Source: an uncultured Pelagibacteraceae bacterium (GTDB lineage: Bacteria > Pseudomonadota > Alphaproteobacteria > Pelagibacterales > Pelagibacteraceae). Taken from it: a stretch of DNA of 64,000 bases. Positions 1-64,000 of the stretch are shown here, piece after piece. The stretch covers positions 1 to 64,000 of the forward strand of contig CACJLZ010000002.1 of NCBI GenBank assembly GCA_902594395.1. The letters are read 5' to 3'. Each line of letters begins with the position of its first letter. Position 1 is the stretch's first letter. The notes beneath the pieces were generated by a model. The model saw only the letters and a program-made list of their open reading frames with translations. It was not told the DNA's origin and did not search any database. A program made the position numbers and the translations under genes.

Positions 1-962
1 CTTTTAGTATTATATTTTTCAGTTGAAAATTGTCCTCCATCCCTCCACATAAAAGAATATTTTTTTACCTCATCCTTAAAAAATAATTTGCTTGGAATAC
101 CAATTTCTGAGTTAGTTTTATATTTTCTAGATGGAATATTATCATATTTTAATAATCTAAGTTGATCAACTGTAAGTAAAGGTTTAGGAAACAGCTGAAA
201 AAATTTTGCAGATAATTTTGCTACAGGTAACGGAAAAGGAATTAAAAACCTTTTTTTATCAATTAAACTTAAAAGTATTTGTAATATTTCTTTAAAACTT
301 AAAATCTCTGGCCCAACACACTCAATAATTTTAGTTTCAATTTTATTAGATAAAACATGATAAATAATGTCAGTCAAATCAGAACAATGTATTGGCATAA
401 ATTTTGTGTTACCAGAATAATATAACGGGAAAATTGGTAATCTATTTAACAATGTCATAAATTGTGTGCTAAAATTATCAGAATTTGAAAATACAACTGA
501 AGGTCTTAATATCGTAGTTTTGGAAAAATTTTCTAATATTTTATTTTCACCCTCAAGTTTTGAGATTGCATATTTTGAGTCTATAGCATCATTTATTGCC
601 AGAGCTGAAATATGAATAAATTGTTTTAGATTATATTTCTTGCATAATTTAGCTAAAATAGTTGGAAAGATTGCATGAATATTTCTAAAGGTATTGCCAT
701 TTTTTTTTTCATATAAAATGCCTATAAGATTTATGCAATAATCTGCTTCGCTAAATAATTTTTCAATTTTTTTTTCATCAAAAATATTTGACTCTTTAAC
801 ATCAATATATCCAGCATTTCCTTGAGTTTTTATTTTTAAACCTTTCTGATGAGCATTTCTTGTTACAACGGTAACTTTAATGTTATTTTTTGTAAGTTTT
901 CTAATTAAGAAACTTCCAATTTGGCCACTTCCGCCAAAAATTAGACAATTTTTTGGTTTCAT
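1..962 (-). CDS. NAD(P)-binding epimerase, complex I NDUFA9-like family (3' part cut by window edge)
   Basis: Manual minus-strand translation from CAT 960-962: MKPKNCLIFGGSGQIGSFLIRKLTKNNIKVTVVTRN..., Rossmann GGSGQIG; open to window edge; absent from ORF track. Confidence 0.8.
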   Translation of the reverse strand, partial: MKPKNCLIFGGSGQIGSFLIRKLTKNNIKVTVVTRNAHQKGLKIKTQGNAGYIDVKESNIFDEKKIEKLFSEADYCINLIGILYEKKNGNTFRNIHAIFPTILAKLCKKYNLKQFIHISALAINDAIDSKYAISKLEGENKILENFSKTTILRPSVVFSNSDNFSTQFMTLLNRLPIFPLYYSGNTKFMPIHCSDLTDIIYHVLSNKIETKIIECVGPEILSFKEILQILLSLIDKKRFLIPFPLPVAKLSAKFFQLFPKPLLTVDQLRLLKYDNIPSRKYKTNSEIGIPSKLFFKDEVKKYSFMWRDGGQFSTEKYNTK

Positions 963-985
963 ATATAAACATTTATTAATAAATT

Positions 986-1591
986 ATGAATATCAAGCTT
1001 CACAAAAATGATTTACCAGATGATTTAGATTTAGGCAATTTAATAGCTGTTGATGGTGAGTTTATGGGTTTAAATATAAGACGAGATCCTCTGTGTTTAA
1101 TCCAAATTTCCACAGGTAATTCTGATGCACATATAATTCAGTTTAATAGAGACGAATATAAAGCTCCAAATTTAGTGAAAATCCTAGAAAATGAAAAAAT
1201 ATCAAAAATTTTTCATTATGGACGAGCAGACCTAGCTTATATTAAATATTATTTAAAAGCAGAAACAAATAATATTTTAGATACAAAAATTGCTTCCAAA
1301 CTCTCTAGATCTTATTCAGATAATCATTCTTTAAAAACTTTAATTAAAGAATTTATTAACATTGACATCAGTAAACAATTTCAAAGTTCAGATTTTGGAG
1401 GTGAGCTTACACCAGCACAATTAAAATATTGTGCTAATGATGTTATATATTTACATAAAATTCACGATGAATTAAACAAGATACTCATTAGAGAAAAAAG
1501 GATTGATTTATATAAACAATGTTTAAAATTTTTAAAAACAAGGGTCGATTTAGATCTTGCGCTTTTTAAAGATGACATCTGGGCCCATTAG
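986..1591 (+). CDS. rnd: Ribonuclease D / 3'-5' exonuclease
   Basis: VDGEFMGLN...DPLCLIQIS, IFHYGRADLAY, YCANDVIYL DEDD exonuclease motifs. Confidence 0.85.
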   Translation: MNIKLHKNDLPDDLDLGNLIAVDGEFMGLNIRRDPLCLIQISTGNSDAHIIQFNRDEYKAPNLVKILENEKISKIFHYGRADLAYIKYYLKAETNNILDTKIASKLSRSYSDNHSLKTLIKEFINIDISKQFQSSDFGGELTPAQLKYCANDVIYLHKIHDELNKILIREKRIDLYKQCLKFLKTRVDLDLALFKDDIWAH

Positions 1592-2562
1592 TGAAAAATA
1601 TAAATTATAAAAATATTGCAAAGAACGTAATTAATTTAGAAATCAAAGCTCTTCAAAAGTTAAAGAAATCTCTTAACAAAAATTTTAACAAAGCTGTTGA
1701 TGCGATTGTTAATTGTCAATCTAAAGTTATACTGTGCGGCGTAGGAAAAAGTGGAATCATAGCAAATAAAATATCAGCGACCTTGTCATCTATTGGAACG
1801 CCTTCTTTTTCATTATCTGCGAATGATTGCTCACATGGTGATATGGGAAGTATTACCAGAAAAGATATTTTAATTTTAATAAGTTATTCTGGAAACTCTT
1901 TGGAGCTAAAAAATATAATTAATTACGCAAATAGAAATAAAGTTTTGTTAATTGGTATCACATCAAAAATGAATTCTGAATTATATAAAAATAGCGATAT
2001 TGGTTTGATAACTCCTGAGGTTAAAGAAGCTGGCCTGGATATGATACCTACATCAAGCACTATAAATCAACTAAGTATTGGTGATGCATTAGCTGTATCA
2101 ACATTGAAAAAGAAAAAAATTAACAGCTTAGATTTCAAAAAATTTCACCCATCTGGAAGTCTTGGAGAAAAATTAAAAACTGTTGAAGATCTAATGCTTA
2201 CAAAAAATAAGATACCTTTTATCAATGAGAATACTCTTATGGCTAAAGCACTAAAAATTATGACTGAGAAAAAATTAGGCACATTAATTGCTAGAAATAA
2301 AAAAAGAGATACAACTGGTATTATAACAGATGGTCAAATTAGGAAACTAAATTCAAAAAATATCTATTTTGATTTATTAAAAGTAAAAGATGTGATGACA
2401 AAAAGTCCTATTAAAATTGAAAAGAATACTCTAGCAACTAAAGCTTTATCAATTATGAATGAAAAAAAAATTACAAGTTTATGTGTTTATAATCAGAAAA
2501 AAAAATCAGTAACAATCGGTATTATTCACGTTCATAATATTTTGAATAAAAAAATATATTAA
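1591..2562 (+). CDS. kdsD: Arabinose-5-phosphate isomerase, KpsF/GutQ family (SIS + two CBS domains)
   Basis: GVGKSGIIANKISATLSSIGTPS, HPSGSLGEKL; GTG start. Confidence 0.9.
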   Translation: MKNINYKNIAKNVINLEIKALQKLKKSLNKNFNKAVDAIVNCQSKVILCGVGKSGIIANKISATLSSIGTPSFSLSANDCSHGDMGSITRKDILILISYSGNSLELKNIINYANRNKVLLIGITSKMNSELYKNSDIGLITPEVKEAGLDMIPTSSTINQLSIGDALAVSTLKKKKINSLDFKKFHPSGSLGEKLKTVEDLMLTKNKIPFINENTLMAKALKIMTEKKLGTLIARNKKRDTTGIITDGQIRKLNSKNIYFDLLKVKDVMTKSPIKIEKNTLATKALSIMNEKKITSLCVYNQKKKSVTIGIIHVHNILNKKIY

Positions 2563-2567
2563 ATTTA

Positions 2568-3167
2568 ATGATAACGAAAAGTATTATTCAATATTCATTA
2601 GTAATATTACTGATAATTTTAAGTATCTTTTTTTATAAAGAATATCTTGGTTCAGAGAAAAGTTTAACTAAAAAACCTGAAGAAATTAATAAAAATATCG
2701 AAAGTCCTATTACTGTAGAAAATAAAGAAGCAACTAATACTATTGAAAATTTAAAATACGTTTCTGAGGATTTGTTGGGAAATACCTATATAATTGATGC
2801 AAAATCAGCTACGGTACAGGAAAATAAGGCAAACCAAATTCAGCTTGTAGAAGTACTTGCGAAAATCATTCAAAAAAATGATGAGATAATTTATATCAAT
2901 TCAAATTTTGCTGATTATAATAAAGATAATAATAATACCATATTTAAAGAAAATGTAAGTGTTAAATATGGTGATCAAATAATTAATGCAAATATTATAA
3001 ACCTCAATTTTTCGAAAAATTTAATAGAAATACAAGACAATGTTTATTTTAAAAATAATGATGCTAATATTAAAGCCGATAAAATTGAAATAAATTTTGA
3101 AAGTAAAAAATTAAAAATTTCAATGAATAAACAAGATGATAAAGTAAAAATTTCAGGAAAATATTAA
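2568..3167 (+). CDS. lptC: LPS export periplasmic protein LptC-like
   Basis: N-terminal TM, beta-rich repeats, position between kdsD and lptB. Confidence 0.7.
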   Translation: MITKSIIQYSLVILLIILSIFFYKEYLGSEKSLTKKPEEINKNIESPITVENKEATNTIENLKYVSEDLLGNTYIIDAKSATVQENKANQIQLVEVLAKIIQKNDEIIYINSNFADYNKDNNNTIFKENVSVKYGDQIINANIINLNFSKNLIEIQDNVYFKNNDANIKADKIEINFESKKLKISMNKQDDKVKISGKY

Positions 3168-3169
3168 TT

Positions 3170-3946
3170 ATGTCAGTCATAAAAAAATTTCGAATTAAAA
3201 ATTTTAAAAAAAAAAAAGAACTTTTAAAGCTAGAAAGAATATCTTTACATTTTGGAAAAAGGAAAATTTTAGAAGATCTGACTTTTAGTCTAAACCAGGG
3301 TGAAATTCTTGGTTTATTGGGACCAAATGGAGTTGGAAAATCAACTATTTTTAACGTTATAATAGGTTTATTGAGACCAACTTATGGTTCTATATATATT
3401 GAAGGTAAGAATGTAATCAATGAACCAATATTTAGCAGAACTAAAAAATATAAAATAGGCTATGTGCCTCAGCATGGTGGCTATTTTCATGACCTTACCT
3501 TAAGAGAAAATTTAAACGCTATAAGCGAGATCGTTATCGAAAATAAAAAATTAAGAGATGAAAAGGTAAACTTATTAATCTCTAAATTTGAACTTGAGGC
3601 ACTACAGAATATTAAAGCTGAGTTTTTATCAGGAGGTCAAAAGAAACGACTAGTTATCTCTTTAGCATTATTAAGTAATCCAAAAATACTACTACTTGAT
3701 GAACCATTTGCTGCCTTAGATATTATGACAATTAAAAATCTTCAACAAATAATTGTTGACTTACAAACACATAATAACATTTCTATTATCTTATGTGATC
3801 ACCAAGCTAGGGATCTATTATCTTGTGTAGATTTAGCTATAGTGCTTTCAAATGGAAAAGTTATCGCAAAAGATACACCTAATAATTTAATAAGAAATAT
3901 TGATGCTCAAAATGCGTATTTTGGAGACTCTTTCAAAATAAATTAA
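3170..3946 (+). CDS. lptB: LPS export ABC transporter ATP-binding protein
   Basis: Walker A GPNGVGKST, LSGGQKKR, Walker B LLLDEPFAALD; lpt context. Confidence 0.9.
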   Translation: MSVIKKFRIKNFKKKKELLKLERISLHFGKRKILEDLTFSLNQGEILGLLGPNGVGKSTIFNVIIGLLRPTYGSIYIEGKNVINEPIFSRTKKYKIGYVPQHGGYFHDLTLRENLNAISEIVIENKKLRDEKVNLLISKFELEALQNIKAEFLSGGQKKRLVISLALLSNPKILLLDEPFAALDIMTIKNLQQIIVDLQTHNNISIILCDHQARDLLSCVDLAIVLSNGKVIAKDTPNNLIRNIDAQNAYFGDSFKIN

Positions 3947-3957
3947 GATATCAAAAA

Positions 3958-5280
3958 ATGCGTATTATAAAAATTAAGAATAAAATCAAAAAATTTAATA
4001 AAGTTTTGTCAATAGAAGGAGATAAAAGCTTGTCCATAAGATGGGCACTTATAGCCTCTCAGTCAGAGTATAAATCTAAATCCGTAAACTTATTACTTTC
4101 GGAGGATGTAATAAATACTTTAAAATGTCTAAGAAAACTTGGTGTGAAAATAAAGATAAAAAAAAATTTTTGTGAAATTAATGGCGTAGGTTTAAATGGA
4201 TTTAGATATAAGAAAAATTTGATTTTAGATGCTGGAAACTCAGGCACTTTAGGAAGGCTTATTATGGGTCTTTTAACTCATTCAAAAAAAACAGTCAAAT
4301 TAAAAGGTGACAAAAGTTTATCAAAAAGAGATTTCTTAAGAGTCATTAACCCTTTAAAAAAGTTTGGAGCAGAATTTAAAAGTAATTTTGGAAAACTTCC
4401 TATCACAATTAAAGGGACTTATAATCCAAATCCGATAACTTTTAATGAGACAAAAGGATCTGCTCAAGTCAAAAGTTCTGTGATGCTAGCAGCGTTGAAT
4501 ACAAATGGTGAAACAATAATTAAATCAAAAAAATCAAGGAATCATAGTGAACTTCTTTTTAAACATTTAAAATTACCAATTAAAGTTTTTAAAAAAAAAA
4601 ATTATGATCTTATAAAGATTAAAGGAAAAAAAAAAATACCGGCATTAAACTATAAAATACCATCTGACATAAGCTCATGCGCTTTTTTCATAGTGCTTAC
4701 TATTTTATCGAAAAATTCTAAATTAATAATTAGAAATGTTAACATAAATCCCTCGAGAGTAGGTATTTTACATATTCTTAATATGATGGGGGCTAAAATA
4801 CAAAAAACAAATTTAAAAAACTATAAGGGTGAAAAAATAGCAGATTTAATTGTTAAAAGTACAAAGAGAATTAGAGCTATAAATTGTCCCCCGAAACTTA
4901 ATAGTTCTGCGATAGACGAATTTTTACTAATATTTCTTGTGGCAGCAAAAGCAAAAGGAGTTTCTTATTTTAGAAATTTATCTGAATTAAATGAAAAAGA
5001 GAGTCCCAGATTAAAATGGGGCTCTAAAATACTAAACAAAATGGGAGTTAAAAATGTTTTGACTAATAAAAGTATAAAGATTTATGGAAATCCAAATTTA
5101 GAAATTAAGAATAAAATAGTTATCAAAAATTTTCTTAAGGATCACAGAGTTTTTATGACTTCAGCTGTTGCAGCATTAATTTTTGGAGGTAACTGGTCTA
5201 TAGCGAATAAAGACGCTATAAACACGTCTTTTCCATCCTTTTTAGAAAAAATTAAGTATTTAGGTGCTAAAATACACTAA
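3958..5280 (+). CDS. aroA: 3-phosphoshikimate 1-carboxyvinyltransferase (EPSP synthase)
   Basis: GDKSLSIRWAL, LDAGNSGTLGRLIMGLL, KGSAQVKSSVMLAAL. Confidence 0.93.
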   Translation: MRIIKIKNKIKKFNKVLSIEGDKSLSIRWALIASQSEYKSKSVNLLLSEDVINTLKCLRKLGVKIKIKKNFCEINGVGLNGFRYKKNLILDAGNSGTLGRLIMGLLTHSKKTVKLKGDKSLSKRDFLRVINPLKKFGAEFKSNFGKLPITIKGTYNPNPITFNETKGSAQVKSSVMLAALNTNGETIIKSKKSRNHSELLFKHLKLPIKVFKKKNYDLIKIKGKKKIPALNYKIPSDISSCAFFIVLTILSKNSKLIIRNVNINPSRVGILHILNMMGAKIQKTNLKNYKGEKIADLIVKSTKRIRAINCPPKLNSSAIDEFLLIFLVAAKAKGVSYFRNLSELNEKESPRLKWGSKILNKMGVKNVLTNKSIKIYGNPNLEIKNKIVIKNFLKDHRVFMTSAVAALIFGGNWSIANKDAINTSFPSFLEKIKYLGAKIH

Positions 5281-5361
5281 ATTCTATGTTGATCTTGTCT
5301 TTAAATTTATCTAAAAAGTCAAAGTTTTTAAAACTATATAAACATAAACGAACATAAATTA

Positions 5362-7083
5362 ATGGAAGTATACAAAGACCTATCAAACCCAGCGTCCAAA
5401 GAGTTTGAAAACCTACTAAATAATCAACTTTCAAAAATCAGCATTGAAGAAGGTAAAATTATTGAGGGTAAAGTTAATAAAATTACAGAGAAATATATCT
5501 TTTTATATATACCAAACCTAAAATCAGAACCAGTTTTAGACATTAATGAATTAAAATCAATGGGATTAAGCGATAAAATTAAAATTGGTGAAACGATACC
5601 TGTGTTATTAGAAAAGATAGAAGATAGAAATGGGGACGTGGTTGTATCTGCTAGTAAAGCTCAGAAAATTAAAGGTTGGGATAAATTAGTTGAAGCCTAT
5701 GAAAAAAAAGAACCAATTATGGGTAAAATTGTATCTAAATGTAAAGGTGGATGTATAGTTGAACATCTGGAAACAGGATCACTAATGTTTTTACCAGGAT
5801 CACAAATAAGTGATAAACCCTTGAAAGATATAAGTCATTTGATGAATGAACCACAAAAATTTGCTTTAATAAAGTTAGACAAAATAAGAGGTAACGCTTG
5901 CGTATCTAGAAAAGAAATAATTACATCTTTCAAAAAAGAGGATAAAGCAAAGATTGTTGAGAAATATAAAATTGGTGATGTAATTAAAGATGCTGAGGTA
6001 AAAGGCTATAGTTCATTTGGATGTTTTTTTAATGTCAATAATGAATTGGATGTTTTGGTGCATTTACAAGAAATATCATATAGCAGGGTAAATCATCCCG
6101 AGGAAGTATTCAATATTGGTGAAAAACATGATCTTAAAGTTATAAGTATTGATAAAGAAAAATTACAAATTGGTTGTTCGATTAAACAACTATCTCCTGA
6201 TCCTTTTGAGCATGTTGAGAATTATGAATTAAATAAAGTTTATAAAGCAAAGGTAGTAAAGATTATAGACTTTGGAGCGTTTTGTGAACTAGAACCAGGT
6301 TTGACGACTTTATTACATTCAAGTGAGTTGAGTTGGACAAAAAAAAATGTTTCCGCAAAGAAAATGTTTAAAGTTGGAGATGAAATAGATTGTGTTATTA
6401 CTGAGATTGATAAAGATAAAAGAAGAATTGCCATTTCTTACAAACAGGCAAAGGAAAACCCTTTTATTGTTTTTGAAAAAAAATATCCAGTCGGAACAAT
6501 AATTGAAACAGAAGTAGTTAATAAAAATGAATATTCTTTATTTGTAAGTGTAAAAGATTTAGATGTTGATGCTTTCTTGCACTGTAATGATTTGACTTAT
6601 CTAAATAATGGAGAGGAAGAATTAAAAAAATATGATATTAAAGATAAAATCAAAGTTAAGGTTCTAGAAATTAAATCTGAGGATCAAAAAATCAGGGTTG
6701 GATTGAGACAAACTCAACCAGACCCATTGGATTGGTTTAAGGATAAAAAAACAAATCAAATTATTACTGTAAAAATTATCTCCACCGATAACAAGGGTCT
6801 TATCGTAAGGCCGGAAGGGTGTGAGATGGACTTCACTATTAAGAAAAACCAAATTGCAATTAGTGCTGCTGATGCCCGACCTGCAAGATTCACTGGTGGT
6901 GAAAGAATTGATTGCGCAATTGCAGATTTAGACTTGGAAAAAAGGAAAGTATCACTAAGTATTAAATTATTAGAGGAAATTCAGAAAAAAGAAGCTTTAG
7001 ATAAGTATGGATCTGAGGGTTCTGGAAAGAATTTACCTTTTTCATCATTGTCAGATGATTTAGATAAAAAGAAAGAAAAGTAA
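5362..7083 (+). CDS. rpsA: 30S ribosomal protein S1
   Basis: Repeated S1 domains (DFGAFCELEPGLTTLLHSSELSW etc.), 573 aa. Confidence 0.95.
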   Translation: MEVYKDLSNPASKEFENLLNNQLSKISIEEGKIIEGKVNKITEKYIFLYIPNLKSEPVLDINELKSMGLSDKIKIGETIPVLLEKIEDRNGDVVVSASKAQKIKGWDKLVEAYEKKEPIMGKIVSKCKGGCIVEHLETGSLMFLPGSQISDKPLKDISHLMNEPQKFALIKLDKIRGNACVSRKEIITSFKKEDKAKIVEKYKIGDVIKDAEVKGYSSFGCFFNVNNELDVLVHLQEISYSRVNHPEEVFNIGEKHDLKVISIDKEKLQIGCSIKQLSPDPFEHVENYELNKVYKAKVVKIIDFGAFCELEPGLTTLLHSSELSWTKKNVSAKKMFKVGDEIDCVITEIDKDKRRIAISYKQAKENPFIVFEKKYPVGTIIETEVVNKNEYSLFVSVKDLDVDAFLHCNDLTYLNNGEEELKKYDIKDKIKVKVLEIKSEDQKIRVGLRQTQPDPLDWFKDKKTNQIITVKIISTDNKGLIVRPEGCEMDFTIKKNQIAISAADARPARFTGGERIDCAIADLDLEKRKVSLSIKLLEEIQKKEALDKYGSEGSGKNLPFSSLSDDLDKKKEK

Positions 7084-7097
7084 GATAAATATTTAAA

Positions 7098-7391
7098 TTG
7101 GCTATTGTAAAATCAAAGCTTTTAAAACAACTTTCAGAAAATTATCCCAATTTTTTAAAAAAAGATTTGGAAAAATTCACAAATATTATTTTTAATGAAA
7201 TAAAAAAAACTTTAAAAAGAGGTGAGAGAATAGAATTTAGAGGATTTGGTGCATTTTCAACCAATATTCAAAAATCTCGGATATCTAGAAATCCTAAAAC
7301 TGGAGAAAAAGTAAATACACCAGAAAAAAAAACAATTCACTTCAAAATGTCAAAAGATTTGTTTAAAATTTTAAATGATGAAAAAAAATAA
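7098..7391 (+). CDS. ihfB: Integration host factor beta / HU-family protein
   Basis: KRGERIEFRGFGAFSTN...RNPKTGEKV; TTG start; directly after rpsA. Confidence 0.88.
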   Translation: MAIVKSKLLKQLSENYPNFLKKDLEKFTNIIFNEIKKTLKRGERIEFRGFGAFSTNIQKSRISRNPKTGEKVNTPEKKTIHFKMSKDLFKILNDEKK

Positions 7392-8052
7392 AGTATTTGT
7401 TGCATGTGATAGCACTAATATTTTAAAAATAAAAAAAATCATAAAAGAAACAAATAATAAAAAATTGAAAGTTGGATATAAGTTTGGTTTAGAATTTTTA
7501 AACTCAAAATATGGAAGAAGCTTTTTATCTAAGATAAAAAATAAAATAGTATTTGCAGATCTTAAGTTAAACGATATTCCAAATACTTGTTTATCAACTA
7601 TTAAAGCAATGAAAGATTTAAATATAAATTACTTAACTATTCATATTAGTTCCGGCTTAGAGGCTCTAAAAGCATGTAAAAAAATATCTGGAAAAACAAA
7701 ATTAATAGGTGTCACAACATTAACCTCTTTAGATGATAAATCCCTTAAAGAGATTGGTTACAACAAAAATATTAATAAACTTGTCTCACACCAAGTAAGA
7801 TTAGCAAAAAAGGCTAACTTAGATGCTATTGTATGTAGTGCAAATGAAATTAAGTTTGTTAAAAAATTCTTCAAAAAAGAAATAATAACCCCTGGAATAA
7901 GATTTAATACCAAAACAGATGATCAAAAAAGAGTTGTTACTCCAAAACAAGCATATAAGAACGGCAGTGATTGGCTTGTAATAGGAAGGCCTATAACCAA
8001 AGGCAATATAAGAAAAAATATTCAAACATTAATTGATCATTTAAGTCAATGA
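7378..8052 (+). CDS. pyrF: Orotidine 5'-phosphate decarboxylase
   Basis: VFADLKLNDIPNTC, TPGIRF, WLVIGRPITKG. Confidence 0.9.
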   Translation: MKKNKVFVACDSTNILKIKKIIKETNNKKLKVGYKFGLEFLNSKYGRSFLSKIKNKIVFADLKLNDIPNTCLSTIKAMKDLNINYLTIHISSGLEALKACKKISGKTKLIGVTTLTSLDDKSLKEIGYNKNINKLVSHQVRLAKKANLDAIVCSANEIKFVKKFFKKEIITPGIRFNTKTDDQKRVVTPKQAYKNGSDWLVIGRPITKGNIRKNIQTLIDHLSQ

Positions 8053-8666
8053 TCAAAAGTTTAAAAATTTGTGGGATCTCAGATCCTGAAACTTTGAATT
8101 ATATTTTAAATCATCCATATCCACCGAAGTTTATTGGTTTCATTACAAATTATAAAAAGAGCAAAAGATATGTCCAATATGAAAATTTAATAAATTTAGT
8201 AGACGTAAATAAAAAACAGACCAATTTTGTCTCAGTGCTTGTGAGTCCTACAAATGAATTATTAGAGAAAATCAAAGATCTTAACTTTGATTATTATCAA
8301 CTTTATGATGTTGACCCATTAAGAACTTTTGAAATTAAGAAAAAATATAAAATTAAGATAATTTCTGCACTTACAATTTCGGGTAAAGAAGATGTAGATA
8401 AATATAAAGATTATTTAGAAATTTCAGATATAATTCTTTTTGACTCAAAAGGTTATCATAGGTCTGAAAGCTTTGATCATGATTTATTAGAACAGGTCCC
8501 CAATGAAGTGAATAAAATGATTGCAGGAAATATTCAAATAGATGATATTCCTAAGTTTAAAAATAAAAACTTCATAATTGATTTATCTGGATCAATTGAA
8601 AATAATGAGGGAAAGAAAGATATTAATAAAATTGATAAATTATTAAAATTATTTGCAAAAACATGA
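8049..8666 (+). CDS. trpF: Phosphoribosylanthranilate isomerase, divergent
   Basis: KICGISDPETL N-term and trpFBA synteny; C-terminal motifs diverge. Confidence 0.8.
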   Translation: MIKSLKICGISDPETLNYILNHPYPPKFIGFITNYKKSKRYVQYENLINLVDVNKKQTNFVSVLVSPTNELLEKIKDLNFDYYQLYDVDPLRTFEIKKKYKIKIISALTISGKEDVDKYKDYLEISDIILFDSKGYHRSESFDHDLLEQVPNEVNKMIAGNIQIDDIPKFKNKNFIIDLSGSIENNEGKKDINKIDKLLKLFAKT

Positions 8667-9898
8667 AGCTTAAAAAAGGAATTCCAGTAATAGATCAAGG
8701 CAATAAACTTGGATTTTGGGGTGGAAAATTTGGGGGAAATTTTGTGCCCGAAACATTGAAAAAACCTATCGAAGATTTGGAAATTCTTTTCAACAAGCTC
8801 AAAAAAGATAATAAATTTATAAACGAAAGAGACAAATATTTTAAAAATTGGGTTGGTAGTCCTACTCGATTCATCAAATTAGAAAATTTAACTAAACATG
8901 TGGGTGGAGCTCAAATTTGGTCTAAAGTTGTATCTGATGCAAATGGAGGAGCACATAAAATTTATAATGCAACTGTTCACTGTTTACTTGCAAAGCGTTC
9001 TGGGAAAAAAATTATTTGTGGAGACACTGGTGCTGGCTATGCAGGTAAAATGTTGAGTATGGCAGCTAAAAAATTTGGTTTAAAATGTAAAATTTTCATG
9101 GGCGCAAAAGATATTCAAAGGCAGCAACCAAATGTAAAAGCTATGAAAAAAAATGGGGCCGAGGTCATTCCTGTATATTCTGGAAGTCAAACTCTCGTAG
9201 ATGCAGTCTCTGAGTGCATGCGATACTGGGTTGCGAATTGTGATAAAGTTGCCATGTGTGTTGGCAGCACCGTTGGTCCAGCTATATTTGTTCGCATCTG
9301 TGGATGGAGTACAAGTCAAATATCGAGAGAACTTAAAATTCAATTAATTAATGAATTTGGATCAGTTCCAAAAAAACTTAAACTTTATAATTGCGTTGGA
9401 GGAGGAAGTTCTAGTTTTGGGTTCTGGAATGAATTTATGGATTACGATAAAAAACAATGTGAATTTATTGGTGTAGAGGCTGGTGGACCTGCAAAAAGTA
9501 AAAAACATGCAGCGCCACTCACGTATGGATCTAAAATTGGAATACTTCATGGTGCTGCTCAATATGTTAATCAAAATACAGATGGTCAAATAGAAGAGAC
9601 TGAGTCAATTTCAGCTGGACTAGATTATCCTGGTATTTCCCCACTTCATTGTTTTCTTAAAGATACAAAAAGAGCTAGATACACTGCAGCAAGCGATGAG
9701 GAGGCTTTAAACGCTTATAAACTTGTAACGAAGTTTGAAAAATTAAGACCCTCCCTTGAACCAAGTCACGCTTTTTCAGTCGCGATAGCAGATTCAAAAA
9801 AATTAAGTAAAGATACAATAGTTGTAGTCAATAGTTGTGGTGATGCTTACAAAGATAGGGGTATTTTAGAGAAAAGATTAGGAAAAAAATATGTTTAA
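8663..9898 (+). CDS. trpB: Tryptophan synthase beta chain-like PLP enzyme, strongly divergent
   Basis: GKFGGNFVPETL, NGGAHKIYN (PLP Lys), DTGAGYAG, CVGGGSSSFG, ISAGLDYPGISPLH. Confidence 0.85.
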   Translation: MKLKKGIPVIDQGNKLGFWGGKFGGNFVPETLKKPIEDLEILFNKLKKDNKFINERDKYFKNWVGSPTRFIKLENLTKHVGGAQIWSKVVSDANGGAHKIYNATVHCLLAKRSGKKIICGDTGAGYAGKMLSMAAKKFGLKCKIFMGAKDIQRQQPNVKAMKKNGAEVIPVYSGSQTLVDAVSECMRYWVANCDKVAMCVGSTVGPAIFVRICGWSTSQISRELKIQLINEFGSVPKKLKLYNCVGGGSSSFGFWNEFMDYDKKQCEFIGVEAGGPAKSKKHAAPLTYGSKIGILHGAAQYVNQNTDGQIEETESISAGLDYPGISPLHCFLKDTKRARYTAASDEEALNAYKLVTKFEKLRPSLEPSHAFSVAIADSKKLSKDTIVVVNSCGDAYKDRGILEKRLGKKYV

Positions 9899-10691
9899 TC
9901 CAATTAGTTTTGCTTTTAAAAAAGCTAAAAGTGAAAATAGACCTGCTTTATTAACTTATACTGTAGCTGGAGATAGTTCAAAAAAACAATCATTAGAGAT
10001 ATTAAAATCAATTTCAAAAAAGGTTGATATATTAGAAATTGGTGTTCCTCATAACACTCCAGTTGCTGATGGAAGTCAAATTCAAACTAGCTCGTATAGA
10101 GCAATCAAAAATGGAATTAAAGTAAATGATATTTTTAAAATTGTAAAAGATTTTAAAAAATTTGACAAAAATAAACCAATTATATTGATGGGATACTATA
10201 ATATGATTTTTCAATATGGTGAAAACGAGTTTTTAAAAAAATGCAAAATTTCAGGAGTAAATGGATTAATAATTGTAGATTTGCCTTGGCCTGAAAATAA
10301 AAAGTTTACAACTAAATGTAAAAAAAAATCAATATTTTTTATTCAACTTTTATCTCCGACCACATCTAAAAGCAGGTTAAAAAAGATAATTAATGATTCT
10401 CATGAAATGATTTATTTTATATCTATGCTCTCTACTACGGGGGGGAAGCTTAAAGTTTCCTCCAAAGAAATAATGTCTAACTATAATAAAATTAAAAAAG
10501 TAAACTCAAAAAAAAATGTTGTGATTGGCTTTGGTATTACCGAAAAAACTATAAAATCTCTTAAAAAAGCTGATGGTTTAGTTGTTGGAAGTGCTATTTG
10601 TGAAGAGATAACAAATTCAATAAAAAAAAGACAAAATCCTGTCACAAATGTTTATAATGTCGTAAATAGATTAAAAAATAAAATTAAATGA
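9891..10691 (+). CDS. trpA: Tryptophan synthase alpha chain, divergent
   Basis: LEIGVPHNTPVADGSQIQ, GLIIVDLPWPEN, GFGIT, VVGSAI; follows trpB. Confidence 0.85.
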   Translation: MFNPISFAFKKAKSENRPALLTYTVAGDSSKKQSLEILKSISKKVDILEIGVPHNTPVADGSQIQTSSYRAIKNGIKVNDIFKIVKDFKKFDKNKPIILMGYYNMIFQYGENEFLKKCKISGVNGLIIVDLPWPENKKFTTKCKKKSIFFIQLLSPTTSKSRLKKIINDSHEMIYFISMLSTTGGKLKVSSKEIMSNYNKIKKVNSKKNVVIGFGITEKTIKSLKKADGLVVGSAICEEITNSIKKRQNPVTNVYNVVNRLKNKIK

Positions 10692-11623
10692 ACTGGATAA
10701 CAAAAATAATAAACGCTGGTGAAAAAATAAAAACTGCCATACATAAAAGAGCAACAAAAGAAGAAATTGCAAACAGTGATTGGACCAGCTGCTGTAAAGG
10801 ACCTATTTTAAAAAAAGATTTGGAAGAAAATCTTTGGGTGTGCCCTGAGCCTGGGTGTAAAAAACATCACAGAATAAGCCCAAAGCAAAGATTTGATATT
10901 TTATTTGGTAAAAATAATTATGAGATATTTAAAACTCCTATTCCAAAAGATGATCCTTTGGGATTCATTGATAGCAAACCTTATAAAGAAAGATTAAAAA
11001 GTGCACGTAAAAAAACAGGCTTAGAATGTAGTATGGTTGTTGCTGAAGGTTCTATAAATCAAATTAAAATTACTGCAGTTGCATCTGACTTTGATTTTAT
11101 GGGTGCCAGCATTGGAGCAGCAGAGGGTGAAGCTTTTTTGTATGCAGCTCAACATGCAGTAGATAATAAGCAACCGTTACTAGTGTGTGCAACAGGGGGC
11201 GGTATGAAAATGCAAGAGTCATCAATCTCATTATCTCAAATGACACGAACTACACTTGCAATTAATGAAGTTAAAGCTGCAGGTTTGCCTTACATAGTTT
11301 TGATGGCAAGCCCAGTTGCTGGAGGAATCACAGCTAGTTATGCAATGTTGGGTGATATTCATATTGCAGAACCTGATGCGCTAATTGCGTTTGCTGGAGC
11401 TAGGGTCATCCAAGGAACTGTAAAAGAAGAATTACCTGAAGGTTTCCAAAGAAGTGAGTATGTTCAAAAAACAGGTTTTATTGATTTGATTGTTGAAAGA
11501 AAAGACCTTGCTGAAAAAATTGGGATTTTAATTTCAATTCTATTAAATAAGAAACCTGTTATAAGCACTGAAGAAAATGAAACTTCAGAAGATAGTCAGT
11601 CAATTACAAAAGCTGCATCCTAA
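10688..11623 (+). CDS. accD: Acetyl-CoA carboxylase carboxyltransferase beta subunit
   Basis: GASIGAAEGEAFLYAAQHA, GGGMKMQESSISLSQMTRT, VIQGTVKEELPEGFQ. Confidence 0.95.
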   Translation: MNWITKIINAGEKIKTAIHKRATKEEIANSDWTSCCKGPILKKDLEENLWVCPEPGCKKHHRISPKQRFDILFGKNNYEIFKTPIPKDDPLGFIDSKPYKERLKSARKKTGLECSMVVAEGSINQIKITAVASDFDFMGASIGAAEGEAFLYAAQHAVDNKQPLLVCATGGGMKMQESSISLSQMTRTTLAINEVKAAGLPYIVLMASPVAGGITASYAMLGDIHIAEPDALIAFAGARVIQGTVKEELPEGFQRSEYVQKTGFIDLIVERKDLAEKIGILISILLNKKPVISTEENETSEDSQSITKAAS

Positions 11624-12842
11624 AGAAATAGATTTAAGTTTAGATCGTATAAAAATTCTTTGTGAAAAATTAGGTAATCCTCAGGACAAAATAAAAGCAA
11701 TATCAGTCGTAGGTACAAATGGTAAACAATCTACCATTAATGCAATTTTTTCAATTCTCAAAGAATCAAAATTGAAATGCAATGTTTATACGAGCCCTCA
11801 CATTCAAAAAATCAATGAGCGATTTGTTTTTAATAATAATATGCTTCATGATAATGAATTAATTGATCTTTTTAAAGAAGTTGAAAAAATAAATGATCAA
11901 AGTCCCTTAACTTTTTTTGAGGCTTTGACTGCTTGTTATTTCTATAAGGCTGCTCAATATCCCAATAATATTAATTTAATTGAGGCAGGTTTGTTTCATA
12001 GGTTTGACGCAACTAATATTCTAAAAGATAATTTAGCAAGTATTGTATGCTCTATTAGTAAAGATCATCTTGATTGGTTACCAAAGGATCAACAAACTAT
12101 TGAAAAAATTGTATTTGAAAAAACATCCTCTCTTTTAAATTCTAATATAATTGTATCTAAACAATACTCGGTTAAAACAACTGAGAGTATCAAAAAATCA
12201 ATTTCACAAAACTTATCTAATAAATTGTTTTTTAATGAAGATTATAGTTATTCTAATGGAGAAAATGGTTTTTTTTATTATGAAGATAAATTTGGTGGCT
12301 TAAAACTGCCGTTGCCAAATATTCTTGGACAATTTCAGTTAGAAAATATTTCAACAGCAATAGCAGCAATAAGACAGTTAAATTTAGAAGTTAAAGATGA
12401 TGATATAAAAAATGCAATTACCAAAATTGAGAGTATTGGCAGATTACAGGAAATAAAGTCTGGAAAAATTAAAGATCTAATCAAAAATAACCGGTTATTG
12501 TTAGATGGAAGTCATAATGAAGATGGCGCTAGAGTTTTAAATGAATATCTTCAAACTTTAGATTGTAATAAGCATTTTATCATAGGAATGATGTCTAATA
12601 AAAATCATGAAGAATACATTGGCCACTTTAAAGATATTTCGTCTCTAACCACTGTTGATATCCCTAATCAGCAAAACGCTATCAGTGGTAAAAAATTAAA
12701 AGAAAAATTTAGAAATATTTTAAATGTTAAATATGAAGAAAATGTTGAAAAAGCAATTAAAACACTATCACTTAAAGAAAATGATATTTTAATAATTACA
12801 GGATCTTTGTATTTAGCCGGCGAAGTATTAAACTTAAATTAG
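11577..12842 (+). CDS. folC: Folylpolyglutamate synthase / dihydrofolate synthase
   Basis: LHPKEIDLSLDRI, VVGTNGKQSTI, TSPHI, LLLDGSHNEDGA. Confidence 0.93.
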   Translation: MKLQKIVSQLQKLHPKEIDLSLDRIKILCEKLGNPQDKIKAISVVGTNGKQSTINAIFSILKESKLKCNVYTSPHIQKINERFVFNNNMLHDNELIDLFKEVEKINDQSPLTFFEALTACYFYKAAQYPNNINLIEAGLFHRFDATNILKDNLASIVCSISKDHLDWLPKDQQTIEKIVFEKTSSLLNSNIIVSKQYSVKTTESIKKSISQNLSNKLFFNEDYSYSNGENGFFYYEDKFGGLKLPLPNILGQFQLENISTAIAAIRQLNLEVKDDDIKNAITKIESIGRLQEIKSGKIKDLIKNNRLLLDGSHNEDGARVLNEYLQTLDCNKHFIIGMMSNKNHEEYIGHFKDISSLTTVDIPNQQNAISGKKLKEKFRNILNVKYEENVEKAIKTLSLKENDILIITGSLYLAGEVLNLN

Positions 12843-13156
12843 ATATTTTTTTCTAAAAACTCTTTCATATGGCTTTCAGGAACTCCACCAACTTTTCTAT
12901 CAACCTCGACACCTTTTTTATAGATTATAACTGTTGGAACACCTCTTATTCCTGCAGCACTCCCCGTATTAATACCACCATCTTCTATATCGGCATAATA
13001 AAAACCAGCTTTGTCCTTATACTCAACTGCAAGTTTATCCATAATTGGTTTTAAAGACTTACAAGGGCCACACCAGGCTGCGCTAAACTGAATTACTGAA
13101 ACGTCTTCACCTTTAATTTTGTTTTCAAAATCTTCATCTTTAAAATCTATAAGCAT
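12839..13156 (-). CDS. trxA: Thioredoxin
   Basis: FSAAWCGPCKSLKPI, GVPTVIIYKKG. Confidence 0.95.
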   Translation of the reverse strand: MLIDFKDEDFENKIKGEDVSVIQFSAAWCGPCKSLKPIMDKLAVEYKDKAGFYYADIEDGGINTGSAAGIRGVPTVIIYKKGVEVDRKVGGVPESHMKEFLEKNI

Positions 13157-13190
13157 AAATCCTTTCTATTAATTTGTTTATTAAAGTCAA

Positions 13191-14627
13191 CTAGGCAATT
13201 TCATATTTCTTTTCAATAGACATAATAAAATCATTTATTTCTTCTAGTTTATTTAATTCATTTTTATCATCTCTTTTATCTGCTTGATCTCTCAAATAGT
13301 CGATTTCATTATATGCCATATTTACCGTTTGCCACTTCTCCTTGTTCTTACTTAGTATACGTCTAGCAATTTCGCTTTTAATATTTTTATATAAATCAAG
13401 TGGTAAAATTTGCGGCGCTTCCTGATAAATAATTTTTTGTCCAAACCAACTGCATCTTTTGTCTGTAAATTTATCTAGCATTTTCAACTTATCTTCCCAA
13501 GACGAGCTATGCCAGATTTTAAAAAGAGCAGTATCTTTATTAGGAATAAATTTTTCATACAAAGTCTCTTCAGGTAACAAATCTTCCTGGGTTTTAGTTT
13601 GCTCTTTTTCCTCTGCTGCCTCTCTATTTATAATTTGTATATTTTTGCAAAAATTTTCATTATTTCTGACCATTTGTGCTCTTTTTTTTATTGTTTCTAA
13701 ATCTAGGTCTGAATAGGGTTTTTGTTTTAAGGCAAACTCTTTATTCAAAATTACTGGAGCTTTATTGGTTTTTAAAACTCTTATAGCCTTAGGACTATAT
13801 TTTTTTAGTATATCTCTTAATTGATTTACTGATAAATTTAATAATGGTTCTGGATCTCTTCTCAAATCCCAAACATATCCCCACGATGCGTAAGACGGAT
13901 GAAAACAATGATTTGGATGTAGTGTGCTAGTGAGATACATCATATTTCTACCCTTAACATTTTCAAAAATAGAATATATACCCTCATTTTTTAAAAACGT
14001 TTCTACGCTTGTTTTAGTTGATGTTTTTAAAAATGTTTCCCAATTTTCTTTATGTTTATCTTTAATAATTCTAAGAATCTTTAGTGAGTTTTGCGCATCA
14101 ACGTAGGCAGTATGGCTTGCTGAAGTGTCAAAACCTTGTATTCTTGATAAAGATTCTAATGCTAAGCTTGGGTTTCCCGCCTCAGTTAATTCTGTTTTTA
14201 AAGTTTCAGAATTCAAGGTTTGAGCTGCCCTAGCTATATGTAAACCATCATGTTCACTGTTAGGTGATGAGTGAGTAGCGTAAGGATAACGGTTACCCTT
14301 AAAAAAATTGAAATGAAACATCCTTCGATCAAAATTTAAATTTGACCACCCCATAAACATTGCTGGTGCACATTTAGAGAAAAAATTTTCAACAGCACCT
14401 AAAAAATCATAATGTGAATAATTGCCTTTAGTTAATAAATCAATACTGGTTGAATTTACAAGTAAAGCCTTAGCACTCGGCACCTCACCTTCCGGCATTC
14501 TCCCTCTTATATTTAACTTTCCAATTTCTTTTAAATTTTTATCAACTACAACAGCCCCAACTTCAATTATGGATCCCCATATTGTTGAATTCGTAGTTTC
14601 GGTATCGTAAATTACAATTTTATCCAT
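13191..14627 (-). CDS. sbcB: Exodeoxyribonuclease I (SbcB/ExoI family)
   Basis: IYDTETT...EVGAV, GWSNLNFDRRMF, SHTAYVDAQ DEDDh motifs, 478 aa. Confidence 0.85.
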   Translation of the reverse strand: MDKIVIYDTETTNSTIWGSIIEVGAVVVDKNLKEIGKLNIRGRMPEGEVPSAKALLVNSTSIDLLTKGNYSHYDFLGAVENFFSKCAPAMFMGWSNLNFDRRMFHFNFFKGNRYPYATHSSPNSEHDGLHIARAAQTLNSETLKTELTEAGNPSLALESLSRIQGFDTSASHTAYVDAQNSLKILRIIKDKHKENWETFLKTSTKTSVETFLKNEGIYSIFENVKGRNMMYLTSTLHPNHCFHPSYASWGYVWDLRRDPEPLLNLSVNQLRDILKKYSPKAIRVLKTNKAPVILNKEFALKQKPYSDLDLETIKKRAQMVRNNENFCKNIQIINREAAEEKEQTKTQEDLLPEETLYEKFIPNKDTALFKIWHSSSWEDKLKMLDKFTDKRCSWFGQKIIYQEAPQILPLDLYKNIKSEIARRILSKNKEKWQTVNMAYNEIDYLRDQADKRDDKNELNKLEEINDFIMSIEKKYEIA

Positions 14628-14633
14628 TTTTTA

Positions 14634-15320
14634 TTAAACTAAATTATTCATTTCATTAAACTTTTTTAATCTACCTAAAAACAAATTTTGATATGTTATT
14701 AGTTCAGGCCCTTGAATCTTAAACTCTTGAAATAAATTATCCACTGTGCAAACTAAAATAACACATGCATTAATGTTGGAATTGTAAACAACATTATGCG
14801 CTAAAGAGTAAGCGGCAGTTTGTAAAAACCAAGAGTCTATGTACTCTGCTTTTTTTGGTTTGTTGGACTGCTTGAAATCAATTATTGTCTCTTTACCTTC
14901 ATAAACACCCACACAGTCTGCTGTGCCTGCATATCTCTCAGGATAATACATAGTGCACTCCACACCATATATTTCCTCTAATCTATTTGTTAAACCCTTA
15001 TCAATAATTTCTTTTGCCATTTTTTTATATTGTTCATTGTCTTCAAAGAAACTCAAATTTTCTCTACCTAAAAGAAAAGACTCTAAATAGCTGTGCATTT
15101 GAGAACCTCTGCTACTTGCTGCCTTTGTTATAGCTTCAGCTTCTTTGTGACCGGTTCTCTCTCTCCAGTTTGCTAATGCTGCTTTATCTTCCTCGGATTT
15201 AGTTGCATCAAGTATTGAGGTCACACTCGGTAACTTTGCTTCTCCTAATACGTATCTTCTTATTCCATCCTCTGTCGCTCTTGAACTTGAAGGATAGTCA
15301 TATTTTTTGTTCCAACGCAT
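14634..15320 (-). CDS. PD-(D/E)XK exonuclease, RecB/MGME1/phage-exonuclease-like
   Basis: LPSVTSIL, GSQMHSYLE, YAGTADCVGVYEGKETIIDFKQSNKPK, QTAAYSLAHN; track ORF starts at 15398 but MRWNKKYDYP (15320) is a plausible start. Confidence 0.75.
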   Translation of the reverse strand: MRWNKKYDYPSSSRATEDGIRRYVLGEAKLPSVTSILDATKSEEDKAALANWRERTGHKEAEAITKAASSRGSQMHSYLESFLLGRENLSFFEDNEQYKKMAKEIIDKGLTNRLEEIYGVECTMYYPERYAGTADCVGVYEGKETIIDFKQSNKPKKAEYIDSWFLQTAAYSLAHNVVYNSNINACVILVCTVDNLFQEFKIQGPELITYQNLFLGRLKKFNEMNNLV

Positions 15321-15357
15321 GTGATTTCTTATAGTCGGTATTATCTGAAAAAAGAAA

Positions 15358-16449
15358 TTATTTTTTGACTTGTTTATTTCTTTCAACAAAACTCTCAACG
15401 TTCTCTGTTAGAACAGCTTTTTCAACTTGCTCGGGATCTTTTATATTTTCTAAAGTTCTGGTAATTGATCTTGCATCTTTTCCAAAACTATCAACAACTG
15501 TCATAGCCTCCTCAAGTTTTTTTCTTAATTTATAAATATTATCAAAATGACTAGAAAATCTCGTACTTATTGTTTTTAAATGATCATAAATCTCTGTTGC
15601 GTGTTTTGAAATTTTAAGAGACTGAAAGCCCATGTGTAAAGACTGTAAATAAGCTGAAAGAGTATTTGGGCCACAAATTACTATTTTATATTTTTTCATT
15701 AATTCTTGGGTTAATAGTTCTTTGCTGCTTGGGTCTTGATACTCAGTTAATTCTTTATAAAGACTTTCTGTAGGAGCGTACACTATTGCAAAATTTGAAG
15801 TTTTAGGTGGTACAATATATTTTTCCATGACACTTTTTGCTTTAGCTTTAAATGCACTTGCTAATTTTGTTCTACCATCATCAACTGCCTTCTTATCATC
15901 TGCCTCGTGTGCATCTGTAATTGCCTTAAATTTTTCTACAGGAAAATGAGAGTCTACCGGAACCAAAACATTCCCTTGAAGCTTGATTGCAAATTCTACG
16001 TTTTCACTTGTATCTTCTTTCATTTTAACATTTGTCATATATTGAGACGCAGGCAATAAATCTTTGATTAGAGCATCCAAAGAATACTCAGCTAGAGTTC
16101 CATATTTTTTGACCCCTGCTAAAATTTTAGTAATTCCCTCTTGACTTTGATTTAAGAGCTTTACTTGTTCATTAAAATTACCAACCTTCTCATCAACTTT
16201 AGTAAGTGCCTCGGTCATATCCTTTGTAACACCAGTTGATAAAGAGTTAAATGAGGTAGACATCGAACTTAGAGATGTATTGATTGTAGAGTTTAAGCTA
16301 TCTTTTAATCTAATAATTTCCGCATTCAAATTTGCTATTTCATTAGTCTCATCAGCTCTGTTCTCTTTCTTGGACTTTATATTTAAATACAAAATAGCCA
16401 AGATTGCTCCAAACATTAAAATCAAAATTATTAATAAAATTGTGTCCAT
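15358..16449 (-). CDS. rmuC: DNA recombination protein RmuC family
   Basis: N-terminal TM + coiled coil, PVDSHFPVEKF, FAIVYAPTESLY, VICGPNTLSAYLQSL. Confidence 0.9.
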   Translation of the reverse strand: MDTILLIILILMFGAILAILYLNIKSKKENRADETNEIANLNAEIIRLKDSLNSTINTSLSSMSTSFNSLSTGVTKDMTEALTKVDEKVGNFNEQVKLLNQSQEGITKILAGVKKYGTLAEYSLDALIKDLLPASQYMTNVKMKEDTSENVEFAIKLQGNVLVPVDSHFPVEKFKAITDAHEADDKKAVDDGRTKLASAFKAKAKSVMEKYIVPPKTSNFAIVYAPTESLYKELTEYQDPSSKELLTQELMKKYKIVICGPNTLSAYLQSLHMGFQSLKISKHATEIYDHLKTISTRFSSHFDNIYKLRKKLEEAMTVVDSFGKDARSITRTLENIKDPEQVEKAVLTENVESFVERNKQVKK

Positions 16450-16479
16450 GATTCGTAACTTGTATTATAAGGGATTTTT

Positions 16480-16611
16480 ATGGAATTATATCTTATTTTG
16501 AAAATTATTTTTGGAATAGGGGTTCTAATAGCTACTTATGCAATAATAAGAAATTTGGATATCATCAAAATTATTCTCATATACTTTAAAGATAAATTAC
16601 TTAGAAAGTAA
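16480..16611 (+). CDS. Putative 43-aa single-pass membrane protein
   Basis: Manual translation MELYLILKIIFGIGVLIATYAIIRNLDIIKIILIYFKDKLLRK*; TATAAG 8 nt upstream of ATG; fills gap between rmuC and hisG. Confidence 0.4.
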   Translation: MELYLILKIIFGIGVLIATYAIIRNLDIIKIILIYFKDKLLRK

Positions 16612-17283
16612 TTTAATAAAGTTTTTTAAACCTTTTTTTTTATTATTTTTTTTTGAAGTAAAAATACAAGCTTGAGATTTTAAGATTTCTCCATCTTTCA
16701 ATATACGTAGGTTATTCGCTCTAAGAGTCTCACCTGTAGATGTTATATCTGTAATTAATTCAGCTGAACCAGTAAAAGGGTACGCCTCAGTTGCTCCTAA
16801 ACTATCAACCAATTTAAATTGAGTAACACCTTTAGAGAATAAAAAATCCCTGGTTAAATTTGGATACTTAGTTGCAACTCTTAATCTTTTTTTTTTTTTA
16901 TCTCTAAATTCAAATGCAATTTCTTCTAGGTCAGCTATTGTTTGAACATCGATCCAAGGATCAGGTATAGCTACAACTAGACTAGCATTTCCAAAATCAA
17001 GTTTTTTAATAACATTTATTTTGTTTTGGATATTTATCTCACTTTCTTTTAATAAATCAAAACCAGAAAAGCCAATATCTAAAGAGCCATCTCCTAATCT
17101 TTCAATAATTTCTCTAGCGTGCAAATATAAAATTTTTATGTTTAATTTATTTTTTATTGAACCTATCAAATCTCTTTCCCCTCGCTCAGAAATCAGCTTT
17201 AATCTTTTTTTAGTAAAAATTTTTAAAACATCTTTTCTTAACCGTCCCTTACTTGGTATTCCTATATTTATAAAATTTTTCAT
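16597..17283 (-). CDS. hisG: ATP phosphoribosyltransferase, short form
   Basis: GIPSKGRLRKDVL, DIGFSGFDLL, SLGATEAYPFTGSAELITDITSTGETLRANNL. Confidence 0.95.
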   Translation of the reverse strand: MKNFINIGIPSKGRLRKDVLKIFTKKRLKLISERGERDLIGSIKNKLNIKILYLHAREIIERLGDGSLDIGFSGFDLLKESEINIQNKINVIKKLDFGNASLVVAIPDPWIDVQTIADLEEIAFEFRDKKKKRLRVATKYPNLTRDFLFSKGVTQFKLVDSLGATEAYPFTGSAELITDITSTGETLRANNLRILKDGEILKSQACIFTSKKNNKKKGLKNFIKLLSK

Positions 17284-18338
17284 GATTGATAATTTAAGTT
17301 AAAAGCTGCTCCAACTGCCGGTATTTGTTTTTTTGAACCAAGATCAGAAATTAATTTGTCATAACGACCACCGTTACAACAATTAATAATTTTCGACTTT
17401 AATTTGATGTCTATTTTAAAAACTATGCCAGTGTAATACTCCAATTGTCTACCAAAGGCTGATGAGAAAACTACATTCAACTTAGATATTTTGTTTTTTG
17501 AGACAGGAAAATATTTCTGATCAACAAAAAGGTTTATTTTATGTTTTTTAAAGAATTTATTTAATTCCTTTGCAGCTTTATTTATTGGGCATTTAATTTT
17601 TAGAAACTCTTTAATGATTTTTGATGTTTTACTTCCTTTACTTGCTCTTCTTGGATCCTTAATCTTTTTATCAAACCTTTCTAAAATTTCTTTTAATGTT
17701 CTACCTGCAACAATTGATGATAGATTACCCTTTAACATTTTTAAATATCGTCTTTTATCAACTTCAACAATAGTTGGATCTACATCAGAATTTGTCTCTA
17801 ATCTTTTTAATAAATCACTGAAATATTCCTCTCGCCAAAAATGTCTTGTAAGTCTTAATTTCCATCTTTTTGGTATATCTAATTTAGATATTAAAAGATT
17901 AAAAATCTCTACATTACCAACAGTTAAAGTGCCAGTTGAGTATTTCAAATTTTTTAGTGATTTAAGTGATGTATTTATTATTTCTTTGTCATCATTTTTT
18001 TCATCTTTCGATCCTATAATCTCAAAACCAACTTGATTTCGTATTATAGAGTCCTTTTTATTTTGAGATTTTCTATAAGCCTGTCCGCTATAAAATATTT
18101 TTTCTTTGCCCTTTAAATTGTTTTCTAAATATCTGAGACAAGAAGCAATGGTAAGGTCAGGTCTTAAACATAATTCATTACCTGTCTGATCTGTAAATGA
18201 AAAAATAAATTTTCTAAAACTTTCACCAGATCTTTGAACTATATGATTAGTCTCAATAACTGATGGCAATTCAATATATTTAAATCCTTTAGACTGAACT
18301 GATCTAAGGATCTTGTTAGATAAATTTTTTGATTTCAT
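17280..18338 (-). CDS. hisZ: ATP phosphoribosyltransferase regulatory subunit
   Basis: HisRS-like catalytic fold, follows hisS, precedes hisG(S); LRPDLTIASCLRYL, YYTGIVF, GGRYDKLI. Confidence 0.88.
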   Translation of the reverse strand: MKSKNLSNKILRSVQSKGFKYIELPSVIETNHIVQRSGESFRKFIFSFTDQTGNELCLRPDLTIASCLRYLENNLKGKEKIFYSGQAYRKSQNKKDSIIRNQVGFEIIGSKDEKNDDKEIINTSLKSLKNLKYSTGTLTVGNVEIFNLLISKLDIPKRWKLRLTRHFWREEYFSDLLKRLETNSDVDPTIVEVDKRRYLKMLKGNLSSIVAGRTLKEILERFDKKIKDPRRASKGSKTSKIIKEFLKIKCPINKAAKELNKFFKKHKINLFVDQKYFPVSKNKISKLNVVFSSAFGRQLEYYTGIVFKIDIKLKSKIINCCNGGRYDKLISDLGSKKQIPAVGAAFNLNYQS

Positions 18339-19713
18339 TTATTAAATTTTCTTTTGGAAATGTGATTTGGTTATTCGCCCCTTTAGCCCCAAGTAGATTT
18401 TTTAATGTTATTTTATTATCTTTAAATTCATTTTCACCGCAGATAACTGCAACTGGACATTCTCGTTTGTTAGCATAAGTAAGTTGCTTACCTAGATTTT
18501 TTTTACTATCCAAAAATATTTCAGAATTGATATTATTTTTTCTTAAATTATCTAAAATTTCGTAATAATTTTTTAAATATTTTTCATCCATTACACAAAC
18601 AATAACTGGATTTTGTGTATCAACTTCTATTTGATTTAATTGCATCATTGCGAATAGCAATCTATCAACACCAATACTCACACCTGTTCCTGGAATATCT
18701 ACACCCTTAAATCTTGAAATTAATTTATTATATTGTCCGCCTGAGCAAATACTTCCAATATCAACTTCGTTACCCTTAATATTTTTTACTTTAAAATTTA
18801 GATTGGTTTCAACACAAAACCCATCATAATAATCTAGACCTCTAACTATGGTAAAATTAGTTTTTACTTGATCAGAATAATTTCCAAAGTTTAAAACTTC
18901 AAATAATTCCTCTAGTTCTTTAATGCCCTCTTGGGTAACAGGATTTTTAAAATTTTCTTTAAGTTCCTTTAAATCTTTAATCCTTAAAAAATTTAAGATT
19001 TTTGAAGCTTGCTCATTACTTAAGTTTGCTCCTTTTGTTATAGCTCCACTTTTATCTTTTCTTTCTTTTTTTAATAATTCTTCGACACCCTTTAGACCAA
19101 AACCTGGTTTATCGAGTTTATCTATAGCTCTCATTACTTTGATTTGTTTATCTTTTTCAATTTTCAAATCCTCAATCAGACCTTGAATGATTTTTCTGTT
19201 ACTGACATTAACAGTAAACTGATCTTTTTTTAAACCACAATCTATTAAAGTATTTGAGATCAAATTACACAATTCAGTATTGGCTTGAGCTGGATTAACG
19301 TTTCCAACTATATCACAATCTGCTTGGGTAAATTCCCTATACCTAGCATTTCCAGATTTTTCATTTCTAAATACATTTTGAATTGCATATCTTTTATATA
19401 TTGAAGGAAGCTCTTGATTATTTTGTGCAACAAATCTAGCAAGTGGACTTGATAAGTCATATCTTAAAGTAATATTTTTTTCTCCATCATCAAATGTAAA
19501 CACATCAGACATAGGATTATTCTCGTCCTCTGCAAGAAAGGAGCCTATATTTTCACTAATTTCAAATGATGGTGTTTCCAATGGATCAAATCCATATTTA
19601 ATAAAATTTTTCTCAATAACCCCATATAGTCTTTTTTTGAGAATTAATTTTTTATTCCATCTATCTTCAAAACCTGAGGGTAGTCCAGGAATTAATTTAT
19701 TTTCTTTATTCAT
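18316..19713 (-). CDS. hisS: Histidyl-tRNA synthetase, divergent alphaproteobacterial type
   Basis: GFEDRW, FTFDDGEKNITLRYDLSSPLARF, FRNEKSGNARYREFTQADCDIVG, GGQYNKLISRF; start taken at MNKENKL (19713) instead of track start 19761, which lies inside a tRNA-like element. Confidence 0.93.
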   Translation of the reverse strand: MNKENKLIPGLPSGFEDRWNKKLILKKRLYGVIEKNFIKYGFDPLETPSFEISENIGSFLAEDENNPMSDVFTFDDGEKNITLRYDLSSPLARFVAQNNQELPSIYKRYAIQNVFRNEKSGNARYREFTQADCDIVGNVNPAQANTELCNLISNTLIDCGLKKDQFTVNVSNRKIIQGLIEDLKIEKDKQIKVMRAIDKLDKPGFGLKGVEELLKKERKDKSGAITKGANLSNEQASKILNFLRIKDLKELKENFKNPVTQEGIKELEELFEVLNFGNYSDQVKTNFTIVRGLDYYDGFCVETNLNFKVKNIKGNEVDIGSICSGGQYNKLISRFKGVDIPGTGVSIGVDRLLFAMMQLNQIEVDTQNPVIVCVMDEKYLKNYYEILDNLRKNNINSEIFLDSKKNLGKQLTYANKRECPVAVICGENEFKDNKITLKNLLGAKGANNQITFPKENLINEIKKFI

Positions 19714-19717
19714 TTTT

Positions 19718-19791
19718 TGGTACCTTGAGTAGGTTACGCTCCTACGACTTCGGATCCACAAACCGACGTGATACTATTTCACCATCAAGGC
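19718..19791 (-). tRNA. tRNA-His(GUG)-like cloverleaf, structurally aberrant (tRNA or hisS leader mimic)
   Basis: GCCTTGA TG GTGA AATAGTA TCAC G TCGGT TTGTGGA TCCGA AGTC GTAGG AGCGTAA CCTAC TCAAGGT A CCA; anticodon GTG; A73, no G-1; G1.U72; D-loop lacks GG; T-loop lacks TTC. Confidence 0.7.
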
Positions 19792-19860
19792 ATATCCTTT
19801 TTTGTTTTATCTTATTTTGTTGTTATTTAAAATTATAATATAAATGATAATTCGCTAGCT

Positions 19861-19962
19861 TTAGCCAGCATGGAAATGAGCGTGCACACCTCTATTAGTT
19901 CCTCTAAGAGCAAGTCTTTGAGTACCTGAGTTTATTCTGTAATTGATCTCATTTTTATTCAT
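19861..19962 (-). CDS. Putative 33-aa His-rich leader peptide ORF
   Basis: MNKNEINYRINSGTQRLALRGTNRGVHAHFHAG*; upstream of tRNA-His-like element and hisS-hisZ-hisG. Confidence 0.4.
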   Translation of the reverse strand: MNKNEINYRINSGTQRLALRGTNRGVHAHFHAG

Positions 19963-20001
19963 AAGGAGCTTATTAGACAAAAATTTAAATTATTCAACCC
20001 T

Positions 20002-20041
20002 AAAAAGAAAAGGACGTTTTCTTATTTCTAAGAAAACGCCC
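20002..20041 (-). terminator. Rho-independent terminator of csp gene
   Basis: Minus strand GGGCGTTTTCTTA-GAAA-TAAGAAAACGTCC then TTTTCTTTTTA. Confidence 0.85.
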
Positions 20042-20057
20042 TTGTAAAATATTTAAA

Positions 20058-20270
20058 TTAATCTAATTTTTTTAAATTTACTGCTGAAGGGCCTTTTGGA
20101 CCATCCTCTAAAGTAAATTCTAGTTTATCTCCTTCATTTAGAAATCTCATTCCTGCAGCTTTTACTGCGCTGGCGTGAACAAAGGCATCTTTTTCTTTAT
20201 CGTCTCTTTCTATAAAACCATAACCTTTTTTGCCATTAAACCATTTTACTTTTCCTTGAATTGTACTCAT
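20058..20270 (-). CDS. Cold-shock protein
   Basis: [26 protein letters not shown]. Confidence 0.96.
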
Positions 20271-20345
20271 CTTTTTACTCGTCCTTTTGTTATTTATTTA
20301 AGATAGAAGTTAATTTCTTTGTATATTAATTTCAAGATGTTTTGG

Positions 20346-20420
20346 TGGTGCCTCGGGAAGGATTCGCACCTCCGACACAAGCCTTTTCAGGGCTCTGCTC
20401 TACTCCTGAGCTACCGAGGC
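20346..20420 (-). tRNA. tRNA-Phe (GAA)
   Basis: GCCTCGG TA GCTC AGGAGTA GAGC A GAGCC CTGAAAA GGCTT GTGTC GGAGG TGCGAAT CCTTC CCGAGGC A CCA. Confidence 0.93.
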
Positions 20421-20426
20421 AAAAAG

Positions 20427-20642
20427 TTAACCTCTAAAGATAATTCTGCCTTTAGTAAGGTCATAAGGTGTCATTTCTACAGTCACATTATCACCTTGTA
20501 ATACTCGAATTCTGTTTTTTCTTAACTTACCTGCAGTATGTGCTGTCACTACGTGACCATTTTCCAATTGAACTCTAAACATAGCATTAGGTAACAGGTC
20601 AGTTACTTTACCCTTAAATTCAAGTAAATCTTGTTTTGACAA
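20427..20642 (-). CDS. infA: Translation initiation factor IF-1
   Basis: [48 protein letters not shown]. Confidence 0.96.
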
Positions 20643-20644
20643 AT

Positions 20645-21928
20645 TTATTTTCTCCTAATTCGTTTTTTCACAGATTTAGCGTGTGCAGCCAACCCTTCAT
20701 AATTTGCAAGAGTTATAACTGATGGTCCAAGCTTTTCAATACCCTTTTTTGATAAGTTTATGTATGAAATTCTTTTATAAAATTCATTGACACTTGTACC
20801 GCTTGAAAATTTAGCAGAACCATTAGTTGGTAATATATGGTTTGAACCAGCATTATAATCGGTCATTGCCATCACGGCATATTTTCCTAAACAAACAGAA
20901 CCAGCATTTTTAATTCTTGAAATAAAAGATTTGTAATTTTTTACATTTAATTCTAAATGCTCAGGGGCAATTTTGTTTACAATATCAATTATTTGTTTAT
21001 CTGATTTTACTTGAATTAAAATTCCATTATTTAATAAACTTTTCCTTGCAATAGCTGTTCTTGGAATTTTTTTTAATTGTTTATAAATTTCACCCTTAGT
21101 TTTAATTATTAAGTCTTTACTTTTAGAAATTAAAATACATTGAGCAAGTTCATCATGTTCTGCTTGACCAATAAGATCGCTTGCTATCCAGTCTGGTTTT
21201 GAAAATCTATCACCAACAACAGTTACTTCTGATGGTCCAGCTATCATTCCCTCAACACCAACATCTCCAAAAACCTCCTTTTTAGCGGCAGCCACATACT
21301 TATTGCCGGGACCGACAATCTTGTTCACTCTATTAATTTTTTTTGTTCCATAAGCAACTGCTGCAATCGCTGATGGACCACCAATAGAATATATTTCTTT
21401 AATTTTACATTTTTGAGCCGCATATAGTACTGCAGGATTTTGTTTTCCTTTATATCCTGGATTAATCATAATTATTCTTTTTACTCCAGCAACTATTGCT
21501 GGGATAGCATTCATTAAAACACTTGAAGGATAAGACGCTGATGATCCTGGCACATAAATTGCAACAGACTCGATTGGTAGATATTTGTACTCTAGTTTAT
21601 TTTTTAATTTATCTGTGTAAGAAATATTTTCAAATTTTTGTAATGAGTGAAACTTGTAAATTCTTGAATAAGCAAGATCGATAGCATTTTTTACTTTGAG
21701 GTCTAGGGAATTAATAGATTTTTTAATTTGACTAAAACTAGGTTTGATTACTCTGTTCTGATTAAATTTTTTCTCATACTTTAACAATGCTTTATCACCA
21801 TTTTTTTTTACATCATTAATTATTTTTATAACAGAAACAGAACTAGTTTTTAGTTTTGTTTTTCTTCTTAATAATAAATCATCTAACTGTTTATTAAAAT
21901 TTCTAGATTTACTTTTTAATATTTTCAT
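20645..21928 (-). CDS. hisD: Histidinol dehydrogenase
   Basis: [52 protein letters not shown]. Confidence 0.96.
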
Positions 21929-21930
21929 AT

Positions 21931-22323
21931 TTATTTAATCTCATTTTGATCCTCTAACCTTACTTCAATCGTTTCTGTAGTCAAAACAATGTGACTATTA
22001 TTATCAAAAATTAAATTTATTTCATAATCATCTTTATTTTTCAAATAATCGATGCCAATTAAGTTTAATATTTCCTCCTTATTTGCTTGATCAATATTTT
22101 TAGATTTAACCTTATCAACAAAATCAAATCTGCAAATACTGTTTATTTTCTTATTTATTTGATCAGTCTCAATTTTAGTTCTTTCGATCGATAATAAAAA
22201 AACTTTGCTTGATGCTAAATACTTAATATTATCAACTTTTGTTTTTGAGCCTGAAACACATGCTGAGATCATTTGCAATCCCTCTTGATCATTTGCGATA
22301 ATTTTAGCTAGGTATTTGCTCAC
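21931..22323 (-). CDS. DUF2948 family protein
   Basis: Position between murA and hisD as in other alphaproteobacteria; 130 aa. Confidence 0.6.
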   Translation of the reverse strand: MSKYLAKIIANDQEGLQMISACVSGSKTKVDNIKYLASSKVFLLSIERTKIETDQINKKINSICRFDFVDKVKSKNIDQANKEEILNLIGIDYLKNKDDYEINLIFDNNSHIVLTTETIEVRLEDQNEIK

Positions 22324-23582
22324 TATTTTAATCTTTTTATTTTAACCCCAATTTTTTTTAATTTATGCTCAATATTTTCATACCCACGGTCCAGATGATA
22401 AATCCTGTTAATTATTGATTTACCTTTTGAAACCATTGCTGCTAATACCAATGAAACTGATGCTCTTAAATCGCTAGACATTAATTCAGCACCTATAAAT
22501 TTAGTATTTCCATAAATGTAAGCTTTATTATTCTTTACATTTATTTTTGCACCAAGTCTGCGCAGTTCTGCTACATGCGTGAATCTATTTTCAAATATAT
22601 TTTCAGTAATAGAACTTTTTCCACTTGCTTTACACATCAAAACCATAAGTTGAGACTGTAGGTCGGTTGCAACGCCTGGATATTCCTTAGTTTTAATATT
22701 CTTAATTGATCTAATTTTTTCTGGACCTTTAATAAAAATTTTTTCTTTATGTACTTTTATTTTTGCACCAAACCTTTTTAGTAATTCTAATTCGGTTTTG
22801 ATGATTTTTGCGTCAAAATTCGATATCTTCAAATTTCCTTTTGCCAATGTTGCTGCCACACAAAAGGTGCCAGCCTCTATTCTGTCAGCCATGACTGAGT
22901 ATTCTGTTGGATTTAAAGTTTTTACTCCAACAATTTTACATGTTCTCCCAATCCAGGAAATCTTCGCTCCTGCTGAATTTAAAAACTTTGTTAAATCTTT
23001 TATTTCGGGTTCAATTGCGCAATTTTTTAAGATAGTCGTACCTTTTGCTAAACTAGCTGCAATTATAGAATTTTCTGTAGCTCCTACAGATAGTCTAGGG
23101 AACTTTATAGTTGATCCCTTTAATTTACCATTAGATTTAGCTAAAATATAGCCATCTTTTAAAACATAGTTCATCCCAAGTTTTTTCAAAGAGTCTAAAT
23201 GGTAATTTATTGGTCTTGCTCCAATTAAACATCCACCAGGCAAAGAAATTTTTGATTTATATTGTCTTGCAATTAAAGGACCTAAAACCAAAATTGAACC
23301 TCTCATTGTTTTTACAAGTGAATAACTCGCAAATGTTTTTAATTTTTTTTTATTATGTATTCTGGCGACTCTTTTATCTTTAGATAAAGTAATTTTTGAA
23401 CCTAAAGATCTTAATAAGTTTATCATTGTATTGATATCCCTTACCTTTGGTAAATTTTTTAATATAACTGGCTGATTGAAAAGTAAAGTTGCTGCTAATA
23501 TTGGAAGTGAGGAATTTTTTGATCCTGAGATTTCAACCTCTCCCCTTATCCTACATGGGCCCTTTATTGAAAACTTTTCCAT
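22323..23582 (-). CDS. murA: UDP-N-acetylglucosamine 1-carboxyvinyltransferase
   Basis: GEVEISGSKNSSLPILAATLL, GGCLIGARPINYHLD, YPGVATDLQSQLM, LRASVSLVLAA. Confidence 0.95.
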   Translation of the reverse strand: MEKFSIKGPCRIRGEVEISGSKNSSLPILAATLLFNQPVILKNLPKVRDINTMINLLRSLGSKITLSKDKRVARIHNKKKLKTFASYSLVKTMRGSILVLGPLIARQYKSKISLPGGCLIGARPINYHLDSLKKLGMNYVLKDGYILAKSNGKLKGSTIKFPRLSVGATENSIIAASLAKGTTILKNCAIEPEIKDLTKFLNSAGAKISWIGRTCKIVGVKTLNPTEYSVMADRIEAGTFCVAATLAKGNLKISNFDAKIIKTELELLKRFGAKIKVHKEKIFIKGPEKIRSIKNIKTKEYPGVATDLQSQLMVLMCKASGKSSITENIFENRFTHVAELRRLGAKINVKNNKAYIYGNTKFIGAELMSSDLRASVSLVLAAMVSKGKSIINRIYHLDRGYENIEHKLKKIGVKIKRLK

Positions 23583-23585
23583 AAG

Positions 23586-24146
23586 TTATTTTTTGATTTT
23601 TGCTACCTGAATTGTAGTTTGACCCTGATATTTACCATTTTTAGACTTGTATGTTGTCTCTGGTTGAGTATCTGATTTGAAAAATAAAAATTGAGCTATA
23701 CCCTCATTAGAATATACTTTCGCTGGAATGGGTGTAGTATTACTCAATTCTATTACTATATTTCCTTCGAATTCATTTTCTATTGGTGTTACATTGCAAA
23801 TAATACCAGTTCGTGCATAAGTACTTTTTCCAACACAAATACATAAAACGTCTTTCGGTATTCTAAAATACTCAATTGTTTTCGCTAAAACAAATGAGTT
23901 TGGAGGAATAATACAATGAGGACCCTTTCTCTCTATAAAGTTATCATCGGAAAAATTTTTAGGGTCTACTAAAGAGCTATTTACATTAGTAAATATTCTG
24001 TACTCATCTGAAATTCTGACATCATAACCCATACTACTAAGACCATAAGATATTTTTCCCTCAGAAACTTGATGATCTAGAAATGGTTCAATCATATTAT
24101 GTTCTTTACACATTTTTTTTATCCAAGAGTCAGGCTGGATGGACAT
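23586..24146 (-). CDS. dcd: dCTP deaminase
   Basis: [38 protein letters not shown]. Confidence 0.94.
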
Positions 24147-24247
24147 TATTTATATTTTTTCTTATTTTTTTTTTGAAAAAGCTTTCTTTTTTTTAAATTT
24201 TTTTTAAGAGCTAAACTTAAACGCTCATTTTTATCTTTTGTAATCAT
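24146..24247 (-). CDS. Putative 33-aa basic protein
   Basis: [37 protein letters not shown] overlap with upstream ORF, TAATG coupling to dcd; RLxxALxxNLxxRK resembles a short protein type in other alphaproteobacteria. Confidence 0.6.
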
Positions 24248-24444
24248 TCTTTATTTGGATTTGTAAGAAAATCTAGAGTAATTGGTTTAGATGCATCTAA
24301 AACTTTTTCTTTATTGTCATCTTTTTTGGTACCTTCTTTCGCTAAACGTTTTGCTTTTTTTTCAGCAAGTTTTCTCTCTCTTTTAGCTTGCTTCTCCATA
24401 AGTTTAGCGCTTTTAGTTGATTTATAATCGTAATGAATGCCCAT
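24244..24444 (-). CDS. Conserved hypothetical small Lys-rich protein
   Basis: 66-aa ORF MGIHYDYKSTKSAKLMEKQAKRERKLAEKKAKRLAKEG...[13 protein letters not shown]. Confidence 0.65.
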   Translation of the reverse strand: MGIHYDYKSTKSAKLMEKQAKRERKLAEKKAKRLAKEGTKKDDNKEKVLDASKPITLDFLTNPNKE

Positions 24445-24544
24445 AAAAATTCCCTTATAAGATATAAATCATATTAGACAAAAAATTAAGGCAATAATTT
24501 GAAAAAAATGCTTTATTATTCGTAAAATACAATTTGTGATTAAT

Positions 24545-24618
24545 GCTCCTGTAGTTAAATGGTATAACAAGTCCTTGGTAAGGACTAGTTCCCTGGTCAG
24601 TACAGGGTGGGAGCACCA
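24545..24618 (+). tRNA. tRNA-Thr (GGT)
   Basis: GCTCCTG TA GTTA AATGGTA TAAC A AGTCC TTGGTAA GGACT AGTT CCCTG GTCAGTA CAGGG TGGGAGC A CCA; unusual T-loop. Confidence 0.88.
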
Positions 24619-25341
24619 CTAATTTTTATAAAATGATTTTCTAAGGAAAATTGTAATCAAAACTAAAAAAATAAATGCAAGAATAGGTATATATATTTCA
24701 GAAGAAATCAGAATATCACTAAATTTAGGAACGTCGGCATTTTCTTCAATAATTTTTTCTAATCCATTCCCAATAGAAACAGCTAAAAAAATTTGAGGAA
24801 TAATCCCTATCAATGTTGCAAAGAAAAAATTATATATTTTCACATTAAAAAGTGTTGGTAAGAGACAGCTTAATTGCCATGGTACCCCTCCTATAAATCT
24901 GTAGATTAATAGATAAATAAATTCTGAGCTTTTAATTCTAATTTCAAGTGTTTTAAACCTATTTAAAAACTTCTCTCTAACAATATCTTTTAAAAAATAA
25001 TTACCAAAAATATATAAAAAAGTTGCTCCAATACTTAACCCCAAAACCACAATAATAGTTCCAATCCATTTGCCTAGAATAAAACCACCAAGGAGTGCAA
25101 TTGGAGATCCAAATCCTAAAAAAGGAAATACCCACAAGATAGTTAAAAATAAAAAAATTAAAGATACTAAAAATAAGTTAGAACTTTTTAATTCAAGAAA
25201 ATATAATCTATTCTTTTTTATAAAATCATAAGATGTTATTTCTTGGAGACTAAATTTTGAAAAAAACAATAATAAAAATATTAAAACCAAACTTACATAG
25301 GATATTCCAATAATTAATTTAATTTTTTTTGTTTTTTCCAT
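24619..25341 (-). CDS. TVP38/TMEM64 (VTT/DedA-like) membrane protein
   Basis: Multi-TM; FGSPIALLGGFILGKWIGTIIVVLGLSIGATFLYIFG, RFIGGVPWQLSCLLPTLFNV. Confidence 0.8.
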   Translation of the reverse strand: MEKTKKIKLIIGISYVSLVLIFLLLFFSKFSLQEITSYDFIKKNRLYFLELKSSNLFLVSLIFLFLTILWVFPFLGFGSPIALLGGFILGKWIGTIIVVLGLSIGATFLYIFGNYFLKDIVREKFLNRFKTLEIRIKSSEFIYLLIYRFIGGVPWQLSCLLPTLFNVKIYNFFFATLIGIIPQIFLAVSIGNGLEKIIEENADVPKFSDILISSEIYIPILAFIFLVLITIFLRKSFYKN

Positions 25342-25433
25342 ATTAACTATCGTATTTATAAAATCTTATATTTGCTATTTATATATTTAATTACTATAAA
25401 GATCGAAAATTTTAATAAATAAAAATCACTTTT

Positions 25434-25574
25434 ATGAAAAGAACTTATCAACCTTCCAAAATCAAAAGAGCAAGAAAACACGGTTTTAGATCAAAAATGA
25501 AAACTAAGGGTGGCAAGAAACTTTTAGCTAGACGAAGAGCAAGAGGCAGAAAATCGTTAACTGTGTCTGGTTAA
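25434..25574 (+). CDS. rpmH: 50S ribosomal protein L34
   Basis: Manual translation [46 protein letters not shown]; missed by ORF track. Confidence 0.97.
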
Positions 25575-25577
25575 TCA

Positions 25578-25922
25578 ATGAAAAGCAAAATACTTGCTCT
25601 TTCAAAAAACGAAGAATTTAAAAAGTTACTTCAACAAAAAAAAGTATCAAATAAATACGTCACAATTTTTTTTGGCTATCTAAATAATAAAAACAAAAAC
25701 AAATTTAATATTTCATTTGTAACAAAGAAAAAAATTGGAAATGCTGTTAAAAGAAATAAAATAAAAAGGCGACTAAGAAACATAATGAATGATGCATTTA
25801 AAAAAATATCAATAAATTTGCGTTATTCATATCTTGTTATTGCTAAGCCAACTATGCTAAATAATGAATTTAAAATAATAAAAAAAACCTTGTTTCAAGA
25901 ATTTATTAAAATAAACAAATGA
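25578..25922 (+). CDS. rnpA: Ribonuclease P protein component
   Basis: [23 protein letters not shown]; rpmH-rnpA-yidD-yidC order. Confidence 0.92.
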
Positions 25923-26158
25923 ATATTTTTACACAGTTATTGATCAAATTTATTAAAACCTACAAATATATAATTAGTCCTTTGATTGGTCCCTCATGCA
26001 GATACTTGCCAACTTGTTCTGAATACAGTATTGAGGCTCTAAAAACTTACGGTTTTATAAAAGGTCTTTCGCTAAGTTTTAAAAGAATTGTTTCATGCCA
26101 TCCATGGGGAAATAGCGGATTTGATCCAGTTAAAAAAGAAATAAAAACAAAAAAATAA
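25919..26158 (+). CDS. yidD: Membrane protein insertion efficiency factor
   Basis: [39 protein letters not shown]. Confidence 0.95.
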
Positions 26159-27837
26159 TGGATTCAAAAAATACAATAGCAGCTATAGCATTATCCTCGG
26201 CAGTAATTGTTTTATATTCATTATTTTTTGTTCCTGAAAAATCAACAACAAATCAAAACCTAGTTGAGAAAGAAAAAATTGAGCAAAATACTGATACACC
26301 AAGCTTAGAACAAAAAGATACTTTCATTGAAATTTCGAGAAAAGACGCATTAACTGAAAGTGAGAGAGTTGAATTTGAAAATTCAAATGTAATTGGTTCG
26401 ATATCTTTAAAAGGTGCAGCAATAGATGATCTAACTTTCAAAAATTATAATATTGAACTTGATGGTGACGAAAAAATAACTCTGTTAGGGCCAAGAAATA
26501 TTAAAGAGGGTTATCTGATTGAAAGTGGATTTGTAACCTCAGATAAAAATATAGATATTCCTACATCAGAGACTATCTGGTCTATAAAGGGAAATAAAAA
26601 ATTAACTGAGAATTCTTCAGTAAAATTATCTTGGACAAATGATCAAGGAATTACTTTTGAAAAAGAAATTTCTTTAGATGACAAATATTTATTTTCAATC
26701 AAGCAAAAAGTAATAAACAAAACAAATAGTAAATATGACTTTTATTCTTACGGTCAGATTATAAGGAATGAGATCCCAGACATAATAGACTTTTTAATTC
26801 TTCATGAAGGGTTGATTGCGACTTTAGATGATGAGTTAATTGAGGAAGATTATGACGATATTCAAGAAAAAAAATTTACAAAAACTGCTCAAAAAGGTTG
26901 GTTAGGTATAAGTGACAAATATTGGATTACATCATTAATACCTCCACAAAATAAAGAATTTAAAACAACCTTTGATTATAAAGATAAATTTAGGGCTAAT
27001 TTTATCGCAACTGAACCTCTTGAATTAGGTCCAAATAATTCTATTGAAGAAAATTTACAAATTATAGTTGCTGCTAAAAGGGTGGATGTTATTGATGGTT
27101 ATGCAAAAAATTTAGCTATCGATAAATTTGACTTAGTTATTGATTGGGGTTTCTTATATTTCATAACTAAACCTTTGTTTTTTGGAATTGATTATTTTTT
27201 CAAACTGCTTGGTAATTATGGATTAGCGATTATAGCTATAACAATCTGTATTCGTTTAGTTTTCTTTCCTTTAGCAAATTTTTCTTTTAGAAGCATGGCA
27301 AAAATGAAAGCGCTTACTCCTGAAATGGTAAGATTAAAAGAGCTTCATAAGAATGATAAAATGAAATTACAACAAGAAATGATGGCTTTATATAAAAAAG
27401 AAAAAGTCAACCCAATGTCTGGCTGTCTTCCAATTCTTATTCAAATACCAGTTTTTTTTGCTTTGTATAAAGTTTTGTTCGTGACAATAGAAATGAGACA
27501 TATGCCTTTTTATGGATGGATTCATGACTTAAGTGAACGTGATCCTACAAGTATATTCAATCTATTTGGGTTGCTACCTTACGATGTGCCATCATTTTTA
27601 ATGATTGGTGCTTGGCCAGTAGCAATGGGAGTTTCAATGTGGGTACAACAGAAATTAAATCCTGCTCCAACAGACCCAATGCAGGCAAAAATATTTATGT
27701 TTTTTCCACTTTTTTTAACTGTAATACTAGCGCCCTTCCCTAGTGGTTTGGTAATTTATTGGACTGTGAATAATATACTAACTATGGCTCAACAAGTGTT
27801 CATTATGAAAAGAACAACTGTTAAGACTGTCACTTAA
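26158..27837 (+). CDS. yidC: Membrane protein insertase YidC
   Basis: GNYGLAIIAITICIRLVFFPLANFSFRSMAKMKALTPEM, NPMSGCLPILIQIPVFFALYKVL. Confidence 0.96.
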   Translation: MDSKNTIAAIALSSAVIVLYSLFFVPEKSTTNQNLVEKEKIEQNTDTPSLEQKDTFIEISRKDALTESERVEFENSNVIGSISLKGAAIDDLTFKNYNIELDGDEKITLLGPRNIKEGYLIESGFVTSDKNIDIPTSETIWSIKGNKKLTENSSVKLSWTNDQGITFEKEISLDDKYLFSIKQKVINKTNSKYDFYSYGQIIRNEIPDIIDFLILHEGLIATLDDELIEEDYDDIQEKKFTKTAQKGWLGISDKYWITSLIPPQNKEFKTTFDYKDKFRANFIATEPLELGPNNSIEENLQIIVAAKRVDVIDGYAKNLAIDKFDLVIDWGFLYFITKPLFFGIDYFFKLLGNYGLAIIAITICIRLVFFPLANFSFRSMAKMKALTPEMVRLKELHKNDKMKLQQEMMALYKKEKVNPMSGCLPILIQIPVFFALYKVLFVTIEMRHMPFYGWIHDLSERDPTSIFNLFGLLPYDVPSFLMIGAWPVAMGVSMWVQQKLNPAPTDPMQAKIFMFFPLFLTVILAPFPSGLVIYWTVNNILTMAQQVFIMKRTTVKTVT

Positions 27838-27865
27838 ATAATTGATTATCTAAGACAATAAATAA

Positions 27866-28714
27866 ATGGATTTAGAAAAAATACTTCCCAAAGATGGACC
27901 GCCAATAGATGAGGTTTCAAAATACATAGAAAAATATAAAAATGATCTCATTGTAATAAAATACGGTGGAAATGTTTTTATAGACAGAAAAATCTTTGAT
28001 AATTTTATAACAGATATAAACATACTAAATAAATTAGGGATCTCTTTTACAGTTGTTCATGGAGGAGGTCCTAGAATTAAAAGAGAACTAGACAAATCAA
28101 ATATTCAATCAAAATTTATCAGAGGTTTGAGGGTAACTGATGAAAAAATTATAAACATCGTTGAGTCAGTTTTAATTGATTTTAATAATGATATTGTTGT
28201 CTCTTTGAAAAAGTTTGGAACTGATGCTGTCTCAATCCATACAAAAAAAAATAATATCATCAAAGTAACTCCAGAGGCTAAAGAGCTTGGATTTGTAGGG
28301 ATACCCAATAAAATTGATAACAATTTAATTGAGAAAATTCTTAATAAAAAACAGGTTCCAATAATTTCACCATTAGGTCTAGGAAATGACAATCATCCAT
28401 ATAATATCAATGGAGATACAGCTGCAGGTGCAATTGCGAAGTCATTAAGATCTAGAAGATTGCTATTAATGACTAACGTTGAAGGAGTTTTAGATAAAGA
28501 CAAAAAACTAATTGATGAAATCTCTTCCTCTGAAATTTTAAAAATGATTGAGGAAAATATAATTACCGAGGGTATGATACCTAAAATAAATACTTGTTTG
28601 GATGCTGTAAATAATGGAGTAACAGCAGTTGGTATAATTGATGGAAGAAAACAACACTCTATATTGTTTGAAATTTTTTCTGACAAGGGCTCTGGGACTT
28701 TGATTAGAAAATGA
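27866..28714 (+). CDS. argB: Acetylglutamate kinase
   Basis: VIKYGGNVF, VVHGGGPRIKREL, NINGDTAAGAIA, EGMIPKINTC. Confidence 0.95.
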   Translation: MDLEKILPKDGPPIDEVSKYIEKYKNDLIVIKYGGNVFIDRKIFDNFITDINILNKLGISFTVVHGGGPRIKRELDKSNIQSKFIRGLRVTDEKIINIVESVLIDFNNDIVVSLKKFGTDAVSIHTKKNNIIKVTPEAKELGFVGIPNKIDNNLIEKILNKKQVPIISPLGLGNDNHPYNINGDTAAGAIAKSLRSRRLLLMTNVEGVLDKDKKLIDEISSSEILKMIEENIITEGMIPKINTCLDAVNNGVTAVGIIDGRKQHSILFEIFSDKGSGTLIRK

Positions 28715-29403
28715 AAAATTTTAAAGAAATGAAATATCTTCTGTTGGATCTAGATGGAGTTTGTTATGGTAAACACAATAACTACTCTTTAGAGAAAGTT
28801 TTTGGCCAAGTATCACAAAGAATGACTATGTTCATATCTGAGAGACTAAAAATAGATATGGCAGAAGCAAAAAAATTACAAACTGATTATTATTATAAAT
28901 ACAATACTAGTTTAAATGGTTTAATGATACATCATGATATACCCCCGGAAGAATTCCTAAAATTTGTTCACACAATAGATCTTTCATTTATGAAAGAGGA
29001 CAAGATTATGAGAAGTGAACTTGAAAAATTAGATATGGAAAAATTTATTTTTACAAATGGGAGCGCCGAACATGCTAAAAATATTTTAACCCATCTAGGA
29101 GTATATGATCTCTTTGGAAGAGATAAAATTTTTGATATTAAAGATGCTGGGTATGTGCCAAAACCTGAGGCTAAAACTTTTGATTTAATGGTTAAAAAAT
29201 TTGGATTAAATCCAAAAGAAACAATTTATATAGAAGATATCGCAAAAAACCTTAGTATTGGTTATGAAAGGGGATGTGCAACTGTTTGGTTAATTAATGA
29301 TGAGCATTTTGGTAAGATGGATTCTAATAAAGATTATATATCTCATAAAATTGAAAATCTGTCTTTATTTCTTAAGGAAATAAGGTTATTAAAAAGTCAA
29401 TAA
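28711..29403 (+). CDS. Pyrimidine 5'-nucleotidase-type HAD hydrolase
   Basis: LLLDLDGVCYGK, FIFTNGSAEHAKNIL, KPEAKTFDL, YIEDIAKNL; between argB and dapD. Confidence 0.8.
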   Translation: MKNFKEMKYLLLDLDGVCYGKHNNYSLEKVFGQVSQRMTMFISERLKIDMAEAKKLQTDYYYKYNTSLNGLMIHHDIPPEEFLKFVHTIDLSFMKEDKIMRSELEKLDMEKFIFTNGSAEHAKNILTHLGVYDLFGRDKIFDIKDAGYVPKPEAKTFDLMVKKFGLNPKETIYIEDIAKNLSIGYERGCATVWLINDEHFGKMDSNKDYISHKIENLSLFLKEIRLLKSQ

Positions 29404-29406
29404 ATC

Positions 29407-30210
29407 ATGTCTATAGAAAAAATTATAAATGATGCTTGGGAAAACAAAGATCAAGTAAATCCAAAATCGGATCAGTCCTTAAAGGATGCAATCAATCAAG
29501 TAATAAGTGACTTGGATAGTGGCAAATCAAGAGTTGCTGAAAAAATAAATGGAGAATGGGTAACTCATCAACACCTAAAGAAAGCAATTATGCTAAGTTT
29601 TAGAATCTATCCAATGGAAAATTTAAATGGACCTTATTCCAGTTGGTATGACAAAGCTCATTTATTAAAAGGTAAAACTGCAGGTTGGACCAAAGAACAA
29701 CATGAAGCTGCTGGCTTTCGCATGACACCCAATAGTCCAGTACGGCCTGGATCTTTTATTGGAAAGAATGCCGTTCTAATGCCATGTTATGTAAACATTG
29801 GTGCTTTTATTGGAGCTGGGACTATGATGGATACGTTTAGTCGTGCTGGTAGCTGTTGCCAGATTGGAGAAAATTGTCATATATCAGCTGGATCAGGAAT
29901 TGGAGGTGTATTGGAACCCGCTCAAGCACTACCAACTATCATTGAAGATAATGTTTTCGTTGGAGCTATGTCTGAGGTTGTTGAGGGAGTTATTGTTGAA
30001 GAAGGAAGTGTTCTTTCAATGGGATGCTACATTGGACAAAGTACCAAAATTGTAAACAGATCAAATGGTGAGATTACAAAAGGTCGTATACCACCTTATT
30101 CAGTTGTAGTACCAGGCACGCACAAAGATCTTTATGCTGTTCATATAATAAAAACAGTCGATTCAAAAACTAGGTCAAAGACATCAATTAACGATCTTTT
30201 AAGAGATTAA
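29407..30210 (+). CDS. dapD: Tetrahydrodipicolinate N-succinyltransferase
   Basis: NSPVRPGSFIGKNAVLMPCYVNIGAFIGAGTMMDTFSRAGSCCQIG, hexapeptide repeats. Confidence 0.95.
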   Translation: MSIEKIINDAWENKDQVNPKSDQSLKDAINQVISDLDSGKSRVAEKINGEWVTHQHLKKAIMLSFRIYPMENLNGPYSSWYDKAHLLKGKTAGWTKEQHEAAGFRMTPNSPVRPGSFIGKNAVLMPCYVNIGAFIGAGTMMDTFSRAGSCCQIGENCHISAGSGIGGVLEPAQALPTIIEDNVFVGAMSEVVEGVIVEEGSVLSMGCYIGQSTKIVNRSNGEITKGRIPPYSVVVPGTHKDLYAVHIIKTVDSKTRSKTSINDLLRD

Positions 30211-30212
30211 AT

Positions 30213-31370
30213 ATGCAAAAGATTAATGAATTACAATTAGCTAAAGAGCTAATTAGATTTCCAACTGTTACTCCAGTAGACGCTGGTGTGATGAAATTTT
30301 TAGAAAAAAAATTGAAAAAACTTGGTTTCAAAACAAAATTACTTGAATTTAAAGAGAAAGATTTCAAACCAGTTAAAAATTTATATGCAAGGTTGGGAAG
30401 AAAAGGACCTAATTTTTGTTATGCAGGTCACCTAGATGTTGTTCCCCCGGGTAATATAAAAGATTGGACGATAAATCCATTTAAACCATCTGTAAAAAAT
30501 AATCATTTAATTGGAAGAGGTGCAAATGATATGAAAAGTTCTGTTGCAGCTTTTGTTTCTGCTGTAAGCAATTTTTTATCAAAAAATGAAAAATTTAATG
30601 GATCAATTAGTCTATTAATTACTGGAGATGAAGAGGGTGATGCAATAAATGGTACCAAAAAAGTCGTAGAATATTTAAAAAAAAGAAAAGAGAAAATAAA
30701 TTTTTGTCTTGTTGGTGAACCAACTAATCCAAATAAATTAGGTGAGATGATTAAAATTGGGCGTAGGGGAAGTTTGACTGGTAAATTAATTATATTTGGT
30801 TCACAGGGTCATGTTGCATATCCTGCTAGGGCAAATAATCCTTCAACTATAATTGTTAATATTTTAAAAGAACTGAAAGACATTAAGTTTGACAAAGGAA
30901 CTAAAGATTTTCAACCTACAAACTTGGAAGTTACTAAGATTAATATAAATAATACTGCAGATAATGTTATTCCAGCAATAGCTGAAACAACATTTAATAT
31001 AAGATTCAACAACAAACATACTTCTAATTCTTTAAAAAAAAGACTTAATAAGATTTTTAGAAAAATAACCAAAAAACATAAATCAAAATTTAAAATTGAG
31101 TATAGAGTTTCTGGTGAAGCTTTTTTAACAAAACCGAATAAAACGACATTTATGATACAAAATGTCATTAAAAAGATAACTAAGTTAAAGCCAAAATTAT
31201 CTACAACAGGTGGAACTTCAGATTTACGATTTATAAGAACTATATGTCCTGGTCTTGAATTTGGATTAGTTGGAAAAACTATGCATAAAGTTGATGAGGC
31301 AGTATCTTTAAAAGATTTAAAAAATCTAACTAAAATTTATGAAAGTATTTTAAAAAATTATTTCAAATGA
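30213..31370 (+). CDS. dapE: Succinyl-diaminopimelate desuccinylase
   Basis: YAGHLDVVPPG, GRGANDMKSSVAAF, TGDEEGDAINGT, TTGGTSDLRF. Confidence 0.95.
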   Translation: MQKINELQLAKELIRFPTVTPVDAGVMKFLEKKLKKLGFKTKLLEFKEKDFKPVKNLYARLGRKGPNFCYAGHLDVVPPGNIKDWTINPFKPSVKNNHLIGRGANDMKSSVAAFVSAVSNFLSKNEKFNGSISLLITGDEEGDAINGTKKVVEYLKKRKEKINFCLVGEPTNPNKLGEMIKIGRRGSLTGKLIIFGSQGHVAYPARANNPSTIIVNILKELKDIKFDKGTKDFQPTNLEVTKININNTADNVIPAIAETTFNIRFNNKHTSNSLKKRLNKIFRKITKKHKSKFKIEYRVSGEAFLTKPNKTTFMIQNVIKKITKLKPKLSTTGGTSDLRFIRTICPGLEFGLVGKTMHKVDEAVSLKDLKNLTKIYESILKNYFK

Positions 31371-32290
31371 ATACAGCGATAATAAATTCTGACTCTTATG
31401 AAAAACATGACACTGGTAACGGTCATCCTGAACAACCTAAAAGAGTAATTGCCATAAAAGAAAAATTAAGAAAAAGAAGTGATCTGATATGGGAAAAACC
31501 AGGTTGTGTGCCCGATGATATATTGGCAATGACACATTCAAAAGAATATATTCGTAACTTAAACAGTTCTTTTCCACAACAAGGTCTAAAGTTTTTAGAT
31601 GGAGATACTGTCATTTCACCAGACAGTAAAAAGGCAGTATTCGATGCTGCTGGCTCAACAATTAGGGCGATAGATGGAGTAGAAAATAAAGAATTTAAGA
31701 ACGCATTTTGTCTAGCGAGGCCTCCTGGACACCATGCAGAAAAGGATAAAGCAATGGGATTTTGTTGTATATCAAATGCTGGAGTAGCCACTAATTATTT
31801 AATTAAAAATTATAAATATAAGAGGGTTGCATGCGTAGATTTTGATGTGCACTGGGGAAATGGAAATTATGATGTTATGCGTAATAACAAAAATTCATTG
31901 TATATATCAACACACCAATATCCTTTTTATCCCGGCGGAGGTACGGACAAAGATAAAGGTGACTTTAATAATTCTTTAAATATACCTTTACCAGCAGGCA
32001 CAAACTCAGAGGAATATTTTAATGCATTCGATAGAGTTTTAGATAGATTAGTTAATTATAAACCTGATTTTCTAATATTTTCAGCAGGTTTTGATGCACA
32101 TAAAGATGATCCTTTAGCTCAATTTAAATTAAAATCAAAAGATTTTTACGAAATTACTAGAAGAACTTTAGCTGCTACCAACGAGTTTACTAAAGGAAAA
32201 GTTATTTCTATTCTTGAAGGTGGTTATGACTTAAATGCGTTATCTGAAAGTGCTAATGAACATGTTAACGCACTTGTTGAATTCAATTGA
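31367..32290 (+). CDS. Histone deacetylase-family (HDAC-like/AcuC) deacetylase
   Basis: RPPGHHAEKDKAMGFCCISNAGVA, VDFDVHWGNG, FSAGFDAHKDDPLAQ, LEGGYDLNAL. Confidence 0.92.
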   Translation: MNTAIINSDSYEKHDTGNGHPEQPKRVIAIKEKLRKRSDLIWEKPGCVPDDILAMTHSKEYIRNLNSSFPQQGLKFLDGDTVISPDSKKAVFDAAGSTIRAIDGVENKEFKNAFCLARPPGHHAEKDKAMGFCCISNAGVATNYLIKNYKYKRVACVDFDVHWGNGNYDVMRNNKNSLYISTHQYPFYPGGGTDKDKGDFNNSLNIPLPAGTNSEEYFNAFDRVLDRLVNYKPDFLIFSAGFDAHKDDPLAQFKLKSKDFYEITRRTLAATNEFTKGKVISILEGGYDLNALSESANEHVNALVEFN

Positions 32291-32320
32291 TTTAAACTTA
32301 CTAAATAATAAATCTCTCAC

Positions 32321-32797
32321 ATGAAACTTTATAGAATTAAAAGATCTAAAATTGATAAAAGAGGTCGAGGTCTTTATGCTACACGTGATATTAAAGAAGG
32401 AACAAAAATAATAAATTACGTTGGCAAAATTATTACAAATAAAGAGGTAGATGAGTCAACTAAGTTTGATAATAAAAAACCTATTTACTTATTCACATTA
32501 AATAAAAGATATTCCCTCGATGGAGATTTTTCATGGAATATCGCAGGTCTAGTAAACCATAGTTGCAATAACAACTGTGATTATAATGGTAAGGGACTTA
32601 AAGTATGGATTACTGCAATTCGTGATATTAAAAAAGGTGAGGAGTTTACTTGTGATTATGGATTTGGTTATGATGAGGACTATAAACAATTTCCTTGCAA
32701 ATGTGGTTCAAAAAATTGCTGTGGTTATATTGTAAGAGCAGAGTCTAGATGGAGAATAAATAAAAAGTTTGCAATGAGTAAAAAAATTAATAAATAA
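32321..32797 (+). CDS. SET domain protein-lysine methyltransferase-like
   Basis: RGRGLYATRDIKEGTKIINYVGKII, AGLVNHSCNNNC, DIKKGEEFTCDYGFGY, post-SET CKCGSKNCCGYI. Confidence 0.9.
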   Translation: MKLYRIKRSKIDKRGRGLYATRDIKEGTKIINYVGKIITNKEVDESTKFDNKKPIYLFTLNKRYSLDGDFSWNIAGLVNHSCNNNCDYNGKGLKVWITAIRDIKKGEEFTCDYGFGYDEDYKQFPCKCGSKNCCGYIVRAESRWRINKKFAMSKKINK

Positions 32798-33527
32798 CTC
32801 TAGCTAAATAAAGACCTTCAGGTGGTGCAGGCGGTGCACACAAAATTCTTTTTTTGGAGTTCATAACAAAATTAAATTTTTTTAAAGTCCATTTTTTCTC
32901 ACCGACATATTTTAAACAACCAACCATTGATCGAACTTGTTGTTGTAGAAAAGATTGAGATTGAAATTCTATTTCTATTTTATCATTTCTTGATTTTATC
33001 TTAACAGATCTCATAGTTTTAATTGGACTTTTGGCTCTACAACTAGAAGCTCTAAAGGTAGAAAAATCCTTTGTACCAACTAATTTTTTTGCAGCTTTTT
33101 TCATTACTATTAAGTCGAGTTTATTAATAACGTGCCATCCTCTATTTTTATCTATTACAGGTCTACTTAAACGATTAATTATTATATACTTATATATTCT
33201 CATTCTTGCAGAAAATCTTGCATGAAAATCTTTACCCTTTTTATTAATTTTAATGATTGAAATCTTTTCCTTATTCAAAAAATGATTTAGAGATTTTAAA
33301 AATTTACTCAAATCTTCGATTTTTTTTTTACACTCAAAATGGGCAGATTGTTCAAGTGCATGTACTCCTTTATCCAATCTTCCTGCACCAAACAAAATAA
33401 TTTTTTCCTTTAATAATTTAGAAACTCTCTCTTGAATAAGACCCTGTATGGTTTTGCCTTTTGTTTGAATTTGCCAACCTCTAAAATTGGTACCTACATA
33501 TTCTATTAATATCTGATATCTAAACAT
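32787..33527 (-). CDS. truA: tRNA pseudouridine synthase A
   Basis: IEYVGTNFRGWQIQ, GAGRLDKGVHAL, RMRIYKYII; start set to MFRYQ (33527) rather than track start 33641. Confidence 0.92.
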   Translation of the reverse strand: MFRYQILIEYVGTNFRGWQIQTKGKTIQGLIQERVSKLLKEKIILFGAGRLDKGVHALEQSAHFECKKKIEDLSKFLKSLNHFLNKEKISIIKINKKGKDFHARFSARMRIYKYIIINRLSRPVIDKNRGWHVINKLDLIVMKKAAKKLVGTKDFSTFRASSCRAKSPIKTMRSVKIKSRNDKIEIEFQSQSFLQQQVRSMVGCLKYVGEKKWTLKKFNFVMNSKKRILCAPPAPPEGLYLARVIY

Positions 33528-34452
33528 TAGATATGATTGAACCTTTTTTAATTTGAGATCCAAGCATAAACTCACCAATTTTTTGAACCTTTTTTCCCTC
33601 TCTCTGTATCTCAAGAACTTTAATAGATTTTTTGCCTCCACACGCTATTTCAAGATTGTCTGATATAACCTCACCATTTTGACCACCACCATTTCCAATT
33701 TCTGCTTTTAAAATTTTATATCTTTGGCCGTTAAAATTGAAAAAAGCTCCTGGAGAAGGATATAAGCCATTAATTTTTCCAATTATTTTTAAAGCATCAC
33801 TTTTCCAGTCTATTTGCCCTTCATTTTTAGTAATTTTTTTTGCATAAGTGGCTTTTGAATTGTCTTGATCAACAAAATTTGATTTACCCTCTAAAATTTC
33901 ATCTACAACATCTAAAATTTTATCCGCTGCCATTAAAGCGAGTTTTTCAGAGACCTCTTTTGCATTCAGACTTTGATCAAGTTTTATTTTATAAGTGTTA
34001 CTTACAGGTCCACTATCCAATTCTTCATTAATTTTCATTATACTGATCCCTGTTTCTGTGTCTAAATTCATTATAGCCCTCTGAATAGGTGCAGCACCTC
34101 TCCATTTTGGGAGTATAGATGCATGAATATTTATAAAACCTTTTTTTGTTAAACTTAAGAATTCTTTAGGAATTATTTGTCCATAGGCTACAACAATTGC
34201 AAGATCAGCCTCCATTTTTTTTAAAAACTCATATTCCTCAGTGTTATTTTTCAAGCTCTGTGGAGATCTGAATTCTATATTTAAAGTTTCCGATATACCT
34301 TGGACTGGTGATTTATTTATCTTCTGACCTCGGTGAGATTTTTGAGGTGGTTGTGTATAAACCAAATTTATTGGAAAACCATTTTGATATAGAGATTTTA
34401 ATATTGGAACTGCAAACATGGGTGTACCCATAAAAATGATTTTTTTAGGCAT
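33520..34452 (-). CDS. fmt: Methionyl-tRNA formyltransferase
   Basis: IIFMGTPMFAVPIL, VAYGQIIPKEFL, NIHASILPKWRGAAPIQRAI. Confidence 0.96.
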   Translation of the reverse strand: MPKKIIFMGTPMFAVPILKSLYQNGFPINLVYTQPPQKSHRGQKINKSPVQGISETLNIEFRSPQSLKNNTEEYEFLKKMEADLAIVVAYGQIIPKEFLSLTKKGFINIHASILPKWRGAAPIQRAIMNLDTETGISIMKINEELDSGPVSNTYKIKLDQSLNAKEVSEKLALMAADKILDVVDEILEGKSNFVDQDNSKATYAKKITKNEGQIDWKSDALKIIGKINGLYPSPGAFFNFNGQRYKILKAEIGNGGGQNGEVISDNLEIACGGKKSIKVLEIQREGKKVQKIGEFMLGSQIKKGSIISNV

Positions 34453-34454
34453 TT

Positions 34455-34979
34455 CTAAACTAATATTCTGTCAGGCTTTTTTTTTGTTTTTGAAATTTTT
34501 TTGATGATGATATCTCTTTTTAACTTTGATAGATGGTCAATAATCAATTTTCCATCTAAATGATTAATTTCGTGCTGTAAACAGGTTGATAAAAGACCAT
34601 CACACTTTAAATTTTTTTTTTCTCCATTGATATCAATATATTCCACTTCACAAATTTTTGGCCTTTCAATTTCTATAAATGTATCTGGAATTGATAAACA
34701 ACCCTCCTCATAAATTGAGGTTTCATCACTAACTTTTTTAATAACAGGATTTATGAAACTTAAAGGTTCCCTTTTTTCATCTTTAGTAGACACATCAATT
34801 ACTAAAATTCTTTTCAGGATACCTATTTGTACTGCAGCTAATCCGATACCTCTCGAAGCATACATTGTATCAAATAAATCATTGATTAGTTTTTTTTCGT
34901 TAGTGCTGACTTTTTCTAATGGTTTAGAGATTTTTTTTAAAGTTTCGTCAGGAACTGTAATTATATCTTTAATGCTCAT
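34455..34979 (-). CDS. def: Peptide deformylase
   Basis: GIGLAAVQIG, EEGCLSIP, CLQHEINHLDGKL. Confidence 0.96.
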   Translation of the reverse strand: MSIKDIITVPDETLKKISKPLEKVSTNEKKLINDLFDTMYASRGIGLAAVQIGILKRILVIDVSTKDEKREPLSFINPVIKKVSDETSIYEEGCLSIPDTFIEIERPKICEVEYIDINGEKKNLKCDGLLSTCLQHEINHLDGKLIIDHLSKLKRDIIIKKISKTKKKPDRILV

Positions 34980-35002
34980 TAGATAAATAAATAAACTAAT
35001 TT

Positions 35003-36775
35003 TTAAACTTTTAAAGGAAGAACTTTTAATAGAATCTTATTACGTAAGAAGTCTACGTTTAATTGATTAAGTGCACTTATTATAAAAAATAGGGTGTCCT
35101 CATCTAAAGTACTCAAATCATCTTGACCAATAACCTCTATAATTCTAAGAATTGTTGAAGCAGACTCATTATTATTTATCATGACCTGAATATCTGTTGG
35201 CATTTCAGAGTCTAGAATTTTATATAAATTGTCGTATTTCTTATCAATTTTTATGCCATCTGATTTTAATGACTCGATTAAAATAATATCTTTTTTTGAG
35301 ATAGAATACTTTTTATCTTTTTTTATTTTTTTGAGAAAATTATTGAGATCTTTTTCTATTTTTGTTTGGTTATATTCTCCAATAAAATATTTTATAAGTT
35401 TTGATTGATGTAAAAGATCATCATTATACTTTATTTTAGTTTGTTTTTTTTCATCAGTATTAATATTTTCTAAATAAAAACTAGTATGTTTTGAAGAAAT
35501 TTGATCTAATTCAATATCTTGCAAAAGGTCTTTTAATTTCTCGTCAAAAGCATTACCAATTTTATCCTTGATGAATGCTTCTTTTAAAAGTTTCATTAAC
35601 TCTATTTTTTTATTTATGTCAGACTCTAACAATACACTTTGATATAAAAGGGCCCTACTTTCAATATTAGTTAAAGATTTGAATACTGTTTTGACATTCA
35701 AAAATTGATCAATCGTAAACTGAAACCTTTTGTAAATTTGAAACAATTCATCTTCAAGATAATTCTTATTATGTGTGGCATACTCGATTAATTCTATTTT
35801 TTCTAATTCATCCAAGTCAATTTCATTAGTTTGATATAATAAATTTGAAGCAGCTAAATATTTCCATATTAATGGATTAGTATTTTCTTTTGGTTCGAAA
35901 AAAAATTCTGGGTTTGTTTTATGAGCCAAATGAAACTCTAGGATATTTTTTTCAGAAATAGCTTTATCAATTTCATCTGTATATCCAAAAAGATAGTTTA
36001 ATTTATTTTCAAAATATTGGTCGTTAAAACCTAATTCTTTTTTTAAGTCAAAAATCAATTGTGCTTCATCTTTTTTTCCATTGCTTATCAAACAATAGAT
36101 ATTAAATTTTGACAAATAATTGTTTTTTATTGGTTCTGAACTATTTAAAAGAATTTTGCAAGCTTGATCAAGCTTAGATTCAGATAAATATTGATCAACT
36201 AAATATTTACTTAGTTTAGGGTGTAAATTTAAAATATCATTCTTGATTAAATACTCCTCTATTAGCTCTAAGTTATTATATTTTATCAACCAATCTGATT
36301 TGATTTTTAAGAAATCCCTTTCACTAATATTTTTTTTGGGATAATAAGCGTTTGTTAGTAAAATAATATTCAAAAGTTCTGAAGCATCTCGTGATAAGTT
36401 CATTTTAGCTAAATTAGAGAAAAGATATTTTAATTGATCACCATTTGAATTGGACCACATATCAATTTTCAATCCAAAATCCTCAGGATCGTAGAGACCA
36501 ACTATTTTAATTTTTTTGGAATTTAAAGTTTCGTCAACTTTAATTGAGTCTGATTTATCTTTAGTTTGCATATTAAAAACATTTATTTTTTCAGTTTCAA
36601 GTGCGCTCTCAGTAGTTGAAATTAATTCTTTATTTTCAGAATTTTCTTGTATTTGCTCTTGATCAATATTCCATATATCTACAGGCTCATTTTCTGAAAA
36701 GGAATTCACGATTGAAAGGTAAAGAATAATTAGAATTGATAAATAAGTTTTATTTAACAATTTTAAAATTTTCAT
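35003..36775 (-). CDS. Hypothetical exported/helical-repeat protein, 590 aa
   Basis: Signal-like N-terminus then Leu-rich alpha-helical content; no recognised motif. Confidence 0.7.
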   Translation of the reverse strand: MKILKLLNKTYLSILIILYLSIVNSFSENEPVDIWNIDQEQIQENSENKELISTTESALETEKINVFNMQTKDKSDSIKVDETLNSKKIKIVGLYDPEDFGLKIDMWSNSNGDQLKYLFSNLAKMNLSRDASELLNIILLTNAYYPKKNISERDFLKIKSDWLIKYNNLELIEEYLIKNDILNLHPKLSKYLVDQYLSESKLDQACKILLNSSEPIKNNYLSKFNIYCLISNGKKDEAQLIFDLKKELGFNDQYFENKLNYLFGYTDEIDKAISEKNILEFHLAHKTNPEFFFEPKENTNPLIWKYLAASNLLYQTNEIDLDELEKIELIEYATHNKNYLEDELFQIYKRFQFTIDQFLNVKTVFKSLTNIESRALLYQSVLLESDINKKIELMKLLKEAFIKDKIGNAFDEKLKDLLQDIELDQISSKHTSFYLENINTDEKKQTKIKYNDDLLHQSKLIKYFIGEYNQTKIEKDLNNFLKKIKKDKKYSISKKDIILIESLKSDGIKIDKKYDNLYKILDSEMPTDIQVMINNNESASTILRIIEVIGQDDLSTLDEDTLFFIISALNQLNVDFLRNKILLKVLPLKV

Positions 36776-36929
36776 TAGGTATTATTTTTTCAATTGGTTT
36801 TTTTGGTGCTGGGAAATCTAATTTATTTAAAAGAAAAATTATTCCAATAAATACAATTGCAATTAAAAATAACTTTATTAATAATCCAATTATACTTTTG
36901 CTATAACTTGTTTTTCTTGTAAATTGCAT
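36750..36929 (-). CDS. Putative 59-aa single-pass membrane protein
   Basis: Manual translation MQFTRKTSYSKSIIGLLIKLFLIAIVFIGIIFLLNKLDFPAPKKPIEKIIPNENFKIVK*; TM plus Pro/Lys tail; overlaps next ORF start by 26 nt. Confidence 0.65.
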   Translation of the reverse strand: MQFTRKTSYSKSIIGLLIKLFLIAIVFIGIIFLLNKLDFPAPKKPIEKIIPNENFKIVK

Positions 36930-36986
36930 ATAAGTTTAATTAATTTCAAATTAAGACATATTTGTGTTTTTTCAATAAAGAAACTT

Positions 36987-37499
36987 ATGAAATCAAAGGA
37001 AAATTTAGTTTTTATAGGAATGATGGGCTCTGGGAAGAGCTCTATTGGCTCTTTGGTATCAAAAAAATTAAATCTTAACTTTTTTGATATCGATCAATTA
37101 ATTGAAAAAGATCAAAAAATGAAAATATCAAAAATTTTTGAAATAAAAGGAGAAAACTTCTTTAGGGATATTGAAAAAAAGGTATCTCTTAATATTTTAA
37201 AAAGTAAAAAAGGTGTGGTTGCACTTGGTGGAGGAGCTTTCATCAATCGAACGATTAAAAATGAGGTTTTAGAAAATCACTTATCATTTTGGCTTAATTG
37301 GAATATCGATACTTTAATTAATAGGATTAAAAACAGTAAAAAAAGACCTTTGGCAGTAAATTCTAGTAAAAATGAGCTCATAGAAATCATAAAAAAACGT
37401 TCAATTATTTACTCTAAAGCACTATATAAAATAGATTGTGAAAATTTTACAAAACAACAAATTGCAAAAAAAATCATAGATATTTATGAGTCCAATTAA
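36987..37499 (+). CDS. aroK: Shikimate kinase
   Basis: FIGMMGSGKSSIG, FFDIDQLIE, VVALGGGAF; start set at MKSKEN. Confidence 0.94.
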   Translation: MKSKENLVFIGMMGSGKSSIGSLVSKKLNLNFFDIDQLIEKDQKMKISKIFEIKGENFFRDIEKKVSLNILKSKKGVVALGGGAFINRTIKNEVLENHLSFWLNWNIDTLINRIKNSKKRPLAVNSSKNELIEIIKKRSIIYSKALYKIDCENFTKQQIAKKIIDIYESN

Positions 37500-38592
37500 A
37501 CTAATAGTTAAAACTAAATCAGAAAAATATCCTATTATAATTGGGAGAAATTTAATTTCTAATTTATCACAGATATTAAAAAAAAATTCTATCAGCTTTA
37601 AAAAATGCTTGTTAGTTTTTGATAAAAATGTTCCAAATAGATATGTCACACAAATTTCAAGATCTCTAAAAAGATTTGAGGTTTACAAATTTATTTACAA
37701 TGCTAATGAGAAAAATAAAAATCAGAAAAATGTTAATAAAATTTTAAATCTTTTGCTCCAAAAGAATTTTTCAAGAGATGACAGTCTAATATCTATTGGA
37801 GGAGGCATTACTGGTGATGTAGCAAGTTTTGCGGCAAGTTTATTCAAAAGAGGTCTAAAATTTGTAAATATTCCAACAACATTGTTATCACAAGTTGACT
37901 CATCTGTTGGCGGAAAAACAGGTATTAACACATCTCAGGGCAAGAATTTAATTGGAAGTTTTTATCAACCTAAAATTGTTATCAGCGATGTAGACGTTTT
38001 AAAGAGTCTACCATTTAGAGAAGTAGTTTGTGGTTACGCAGAAATAGTAAAACATGCATTAATTGCAAATAAAAAGTTTTATAATTTTCTGGATAAAAAT
38101 ATTGATGACGTATTGAAATTAAAGTCTCCAACTATTGAAAAATCTATTTATGAGAGTTGTAAAGTTAAAAAATCCATAGTTGAAAAAGACGAAAAAGAAA
38201 AAAATCTGAGAAAAATTTTGAATTTTGGACATACTTTTGCTCATGCATATGAGGCAAGTTTAAATTTTTCAAAAAAATTAAATCATGGAGAGGCAGTAAT
38301 TCTAGGTATGAAATCTGCGTTTGAATTTAGCAAAAATAAAAAGCTGATTACCCATAAAGAATTTGATTCTGCAATTAAACATCTTAATAATTATCATTTT
38401 CCAGTTTCTATTAAAAATTATTTTACAATAAAAAAAATTAATCAGATCATATCCTTTATGATAAGAGACAAAAAGAATAACTCTAAAAATATTAAGCTTA
38501 TGTTAATTAAAAAAATTGGAGGCCCAATAATTGAAAAAGAAATTTCAGATGTTACCGCCAAACTTTTTTTAAAAAAAAAATTAATTAATTAA
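37486..38592 (+). CDS. aroB: 3-dehydroquinate synthase
   Basis: SIGGGITGDVASFAASLFKRGLKFVNIPTTLLSQVDSSVGGKTGINTSQGKNLIGSFYQP. Confidence 0.96.
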   Translation: MSPIKLIVKTKSEKYPIIIGRNLISNLSQILKKNSISFKKCLLVFDKNVPNRYVTQISRSLKRFEVYKFIYNANEKNKNQKNVNKILNLLLQKNFSRDDSLISIGGGITGDVASFAASLFKRGLKFVNIPTTLLSQVDSSVGGKTGINTSQGKNLIGSFYQPKIVISDVDVLKSLPFREVVCGYAEIVKHALIANKKFYNFLDKNIDDVLKLKSPTIEKSIYESCKVKKSIVEKDEKEKNLRKILNFGHTFAHAYEASLNFSKKLNHGEAVILGMKSAFEFSKNKKLITHKEFDSAIKHLNNYHFPVSIKNYFTIKKINQIISFMIRDKKNNSKNIKLMLIKKIGGPIIEKEISDVTAKLFLKKKLIN

Positions 38593-38841
38593 AATTTGTA
38601 AAGAGTGAATATGATTTTTTAATTCCTCGTCTAATATTTTATAAATTTTTTTATTACTCTCAATTTTATTTAATTTCTTAAGCTCCTCAGACTCTATACT
38701 GATTTTTAAATGAAATTTTTTACTTTCATGTCCTGGATGATTTTTATGTAAGAATGTTTTATCTTCTATCAAAATATTTTCAATATTAATATTTTTTTTT
38801 ATTTTTTTTTTTACGTTTGTAATTAATTCATCTATATTCAT
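38581..38841 (-). CDS. BolA family protein
   Basis: NHPGHESKKFHLKIS...ELKNHIHSLQI; 86 aa. Confidence 0.8.
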   Translation of the reverse strand: MNIDELITNVKKKIKKNINIENILIEDKTFLHKNHPGHESKKFHLKISIESEELKKLNKIESNKKIYKILDEELKNHIHSLQILIN

Positions 38842-38842
38842 T

Positions 38843-38858
38843 TGATATAATTATATCA
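38843..38858. promoter_or_regulatory. Palindromic bidirectional -10 element between bolA-like and dnaJ-like genes
   Basis: TGATATAATTATATCA; TATAAT on both strands, 6 nt from ATG (plus) and 8 nt from ATG (minus). Confidence 0.5.
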
Positions 38859-39379
38859 TGAAAAATATCTGTGACTGGAATAATTGCAATGAAATTGGTG
38901 AATATAAAGCACCAGTTGAAAAAGATAATAGTAAAAAATTTAGGTTATTATGTTTAAACCATGTGAAAGAATTTAATAAAAATTGGAATTATTTCTCAGG
39001 AATGAACGATGATCAAGTGATTGATTTTTTGAAATCAGACATGGTTTGGCATAAACCTACTCAAAGTTTTAGTTCTTCAGATAATTTTTTTAAAGTCTTG
39101 TGGAATAATACTTTGCGAGACGAACTTGATAAAGAAAAGTTAAAAAGTGATTTTAATCACATGGGACAATTTAGATATAATCACAAAGACATCAAAGCAT
39201 TTGAAATATTGGGTATTTCTGTAGGATCGAATTGGGGAAAAATTTATGAAAAATTTAAAATACTTGTTAAAAAATTTCACCCTGATATGAATTCTGGGAA
39301 TAAAAAATTTGAAGAAAAACTTAAATTAATAACTTTGGCTTACACTCAGTTAAAAAATACTTATAGAGAAAAAAATTGA
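38858..39379 (+). CDS. DnaJ-domain protein
   Basis: C-terminal J domain AFEILGIS...[14 protein letters not shown]; precedes cobS. Confidence 0.88.
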
Positions 39380-40350
39380 CACCAAATATCAACAGTCAGC
39401 CTGACATAAAACTCTCAATAAAACAAACCTTTGGGATAGAGTCCAATATGGAGGTGGATGCTTTTTCTAAAAAGAATGAGTATGTGCCAGAAATAGATAA
39501 AAACTACAAATTTGATCGTGATACTACTCTAGCTATCATCTCGGGTTTTGCTTTTAACAAAAGAGTTTTGGTTCAAGGATATCATGGAACAGGAAAATCT
39601 ACTCATATAGAACAAATTGCTGCAAGGTTAAATTGGCCTTGCATCAGAGTAAATTTAGACAGTCATATCAGTCGTATAGATTTAATAGGTAAGGACGCGA
39701 TTGTTTTGAAAGATGGTAAGCAAGTTACACAATTTAATGAAGGGATTTTACCTTGGTCCATACAAAACCCCATTGCTTTAGTATTTGATGAATATGATGC
39801 AGGAAGACCTGATGTAATGTTCGTTATACAGAGGGTGCTTGAAGCACAAGGTAATTTTACTCTTTTAGACAAAAATAAAGTAATTAAACAAAATAAATTT
39901 TTTAGATTATTTGCAACCTCTAATACTATTGGTTTAGGCGATACAACAGGTCTTTACCATGGAACTCAGCAAATAAATCAAGGCCAAATGGATAGATGGA
40001 ATATTGTTACAACCTTAAACTATCTCAGTCTTGATAAAGAAATGGAAATTATTTTAGCAAAAAATAAAGATTTAAATAATTCAAAAGGAAAAGAAAAAGT
40101 TTCTAATATGATAAAAGTTGCTTCATTAACTAGAAAAGGATTTATAGCTGGTGATATATCAACAGTTATGAGTCCAAGAACAGTTTTGCACTGGGCTGAA
40201 AATTCAGAAATTTTTAAAGATACAGGTTACGCTTTTAGGGTAACATTTTTAAATAAATGTGATGAGATTGAAAAGAACATAATCGCAGAATATTACCAAA
40301 GGTGTTTTGGTGAAGAATTGCCAGAGTCCTTATTAAATATCCAAATTTAA
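39376..40350 (+). CDS. cobS: Cobaltochelatase CobS-like MoxR-type AAA+ ATPase
   Basis: [55 protein letters not shown] start. Confidence 0.9.
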
Positions 40351-42149
40351 TGAACAATAAGACTGAGAGTTTAAAAGAAAAGCTTAGACAAGCTCTATCC
40401 TCTACTGCAAGGGTAATTTCAGATGATTTAGGTATTAATACAAAAAAGAATATTAAAAATTCTGAAAAACAAGATTTAATTGAATTGGAAAATTTAAATT
40501 CAAAAAACGATTTTATTAAAGCTAGAGCAGAAACAGACTCAAAAGCTCTTAAAAGGAAATTTTCGAGTGAGTCTATATTTAAAAAAAATTTACCCACTGG
40601 TTCTTCATGTAAATCACTTTACACAATCACAGAAAAAATAAGATATGAAAAATTGGGATCTAAAATGTTAAAAGGAATAGACAAAAATTTACGAGATAAC
40701 TATATTCAAATGATTAATCACAAAAGAGAAAATCAAATTAAATCCAAAGATGATGTGTCTGTGATAGAAGCTTTTGAATTATATATGTTAAAAAATTTTC
40801 ACAAAATCAAACTTAGTCCTTTAACATCAAAAATGTTAGATTTCTGGGAAAAAGATTTTGATAAATCAATTTTTGAACATATAGAATTTTTTGAAAAAAA
40901 TTTAGAAAATCAAAATATATATAGTTCGAAATTTTCTCAAATACTGCAAAAGATGGATATATTTCAATCAGAAGAAAATGAGAAAAAAAAAGATGAAAAT
41001 CAAGAGGATAACCAAGATAATCGGTCGAGTGATAATGATGAACGTGAGGATGAGGATAAGAAAGATCCTGAAAAACAAGATGAAACGGACACAAGTTTGG
41101 ACTCGGATTATAATATTGATGAATATAAATTAGATGAACAGATTGTTGATACAGAATCAGATGAACAAAATTCAGAGCACTTAATTCAAAAAAAAAATTT
41201 AAAAAATTTAAATGTAGATTACAAAATCTTCACAACACAATTTGATGAAATTACAAAAGCTGAAAATCTCGAGAATTCTGATGAAGCTAATAAACTTCGA
41301 AAAACTTTAGATCAACAATTAATTGGTTTCCAAGATGTTATCACAAAACTTGCTAATAAACTTCAGAGACAATTGTTGGCAAAACAGAATAGAGCTTGGG
41401 AGTTTGATTTAGAGGAGGGACTACTTGACAGCTCTAAGTTACCGAGAATTATAATGGATCCATATAATTCTTTATCTTTCAAAAAAGAAAAAGATTTAGA
41501 CTTTAAAGATACTGTTGTTACACTTTTAATTGATAACTCAGGTTCTATGAGAGGTAGACCAATTACAATCGCAGCTATTTGTGCTGATATTCTCTCTAGA
41601 ACACTGGAGCGTTGCTCTGTAAAAGTAGATATACTAGGTTTTACGACAAAAAATTGGAAGGGTGGTCAAAGTAGAGAGTTTTGGAATAAAAACAATAAAC
41701 CCAAGACACCTGGGAGATTAAATGACTTGAGACATATCATTTATAAAGGGGCAGATACACATTGGAGACAGGCAAAAGATAACCTTGGGTTAATGTTAAA
41801 AGAGGGTTTGCTTAAAGAAAATATAGATGGTGAGGCTATTACATGGGCCTTCAATAGAATTAAAAAAAGGAAAGAAGAAAGAAAAATTTTGATGGTAATC
41901 TCAGATGGTGCGCCTGTTGATGACTCAACTTTGTCAGTAAATTCTGGTGATTTTTTAGAGAAACATTTGAAAAAAATGGTGAAGTTTATTGAGGATAAAT
42001 CTGAAATAGAAATTTTAGCTATAGGAATTGGTCACGATGTTTCGAGATATTATAAAAGAGCGATTAAAATTACTGATGTAAATGAACTTGGTGACGTAAT
42101 GATTTCTCAATTGAGCTCATTATTTGACAAAAAAGCAAAATTACATTAA
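40350..42149 (+). CDS. cobT: Cobaltochelatase CobT-like VWA protein
   Basis: Acidic middle region; [20 protein letters not shown]; follows cobS. Confidence 0.9.
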
Positions 42150-43426
42150 ATTTTTTTTAAATCTTGATTTTTCCATCTTATATTAACCTCTGCTCCAGTT
42201 CTTGTTTTAGAATTTTGACAATTCAAAGAGGCAAAGTTTTTCTCAAGTAAGTTTTTACCAATAAATATTCCTAAACCTAAACCAGATTGTTTCTTATTCT
42301 TGTTCTTAAGTGTTCTTAAATAAGGTTCACCTATTTTTGATAATATTTCACTTGGATATCCTTCACCATCATCTTCGATAGTGATTTCAGTATAATCATT
42401 ATTACTTTTTAAAGTTATAAATATTTTTTCTCTAGCAAATTTATTCGCGTTTCCAATAAAATTTCTCAAGCCATATATTATCTCAATTGATTTTGGAATT
42501 TTTCTCGAACTTGAATCTTGATCGAAATTTAGAATAAATTTTTTACTACTTGTTTCTTTAAATGAATTAATAATTTGAATGATGTATTTTTTAAAATTTA
42601 AGTCCTCATCTATAAAGTCGTCTTCTTCAATCGGGTTTAAAGACAACTTTTTTAAAATTTGATTACATCTCTCTACTTGACTTGATAATAATTCTATATC
42701 TGATTTCAGTTCTGCACTGTCCTTTAATTGATCTTTTAGCTCTTGTGAGATAATTTTGATAGTGGATAATGGAGTTCCAAGAGAATGTGCTGCTGCAGCT
42801 GCTTGACCCCCTAAAGATAACATCTCATGTTCTTGAGCCATTATTTCCTCCATTTTACTTAATGCTTCTTTTCTTTTTCTAGATTCAGAGCCAAATACTA
42901 TTGCAAAATAATTTAAGAAAATTAAGGCAATTACTAATGCAATTGGAATTGAATAATAATAATAGGGATCGACATGAAAATGATCATTTAATGGAGCAGG
43001 TAAGTCCTTAGCATAAAATGTCAAAAAAATAATCATTAGTATTGTTGTAACAACAAGAAATAAATTTGTTCTAATACCTAAATTTGATGATGCAAAAACA
43101 CTAGGAATTAATAAAAAAATAACAAAAGGATTTACGACACCTCCTGTAAGATATATCAGTGAACCTAATTGAAGTATATCAATCATTAAAAAAACTAGCG
43201 CAGATCTATCAGAAAGTTGAGTTTTATTGTAAATTAAGATCAAATAAAAATTACTTAAGGTCCCAATAAAAATAATTAGATTCGATAAAAAAAAATTAAA
43301 ATCGAAATTGAAAAAAAAATAAACTATATATACTGAAATCAATTGCCCTATTATACCTATCCATCTTAAAGAAATATAAGTAGATTTTTTTAAAGTATGA
43401 AATTTTGAAGTTTCAAAAAACTTCAT
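42146..43426 (-). CDS. regB: RegB/PrrB-type sensor histidine kinase
   Basis: [47 protein letters not shown]; 6-TM N-term. Confidence 0.85.
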
Positions 43427-43429
43427 GGT

Positions 43430-45496
<2,067 letters not shown>

Positions 45497-45626
45497 TTAA
45501 TTTAGGAAAAATAAATTATATCATTTTTTAAGTTTATTTGTGTATTTATAATAAATAGTTATGAATTATTTCCTCAAATAACCCTTAATTTTCAATACTT
45601 TTTTAACTTTTTTGAATATTGCTATG

Positions 45627-46322
45627 TTAAAAATGGTTTTTAAGATTTTTTGAAAAAAAATAACTTGGCCCCATTTTTTTTTCAAAATAATACCCATGCT
45701 TAATTAAATAATCACTCAAATCTATCTCATTTTTTGGATTTAAAATCTCGATACATATAAGTTTAGGATTATAAAATTTTAGATTTATTGATTTGATTAC
45801 TTTTATATCTAATCCCTCTATATCTATATTTAAAAAATCAAATTTGTGATTTATCAAATTATTTATTGTTTTTGTTTCAACATAATAAGTTTTTTTTCTT
45901 AATTTATCACTATCAGATAATTTTAAATGATCTAGAGATATTGTGTTTAGTGGACTAAACAGATTTTCTATATAAACCTCAACTTTTTCGACCTTGTCAC
46001 TAATGGCAGCACATATATTTTTATCATTTGGTCTTAAGATATTAAACAAATCAATAGATGTTTGATTTAAATCTATGTTAGTTCCTTTCCATCCTTTTTT
46101 ATGAAGTAAATATGTGTTATTAAACTTAATTGGATGAAATGCACCAATATCTAAATACGTACCTTTGTTAATTTTATCTTTAAAAAATTCTATGATAAAA
46201 ATATCTTCACCACATTGGGAGTAACTTTTTTTCTTCAAAAAAAATTTTTCTAACCAAAATATTCTGAAAAATAAATAAGGTTTATAAAAAATACTGTCTT
46301 TATTTATGAATTTTTTAATCAT
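45627..46322 (-). CDS. FkbM family methyltransferase
   Basis: SQCGEDIFIIEFF, YLDIGAFHPIKFNNTYLLHKKGWKGTNIDLN, FLNIDIEGLD. Confidence 0.87.
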   Translation of the reverse strand: MIKKFINKDSIFYKPYLFFRIFWLEKFFLKKKSYSQCGEDIFIIEFFKDKINKGTYLDIGAFHPIKFNNTYLLHKKGWKGTNIDLNQTSIDLFNILRPNDKNICAAISDKVEKVEVYIENLFSPLNTISLDHLKLSDSDKLRKKTYYVETKTINNLINHKFDFLNIDIEGLDIKVIKSINLKFYNPKLICIEILNPKNEIDLSDYLIKHGYYFEKKMGPSYFFSKNLKNHF

Positions 46323-46335
46323 ATCAAAATTCTAA

Positions 46336-46425
46336 TGGCGGAGAGAATGGGATTCGAACCCATGAAAGAGTTTCCCCTTTACACGCTTTCCAAGCGTGCG
46401 CCTTCAACCACTCGGCCACCTCTCC
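46336..46425 (-). tRNA. tRNA-Ser (GGA)
   Basis: GGAGAGGTGGCCGAGTGG...CTTGGAAAG...long variable arm...GGTTCGAATCCCATTCTCTCCGCCA. Confidence 0.96.
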
Positions 46426-46433
46426 AATTAAAT

Positions 46434-47243
46434 CTAAATAATAAAATCATGGTACTTGCTTATATTCTTAAGAATATAATCTGGGAAATCTTCATTTAAT
46501 TCTACTACTTCATACTTATGACCTCTTTCAAAAAGATCTTCTTTATTTGCTATTTTTTTTTTAATAGTTTTTTCAGAACAAAATTTTTCATCAGAATATT
46601 CTGAGTGTGCAAAAGTTTTTAATTTGAGAGATATTTCTGCTACTGACATTATGTTATTAAAATGCCATCCAGCATTATGAAATATTTCAATATTTTTTTC
46701 TTTGTCAAATCTTAAAAAATTATATTTAAGGTTTTTTGTAATAACTTTTTGTCTCATAAAATCTATAGACTTCAAATTCTTTTTTTTACAAACTCTTGTA
46801 CCTTCCCAAGGTGTCTCGTGAGGATTAAAAATATTGAATTTATAATTGAAGCATTTTTGCAGAAATATTCCATATTTTTTATTTAGCTTAAAATTTTTTA
46901 ATAATTCTGGATTAATTATTTCATCTGGGTCAGAAAAAAAAATATAATCATCGGGATCAGCAAAATTTGTCTCTGAAAGTAGGAACTCCCTTTGGATTGC
47001 TTGGTTTTCCCAACGATTTGTATTTTTTGGAAAAGGTTTTTCTAATAAGGAATATTTTATTTTTTTTGCATCATAATAATCTTTCCAAACAAAATTTTTT
47101 TTCTTTTCTTTACCTGTATGATCAAATTTTGACTCACAAATTACAAAATAATCAACATGATTGGATAATATATTATACCTTAATTCAAACATAAAATTAT
47201 TATCAAAAAAAGTTATACAATCTAAAATTTTGTTTTTTACCAT
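46434..47243 (-). CDS. GT17-family (MGAT3-like) glycosyltransferase
   Basis: LDCITFFDNNFMFELRYNIL, FVICESKFDHTGKEK, DYIFFSDPDEIINP, HNAGWHFNNI. Confidence 0.82.
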   Translation of the reverse strand: MVKNKILDCITFFDNNFMFELRYNILSNHVDYFVICESKFDHTGKEKKKNFVWKDYYDAKKIKYSLLEKPFPKNTNRWENQAIQREFLLSETNFADPDDYIFFSDPDEIINPELLKNFKLNKKYGIFLQKCFNYKFNIFNPHETPWEGTRVCKKKNLKSIDFMRQKVITKNLKYNFLRFDKEKNIEIFHNAGWHFNNIMSVAEISLKLKTFAHSEYSDEKFCSEKTIKKKIANKEDLFERGHKYEVVELNEDFPDYILKNISKYHDFII

Positions 47244-47254
47244 CAGAAAATAAT

Positions 47255-49060
47255 TTATTCTTTTTGTATTTTTAATACTCCTATAAAAGCCTCTTGTGGA
47301 ATTTCTACCCTACCAAATTGTTTAGATCTTGCTTTACCCTTTTTCTGTTTTTCTAAAAGTTTTCTTTTTCTATCTGTCGCTCCACCACCATGAATTTTTG
47401 TCAAAACATCCTTTTTAAATCCTTTTATTGTCTCCCTAGCAATTATTTTTCCACCTATTGCTGCTTGAACGGGTATCATAAAATTATGTCTTGGTATTAA
47501 ATCTTTCAATTTTTCACAAACTTCTCTTCCAGTCTTTTGAGCAAAATCTTTATGAATCATCATGGCTAAAGCATCCACTGGCTCTCCATTTACTAAAATA
47601 TTAAGTTTGACTAGATCACCATTTCTGTAGCCGATAATTTCGTAATCAAAACTAGCATAACCGCTTGTCATAGATTTAATTCTATCATTAAAATCAAAAA
47701 CTACTTCATTCAATGGTAATTCATAAGTTAGTACAGCTCGATTTCCAGAATAATTTAAATTGATTTGAATTCCCCTTTTGTCTTGGCATAATTTTATTAT
47801 AGAGCCCAAATATTGGTCTGGGGTGATTATAGTAGCTCTGATCCAGGGCTCCTCTATGAAATTTATCAATGTGGGATCTGGTAAGCTTGATGGATTTTGT
47901 AAATCTTTTATTTCTCCATTATTAAAGTTAATTTTATATACTACACCTGGTGTTGTGGTTAATAAATTTACATCAAACTCTCTTTCTAATCTTTCAGTGA
48001 TTATTTCAAGATGAAGTAATCCTAAAAATCCACATCTAAAACCCAGGCCTAAAGCTGAAGAAGACTCAGCTTCAAAAGAAAAACTAGAATCATTTAATTG
48101 TAACTTTGCCAAACCATCTTTTAATTTTTGATATTCAGAGCTGTCCACTGGAAATAATCCGCAAAACACTACTGGCTTGCTGGGCTTAAATCCAGGTAAA
48201 GCCTCAATTTTAGGTTTGGAAGCATCACAAATAGTGTCTCCAACTTTTGTATCTGATAAAACTTTAATACCGGTTGTTATAAAACCTATTTCACCAGAAT
48301 TTAACTCATTTATATCCTTAGGTTTGGGAGTAAAAACTCCAACTTTTTCTACAATATAATCTTGATTAGTAGAAAGCATCTTAATCTTCATATTTTTTGT
48401 AATTTTACCATTAATAACTCTAACTAATATTACAACACCTAAATAAGTATCGTACCAACTATCAACTAATAAACATTTTAAATCTTCATTTATATTTCCT
48501 TTTGGTCCAGGTAATCGATAAATAATTTGCTCTAAGATTTCCTCTACTCCCTCTCCAGTTTTACCAGAACATGGAACTGCATTTTCTGTATCAATACCAA
48601 TGACATCTTCGATTTGTTTTTTAGTTCTCTCTAAATCTGATGCAGGTAAATCAATCTTATTTAAAATAGGAATAATTTCATGGTTAATATCCAGGGCTTG
48701 ATAAACATTGGCAAGTGTTTGTGCTTCTACACCCTGCGTACTGTCAACAATTAATATTGAACCCTCACAAGCATAAAGTGATCTACTCACTTCATAGCTA
48801 AAATCTACATGGCCAGGTGTATCAATGATGTTTAAGATATAATTTTTTCCGTTTTTTGCTTTATAATTTAATTTTACGGTTTGTGCTTTTATTGTGATAC
48901 CTCTCTCTCTTTCTATATCCATTGAATCTAAAACTTGAGATTTCATCTCTCTTTCGGTTAATCCACCACAACTATGAATGATTCTATCTGCAATAGTAGA
49001 TTTACCATGATCTATATGCGCGATGATTGCAAAATTTCTTATATTATCAATGGTGCTCAT
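47255..49060 (-). CDS. lepA: Elongation factor 4
   Basis: [59 protein letters not shown]. Confidence 0.97.
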
Positions 49061-49066
49061 TTAAAA

Positions 49067-51472
49067 TTATGATCGGATTTTAGCACCAGTTTTATTTTCA
49101 ACTGTCTTGATTATCAAGTTATTAATTTGTTCTAAATCAGCCTCATTTAAGGTTTTTTCGGATGACTGTATTGTTACACTTATTGCTATTGATTTATGAT
49201 TTTCAGGAATGTTTTCACCTTCATAAACATCAAAAACTCTAACATTTTTTACTAAACTTTCATCTACACTTGAGATGACATTTATTAAATCTTGAGCATT
49301 CACATTTTTGTTTATAATAAATGCAAAATCCCTCTCAGATTTTTGATAATCAGAAAATGAGAATTTTACCTTAAGATCATTTAGAGTTTTCTCTGGTAAT
49401 TTTAAATTATCCATAAAAATTTCAAAACCAACTAAAGACTCAGTTTTCATATCGACCTGCTTTAGAATATTAGGATGTATTTCTCCAAAATATGCAGCCA
49501 CTTGATCATTTCTGTTATCTAAAAACAGTCTTCCTGATTTGCCAGGGTGATAATAATTAGGCGTTTTGTTATCAATGAAAAATTTTTTAGAATCGTAACC
49601 AGCTTCAACTAAAGTTTGGATTACGTCTCTTTTCACATCAAACACATCTACATTTCTATCTTTTTCTATCCAAGATAATCTTGATTTTTTTCCTGCAGAC
49701 AAACCACAGACTACTGTATTCTGTTCACCGGGATTAGAACCATTAAAAATAGGACCTATTTCAAATACTGATAAATCCTTAAAACCTCTATCGAGGTTTT
49801 TATTAATATGCATTATTAAATTTGAAAAAACTGAATTCCTTAAAACTCCTAATTCTGTACTTATAGGATTAATAATTTTTATCTCTTTTTTTTTGTCTCT
49901 AAAATAATCATTATAACGTTGGTCTGTGAACGACCAAGTGATTGCTTCCAGATAACCTTTAGAGGCAATTGATCTTTGTAAAAAATGAAATAATTTCTGA
50001 AATTTATTTAAAGTAGATTTTTTTCTTTGTTTAATTGGCTCTATATTCTTTATCTTTTCATAACCACTTATTCTTACCAACTCCTCGACAATATCTACTT
50101 CCTGTGAAATATCCGGTCTCCATGAAGGAACACCTAATTTTAATCTTTTTTTGTCACTTTTTACCCCAAAACCAAGATTCTCTAAAATTTTAATCATTTC
50201 TTTTAAAGAAATTTTAAAACCAGATATTTTTTCAAAAATATTTGGGTCAAATGAGATTTTTTTTGTTTTGTAAGTTTCTATTTTTTGAATATCAATTTTG
50301 CTAATTTCACCACCACAAATCTCTTTTATTAATTTTGCAGCTTTATTTAAACCATCTTCGATTGATAACGGATCTATGCCTCTTTCAAATCTAAACTTTG
50401 CATCAGTGTCTAGATTCAATTTCTTTGCTGTATTTCTTATTGATCCCGGTTCAAAATAAGCTGACTCTAATAATATATTTTTCGTATCAAATTCTGTACC
50501 AGATCTTGTACCACCAATAATTCCTCCAAGTCCTAAAATACCTTTATTATCGCTAATAACACACATGCCACTCTCCAATTTATAATTTTTATTATCAAGT
50601 GCTGTAAACTCTTCTCCAGACTTAGAGTTTCGAACAATTATACCTTTTTCAATTTTGTCAGCGTCATAAGCATGTAATGGACGATTAACATCAAGCATAA
50701 CATAGTTTGTGATGTCAACTATTGCTGAGATAGGTTTTTGACCAATAGAAGTTAACTTATCTTTAAGCCATTTAGGGCTTTCAGAATTTTTGACATTTGT
50801 AATTAAACAGCTTCCAAACGCAGTACATCCTTGTCCTTTTTCCTTATTAATTTTTACTTTTAAAGTATGTTTATTTCTTGAATGAATTTTTTTTTCCTCT
50901 AAATCTACTAACTTTCCAAAACCTGATGCAGCCAGATCTCTAGCAATTCCTCTAATTCCAAGACAGTCTGGTCTATTAGGTGTTATAGAGAGATCAATAA
51001 GATTTACTTTTGATTTTGAAAAATAACTTTTACCAATATTTTTTCTAAATTCCTTTTTTAATTCAGTAATCCCATCACTCTCATAAGACAAATTTAATTC
51101 AGACTCTGAACAAAGCATTCCATAAGATGTAACACCCCTTATTTTAGTAACTGCTAATTTTGTCTTAGTTTTGGGAATAATTGCACCTGGAGGAGCATAT
51201 ATAGTCAACAATCCCTCTCTCGCATTTTCTGCACCACATACAACTTTTTTAATATCATTTTCTCCAATATTAACATCGCAAACTTTTAGTCGATCTGCAT
51301 TTGGATGTTTTTCAATTTTTATGATTTCAGCTACTTTGAATAACTCGTTATCAGCAGAAAGTCTCTCTATACTTTCTACCTCTAAGCCTATGTTGGTAAG
51401 TTGTTCTAAAAGATTTTTTTCTCTCAGATTTGTTTTCAGATGATCTTTTAACCAATCAAATGTTATTATCAT
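49067..51472 (-). CDS. pheT: Phenylalanyl-tRNA synthetase beta subunit
   Basis: [39 protein letters not shown]. Confidence 0.96.
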
Positions 51473-52536
51473 CGACTAAGGCCCCTATAATTCGTAGGTA
51501 CGTCTAGCGGATCAAATCCAAAATGATTTAACCATCTATAATCACAATCAAAAAAAGCTCTTAAGTCATTTATCCCATATTTGAGCATTGCAAGTCTATC
51601 AATCCCAATACCAAATGCGTATCCCTGAAACTTTGATGGATCAACTTTAACATTTTTTAAAACATTAGGATGAACCATTCCACAGCCTAAAATCTCTAAC
51701 CATTGATTACCTTCTCCTATTATAATTTTTCCATTTTTCATTTCGTATCCAATGTCAACTTCAGCGGATGGTTCTGTAAAAGGAAAATGGCTCGGTCTAA
51801 ATCTCATCTTAATTTTATCTACTTCAAAAAACTCTTTGATAAAATAATTTAAACATCCTTTCAAATGACCCATGTTTATATTTTTATCTATATGAAGTCC
51901 TTCAACTTGATGAAACATTGGTGAATGAGTTTGGTCACTATCTGATCTATAAGTTCTTCCCGGTGCAATAATTTTAAATGGTGGCTTATCTTTCAACATA
52001 GTTCTAATTTGGACTGGAGAAGTATGTGTTCGTAGTAATTTCTGCTTTTTTTCATCCAGATAAAAAGTATCGTGCATATCTCTAGCTGGATGATTTTCTG
52101 GTGTATTTAACGCTGTAAAATTATTATATTCATTCTCGACGTCTGGACCTTCCGCCACGCTAAAACCTATTTCGGAAAAAATTGATGATATTATATCGAT
52201 CGTTTGTGAAACTGGATGAATTTTCCCTCGAACAAATGATCTTTCCGGTAATGTTATGTCAATTTTTTCTTTTTCTAATTTCTTGCTAATTTCAGCACTT
52301 TCAAGTTCATTTATTTTCGAACTTATTAAATCCTGGAGTTCATCTTTTATTATGTTCAAATCAGAAGCAAATTTTTTTCTTTCTGACTCTGCAATTGCTC
52401 CAATTTTTTTAAATTGAGTTGAAATTAATCCACTTTTGCCAAATAGATCAGATTTAATTTGGTTTATTTCTGCAATATCTAATTTTCCACTAAGTTTTGA
52501 AAAAAATTCATCTTTTATTTTTTTAAGATCTGACAT
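51469..52536 (-). CDS. pheS: Phenylalanyl-tRNA synthetase alpha subunit
   Basis: [58 protein letters not shown]. Confidence 0.97.
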
Positions 52537-52579
52537 TTACACAGATTATTTCTTCAGAGAAATAAAACAATAGCGAAGA

Positions 52580-52936
52580 TTAATTTAAAGCAGATTGAGC
52601 TTTTTGGACTATAGTTTTAAAGGCTTCTGGACTATCATACGCTATCTCAGCTAGAATTTTTCTATCAATTTTTATTCCACATTTATTTAATCCGTTAATA
52701 AACTTAGAGTACGTCAAACCTTCTGCTCTCACCCCGGCGTTTATTCTTTGTATCCACAGTGATTTAAAATCTCTTTTCTTATTTCTACGATCTCTGTATG
52801 CATACTGCATTGCTTTTTCCATAGCTTGCTTTGCAACTCTGATAGTGTTTTTTCTTCTGCCCCATTGACCTTTGACAGCTTTTAAAACTTTTTTATGTTT
52901 TGCTCTACTAGTAACACCTCTTTTAACTCTTGCCAT
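52580..52936 (-). CDS. rplT: 50S ribosomal protein L20
   Basis: [38 protein letters not shown]. Confidence 0.98.
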
Positions 52937-52937
52937 A

Positions 52938-53144
52938 TTAACCCCTTAGACTGTAAGGCATATATGACTTAACAATTTTACCATCTTGTTTCGACATAGT
53001 TGTGGTGCCTCTTAATTTTCTTATTTGAGAATTTGTTCTTTTTATCATGCCATGTCTTTTACCAGCTTGGGCCATTATTACTTTACCTTTTGCAGATATT
53101 TTGAACCTTTTTTTTGCAGAGCTTTTTGTTTTTAGTTTTGGCAT
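52938..53144 (-). CDS. rpmI: 50S ribosomal protein L35
   Basis: [36 protein letters not shown]. Confidence 0.97.
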
Positions 53145-53197
53145 AATTTTGCGAGTTTATACAAAGAATGTAATTAATTTACAACTACTATTAAAGC

Positions 53198-53743
53198 TTA
53201 TAAAGGCTGAATTACCATTATCATTTGCTTTCCATCAAACTTCGGGTCCAATTCTACCTTGCCAATTTCTTTCATATCCTCTTTGATCTTAGTCATTAAT
53301 TCATTGCCTAAATGTGAGTGCTGAAGTTCTCTGCCTTTAAATCTTATTGTAAATTTCACTTTATCACCTTTGGCAATAAATTTTTTTGCATTTTTTACTT
53401 TGAACTCATAATCATGCGTCTCAGTTACGGGCCTCATTTTAATTTCTTTTAATGCAATTATTTTTTGTTTTTTTTTAGCAAGGTTTGCTTTTTTTTGTGC
53501 ATCATACTTATATTTTCCCATATCCATGATTTTGCAAACTGGTGGATTTGCATTTGGAGCTATTTCTATTAGATCTAAACCTTGATTCTTCGCCATCGAT
53601 ATTGCTTCGTTAGTGCTTATAACTCCTAAATTTTCTCCATCACTGCCTATAACTTGAACTTCCGGAGATGAAATTCTATTGTTAGATCTTGGACCTCGAT
53701 CCTTAGTTCTTCTCTGAAAATAATTTTGCTTAAAATCTGCCAC
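53198..53743 (-). CDS. infC: Translation initiation factor IF-3
   Basis: NNRISSPEVQVIGSDGENLGVISTNEAISMAK...LDLIEIAPNANPPVCKIMDMGKYKY; GTG start. Confidence 0.97.
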   Translation of the reverse strand: MADFKQNYFQRRTKDRGPRSNNRISSPEVQVIGSDGENLGVISTNEAISMAKNQGLDLIEIAPNANPPVCKIMDMGKYKYDAQKKANLAKKKQKIIALKEIKMRPVTETHDYEFKVKNAKKFIAKGDKVKFTIRFKGRELQHSHLGNELMTKIKEDMKEIGKVELDPKFDGKQMIMVIQPL

Positions 53744-55663
53744 TTAAATTGAAGATGCTTTATTTAAAGCAGAAAATGTCTTTAAAAATTTATTTAGTTC
53801 CATATTTTCTTGTTTATTAGAGTCCAACCTTCTAATAGTTACGGAGTTACTGTCAACTTCTTTTTTACCACAAATTAATAAAATAGGGACTTTTGTAAGA
53901 GAATGTTCTCGAATTTTGTAGTTTAAATTATGATTTTTTAAATCAACTATTGAGCTCATCCCAGCTTCTTTTATTTTTTTCGAAACTTTAATTGCATATT
54001 GCTCAAAGTCTTCTGAAATTGGAATTACTACTGTTTGCAATGGAGATATCCAAAATGGAAACTTTCCGGCATAATTCTCAATTAAAATCCCAATAAATCT
54101 CTCAAGTGATCCAAACAACGCTCTATGTAACATCACAGGAACTTTTTTTGTTCCATCTTTATCAACATAAGTAGCGTCTAACCTTCCAGGTAAGTTTAAA
54201 TCTACTTGCACAGTTCCACATTGCCAATCTCTTCCAATTGCGTCTCTTAATACAAATTCTATTTTTGGACCATAAAAGGCACCTTCTCCCTTATTTATAC
54301 TATATTCTAATTTTGTTGCTTTAACTGCCTCAAGTAATGAGGCCTCAGCTTTATCCCACACTTTATCTTCACCCACTCTTACTTCTGGCCTATCAGCATA
54401 TTTTAAAACTACTTTTTCAAAACCTAAATCTTTATAAATATCTAAAATTAAATTAGTTACATTTAAACACTCGCTAGTAATTTGATCCTCTGAACAAAAA
54501 ATATGCGCATCATCCTGTGTAAATGCTCTTACTCTAAGAAGTCCGTGTAAAGCTCCTGAAGGTTCATATCTATGAACTTTACCAAATTCTGTTATTCTTA
54601 ATGGTAAGTCTCTATAACTTTTTAAACCTTGATTAAAAACTTGTATATGACCAGGACAATTCATGGGTTTTATTGCAAAAACTTTTTCGTCAGGGGTCTC
54701 AGAGGTATACATGTTTTCTCCATATTTTTCCCAGTGTCCTGATTTTTCCCATAACAATCTATCTAATACCTCTGGGGTATTTACCTCTTTATAGCCAGCT
54801 GCATCTTGGCGCGCCCGCATATAATTAATTAGTTTTTGAAATAATGCCCAACCCTTCTCATGCCAGAAAACAGATCCTGGACTCTCCTCTCTGAAATGAA
54901 ACAAATCCATTTCTTTACCAAGTTTTCTGTGATCTCTTTTTTCTGCTTCCTCAATTCTTTTTAAATAATCATCTAAATCTTTTTGAGAGGCCCAGCCAGT
55001 TCCGTAAATTCTTTGTAACATTTCATTATTTGAATCTCCACGCCAATACGCACCAGCAACTTTTGTAAGCTTAAACGCTTTACCAATTTTTCCAGAAGAA
55101 ACTAAGTGTGGGCCTCTACACAAGTCATGCCAAGTATCACCATGATGATAAACAGTTAATTCCTCACTCTCCGGTATACTCTCTATTATTTCTGCTTTAT
55201 ATTTTTCACCAATTTTTTTGAAATGACTTATTGCTTTATCTCTGTTCCAAACCTCTCTTCTTGTTTTTACATCTTTGTCAATTATTTCTGACATTCTTTT
55301 TTCTATTTTTTCTAAATCATCCTCCGTAAAGGGTTCTTTACGTGCAAAATCATAGTAAAAGCCGTTTTCAATTACTGGTCCAATAGTTACTTGAGTGCCA
55401 GGGTATAATTCTTGAACAGCCATCGCCATAATGTGAGCAGTGTCATGTCTTATAACTTCAAGGCCTTCGGGATCTTTTGCAGTATAAATTTTTACCAAAC
55501 AATCTTTCTCGATTGAAAAATATAAATCTTTTAGCTCACCATCTACACTCATTATCAATGCTTGTTTTGATAATGACTTACTTATTTTTTCTGCAATATC
55601 TAAGCCTGTAACTTCTTTTGGGAATTCAATATTTTTTCCATCTGGTAGTGTAATTATAGGCAT
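53744..55663 (-). CDS. thrS: Threonyl-tRNA synthetase
   Basis: [74 protein letters not shown]. Confidence 0.98.
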
Positions 55664-56818
55664 TTAGTTTAATAGTCTTTTATACTCTGAATATGTAGAA
55701 AAACACATTTTTTCAACATTAAATTTTTTAATTATATTACTTCTTCCTTCTTTGCCCATTAGATTTATTGATGTTTCATCCATAGTTAATCCACGAATTA
55801 TTTTTTTACTTAAAGACTCTGCGTCTCCTGATTTAAATAAAAAGCCTGTTTTTTCATCATTAACTGTCTCGTTAGATCCTCCAATATTGCTAGCTATAAT
55901 TAATTTTTTCATTGATTGTGCCTCCACTGCTACTCTTCCAAAAGCTTCTGGTTCTATTGAGGCTGATACAATTATATCCGAAACTTTATAGGCTAACGCC
56001 ATATCTTCACAGTAATCTATAAATTTTATTTGATTTGTTAAACGATATTGCTCTGTGAGACGAATTAATTTTTTTTTATATAAATCTCTTCCTTGATCAT
56101 TTCCAAGTATAACCGCGTGAAAAGCTTCATAACCTAATTCAATTTTTACTAAGTTAATTGCCTCAATAAATAATTCTTGTCCTTTCCATGAAGTAAGCCT
56201 ACCCGGCATTAAAATGATTTTTTTTTCATCATTTATATTCCATTTTTGAAGTAATTTTTTTTCATCATTTTCTAGTTTTGTAGAAGAGTCAAAATAATCA
56301 ACATTTATACCTCTAAAAATAACTAGAAATTTTTTTTGGCTTGTCAAGAATTCAGAATAGTTTTCTTTAATATGAGAAAAAATAAAATTTGATCCCGCAA
56401 TTATCAAATCAGATCTTACCATAACAGAATTATAAAATTTTTTAAGTTTACCGCTAAAGTTATAAGTTCCATGAAATGTAGTTACAAACTTTCTATTTGT
56501 TAACTTTGTTGCAAATAAACAAGACCAGGCTGGCGCTCTACTTCTTGCGTGAACAATTGAGATCTTAAAAAATAAGATTATCCCAATTAATAAAATTGTA
56601 TTAATTAAAATTAATAATGGGTTTTTACTATGTACTGGAAGTTTAATTAATTTTACTTTTTTTTTATCAACAAATTTTGTTAATTCTCCTCCACTTGTTA
56701 CTATAAAAGATTCACACCCATTTTCTGGTAAATAATGAGCAATATCATAACATCCGGTTTCTGCTCCTCCATAACCTAGTTTTGGTATTACCTGCAAGAC
56801 TTTTATATTAGACGACAT
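55664..56818 (-). CDS. GT4-type glycosyltransferase
   Basis: LGYGGAETGCYDIA, MPGRLTSWKGQELFIEA, EPEAFGRVAVEAQSMKKLIIASNIGGSNETV. Confidence 0.9.
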   Translation of the reverse strand: MSSNIKVLQVIPKLGYGGAETGCYDIAHYLPENGCESFIVTSGGELTKFVDKKKVKLIKLPVHSKNPLLILINTILLIGIILFFKISIVHARSRAPAWSCLFATKLTNRKFVTTFHGTYNFSGKLKKFYNSVMVRSDLIIAGSNFIFSHIKENYSEFLTSQKKFLVIFRGINVDYFDSSTKLENDEKKLLQKWNINDEKKIILMPGRLTSWKGQELFIEAINLVKIELGYEAFHAVILGNDQGRDLYKKKLIRLTEQYRLTNQIKFIDYCEDMALAYKVSDIIVSASIEPEAFGRVAVEAQSMKKLIIASNIGGSNETVNDEKTGFLFKSGDAESLSKKIIRGLTMDETSINLMGKEGRSNIIKKFNVEKMCFSTYSEYKRLLN

Positions 56819-56860
56819 GTATTAAGATTATATAATAATAGAGATAACTAATAAACTTTT

Positions 56861-57607
56861 ATGAGTAAATTCAATTACTTAAAAATAAATAGGTCTAAAA
56901 AAATTAGATATTTAAAAAATTACCAAAAAAATACAACTTACATCGTTTTTTTACACGGGTTTATGTCTGATTTAGAGGGAAAAAAACCTAAAACATTTTT
57001 AAATTTTGCAAAAAAAAATAAACTTGGTTTTCTTGCACCAGAATATTCTGGTCACGGTAAATCATCTGGTAAATTTACTAAAGGTAATGTCTCAAAATGG
57101 ACTAAAGATACAACTTTGTTAATTAAAAAAATTGTCAAAAAAAATAAAATCATATTAGTTGGCTCAAGTATGGGCTCTTGGATCGCTTTAAATCAATTTA
57201 AGTTTTTTAAAAAACAAATTATAGGGTTTTTAGGAATTGGTTCTGCACCACAATTTTTAGAGGGTTTAATGTGGAACAAATTTTCAAAAAAAATGAAAAA
57301 AGAAATAATAAAGAATAGGATTATCAATTTAAAGCATGGGAGTTATGAATATCCAATCTCTTTACAACTAATTAAAGATGGCCGAAAAAATAAAGTATTT
57401 CATAAAAAAATTTACGAGAAATTAAAGATTACTATGGTTCATGGACAAAAAGATGAGTCTGTCCCTGTCAGTTATTCAAAAAAAATTCTAAAAATTTTTG
57501 TAAATTCAGAAAAAAAATTAGTTATCATTAAAAAAGGTGATCACAGCTTATCTTCACCTAAATGGTTAGGTATATTAAAAAAAGAATTAAAAATTATGAT
57601 TAACTAA
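56861..57607 (+). CDS. Alpha/beta hydrolase
   Basis: VFLHGFMSDLEGKK, VGSSMGSWIALN nucleophile elbow, GDHSLSSP. Confidence 0.85.
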   Translation: MSKFNYLKINRSKKIRYLKNYQKNTTYIVFLHGFMSDLEGKKPKTFLNFAKKNKLGFLAPEYSGHGKSSGKFTKGNVSKWTKDTTLLIKKIVKKNKIILVGSSMGSWIALNQFKFFKKQIIGFLGIGSAPQFLEGLMWNKFSKKMKKEIIKNRIINLKHGSYEYPISLQLIKDGRKNKVFHKKIYEKLKITMVHGQKDESVPVSYSKKILKIFVNSEKKLVIIKKGDHSLSSPKWLGILKKELKIMIN

Positions 57608-60600
57608 CTTCTTTAATCCTAGACTTAAATGTAATTGGATTTTTGAGTTTATTAATCATCTCTTTTGGACAAACCTGAACAAAATTTTTAATTTCAGCCT
57701 CAAAGTTTTCAAAAATATCTTTTGATATCAACGATCCTGTCTCTTTTGAATGTTCTAAAATTAATTCTTTTAAATAACTTGTCCAATAATCTGTTTCAAC
57801 ATTTTGCCAAACGACTGAGTCTGGATTAACTTTTTTTTCAAACTCATTCAAATTATCATAGATAAATGCTATACCTCCAGTCATGCCAGCTGCAAAATTA
57901 TCTCCAACACTTCCCAAAATAACCACTGTTCCTCCAGTCATATACTCACAGCCGTTTGAGTCACAACCCTCAATAACTGTAGTTGCACCAGAGTTTCTAA
58001 CAGCAAATCTATCGCCTGCTTGACCTGCAGCAAAAAGTTTGCCTGACGTAGCTCCATACAAAACTGTATTTCCGATGATTGTATTTTCATTAGAAACTAA
58101 ATTACTTTCATCCGAAAGTTTTATCGAGATTGTAGCACCTGACAATCCTTTACCGACATAATCGTTTGCATCACCTTTGAGATTTAATTTTAATCCTTTT
58201 GATGAAAAAGCACCAAATGATTGACCCGCGGAGCCTTTGAAATTTAACGTGAGGAAATTTTCATCAAGTTTTTCGTAACCATACTTTTTGTAAAGATGAT
58301 GTGAAATTCTTGTGCCAACTGCTCTGTTTGTATTTTTTATAATAAATTCTTTCTCAACTTTTTCTGAATTATCTAAAGATTTTTCTATTTCTGGCCAAAT
58401 TTCCTGGTCTAATGTTTCAGGTACTTTGTTGATCTCCAATGAATCACAATATCTTTTATTGTTTCCTGGATCTGCTTGAACAAATAATGGATTTAAATCC
58501 AAGTCATCTAAATTTGGTGAAGCTTTATTAACTTGCATTAATAAATCAGTTCTTCCAATAATATCATTTAATGATTTAAAACCTAATTCAGCTAAAATTT
58601 CTCTTACTTCAGATGCAATAAAAGTGAATAAATTTACAACCTTGTCTGGAGTGCCAGAAAATTTTTCTCTCAATTTTTCATCTTGTGTACAAACACCTAC
58701 TGGACAAGTATTCGAATGGCACTGTCTTACCATTATACACCCCATTGCCACTAGAGCTGTTGTAGCAACTCCATATTCTTCTGCTCCCATCATTGCAGCA
58801 ATAACAATATCTCTTCCAGTTTTAATACCACCATCGGTTCTTAATGTAACTTTGTGTCTTAAATTGTTTAGTGTTAAAACCTGATTTGCCTCAGTGAGAC
58901 CCATCTCCCAAGGTATTCCAACATATTTGACACTAGTTTGAGGAGTTGCACCTGTTCCTCCATTATGACCCGAAATTAAAATAATATCTGCTTTTGCTTT
59001 AGCTACACCTGCAGCAATGGTTCCAATTCCAGATGATGCTACTAACTTAACGCCAACTCGTGCTTTTGGATTTGTTTGCTTTAAATCGTAAATCAGTTGC
59101 GCTAAATCTTCAATCGAATAGATATCATGATGTGGAGGGGGAGAAATCAATGTTACTCCTGGTGTGGAATGTCGTAGTCTTGCAATTTCCTCTGTAACTT
59201 TGAAACCAGGTAACTGGCCACCTTCCCCTGGTTTAGCACCTTGGGCCATTTTTATTTCTATTTCGTTACAATTATTTAAGTAATTTACAGTCACTCCAAA
59301 TCTAGCTGATGCGATTTGTTTTACTCTAGAATTTGCACTGTCACCACTGTCCATTACCTTAAATCTCTCTGCATCTTCACCACCCTCACCACTACAAGAG
59401 GCTCCTTTAATTCTATTCATTCCAATAGCAAGTGTTTCATGTGCTTCCTTTGATAAGGCACCATGAGACATGCTTCCGCTACCAAATCTTTTTAAGATTT
59501 TTTCTATTGGTTCAACTTCAGATATATTTATTGACTGACCTAATTTTTTTTTTCTAAAATCAACTAAATCTCTTAAATTAATTGGGGGTAAATTGTATAT
59601 GCCTTCAGCATATTTCTTATATGCCTCATATGAATTCGAGCCCACAGCGCTTTGTAATAAATGAATAAGCTTTCCTTGATATTGGTGAGTTTCTCCGTTT
59701 TTCCTATATCGATACATACCCCCAATTGGCAATACAGTATCTGTACTTTCAAATGCTTCCTTGTGAATTTGTCTTATCTTTTTTTCAATCCCGACTAAAC
59801 CAATGCCTGAAATTTTTGATGTAACTCCAGGAAAATAATCATTTACGACTGTTCTGCTCAATCCTACAGTTTCAAAATTACATCCACCTCTGTAAGAACT
59901 TAAAACTGAAATCCCCATTTTTGACATTATCTTCAATAAACCCGCATTAACTGAATTAATGTAGCGTTGTACACACTCATCAAAACTAAATTGGCCAAAA
60001 AGTTTTTTTTCGTATCTTTGATATAAACTATCAAAAGCCAGATATGGATTTACTGTAGTTGCTCCAACTCCAATTAATGTTGCAAACGAATGAGTATCTA
60101 TAGCCTCTCCAGACTGAACGTTTATAGAAACATAACCTCTTAATTTTTTTTGTATCAAAAATGTGTTTATGGCTCCGACACATAATAACATAGGCATTGG
60201 CAATCTTTCAGATGAGAGATTTTTGTCACTTAAAATCAATTGGGTAATGCCTTGTCTTACTGCAATTTCAGACTCTTTTCGAATCCTGTTAATAGAATTT
60301 TCTAAATTATCATCTTGTGAAAATGAACAATCAATAGTTACTGAATTTTTACCAAAAAAATTAGTGAACTTATTAAATTGTGAATTTGATAGAATAGGAC
60401 TATTTAAAACATAAATATTCTCTTTAGTTAAGGTATCAAAATCAAGAATATTACCTAAATTTCCAAATCTTGTTTTTAAACTCATTACTTTATTTTCCCT
60501 CAAAGAATCAATTGGTGGATTTGTTACTTGACTAAAATTTTGTCTAAAAAAATGATAAAGTGGTCTATACTTATCAGATAGCACTGCTAAGGGAGTATCA

Positions 60601-62105
60601 TCACCCATTGAGCCAGTTGCTTCTTTTGCATCTTCTGCCATTGGATGTAAAATAAGCTCAAGATCCTCTAAACTTATTCCGAAAGTATATTGTCTTCTCC
60701 TTAAGCTTTCGCCATCAAAATTATGTTTTTCATTGGAAATTGATAATTTTTCATCTAGATCAATTATTTGAGAATTGAAGTGTTTAAATTCTTTAGCCAA
60801 ATAATCTTTTATTTGACTATTAGAAAAAACTTTACCTTTTTCAATTCTAACCCCGATAATTTCACCAGGACCAAGTCTTCCCTTGGTTAAAATTTTTTTT
60901 TCATTTAAATCAATCATTCCTGTTTCTGAGCCTGCAAAGATCATTTTGTCTTTTGTAATGGCATATCTCAAAGGTCTAAGACCATTTCTATCATTTGCAG
61001 CTATAACCCATTCATTGTCTGTAGCAGCAATAGCAGCAGGTCCATCCCATGGTTCCATTGTGCTATTTAAAAAATTAAATAGTTGCTGATGACTTTTTGA
61101 TAATGTCTTATTTTTTTTTGACCATGCATCCGGTACTAGCATTAATTTAGCTAATGGTGCAGATTGGCCTGATTTATTTAATAATTCAAATACATTATCT
61201 AAAGCTGCAGAGTCAGAGACACCTTTTTGGATTACTGGTTTTAAATTTTCTATGTCCTCGAAAAGTGGGCTACTCATTTCTTGTTCGTGAACTTTCATCC
61301 AGTTTTTATTACCTTTATAAGTATTTATCTCACCATTGTGCGCTATGGCCCTAAATGGTTGAGCTAAGCTCCAGCTCGGTGCGGTGTTAGTTGAAAATCT
61401 TTGATGAAAAATTGCATATCTTGAAATAAATCTTGAATCTCTAAGATCTAAATAAAAGTCAGATAAAGACTCTGCTAAATATAGCCCTTTATAAATTATA
61501 GATTTTGAGCTAATTGAACAAATATAAAAATTATTCAATGAGGCATCAAAAGCTTTATTTTCAATTCTTTTTCTTATTTCATAAATTTTTCTCTCTAAGT
61601 TTTTATCTAATAAATTTGAATCATTAGGTTTAAAAAGAACTTGTATGATTTCTGGCATGGTTTGAAGAGCTTTTTCCCCTAAAACTTTTGAATTTACTGG
61701 TACTTGTCGCCAACCATATATACTAAAATTATTTTTAGTTAGTTCACTCTCAACTATTGTTTTGCAACTTTCTTGCGCTGTATAGTCATTTCTAGGTAAA
61801 AAAATCATTCCTACACAGATTTCAGAATTATCATAATCGTGACCGGTAACTTGTATTTTTTCTATAAAAAAGTCTTTCGGAATTTCAACATGTATTCCAG
61901 CTCCATCACCCGTTTTACCATCTGCATCAACGGCACCTCTGTGCCAAACTGCTTTTAAAGCTTCAATTCCATACTCAACTATAGCCCTAGATTTTTTTCC
62001 CTCTGTAGATGCGATTAAACCAACACCACAAGCATCGTGTTCCATCTCTTTTGAATAAACATGATTTTTTGTAAGTAACTCTAAATTTTTTTTATAATTT
62101 TCCAT
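57600..62105 (-). CDS. gltB: Glutamate synthase large subunit
   Basis: EHDACGVGLIAS, HQRFSTNTAPSWSLAQPFRAIAHNGEINT, SGHNGGTGATPQTSVKY; start set at MENYKK; TAATG overlap with gltD. Confidence 0.97.
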   Translation of the reverse strand: MENYKKNLELLTKNHVYSKEMEHDACGVGLIASTEGKKSRAIVEYGIEALKAVWHRGAVDADGKTGDGAGIHVEIPKDFFIEKIQVTGHDYDNSEICVGMIFLPRNDYTAQESCKTIVESELTKNNFSIYGWRQVPVNSKVLGEKALQTMPEIIQVLFKPNDSNLLDKNLERKIYEIRKRIENKAFDASLNNFYICSISSKSIIYKGLYLAESLSDFYLDLRDSRFISRYAIFHQRFSTNTAPSWSLAQPFRAIAHNGEINTYKGNKNWMKVHEQEMSSPLFEDIENLKPVIQKGVSDSAALDNVFELLNKSGQSAPLAKLMLVPDAWSKKNKTLSKSHQQLFNFLNSTMEPWDGPAAIAATDNEWVIAANDRNGLRPLRYAITKDKMIFAGSETGMIDLNEKKILTKGRLGPGEIIGVRIEKGKVFSNSQIKDYLAKEFKHFNSQIIDLDEKLSISNEKHNFDGESLRRRQYTFGISLEDLELILHPMAEDAKEATGSMGDDTPLAVLSDKYRPLYHFFRQNFSQVTNPPIDSLRENKVMSLKTRFGNLGNILDFDTLTKENIYVLNSPILSNSQFNKFTNFFGKNSVTIDCSFSQDDNLENSINRIRKESEIAVRQGITQLILSDKNLSSERLPMPMLLCVGAINTFLIQKKLRGYVSINVQSGEAIDTHSFATLIGVGATTVNPYLAFDSLYQRYEKKLFGQFSFDECVQRYINSVNAGLLKIMSKMGISVLSSYRGGCNFETVGLSRTVVNDYFPGVTSKISGIGLVGIEKKIRQIHKEAFESTDTVLPIGGMYRYRKNGETHQYQGKLIHLLQSAVGSNSYEAYKKYAEGIYNLPPINLRDLVDFRKKKLGQSINISEVEPIEKILKRFGSGSMSHGALSKEAHETLAIGMNRIKGASCSGEGGEDAERFKVMDSGDSANSRVKQIASARFGVTVNYLNNCNEIEIKMAQGAKPGEGGQLPGFKVTEEIARLRHSTPGVTLISPPPHHDIYSIEDLAQLIYDLKQTNPKARVGVKLVASSGIGTIAAGVAKAKADIILISGHNGGTGATPQTSVKYVGIPWEMGLTEANQVLTLNNLRHKVTLRTDGGIKTGRDIVIAAMMGAEEYGVATTALVAMGCIMVRQCHSNTCPVGVCTQDEKLREKFSGTPDKVVNLFTFIASEVREILAELGFKSLNDIIGRTDLLMQVNKASPNLDDLDLNPLFVQADPGNNKRYCDSLEINKVPETLDQEIWPEIEKSLDNSEKVEKEFIIKNTNRAVGTRISHHLYKKYGYEKLDENFLTLNFKGSAGQSFGAFSSKGLKLNLKGDANDYVGKGLSGATISIKLSDESNLVSNENTIIGNTVLYGATSGKLFAAGQAGDRFAVRNSGATTVIEGCDSNGCEYMTGGTVVILGSVGDNFAAGMTGGIAFIYDNLNEFEKKVNPDSVVWQNVETDYWTSYLKELILEHSKETGSLISKDIFENFEAEIKNFVQVCPKEMINKLKNPITFKSRIKEVS

Positions 62106-63544
62106 TAAGCTACTTTTGTTTTTTTCAATTGCATATTTTCTAAATATGTTTTCATAGAAGAAGCTGCATCTCTCCCATCTTTGATTGCCCATACTACTAA
62201 AGACGCTCCTCTTACAATATCTCCTGCAGCAAAAACACCTTTTAGATTTGTTTCCATCGTATTGAAATCAGTTTTAATTGTTCCCCATTTTGTTACTTGT
62301 AACTCTTGTGCGTCAAATAATAATGGTAAATTTTCTGGATCAAATCCAAGAGCTTTGATTACCATATCGGCTTTCACCATAAATTCTGAACCCTCTTTAA
62401 TTTCTGGTTTTCGTCTTCCTGATTCATCTGGTTCACCTAATTCAATTTGATTAACAACTAAATTTTCGATTTTATTTTTTCCCTTAAATTCTTTTGGACT
62501 AGAAAGCCAAACAAATTCTACACCCTCTTCCTCAGCATTTGCAACTTCTCTAGCAGATCCAGGCATATTTTCTTTATCTCTTCTATATAAACATTTTACC
62601 GACTTTGCTTTTTGTCTTACTGAAGTTCTTACACAATCCATTGCTGTGTCGCCACCACCTATCACGACAACATCTTTTCCCTCAGCGTTTAAAATTCCTT
62701 TATCAAATAACTCTACTTTATCTCCTAGACCTTTTTTATTTGATGCTGTCAAAAACTCCATTGCAGGAAAAATATTACCTAAATCATTACCAGGTAATTC
62801 AACTTCTCTTGGTTTATATACACCCGTCGCTATTAAAATTGCATCATGTTTTTTTCGCAACTGTTCTAGAGTTGCATCTTTACCGACTTCAAAATTTTGA
62901 ATAAATTTTATCCCACCATCCTTTAACAACTTTGTTCTTCGCTCAACTACATGTTTTTCAAGTTTAAAATTTGGAATTCCATAAATTAATAGTCCACCTG
63001 CGCGATCATATCGATCATAAACAGTAATTTTATATCCATTTTTCCTTAGCTGCTCAGCGGCTGCCAATCCTGCGGGACCGGCACCAATTATTCCAACGCT
63101 TTGGTCTTTTTCATGTTTTAGAGAAATTGGTTTAACCCAGCCTTGTTCCCATGCTTTATCATTAATATATTTCTCAACTGAGCCAATAGTAACTGTTCCA
63201 TGTCCTGATTGCTCAATAACACAGTTACCCTCACACAATCTGTCCTGAGGACAAATTCTTCCACACACCTCTGGCATATTGTTAGTGCTTTGAGATAATT
63301 CGTAGGCCTCTTTTAATCTTCCCTCAGCTGTAAGTTTTAACCAATCTGGAATATTGTTGCTTAAGGGACAATGTACTTGGCAAAATGGAACTCCACATTG
63401 AGAACATCTGCTTGATTGTTCTTCAGCTTTTTTAGTTACAAACTCGTCATAGATCTCATTAAAATCCTCTTTTCTTGTGCCAATCTTTCTTTTAGGTGGT
63501 GTTTGTTGACCTATTTTCACAAATTTTAACATTTTATCAGTCAT
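62105..63544 (-). CDS. gltD: Glutamate synthase small subunit
   Basis: RCSQCGVPFCQVHCPLSNNIPDW, GAGPAGLAAAEQLRKNGYKITVYDRYDRAGGLLIYGIPNFKL. Confidence 0.97.
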   Translation of the reverse strand: MTDKMLKFVKIGQQTPPKRKIGTRKEDFNEIYDEFVTKKAEEQSSRCSQCGVPFCQVHCPLSNNIPDWLKLTAEGRLKEAYELSQSTNNMPEVCGRICPQDRLCEGNCVIEQSGHGTVTIGSVEKYINDKAWEQGWVKPISLKHEKDQSVGIIGAGPAGLAAAEQLRKNGYKITVYDRYDRAGGLLIYGIPNFKLEKHVVERRTKLLKDGGIKFIQNFEVGKDATLEQLRKKHDAILIATGVYKPREVELPGNDLGNIFPAMEFLTASNKKGLGDKVELFDKGILNAEGKDVVVIGGGDTAMDCVRTSVRQKAKSVKCLYRRDKENMPGSAREVANAEEEGVEFVWLSSPKEFKGKNKIENLVVNQIELGEPDESGRRKPEIKEGSEFMVKADMVIKALGFDPENLPLLFDAQELQVTKWGTIKTDFNTMETNLKGVFAAGDIVRGASLVVWAIKDGRDAASSMKTYLENMQLKKTKVA

Positions 63545-63600
63545 AGAATCTCTAAATTTTTGGCAAATTATACATTGTTTTTAGTAATAAAAGTATTATT

Positions 63601-63621
63601 TAGGTCAATAATTATGACCTA
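63601..63621. promoter_or_regulatory. Candidate operator: perfect 7-7-7 inverted repeat TAGGTCA-ATAATTA-TGACCTA
   Basis: Between divergent gltD and uppP; right arm overlaps TATAAT at 63620-63625; lies about -41 to -61 of a predicted gltD start. Confidence 0.5.
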
Positions 63622-63727
63622 TAATTAATGCTATTTAGCATAAAATGTGAGAAATTTATTTTTTGCATACCTATTATGATTAAATCGAATTGTTTAAAAT
63701 GAATATTTTTTAAGTTACGACATCTTT

Positions 63728-64000
63728 ATGCTTCAAAATTTTATAGAAATACTAATTCTTTCTGCGGTCCAAGGAATTTCGGAATTTTTACCTGTTAGCT
63801 CTTCGGCCCATCTGATCTTAATATCAAATTTTTATGATTTTAGCTCAAGCTCTTTATTCATTGATATTGGTCTGCACTTGGGTTCTTTATTTGCAATAAT
63901 CTATTACTTTAAAAAAGATTTACTAAATTTAATAAACAATCAAAAACTATTGGTTTTGATTTTAGTTGGATCAATACCTCTTATAATTTTTGGATATATA
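63728..64000 (+). CDS. uppP: Undecaprenyl-diphosphatase (5' part, truncated by window)
   Basis: Manual translation MLQNFIEILILSAVQGISEFLPVSSSAHLILISNFYDF...IDIGLHLGSLFAIIYYF. Confidence 0.95.
   Translation, partial: MLQNFIEILILSAVQGISEFLPVSSSAHLILISNFYDFSSSSLFIDIGLHLGSLFAIIYYFKKDLLNLINNQKLLVLILVGSIPLIIFGYI

Follow-up and report, generated by a model that had tools for sequence, protein, structure and literature searches.

The window, a stretch of 64,000 nucleotides, carries a gene for a tryptophan synthase beta subunit (TrpB) within a run of forward-strand genes (Table 1); its last 8 bases overlap the adjacent trpA. The genome is SAR11, its loci recurring at 92-100% identity in single-cell genomes and MAGs of Pelagibacteraceae. 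The window TrpB also matches solved TrpBs at the sequence level. An AlphaFold model (mean pLDDT 94.6) has TrpB of P. furiosus as its top Foldseek match (TM 0.92/0.96, rmsd 1.4). Against TIGR00263, the profile of canonical TrpB1, it scores 373.8 bits (E = 1e-111), which is 18.7 bits below the curated cut-off of 392.45; the scores of ordinary TrpBs from Pseudomonadota lie around 600-660 bits.

Table 1. Genes of the trpBA locus and codons of selected TrpB sites, in window positions
Feature	Positions	Strand	Remarks and basis
pyrF	7375..8052	+	conserved operon neighbour
trpF	8049..8666	+	upstream neighbour; tracks genome phylogeny, not trpBA
trpB	8663..9898	+	SAR11-type tryptophan synthase beta subunit, 411 aa; ATG start, complete ORF, profile, model
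K99 codon	8957..8959	+	PLP lysine (Salmonella K87), retained; residue number and alignment
D121 codon	9023..9025	+	site of catalytic Glu109; pattern match starting at 9023, alignment
Y126 and A127 codons	9038..9043	+	site of Gln114-His115 (substrate-carboxylate loop); alignment
V179 codon	9197..9199	+	site of Lys167 (alphaAsp56 contact); alignment
S250 codon	9410..9412	+	site of Asn236 (GGGSN phosphate loop); alignment
D394 codon	9842..9844	+	site of Arg379; alignment
trpA	9891..10691	+	co-altered partner; TIGR00262 208.7 bits (cut-off 102.35)
accD	10688..11623	+	downstream neighbour; tracks genome phylogeny, not trpBA
folC	11577..12842	+	conserved operon neighbour

Identity as TrpB2 (TIGR01415), the alternative to TrpB1 and like it a fold type II PLP enzyme, was ruled out: the window protein reaches 94 bits where the cut-off is 518.85, is 25% identical to TrpB2, and goes with TrpB1 in a tree of 75 TrpBs. 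In that tree the SAR11 type is a single clade (100/100) on a stem of 1.03 changes per site, separate from TrpB2 and from the canonical TrpB of Alphaproteobacteria.

Changes at conserved TrpB positions

Residues are numbered below as in Salmonella TrpB, the alignment reference, whose sequence was checked letter for letter against 1k8x chain B. The motifs quoted in the preliminary description can all be read in the window protein, namely WSKVVSDANGGAHK (K99), DTGAGYAG (D121), GGGSS, NSCGDAYKD and GSTVGPAIFV. With canonical TrpB1 (that of Salmonella, E. coli and Caulobacter, alpha2beta2) the SAR11 protein shares the fold, the position beside trpA, the PLP lysine K87 in GGAHK, the D305-R141 pair, N145, E350 and the GGGS loop (G246-S249 of the window protein). 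It differs by E109D, Q114Y, H115A, N236S, R379D, K167V and R55S and by an altered KRED loop and GPHPYP motif; further changes read in the window protein are H82N, R77V, H195A, P196I, P198V, G380A and D381Y. Where canonical TrpB1 has Glu109 in ETGAGQH (58 of 58 sequences), the window protein has Asp121 in DTGAGYA.

The glutamate at position 109 is considered essential to the activation of indole, its carboxylate stabilising indole N1, and Q114 hydrogen-bonds with R148 in the closed state, which Q114 stabilises (PMC9512447). In the main motif type Q114 and R148 are lost together (Y114 with Ala or Ser at 148). Given the standing of Glu109 and the closed-state role of Q114, a lowered or altered TrpB activity is possible.

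The canonical set (n = 58) comprised Salmonella, 26 alphaproteobacteria, the 30 best-scoring Pseudomonadota and the SAR11 genome G006, and holds 123 positions conserved at 97% or more, 38 of which are replaced in 133 SAR11-type sequences. Those sequences were chosen by their DTGAG motif, so Asp109 in 133/133 holds by construction; K167V, N236S and G310S, each likewise in 133/133, do not. Replacements are not enriched at the active site (7/26 active-site or interface positions, 31/97 other conserved positions; Fisher p = 0.81). The remodelling of TrpB is protein-wide, the active site included. The many active-site changes noticed in the preliminary description are thus real but not concentrated there, and some of the differences it drew from Salmonella belong to that reference, C377 and H280 being the rule in ordinary alphaproteobacterial TrpB. 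S377C was rejected as an oddity because Cys, normal for Alphaproteobacteria, occupies the position in 42 of the 58 canonical sequences.

Distribution and function of the SAR11-type TrpB

Only 47 of 148 Pelagibacterales genomes pass the TIGR00263 cut-off (101 fall below it), as against 190 of 199 Pseudomonadota genomes. A search of the order finds a full TrpB-type gene, one per genome, in 141 of the 148. The window type accounts for 134 of these 141, an assignment made by identity to the window protein (53-100%); direct reading of the residues covered about 60 of the 134, plus the loci on genome contigs. The remaining seven have other types: a canonical TrpB (633 bits) fills the corresponding operon slot in G006, and G027, G026, G024, G076, G143 and G065 have proteins 27-42% identical to that of the window. 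Among the 215 matching genomes of the class, none outside SAR11 carries a protein above 46% identity. The distinct TrpB subclass that had been suggested is therefore upheld, as a separate clade outside ordinary alphaproteobacterial TrpB1 that occurs in nearly all sampled SAR11. The search for a second, ordinary trpB that had been proposed with it found a single copy in the window's own assembly (541,625 bases, 55.5% complete) and no ordinary extra in complete relatives.

Extra TrpB2-like genes turned up in only four genomes of the order search (L161-L164, in G103, G143, G105 and G018). They lie in genomes of two families, showed no neighbouring trp gene within the stretch read, and, unlike the SAR11-type TrpB, keep ETGAGQ and lie away from trpA.

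The SAR11 trpB_1 was noted as a distinct cluster by Kagan et al. 2008 (PMC2395257), and that cluster is the same gene group as the SAR11 type here. The section consulted does not describe the residues, the change in TrpA, other TrpBA types or horizontal exchange; relative to it, the new elements are the remodelling at the level of residues, the joint change of TrpA, additional types at this locus and the exchange of both genes as a pair.

SAR11-type trpB is under purifying selection (dN/dS = 0.022-0.044). Leaving aside the incomplete genome of the window, trpC and trpD score above cut-off in 17 of 17 tested SAR11 genomes (in G130, trpC is read as two overlapping frames). Artificial seawater that lists glycine, glycine betaine, pyruvate and DMSP as its organic nutrients, along with vitamins, supports growth of P. 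ubique HTCC1062 (PMC5069961), and Kagan et al. 2008 emphasise that it has a single trpB (PMC2395257). Because the gene is almost always the sole copy, has a low dN/dS, stands with ordinary upstream trp genes and occurs in a lineage that grows without added tryptophan, the SAR11-type TrpB is most likely a working tryptophan synthase, and we infer that it makes tryptophan with Asp in place of Glu109. The literature searched gave no kinetics or assays of a SAR11-type TrpB and no usable data on E109 mutants.

Serine plus indole to tryptophan stays the expected reaction, since this sole trpB keeps D305, R141, K87 and E350, the pathway leading up to it is ordinary and growth of P. ubique needs no added tryptophan. 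The same facts leave the earlier proposal of a shifted substrate specificity without support. They also bear on the stronger idea of a neofunctionalised TrpB, whose main reaction would use another nucleophile or donor (phosphoserine or threonine, for instance) with tryptophan as a minor product. That idea could draw on the change of Glu109 to Asp in every member of the subclass read, on the changed Q114/H115 carboxylate loop, and on engineered changes at the Glu109 site that shift nucleophile use (TmTyrS1, 8egy; PMC12727527). We regard it as highly improbable, given a sole trpB with an adjoining trpA and ordinary trpC and trpD in a tryptophan-prototrophic lineage, and unchanged residues for beta-elimination of serine (K87, D305 and R141).

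The TSB-like proteins of eudicots offer another natural TrpB homologue altered at the Glu109 site. They have Ala, Ser or Pro there, Glu for D305, and a coexisting true TSB (PMC12727527); the SAR11 TrpB has Asp there, keeps D305, and is accompanied by no other TrpB. The marks of a TSB-like pseudoenzyme, no carboxylate at the site and a true TrpB alongside, are thus both missing from SAR11. That the SAR11 protein might synthesise nothing and merely activate TrpA to release indole, as the eudicot TSB-like does, would accord with the plant protein having lost the same glutamate as a key residue (E to A; PMC12727527). It is barely credible for a protein that retains a carboxylate, the PLP lysine and D305, in genomes with no second trpB to carry out the synthesis and a relative, P. 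ubique, that grows without added tryptophan.

TrpA co-change and exchange of the trpBA pair

The window TrpA keeps the catalytic residues E49 and D60, has Thr for alphaD56 and reads STTG for GVTG in loop 6. Both catalytic residues are kept in nearly all SAR11 members (D60 is Glu in G014), though the SAR11 protein is only 24% identical to Salmonella TrpA. In the Salmonella alpha-beta interface betaK167 and alphaD56 touch. Canonical pairs have Asp at alphaD56; the types of G026 and G027, where betaK167 stays, have Glu; genomes with betaK167V have Thr, Ala or Cys; and G065, with betaK167L, has Thr. Since alphaD56 is lost where betaK167 is lost, the separate case of G065 included, the joint loss has occurred at least twice on the tree, on both sides each time.

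The gene order rpsA, pyrF, trpB, trpA, accD, folC is kept in the genomes compared (G136 and G069 showed no trpF between pyrF and trpB). Compared with other SAR11 genera, the window TrpB is 69-76% and TrpA 55-71% identical, at medians of 38-48% for neighbouring proteins; compared with G026, of the same genus, TrpB is 36% and TrpA 29% identical, at a median of 70%. Over 53 genomes TrpB and TrpA distances correlate with r = 0.93 (the gene lies beside trpA and co-evolves with it, as is usual for TrpB1), those of TrpB with rpsA, pyrF, trpF, accD and folC at r = 0.09-0.23, and those of rpsA with trpF at 0.84. Within the main type alone (46 genomes) the contrast is weaker yet present, 0.77 for TrpB-TrpA versus 0.31-0.43. 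In an RpsA tree genus 1 and family 2 each form a clade; the TrpB tree rejects both (AU p = 1e-12 and 8e-4). The clearest case is G062, where rpsA is 87% identical to its own genus versus 41% to others, and TrpB and TrpA are 86% and 82% identical to those of genus 6.

These sequence comparisons are best fitted by in-place horizontal replacement of the trpBA pair. A strongly constrained TrpB might account for some of the flatness in identity between genera, but not for the conflict between the trees. On this evidence trpBA behaves as a co-adapted, exchanged cassette. The alphaD56/betaK167 co-alteration, together with the correlated divergence and joint movement of the subunits, lends indirect support to the shifted partner specificity proposed earlier, and the covariation speaks for a possibly altered partner fit and allostery.

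A second TrpBA type occupies the same operon slot in the same genus (L141, L142, L143 and L160, of G024, G076, G143 and G026). It has the motif ESGAGQH(Y/F), Gln or Thr for D305 and Glu for TrpA D60, and clusters with the type of G027, a member of the other SAR11 family (100/99). A third (L150, of G065) has the motif ETGASMN, 27% identity to the window TrpB and a very long branch, and sits in an ordinary SAR11 operon slot (rpsA 92%). Contamination is an unlikely origin of these odd types, since they lie between SAR11-like rpsA and folC on one contig (92% and 93% in G065; G026 is a one-contig genome). A phage or viral source was also considered and set aside: no trpB turned up in viral_contigs, and phage records have only copies of at most 42% identity. 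Neighbouring genes vary in places as well: between the window and G005, pyrF is 41% and accD 80% identical, and in G024 accD is 44% and folC 31% identical, yet rpsA 76%.

A plainer account would be an ordinary TrpB1 that evolved fast along with an AT-rich SAR11 genome, its substitutions functionally meaningless. The lack of over-representation of active-site positions among the changes favours this, as do the many SAR11 neighbour proteins that are just 35-50% identical across genera. We find it rather doubtful: trpC and trpD stay ordinary in the same genomes, TrpB is among the most conserved proteins across genera within the subclass, and G006 retains an ordinary TrpB in the same slot. With TrpB so conserved between genera while the medians are low, a single ancient jump and then strong constraint seem to describe its history, rather than steady drift.

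Our preferred reading, which we hold with good confidence, is a divergent TrpB1-derived subclass that serves as the sole working beta subunit of SAR11, is paired with a co-diverged TrpA, and is exchanged with it as a cassette. In such an enzyme TrpA would split indole-glycerol phosphate through the conserved Glu49 and Asp60 and pass indole to TrpB, where serine would be activated on PLP (K99) to the aminoacrylate with the usual closure by R141 and D305. While the C-C bond forms, indole N1 would be stabilised by the carboxylate of the Asp that stands for Glu at position 109, the shorter side chain probably being fitted by local repacking (A108G, Q114Y with R148A, H115A). Communication between alpha and beta may now work in a rebuilt form that lacks the contact of betaK167 with alphaD56. 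Since each subunit would be matched to the other, trpB and trpA would be inherited and horizontally exchanged as one cassette within a fixed operon. Of this reading, the data show the sequence changes, the clade, the single copy, purifying selection and the joint change and transfer of TrpA and TrpB, from which the kinetics, the local repacking and the altered allostery are inferred. An extended version, in which the synthase is functionally re-engineered, its allostery wired differently and its preferred donor or nucleophile perhaps another one, and in which the cassette is freely exchanged and its divergent types selected for variety, seems unlikely.

Tryptophan synthase serves as a model enzyme in studies of channelling and allostery, and SAR11 is among the most abundant cell groups in the sea. 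The canonical set shows no variation at betaGlu109, betaLys167 and alphaAsp56; SAR11 appears to make tryptophan without any of the three, which suggests that nature can rework a textbook active site. SAR11 genomes provide a natural series at one locus, from canonical (G006) through partial (MAG, MFG and YNG motifs) to full (YAG), so that the residues needed in the bienzyme and the joint change of its subunits become directly testable questions. The SAR11 TrpBs are also new starting scaffolds for TrpB biocatalysis.

Variable genes elsewhere in the window

An Exonuclease I-like gene (Exonuc_X-T_C) at 13191-14627 on the reverse strand is 97% identical in G003 and only 43% in G005 (median 71%). 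At 45630-47243, also on the reverse strand, are genes for an FkbM-type methyltransferase and a family 17 glycosyltransferase, one on each side of a tRNA-Ser (46336-46425). In G003, a close relative with a median identity of 92%, the former is found at 37% and the latter is absent; this spot is likely a variable surface-sugar locus.
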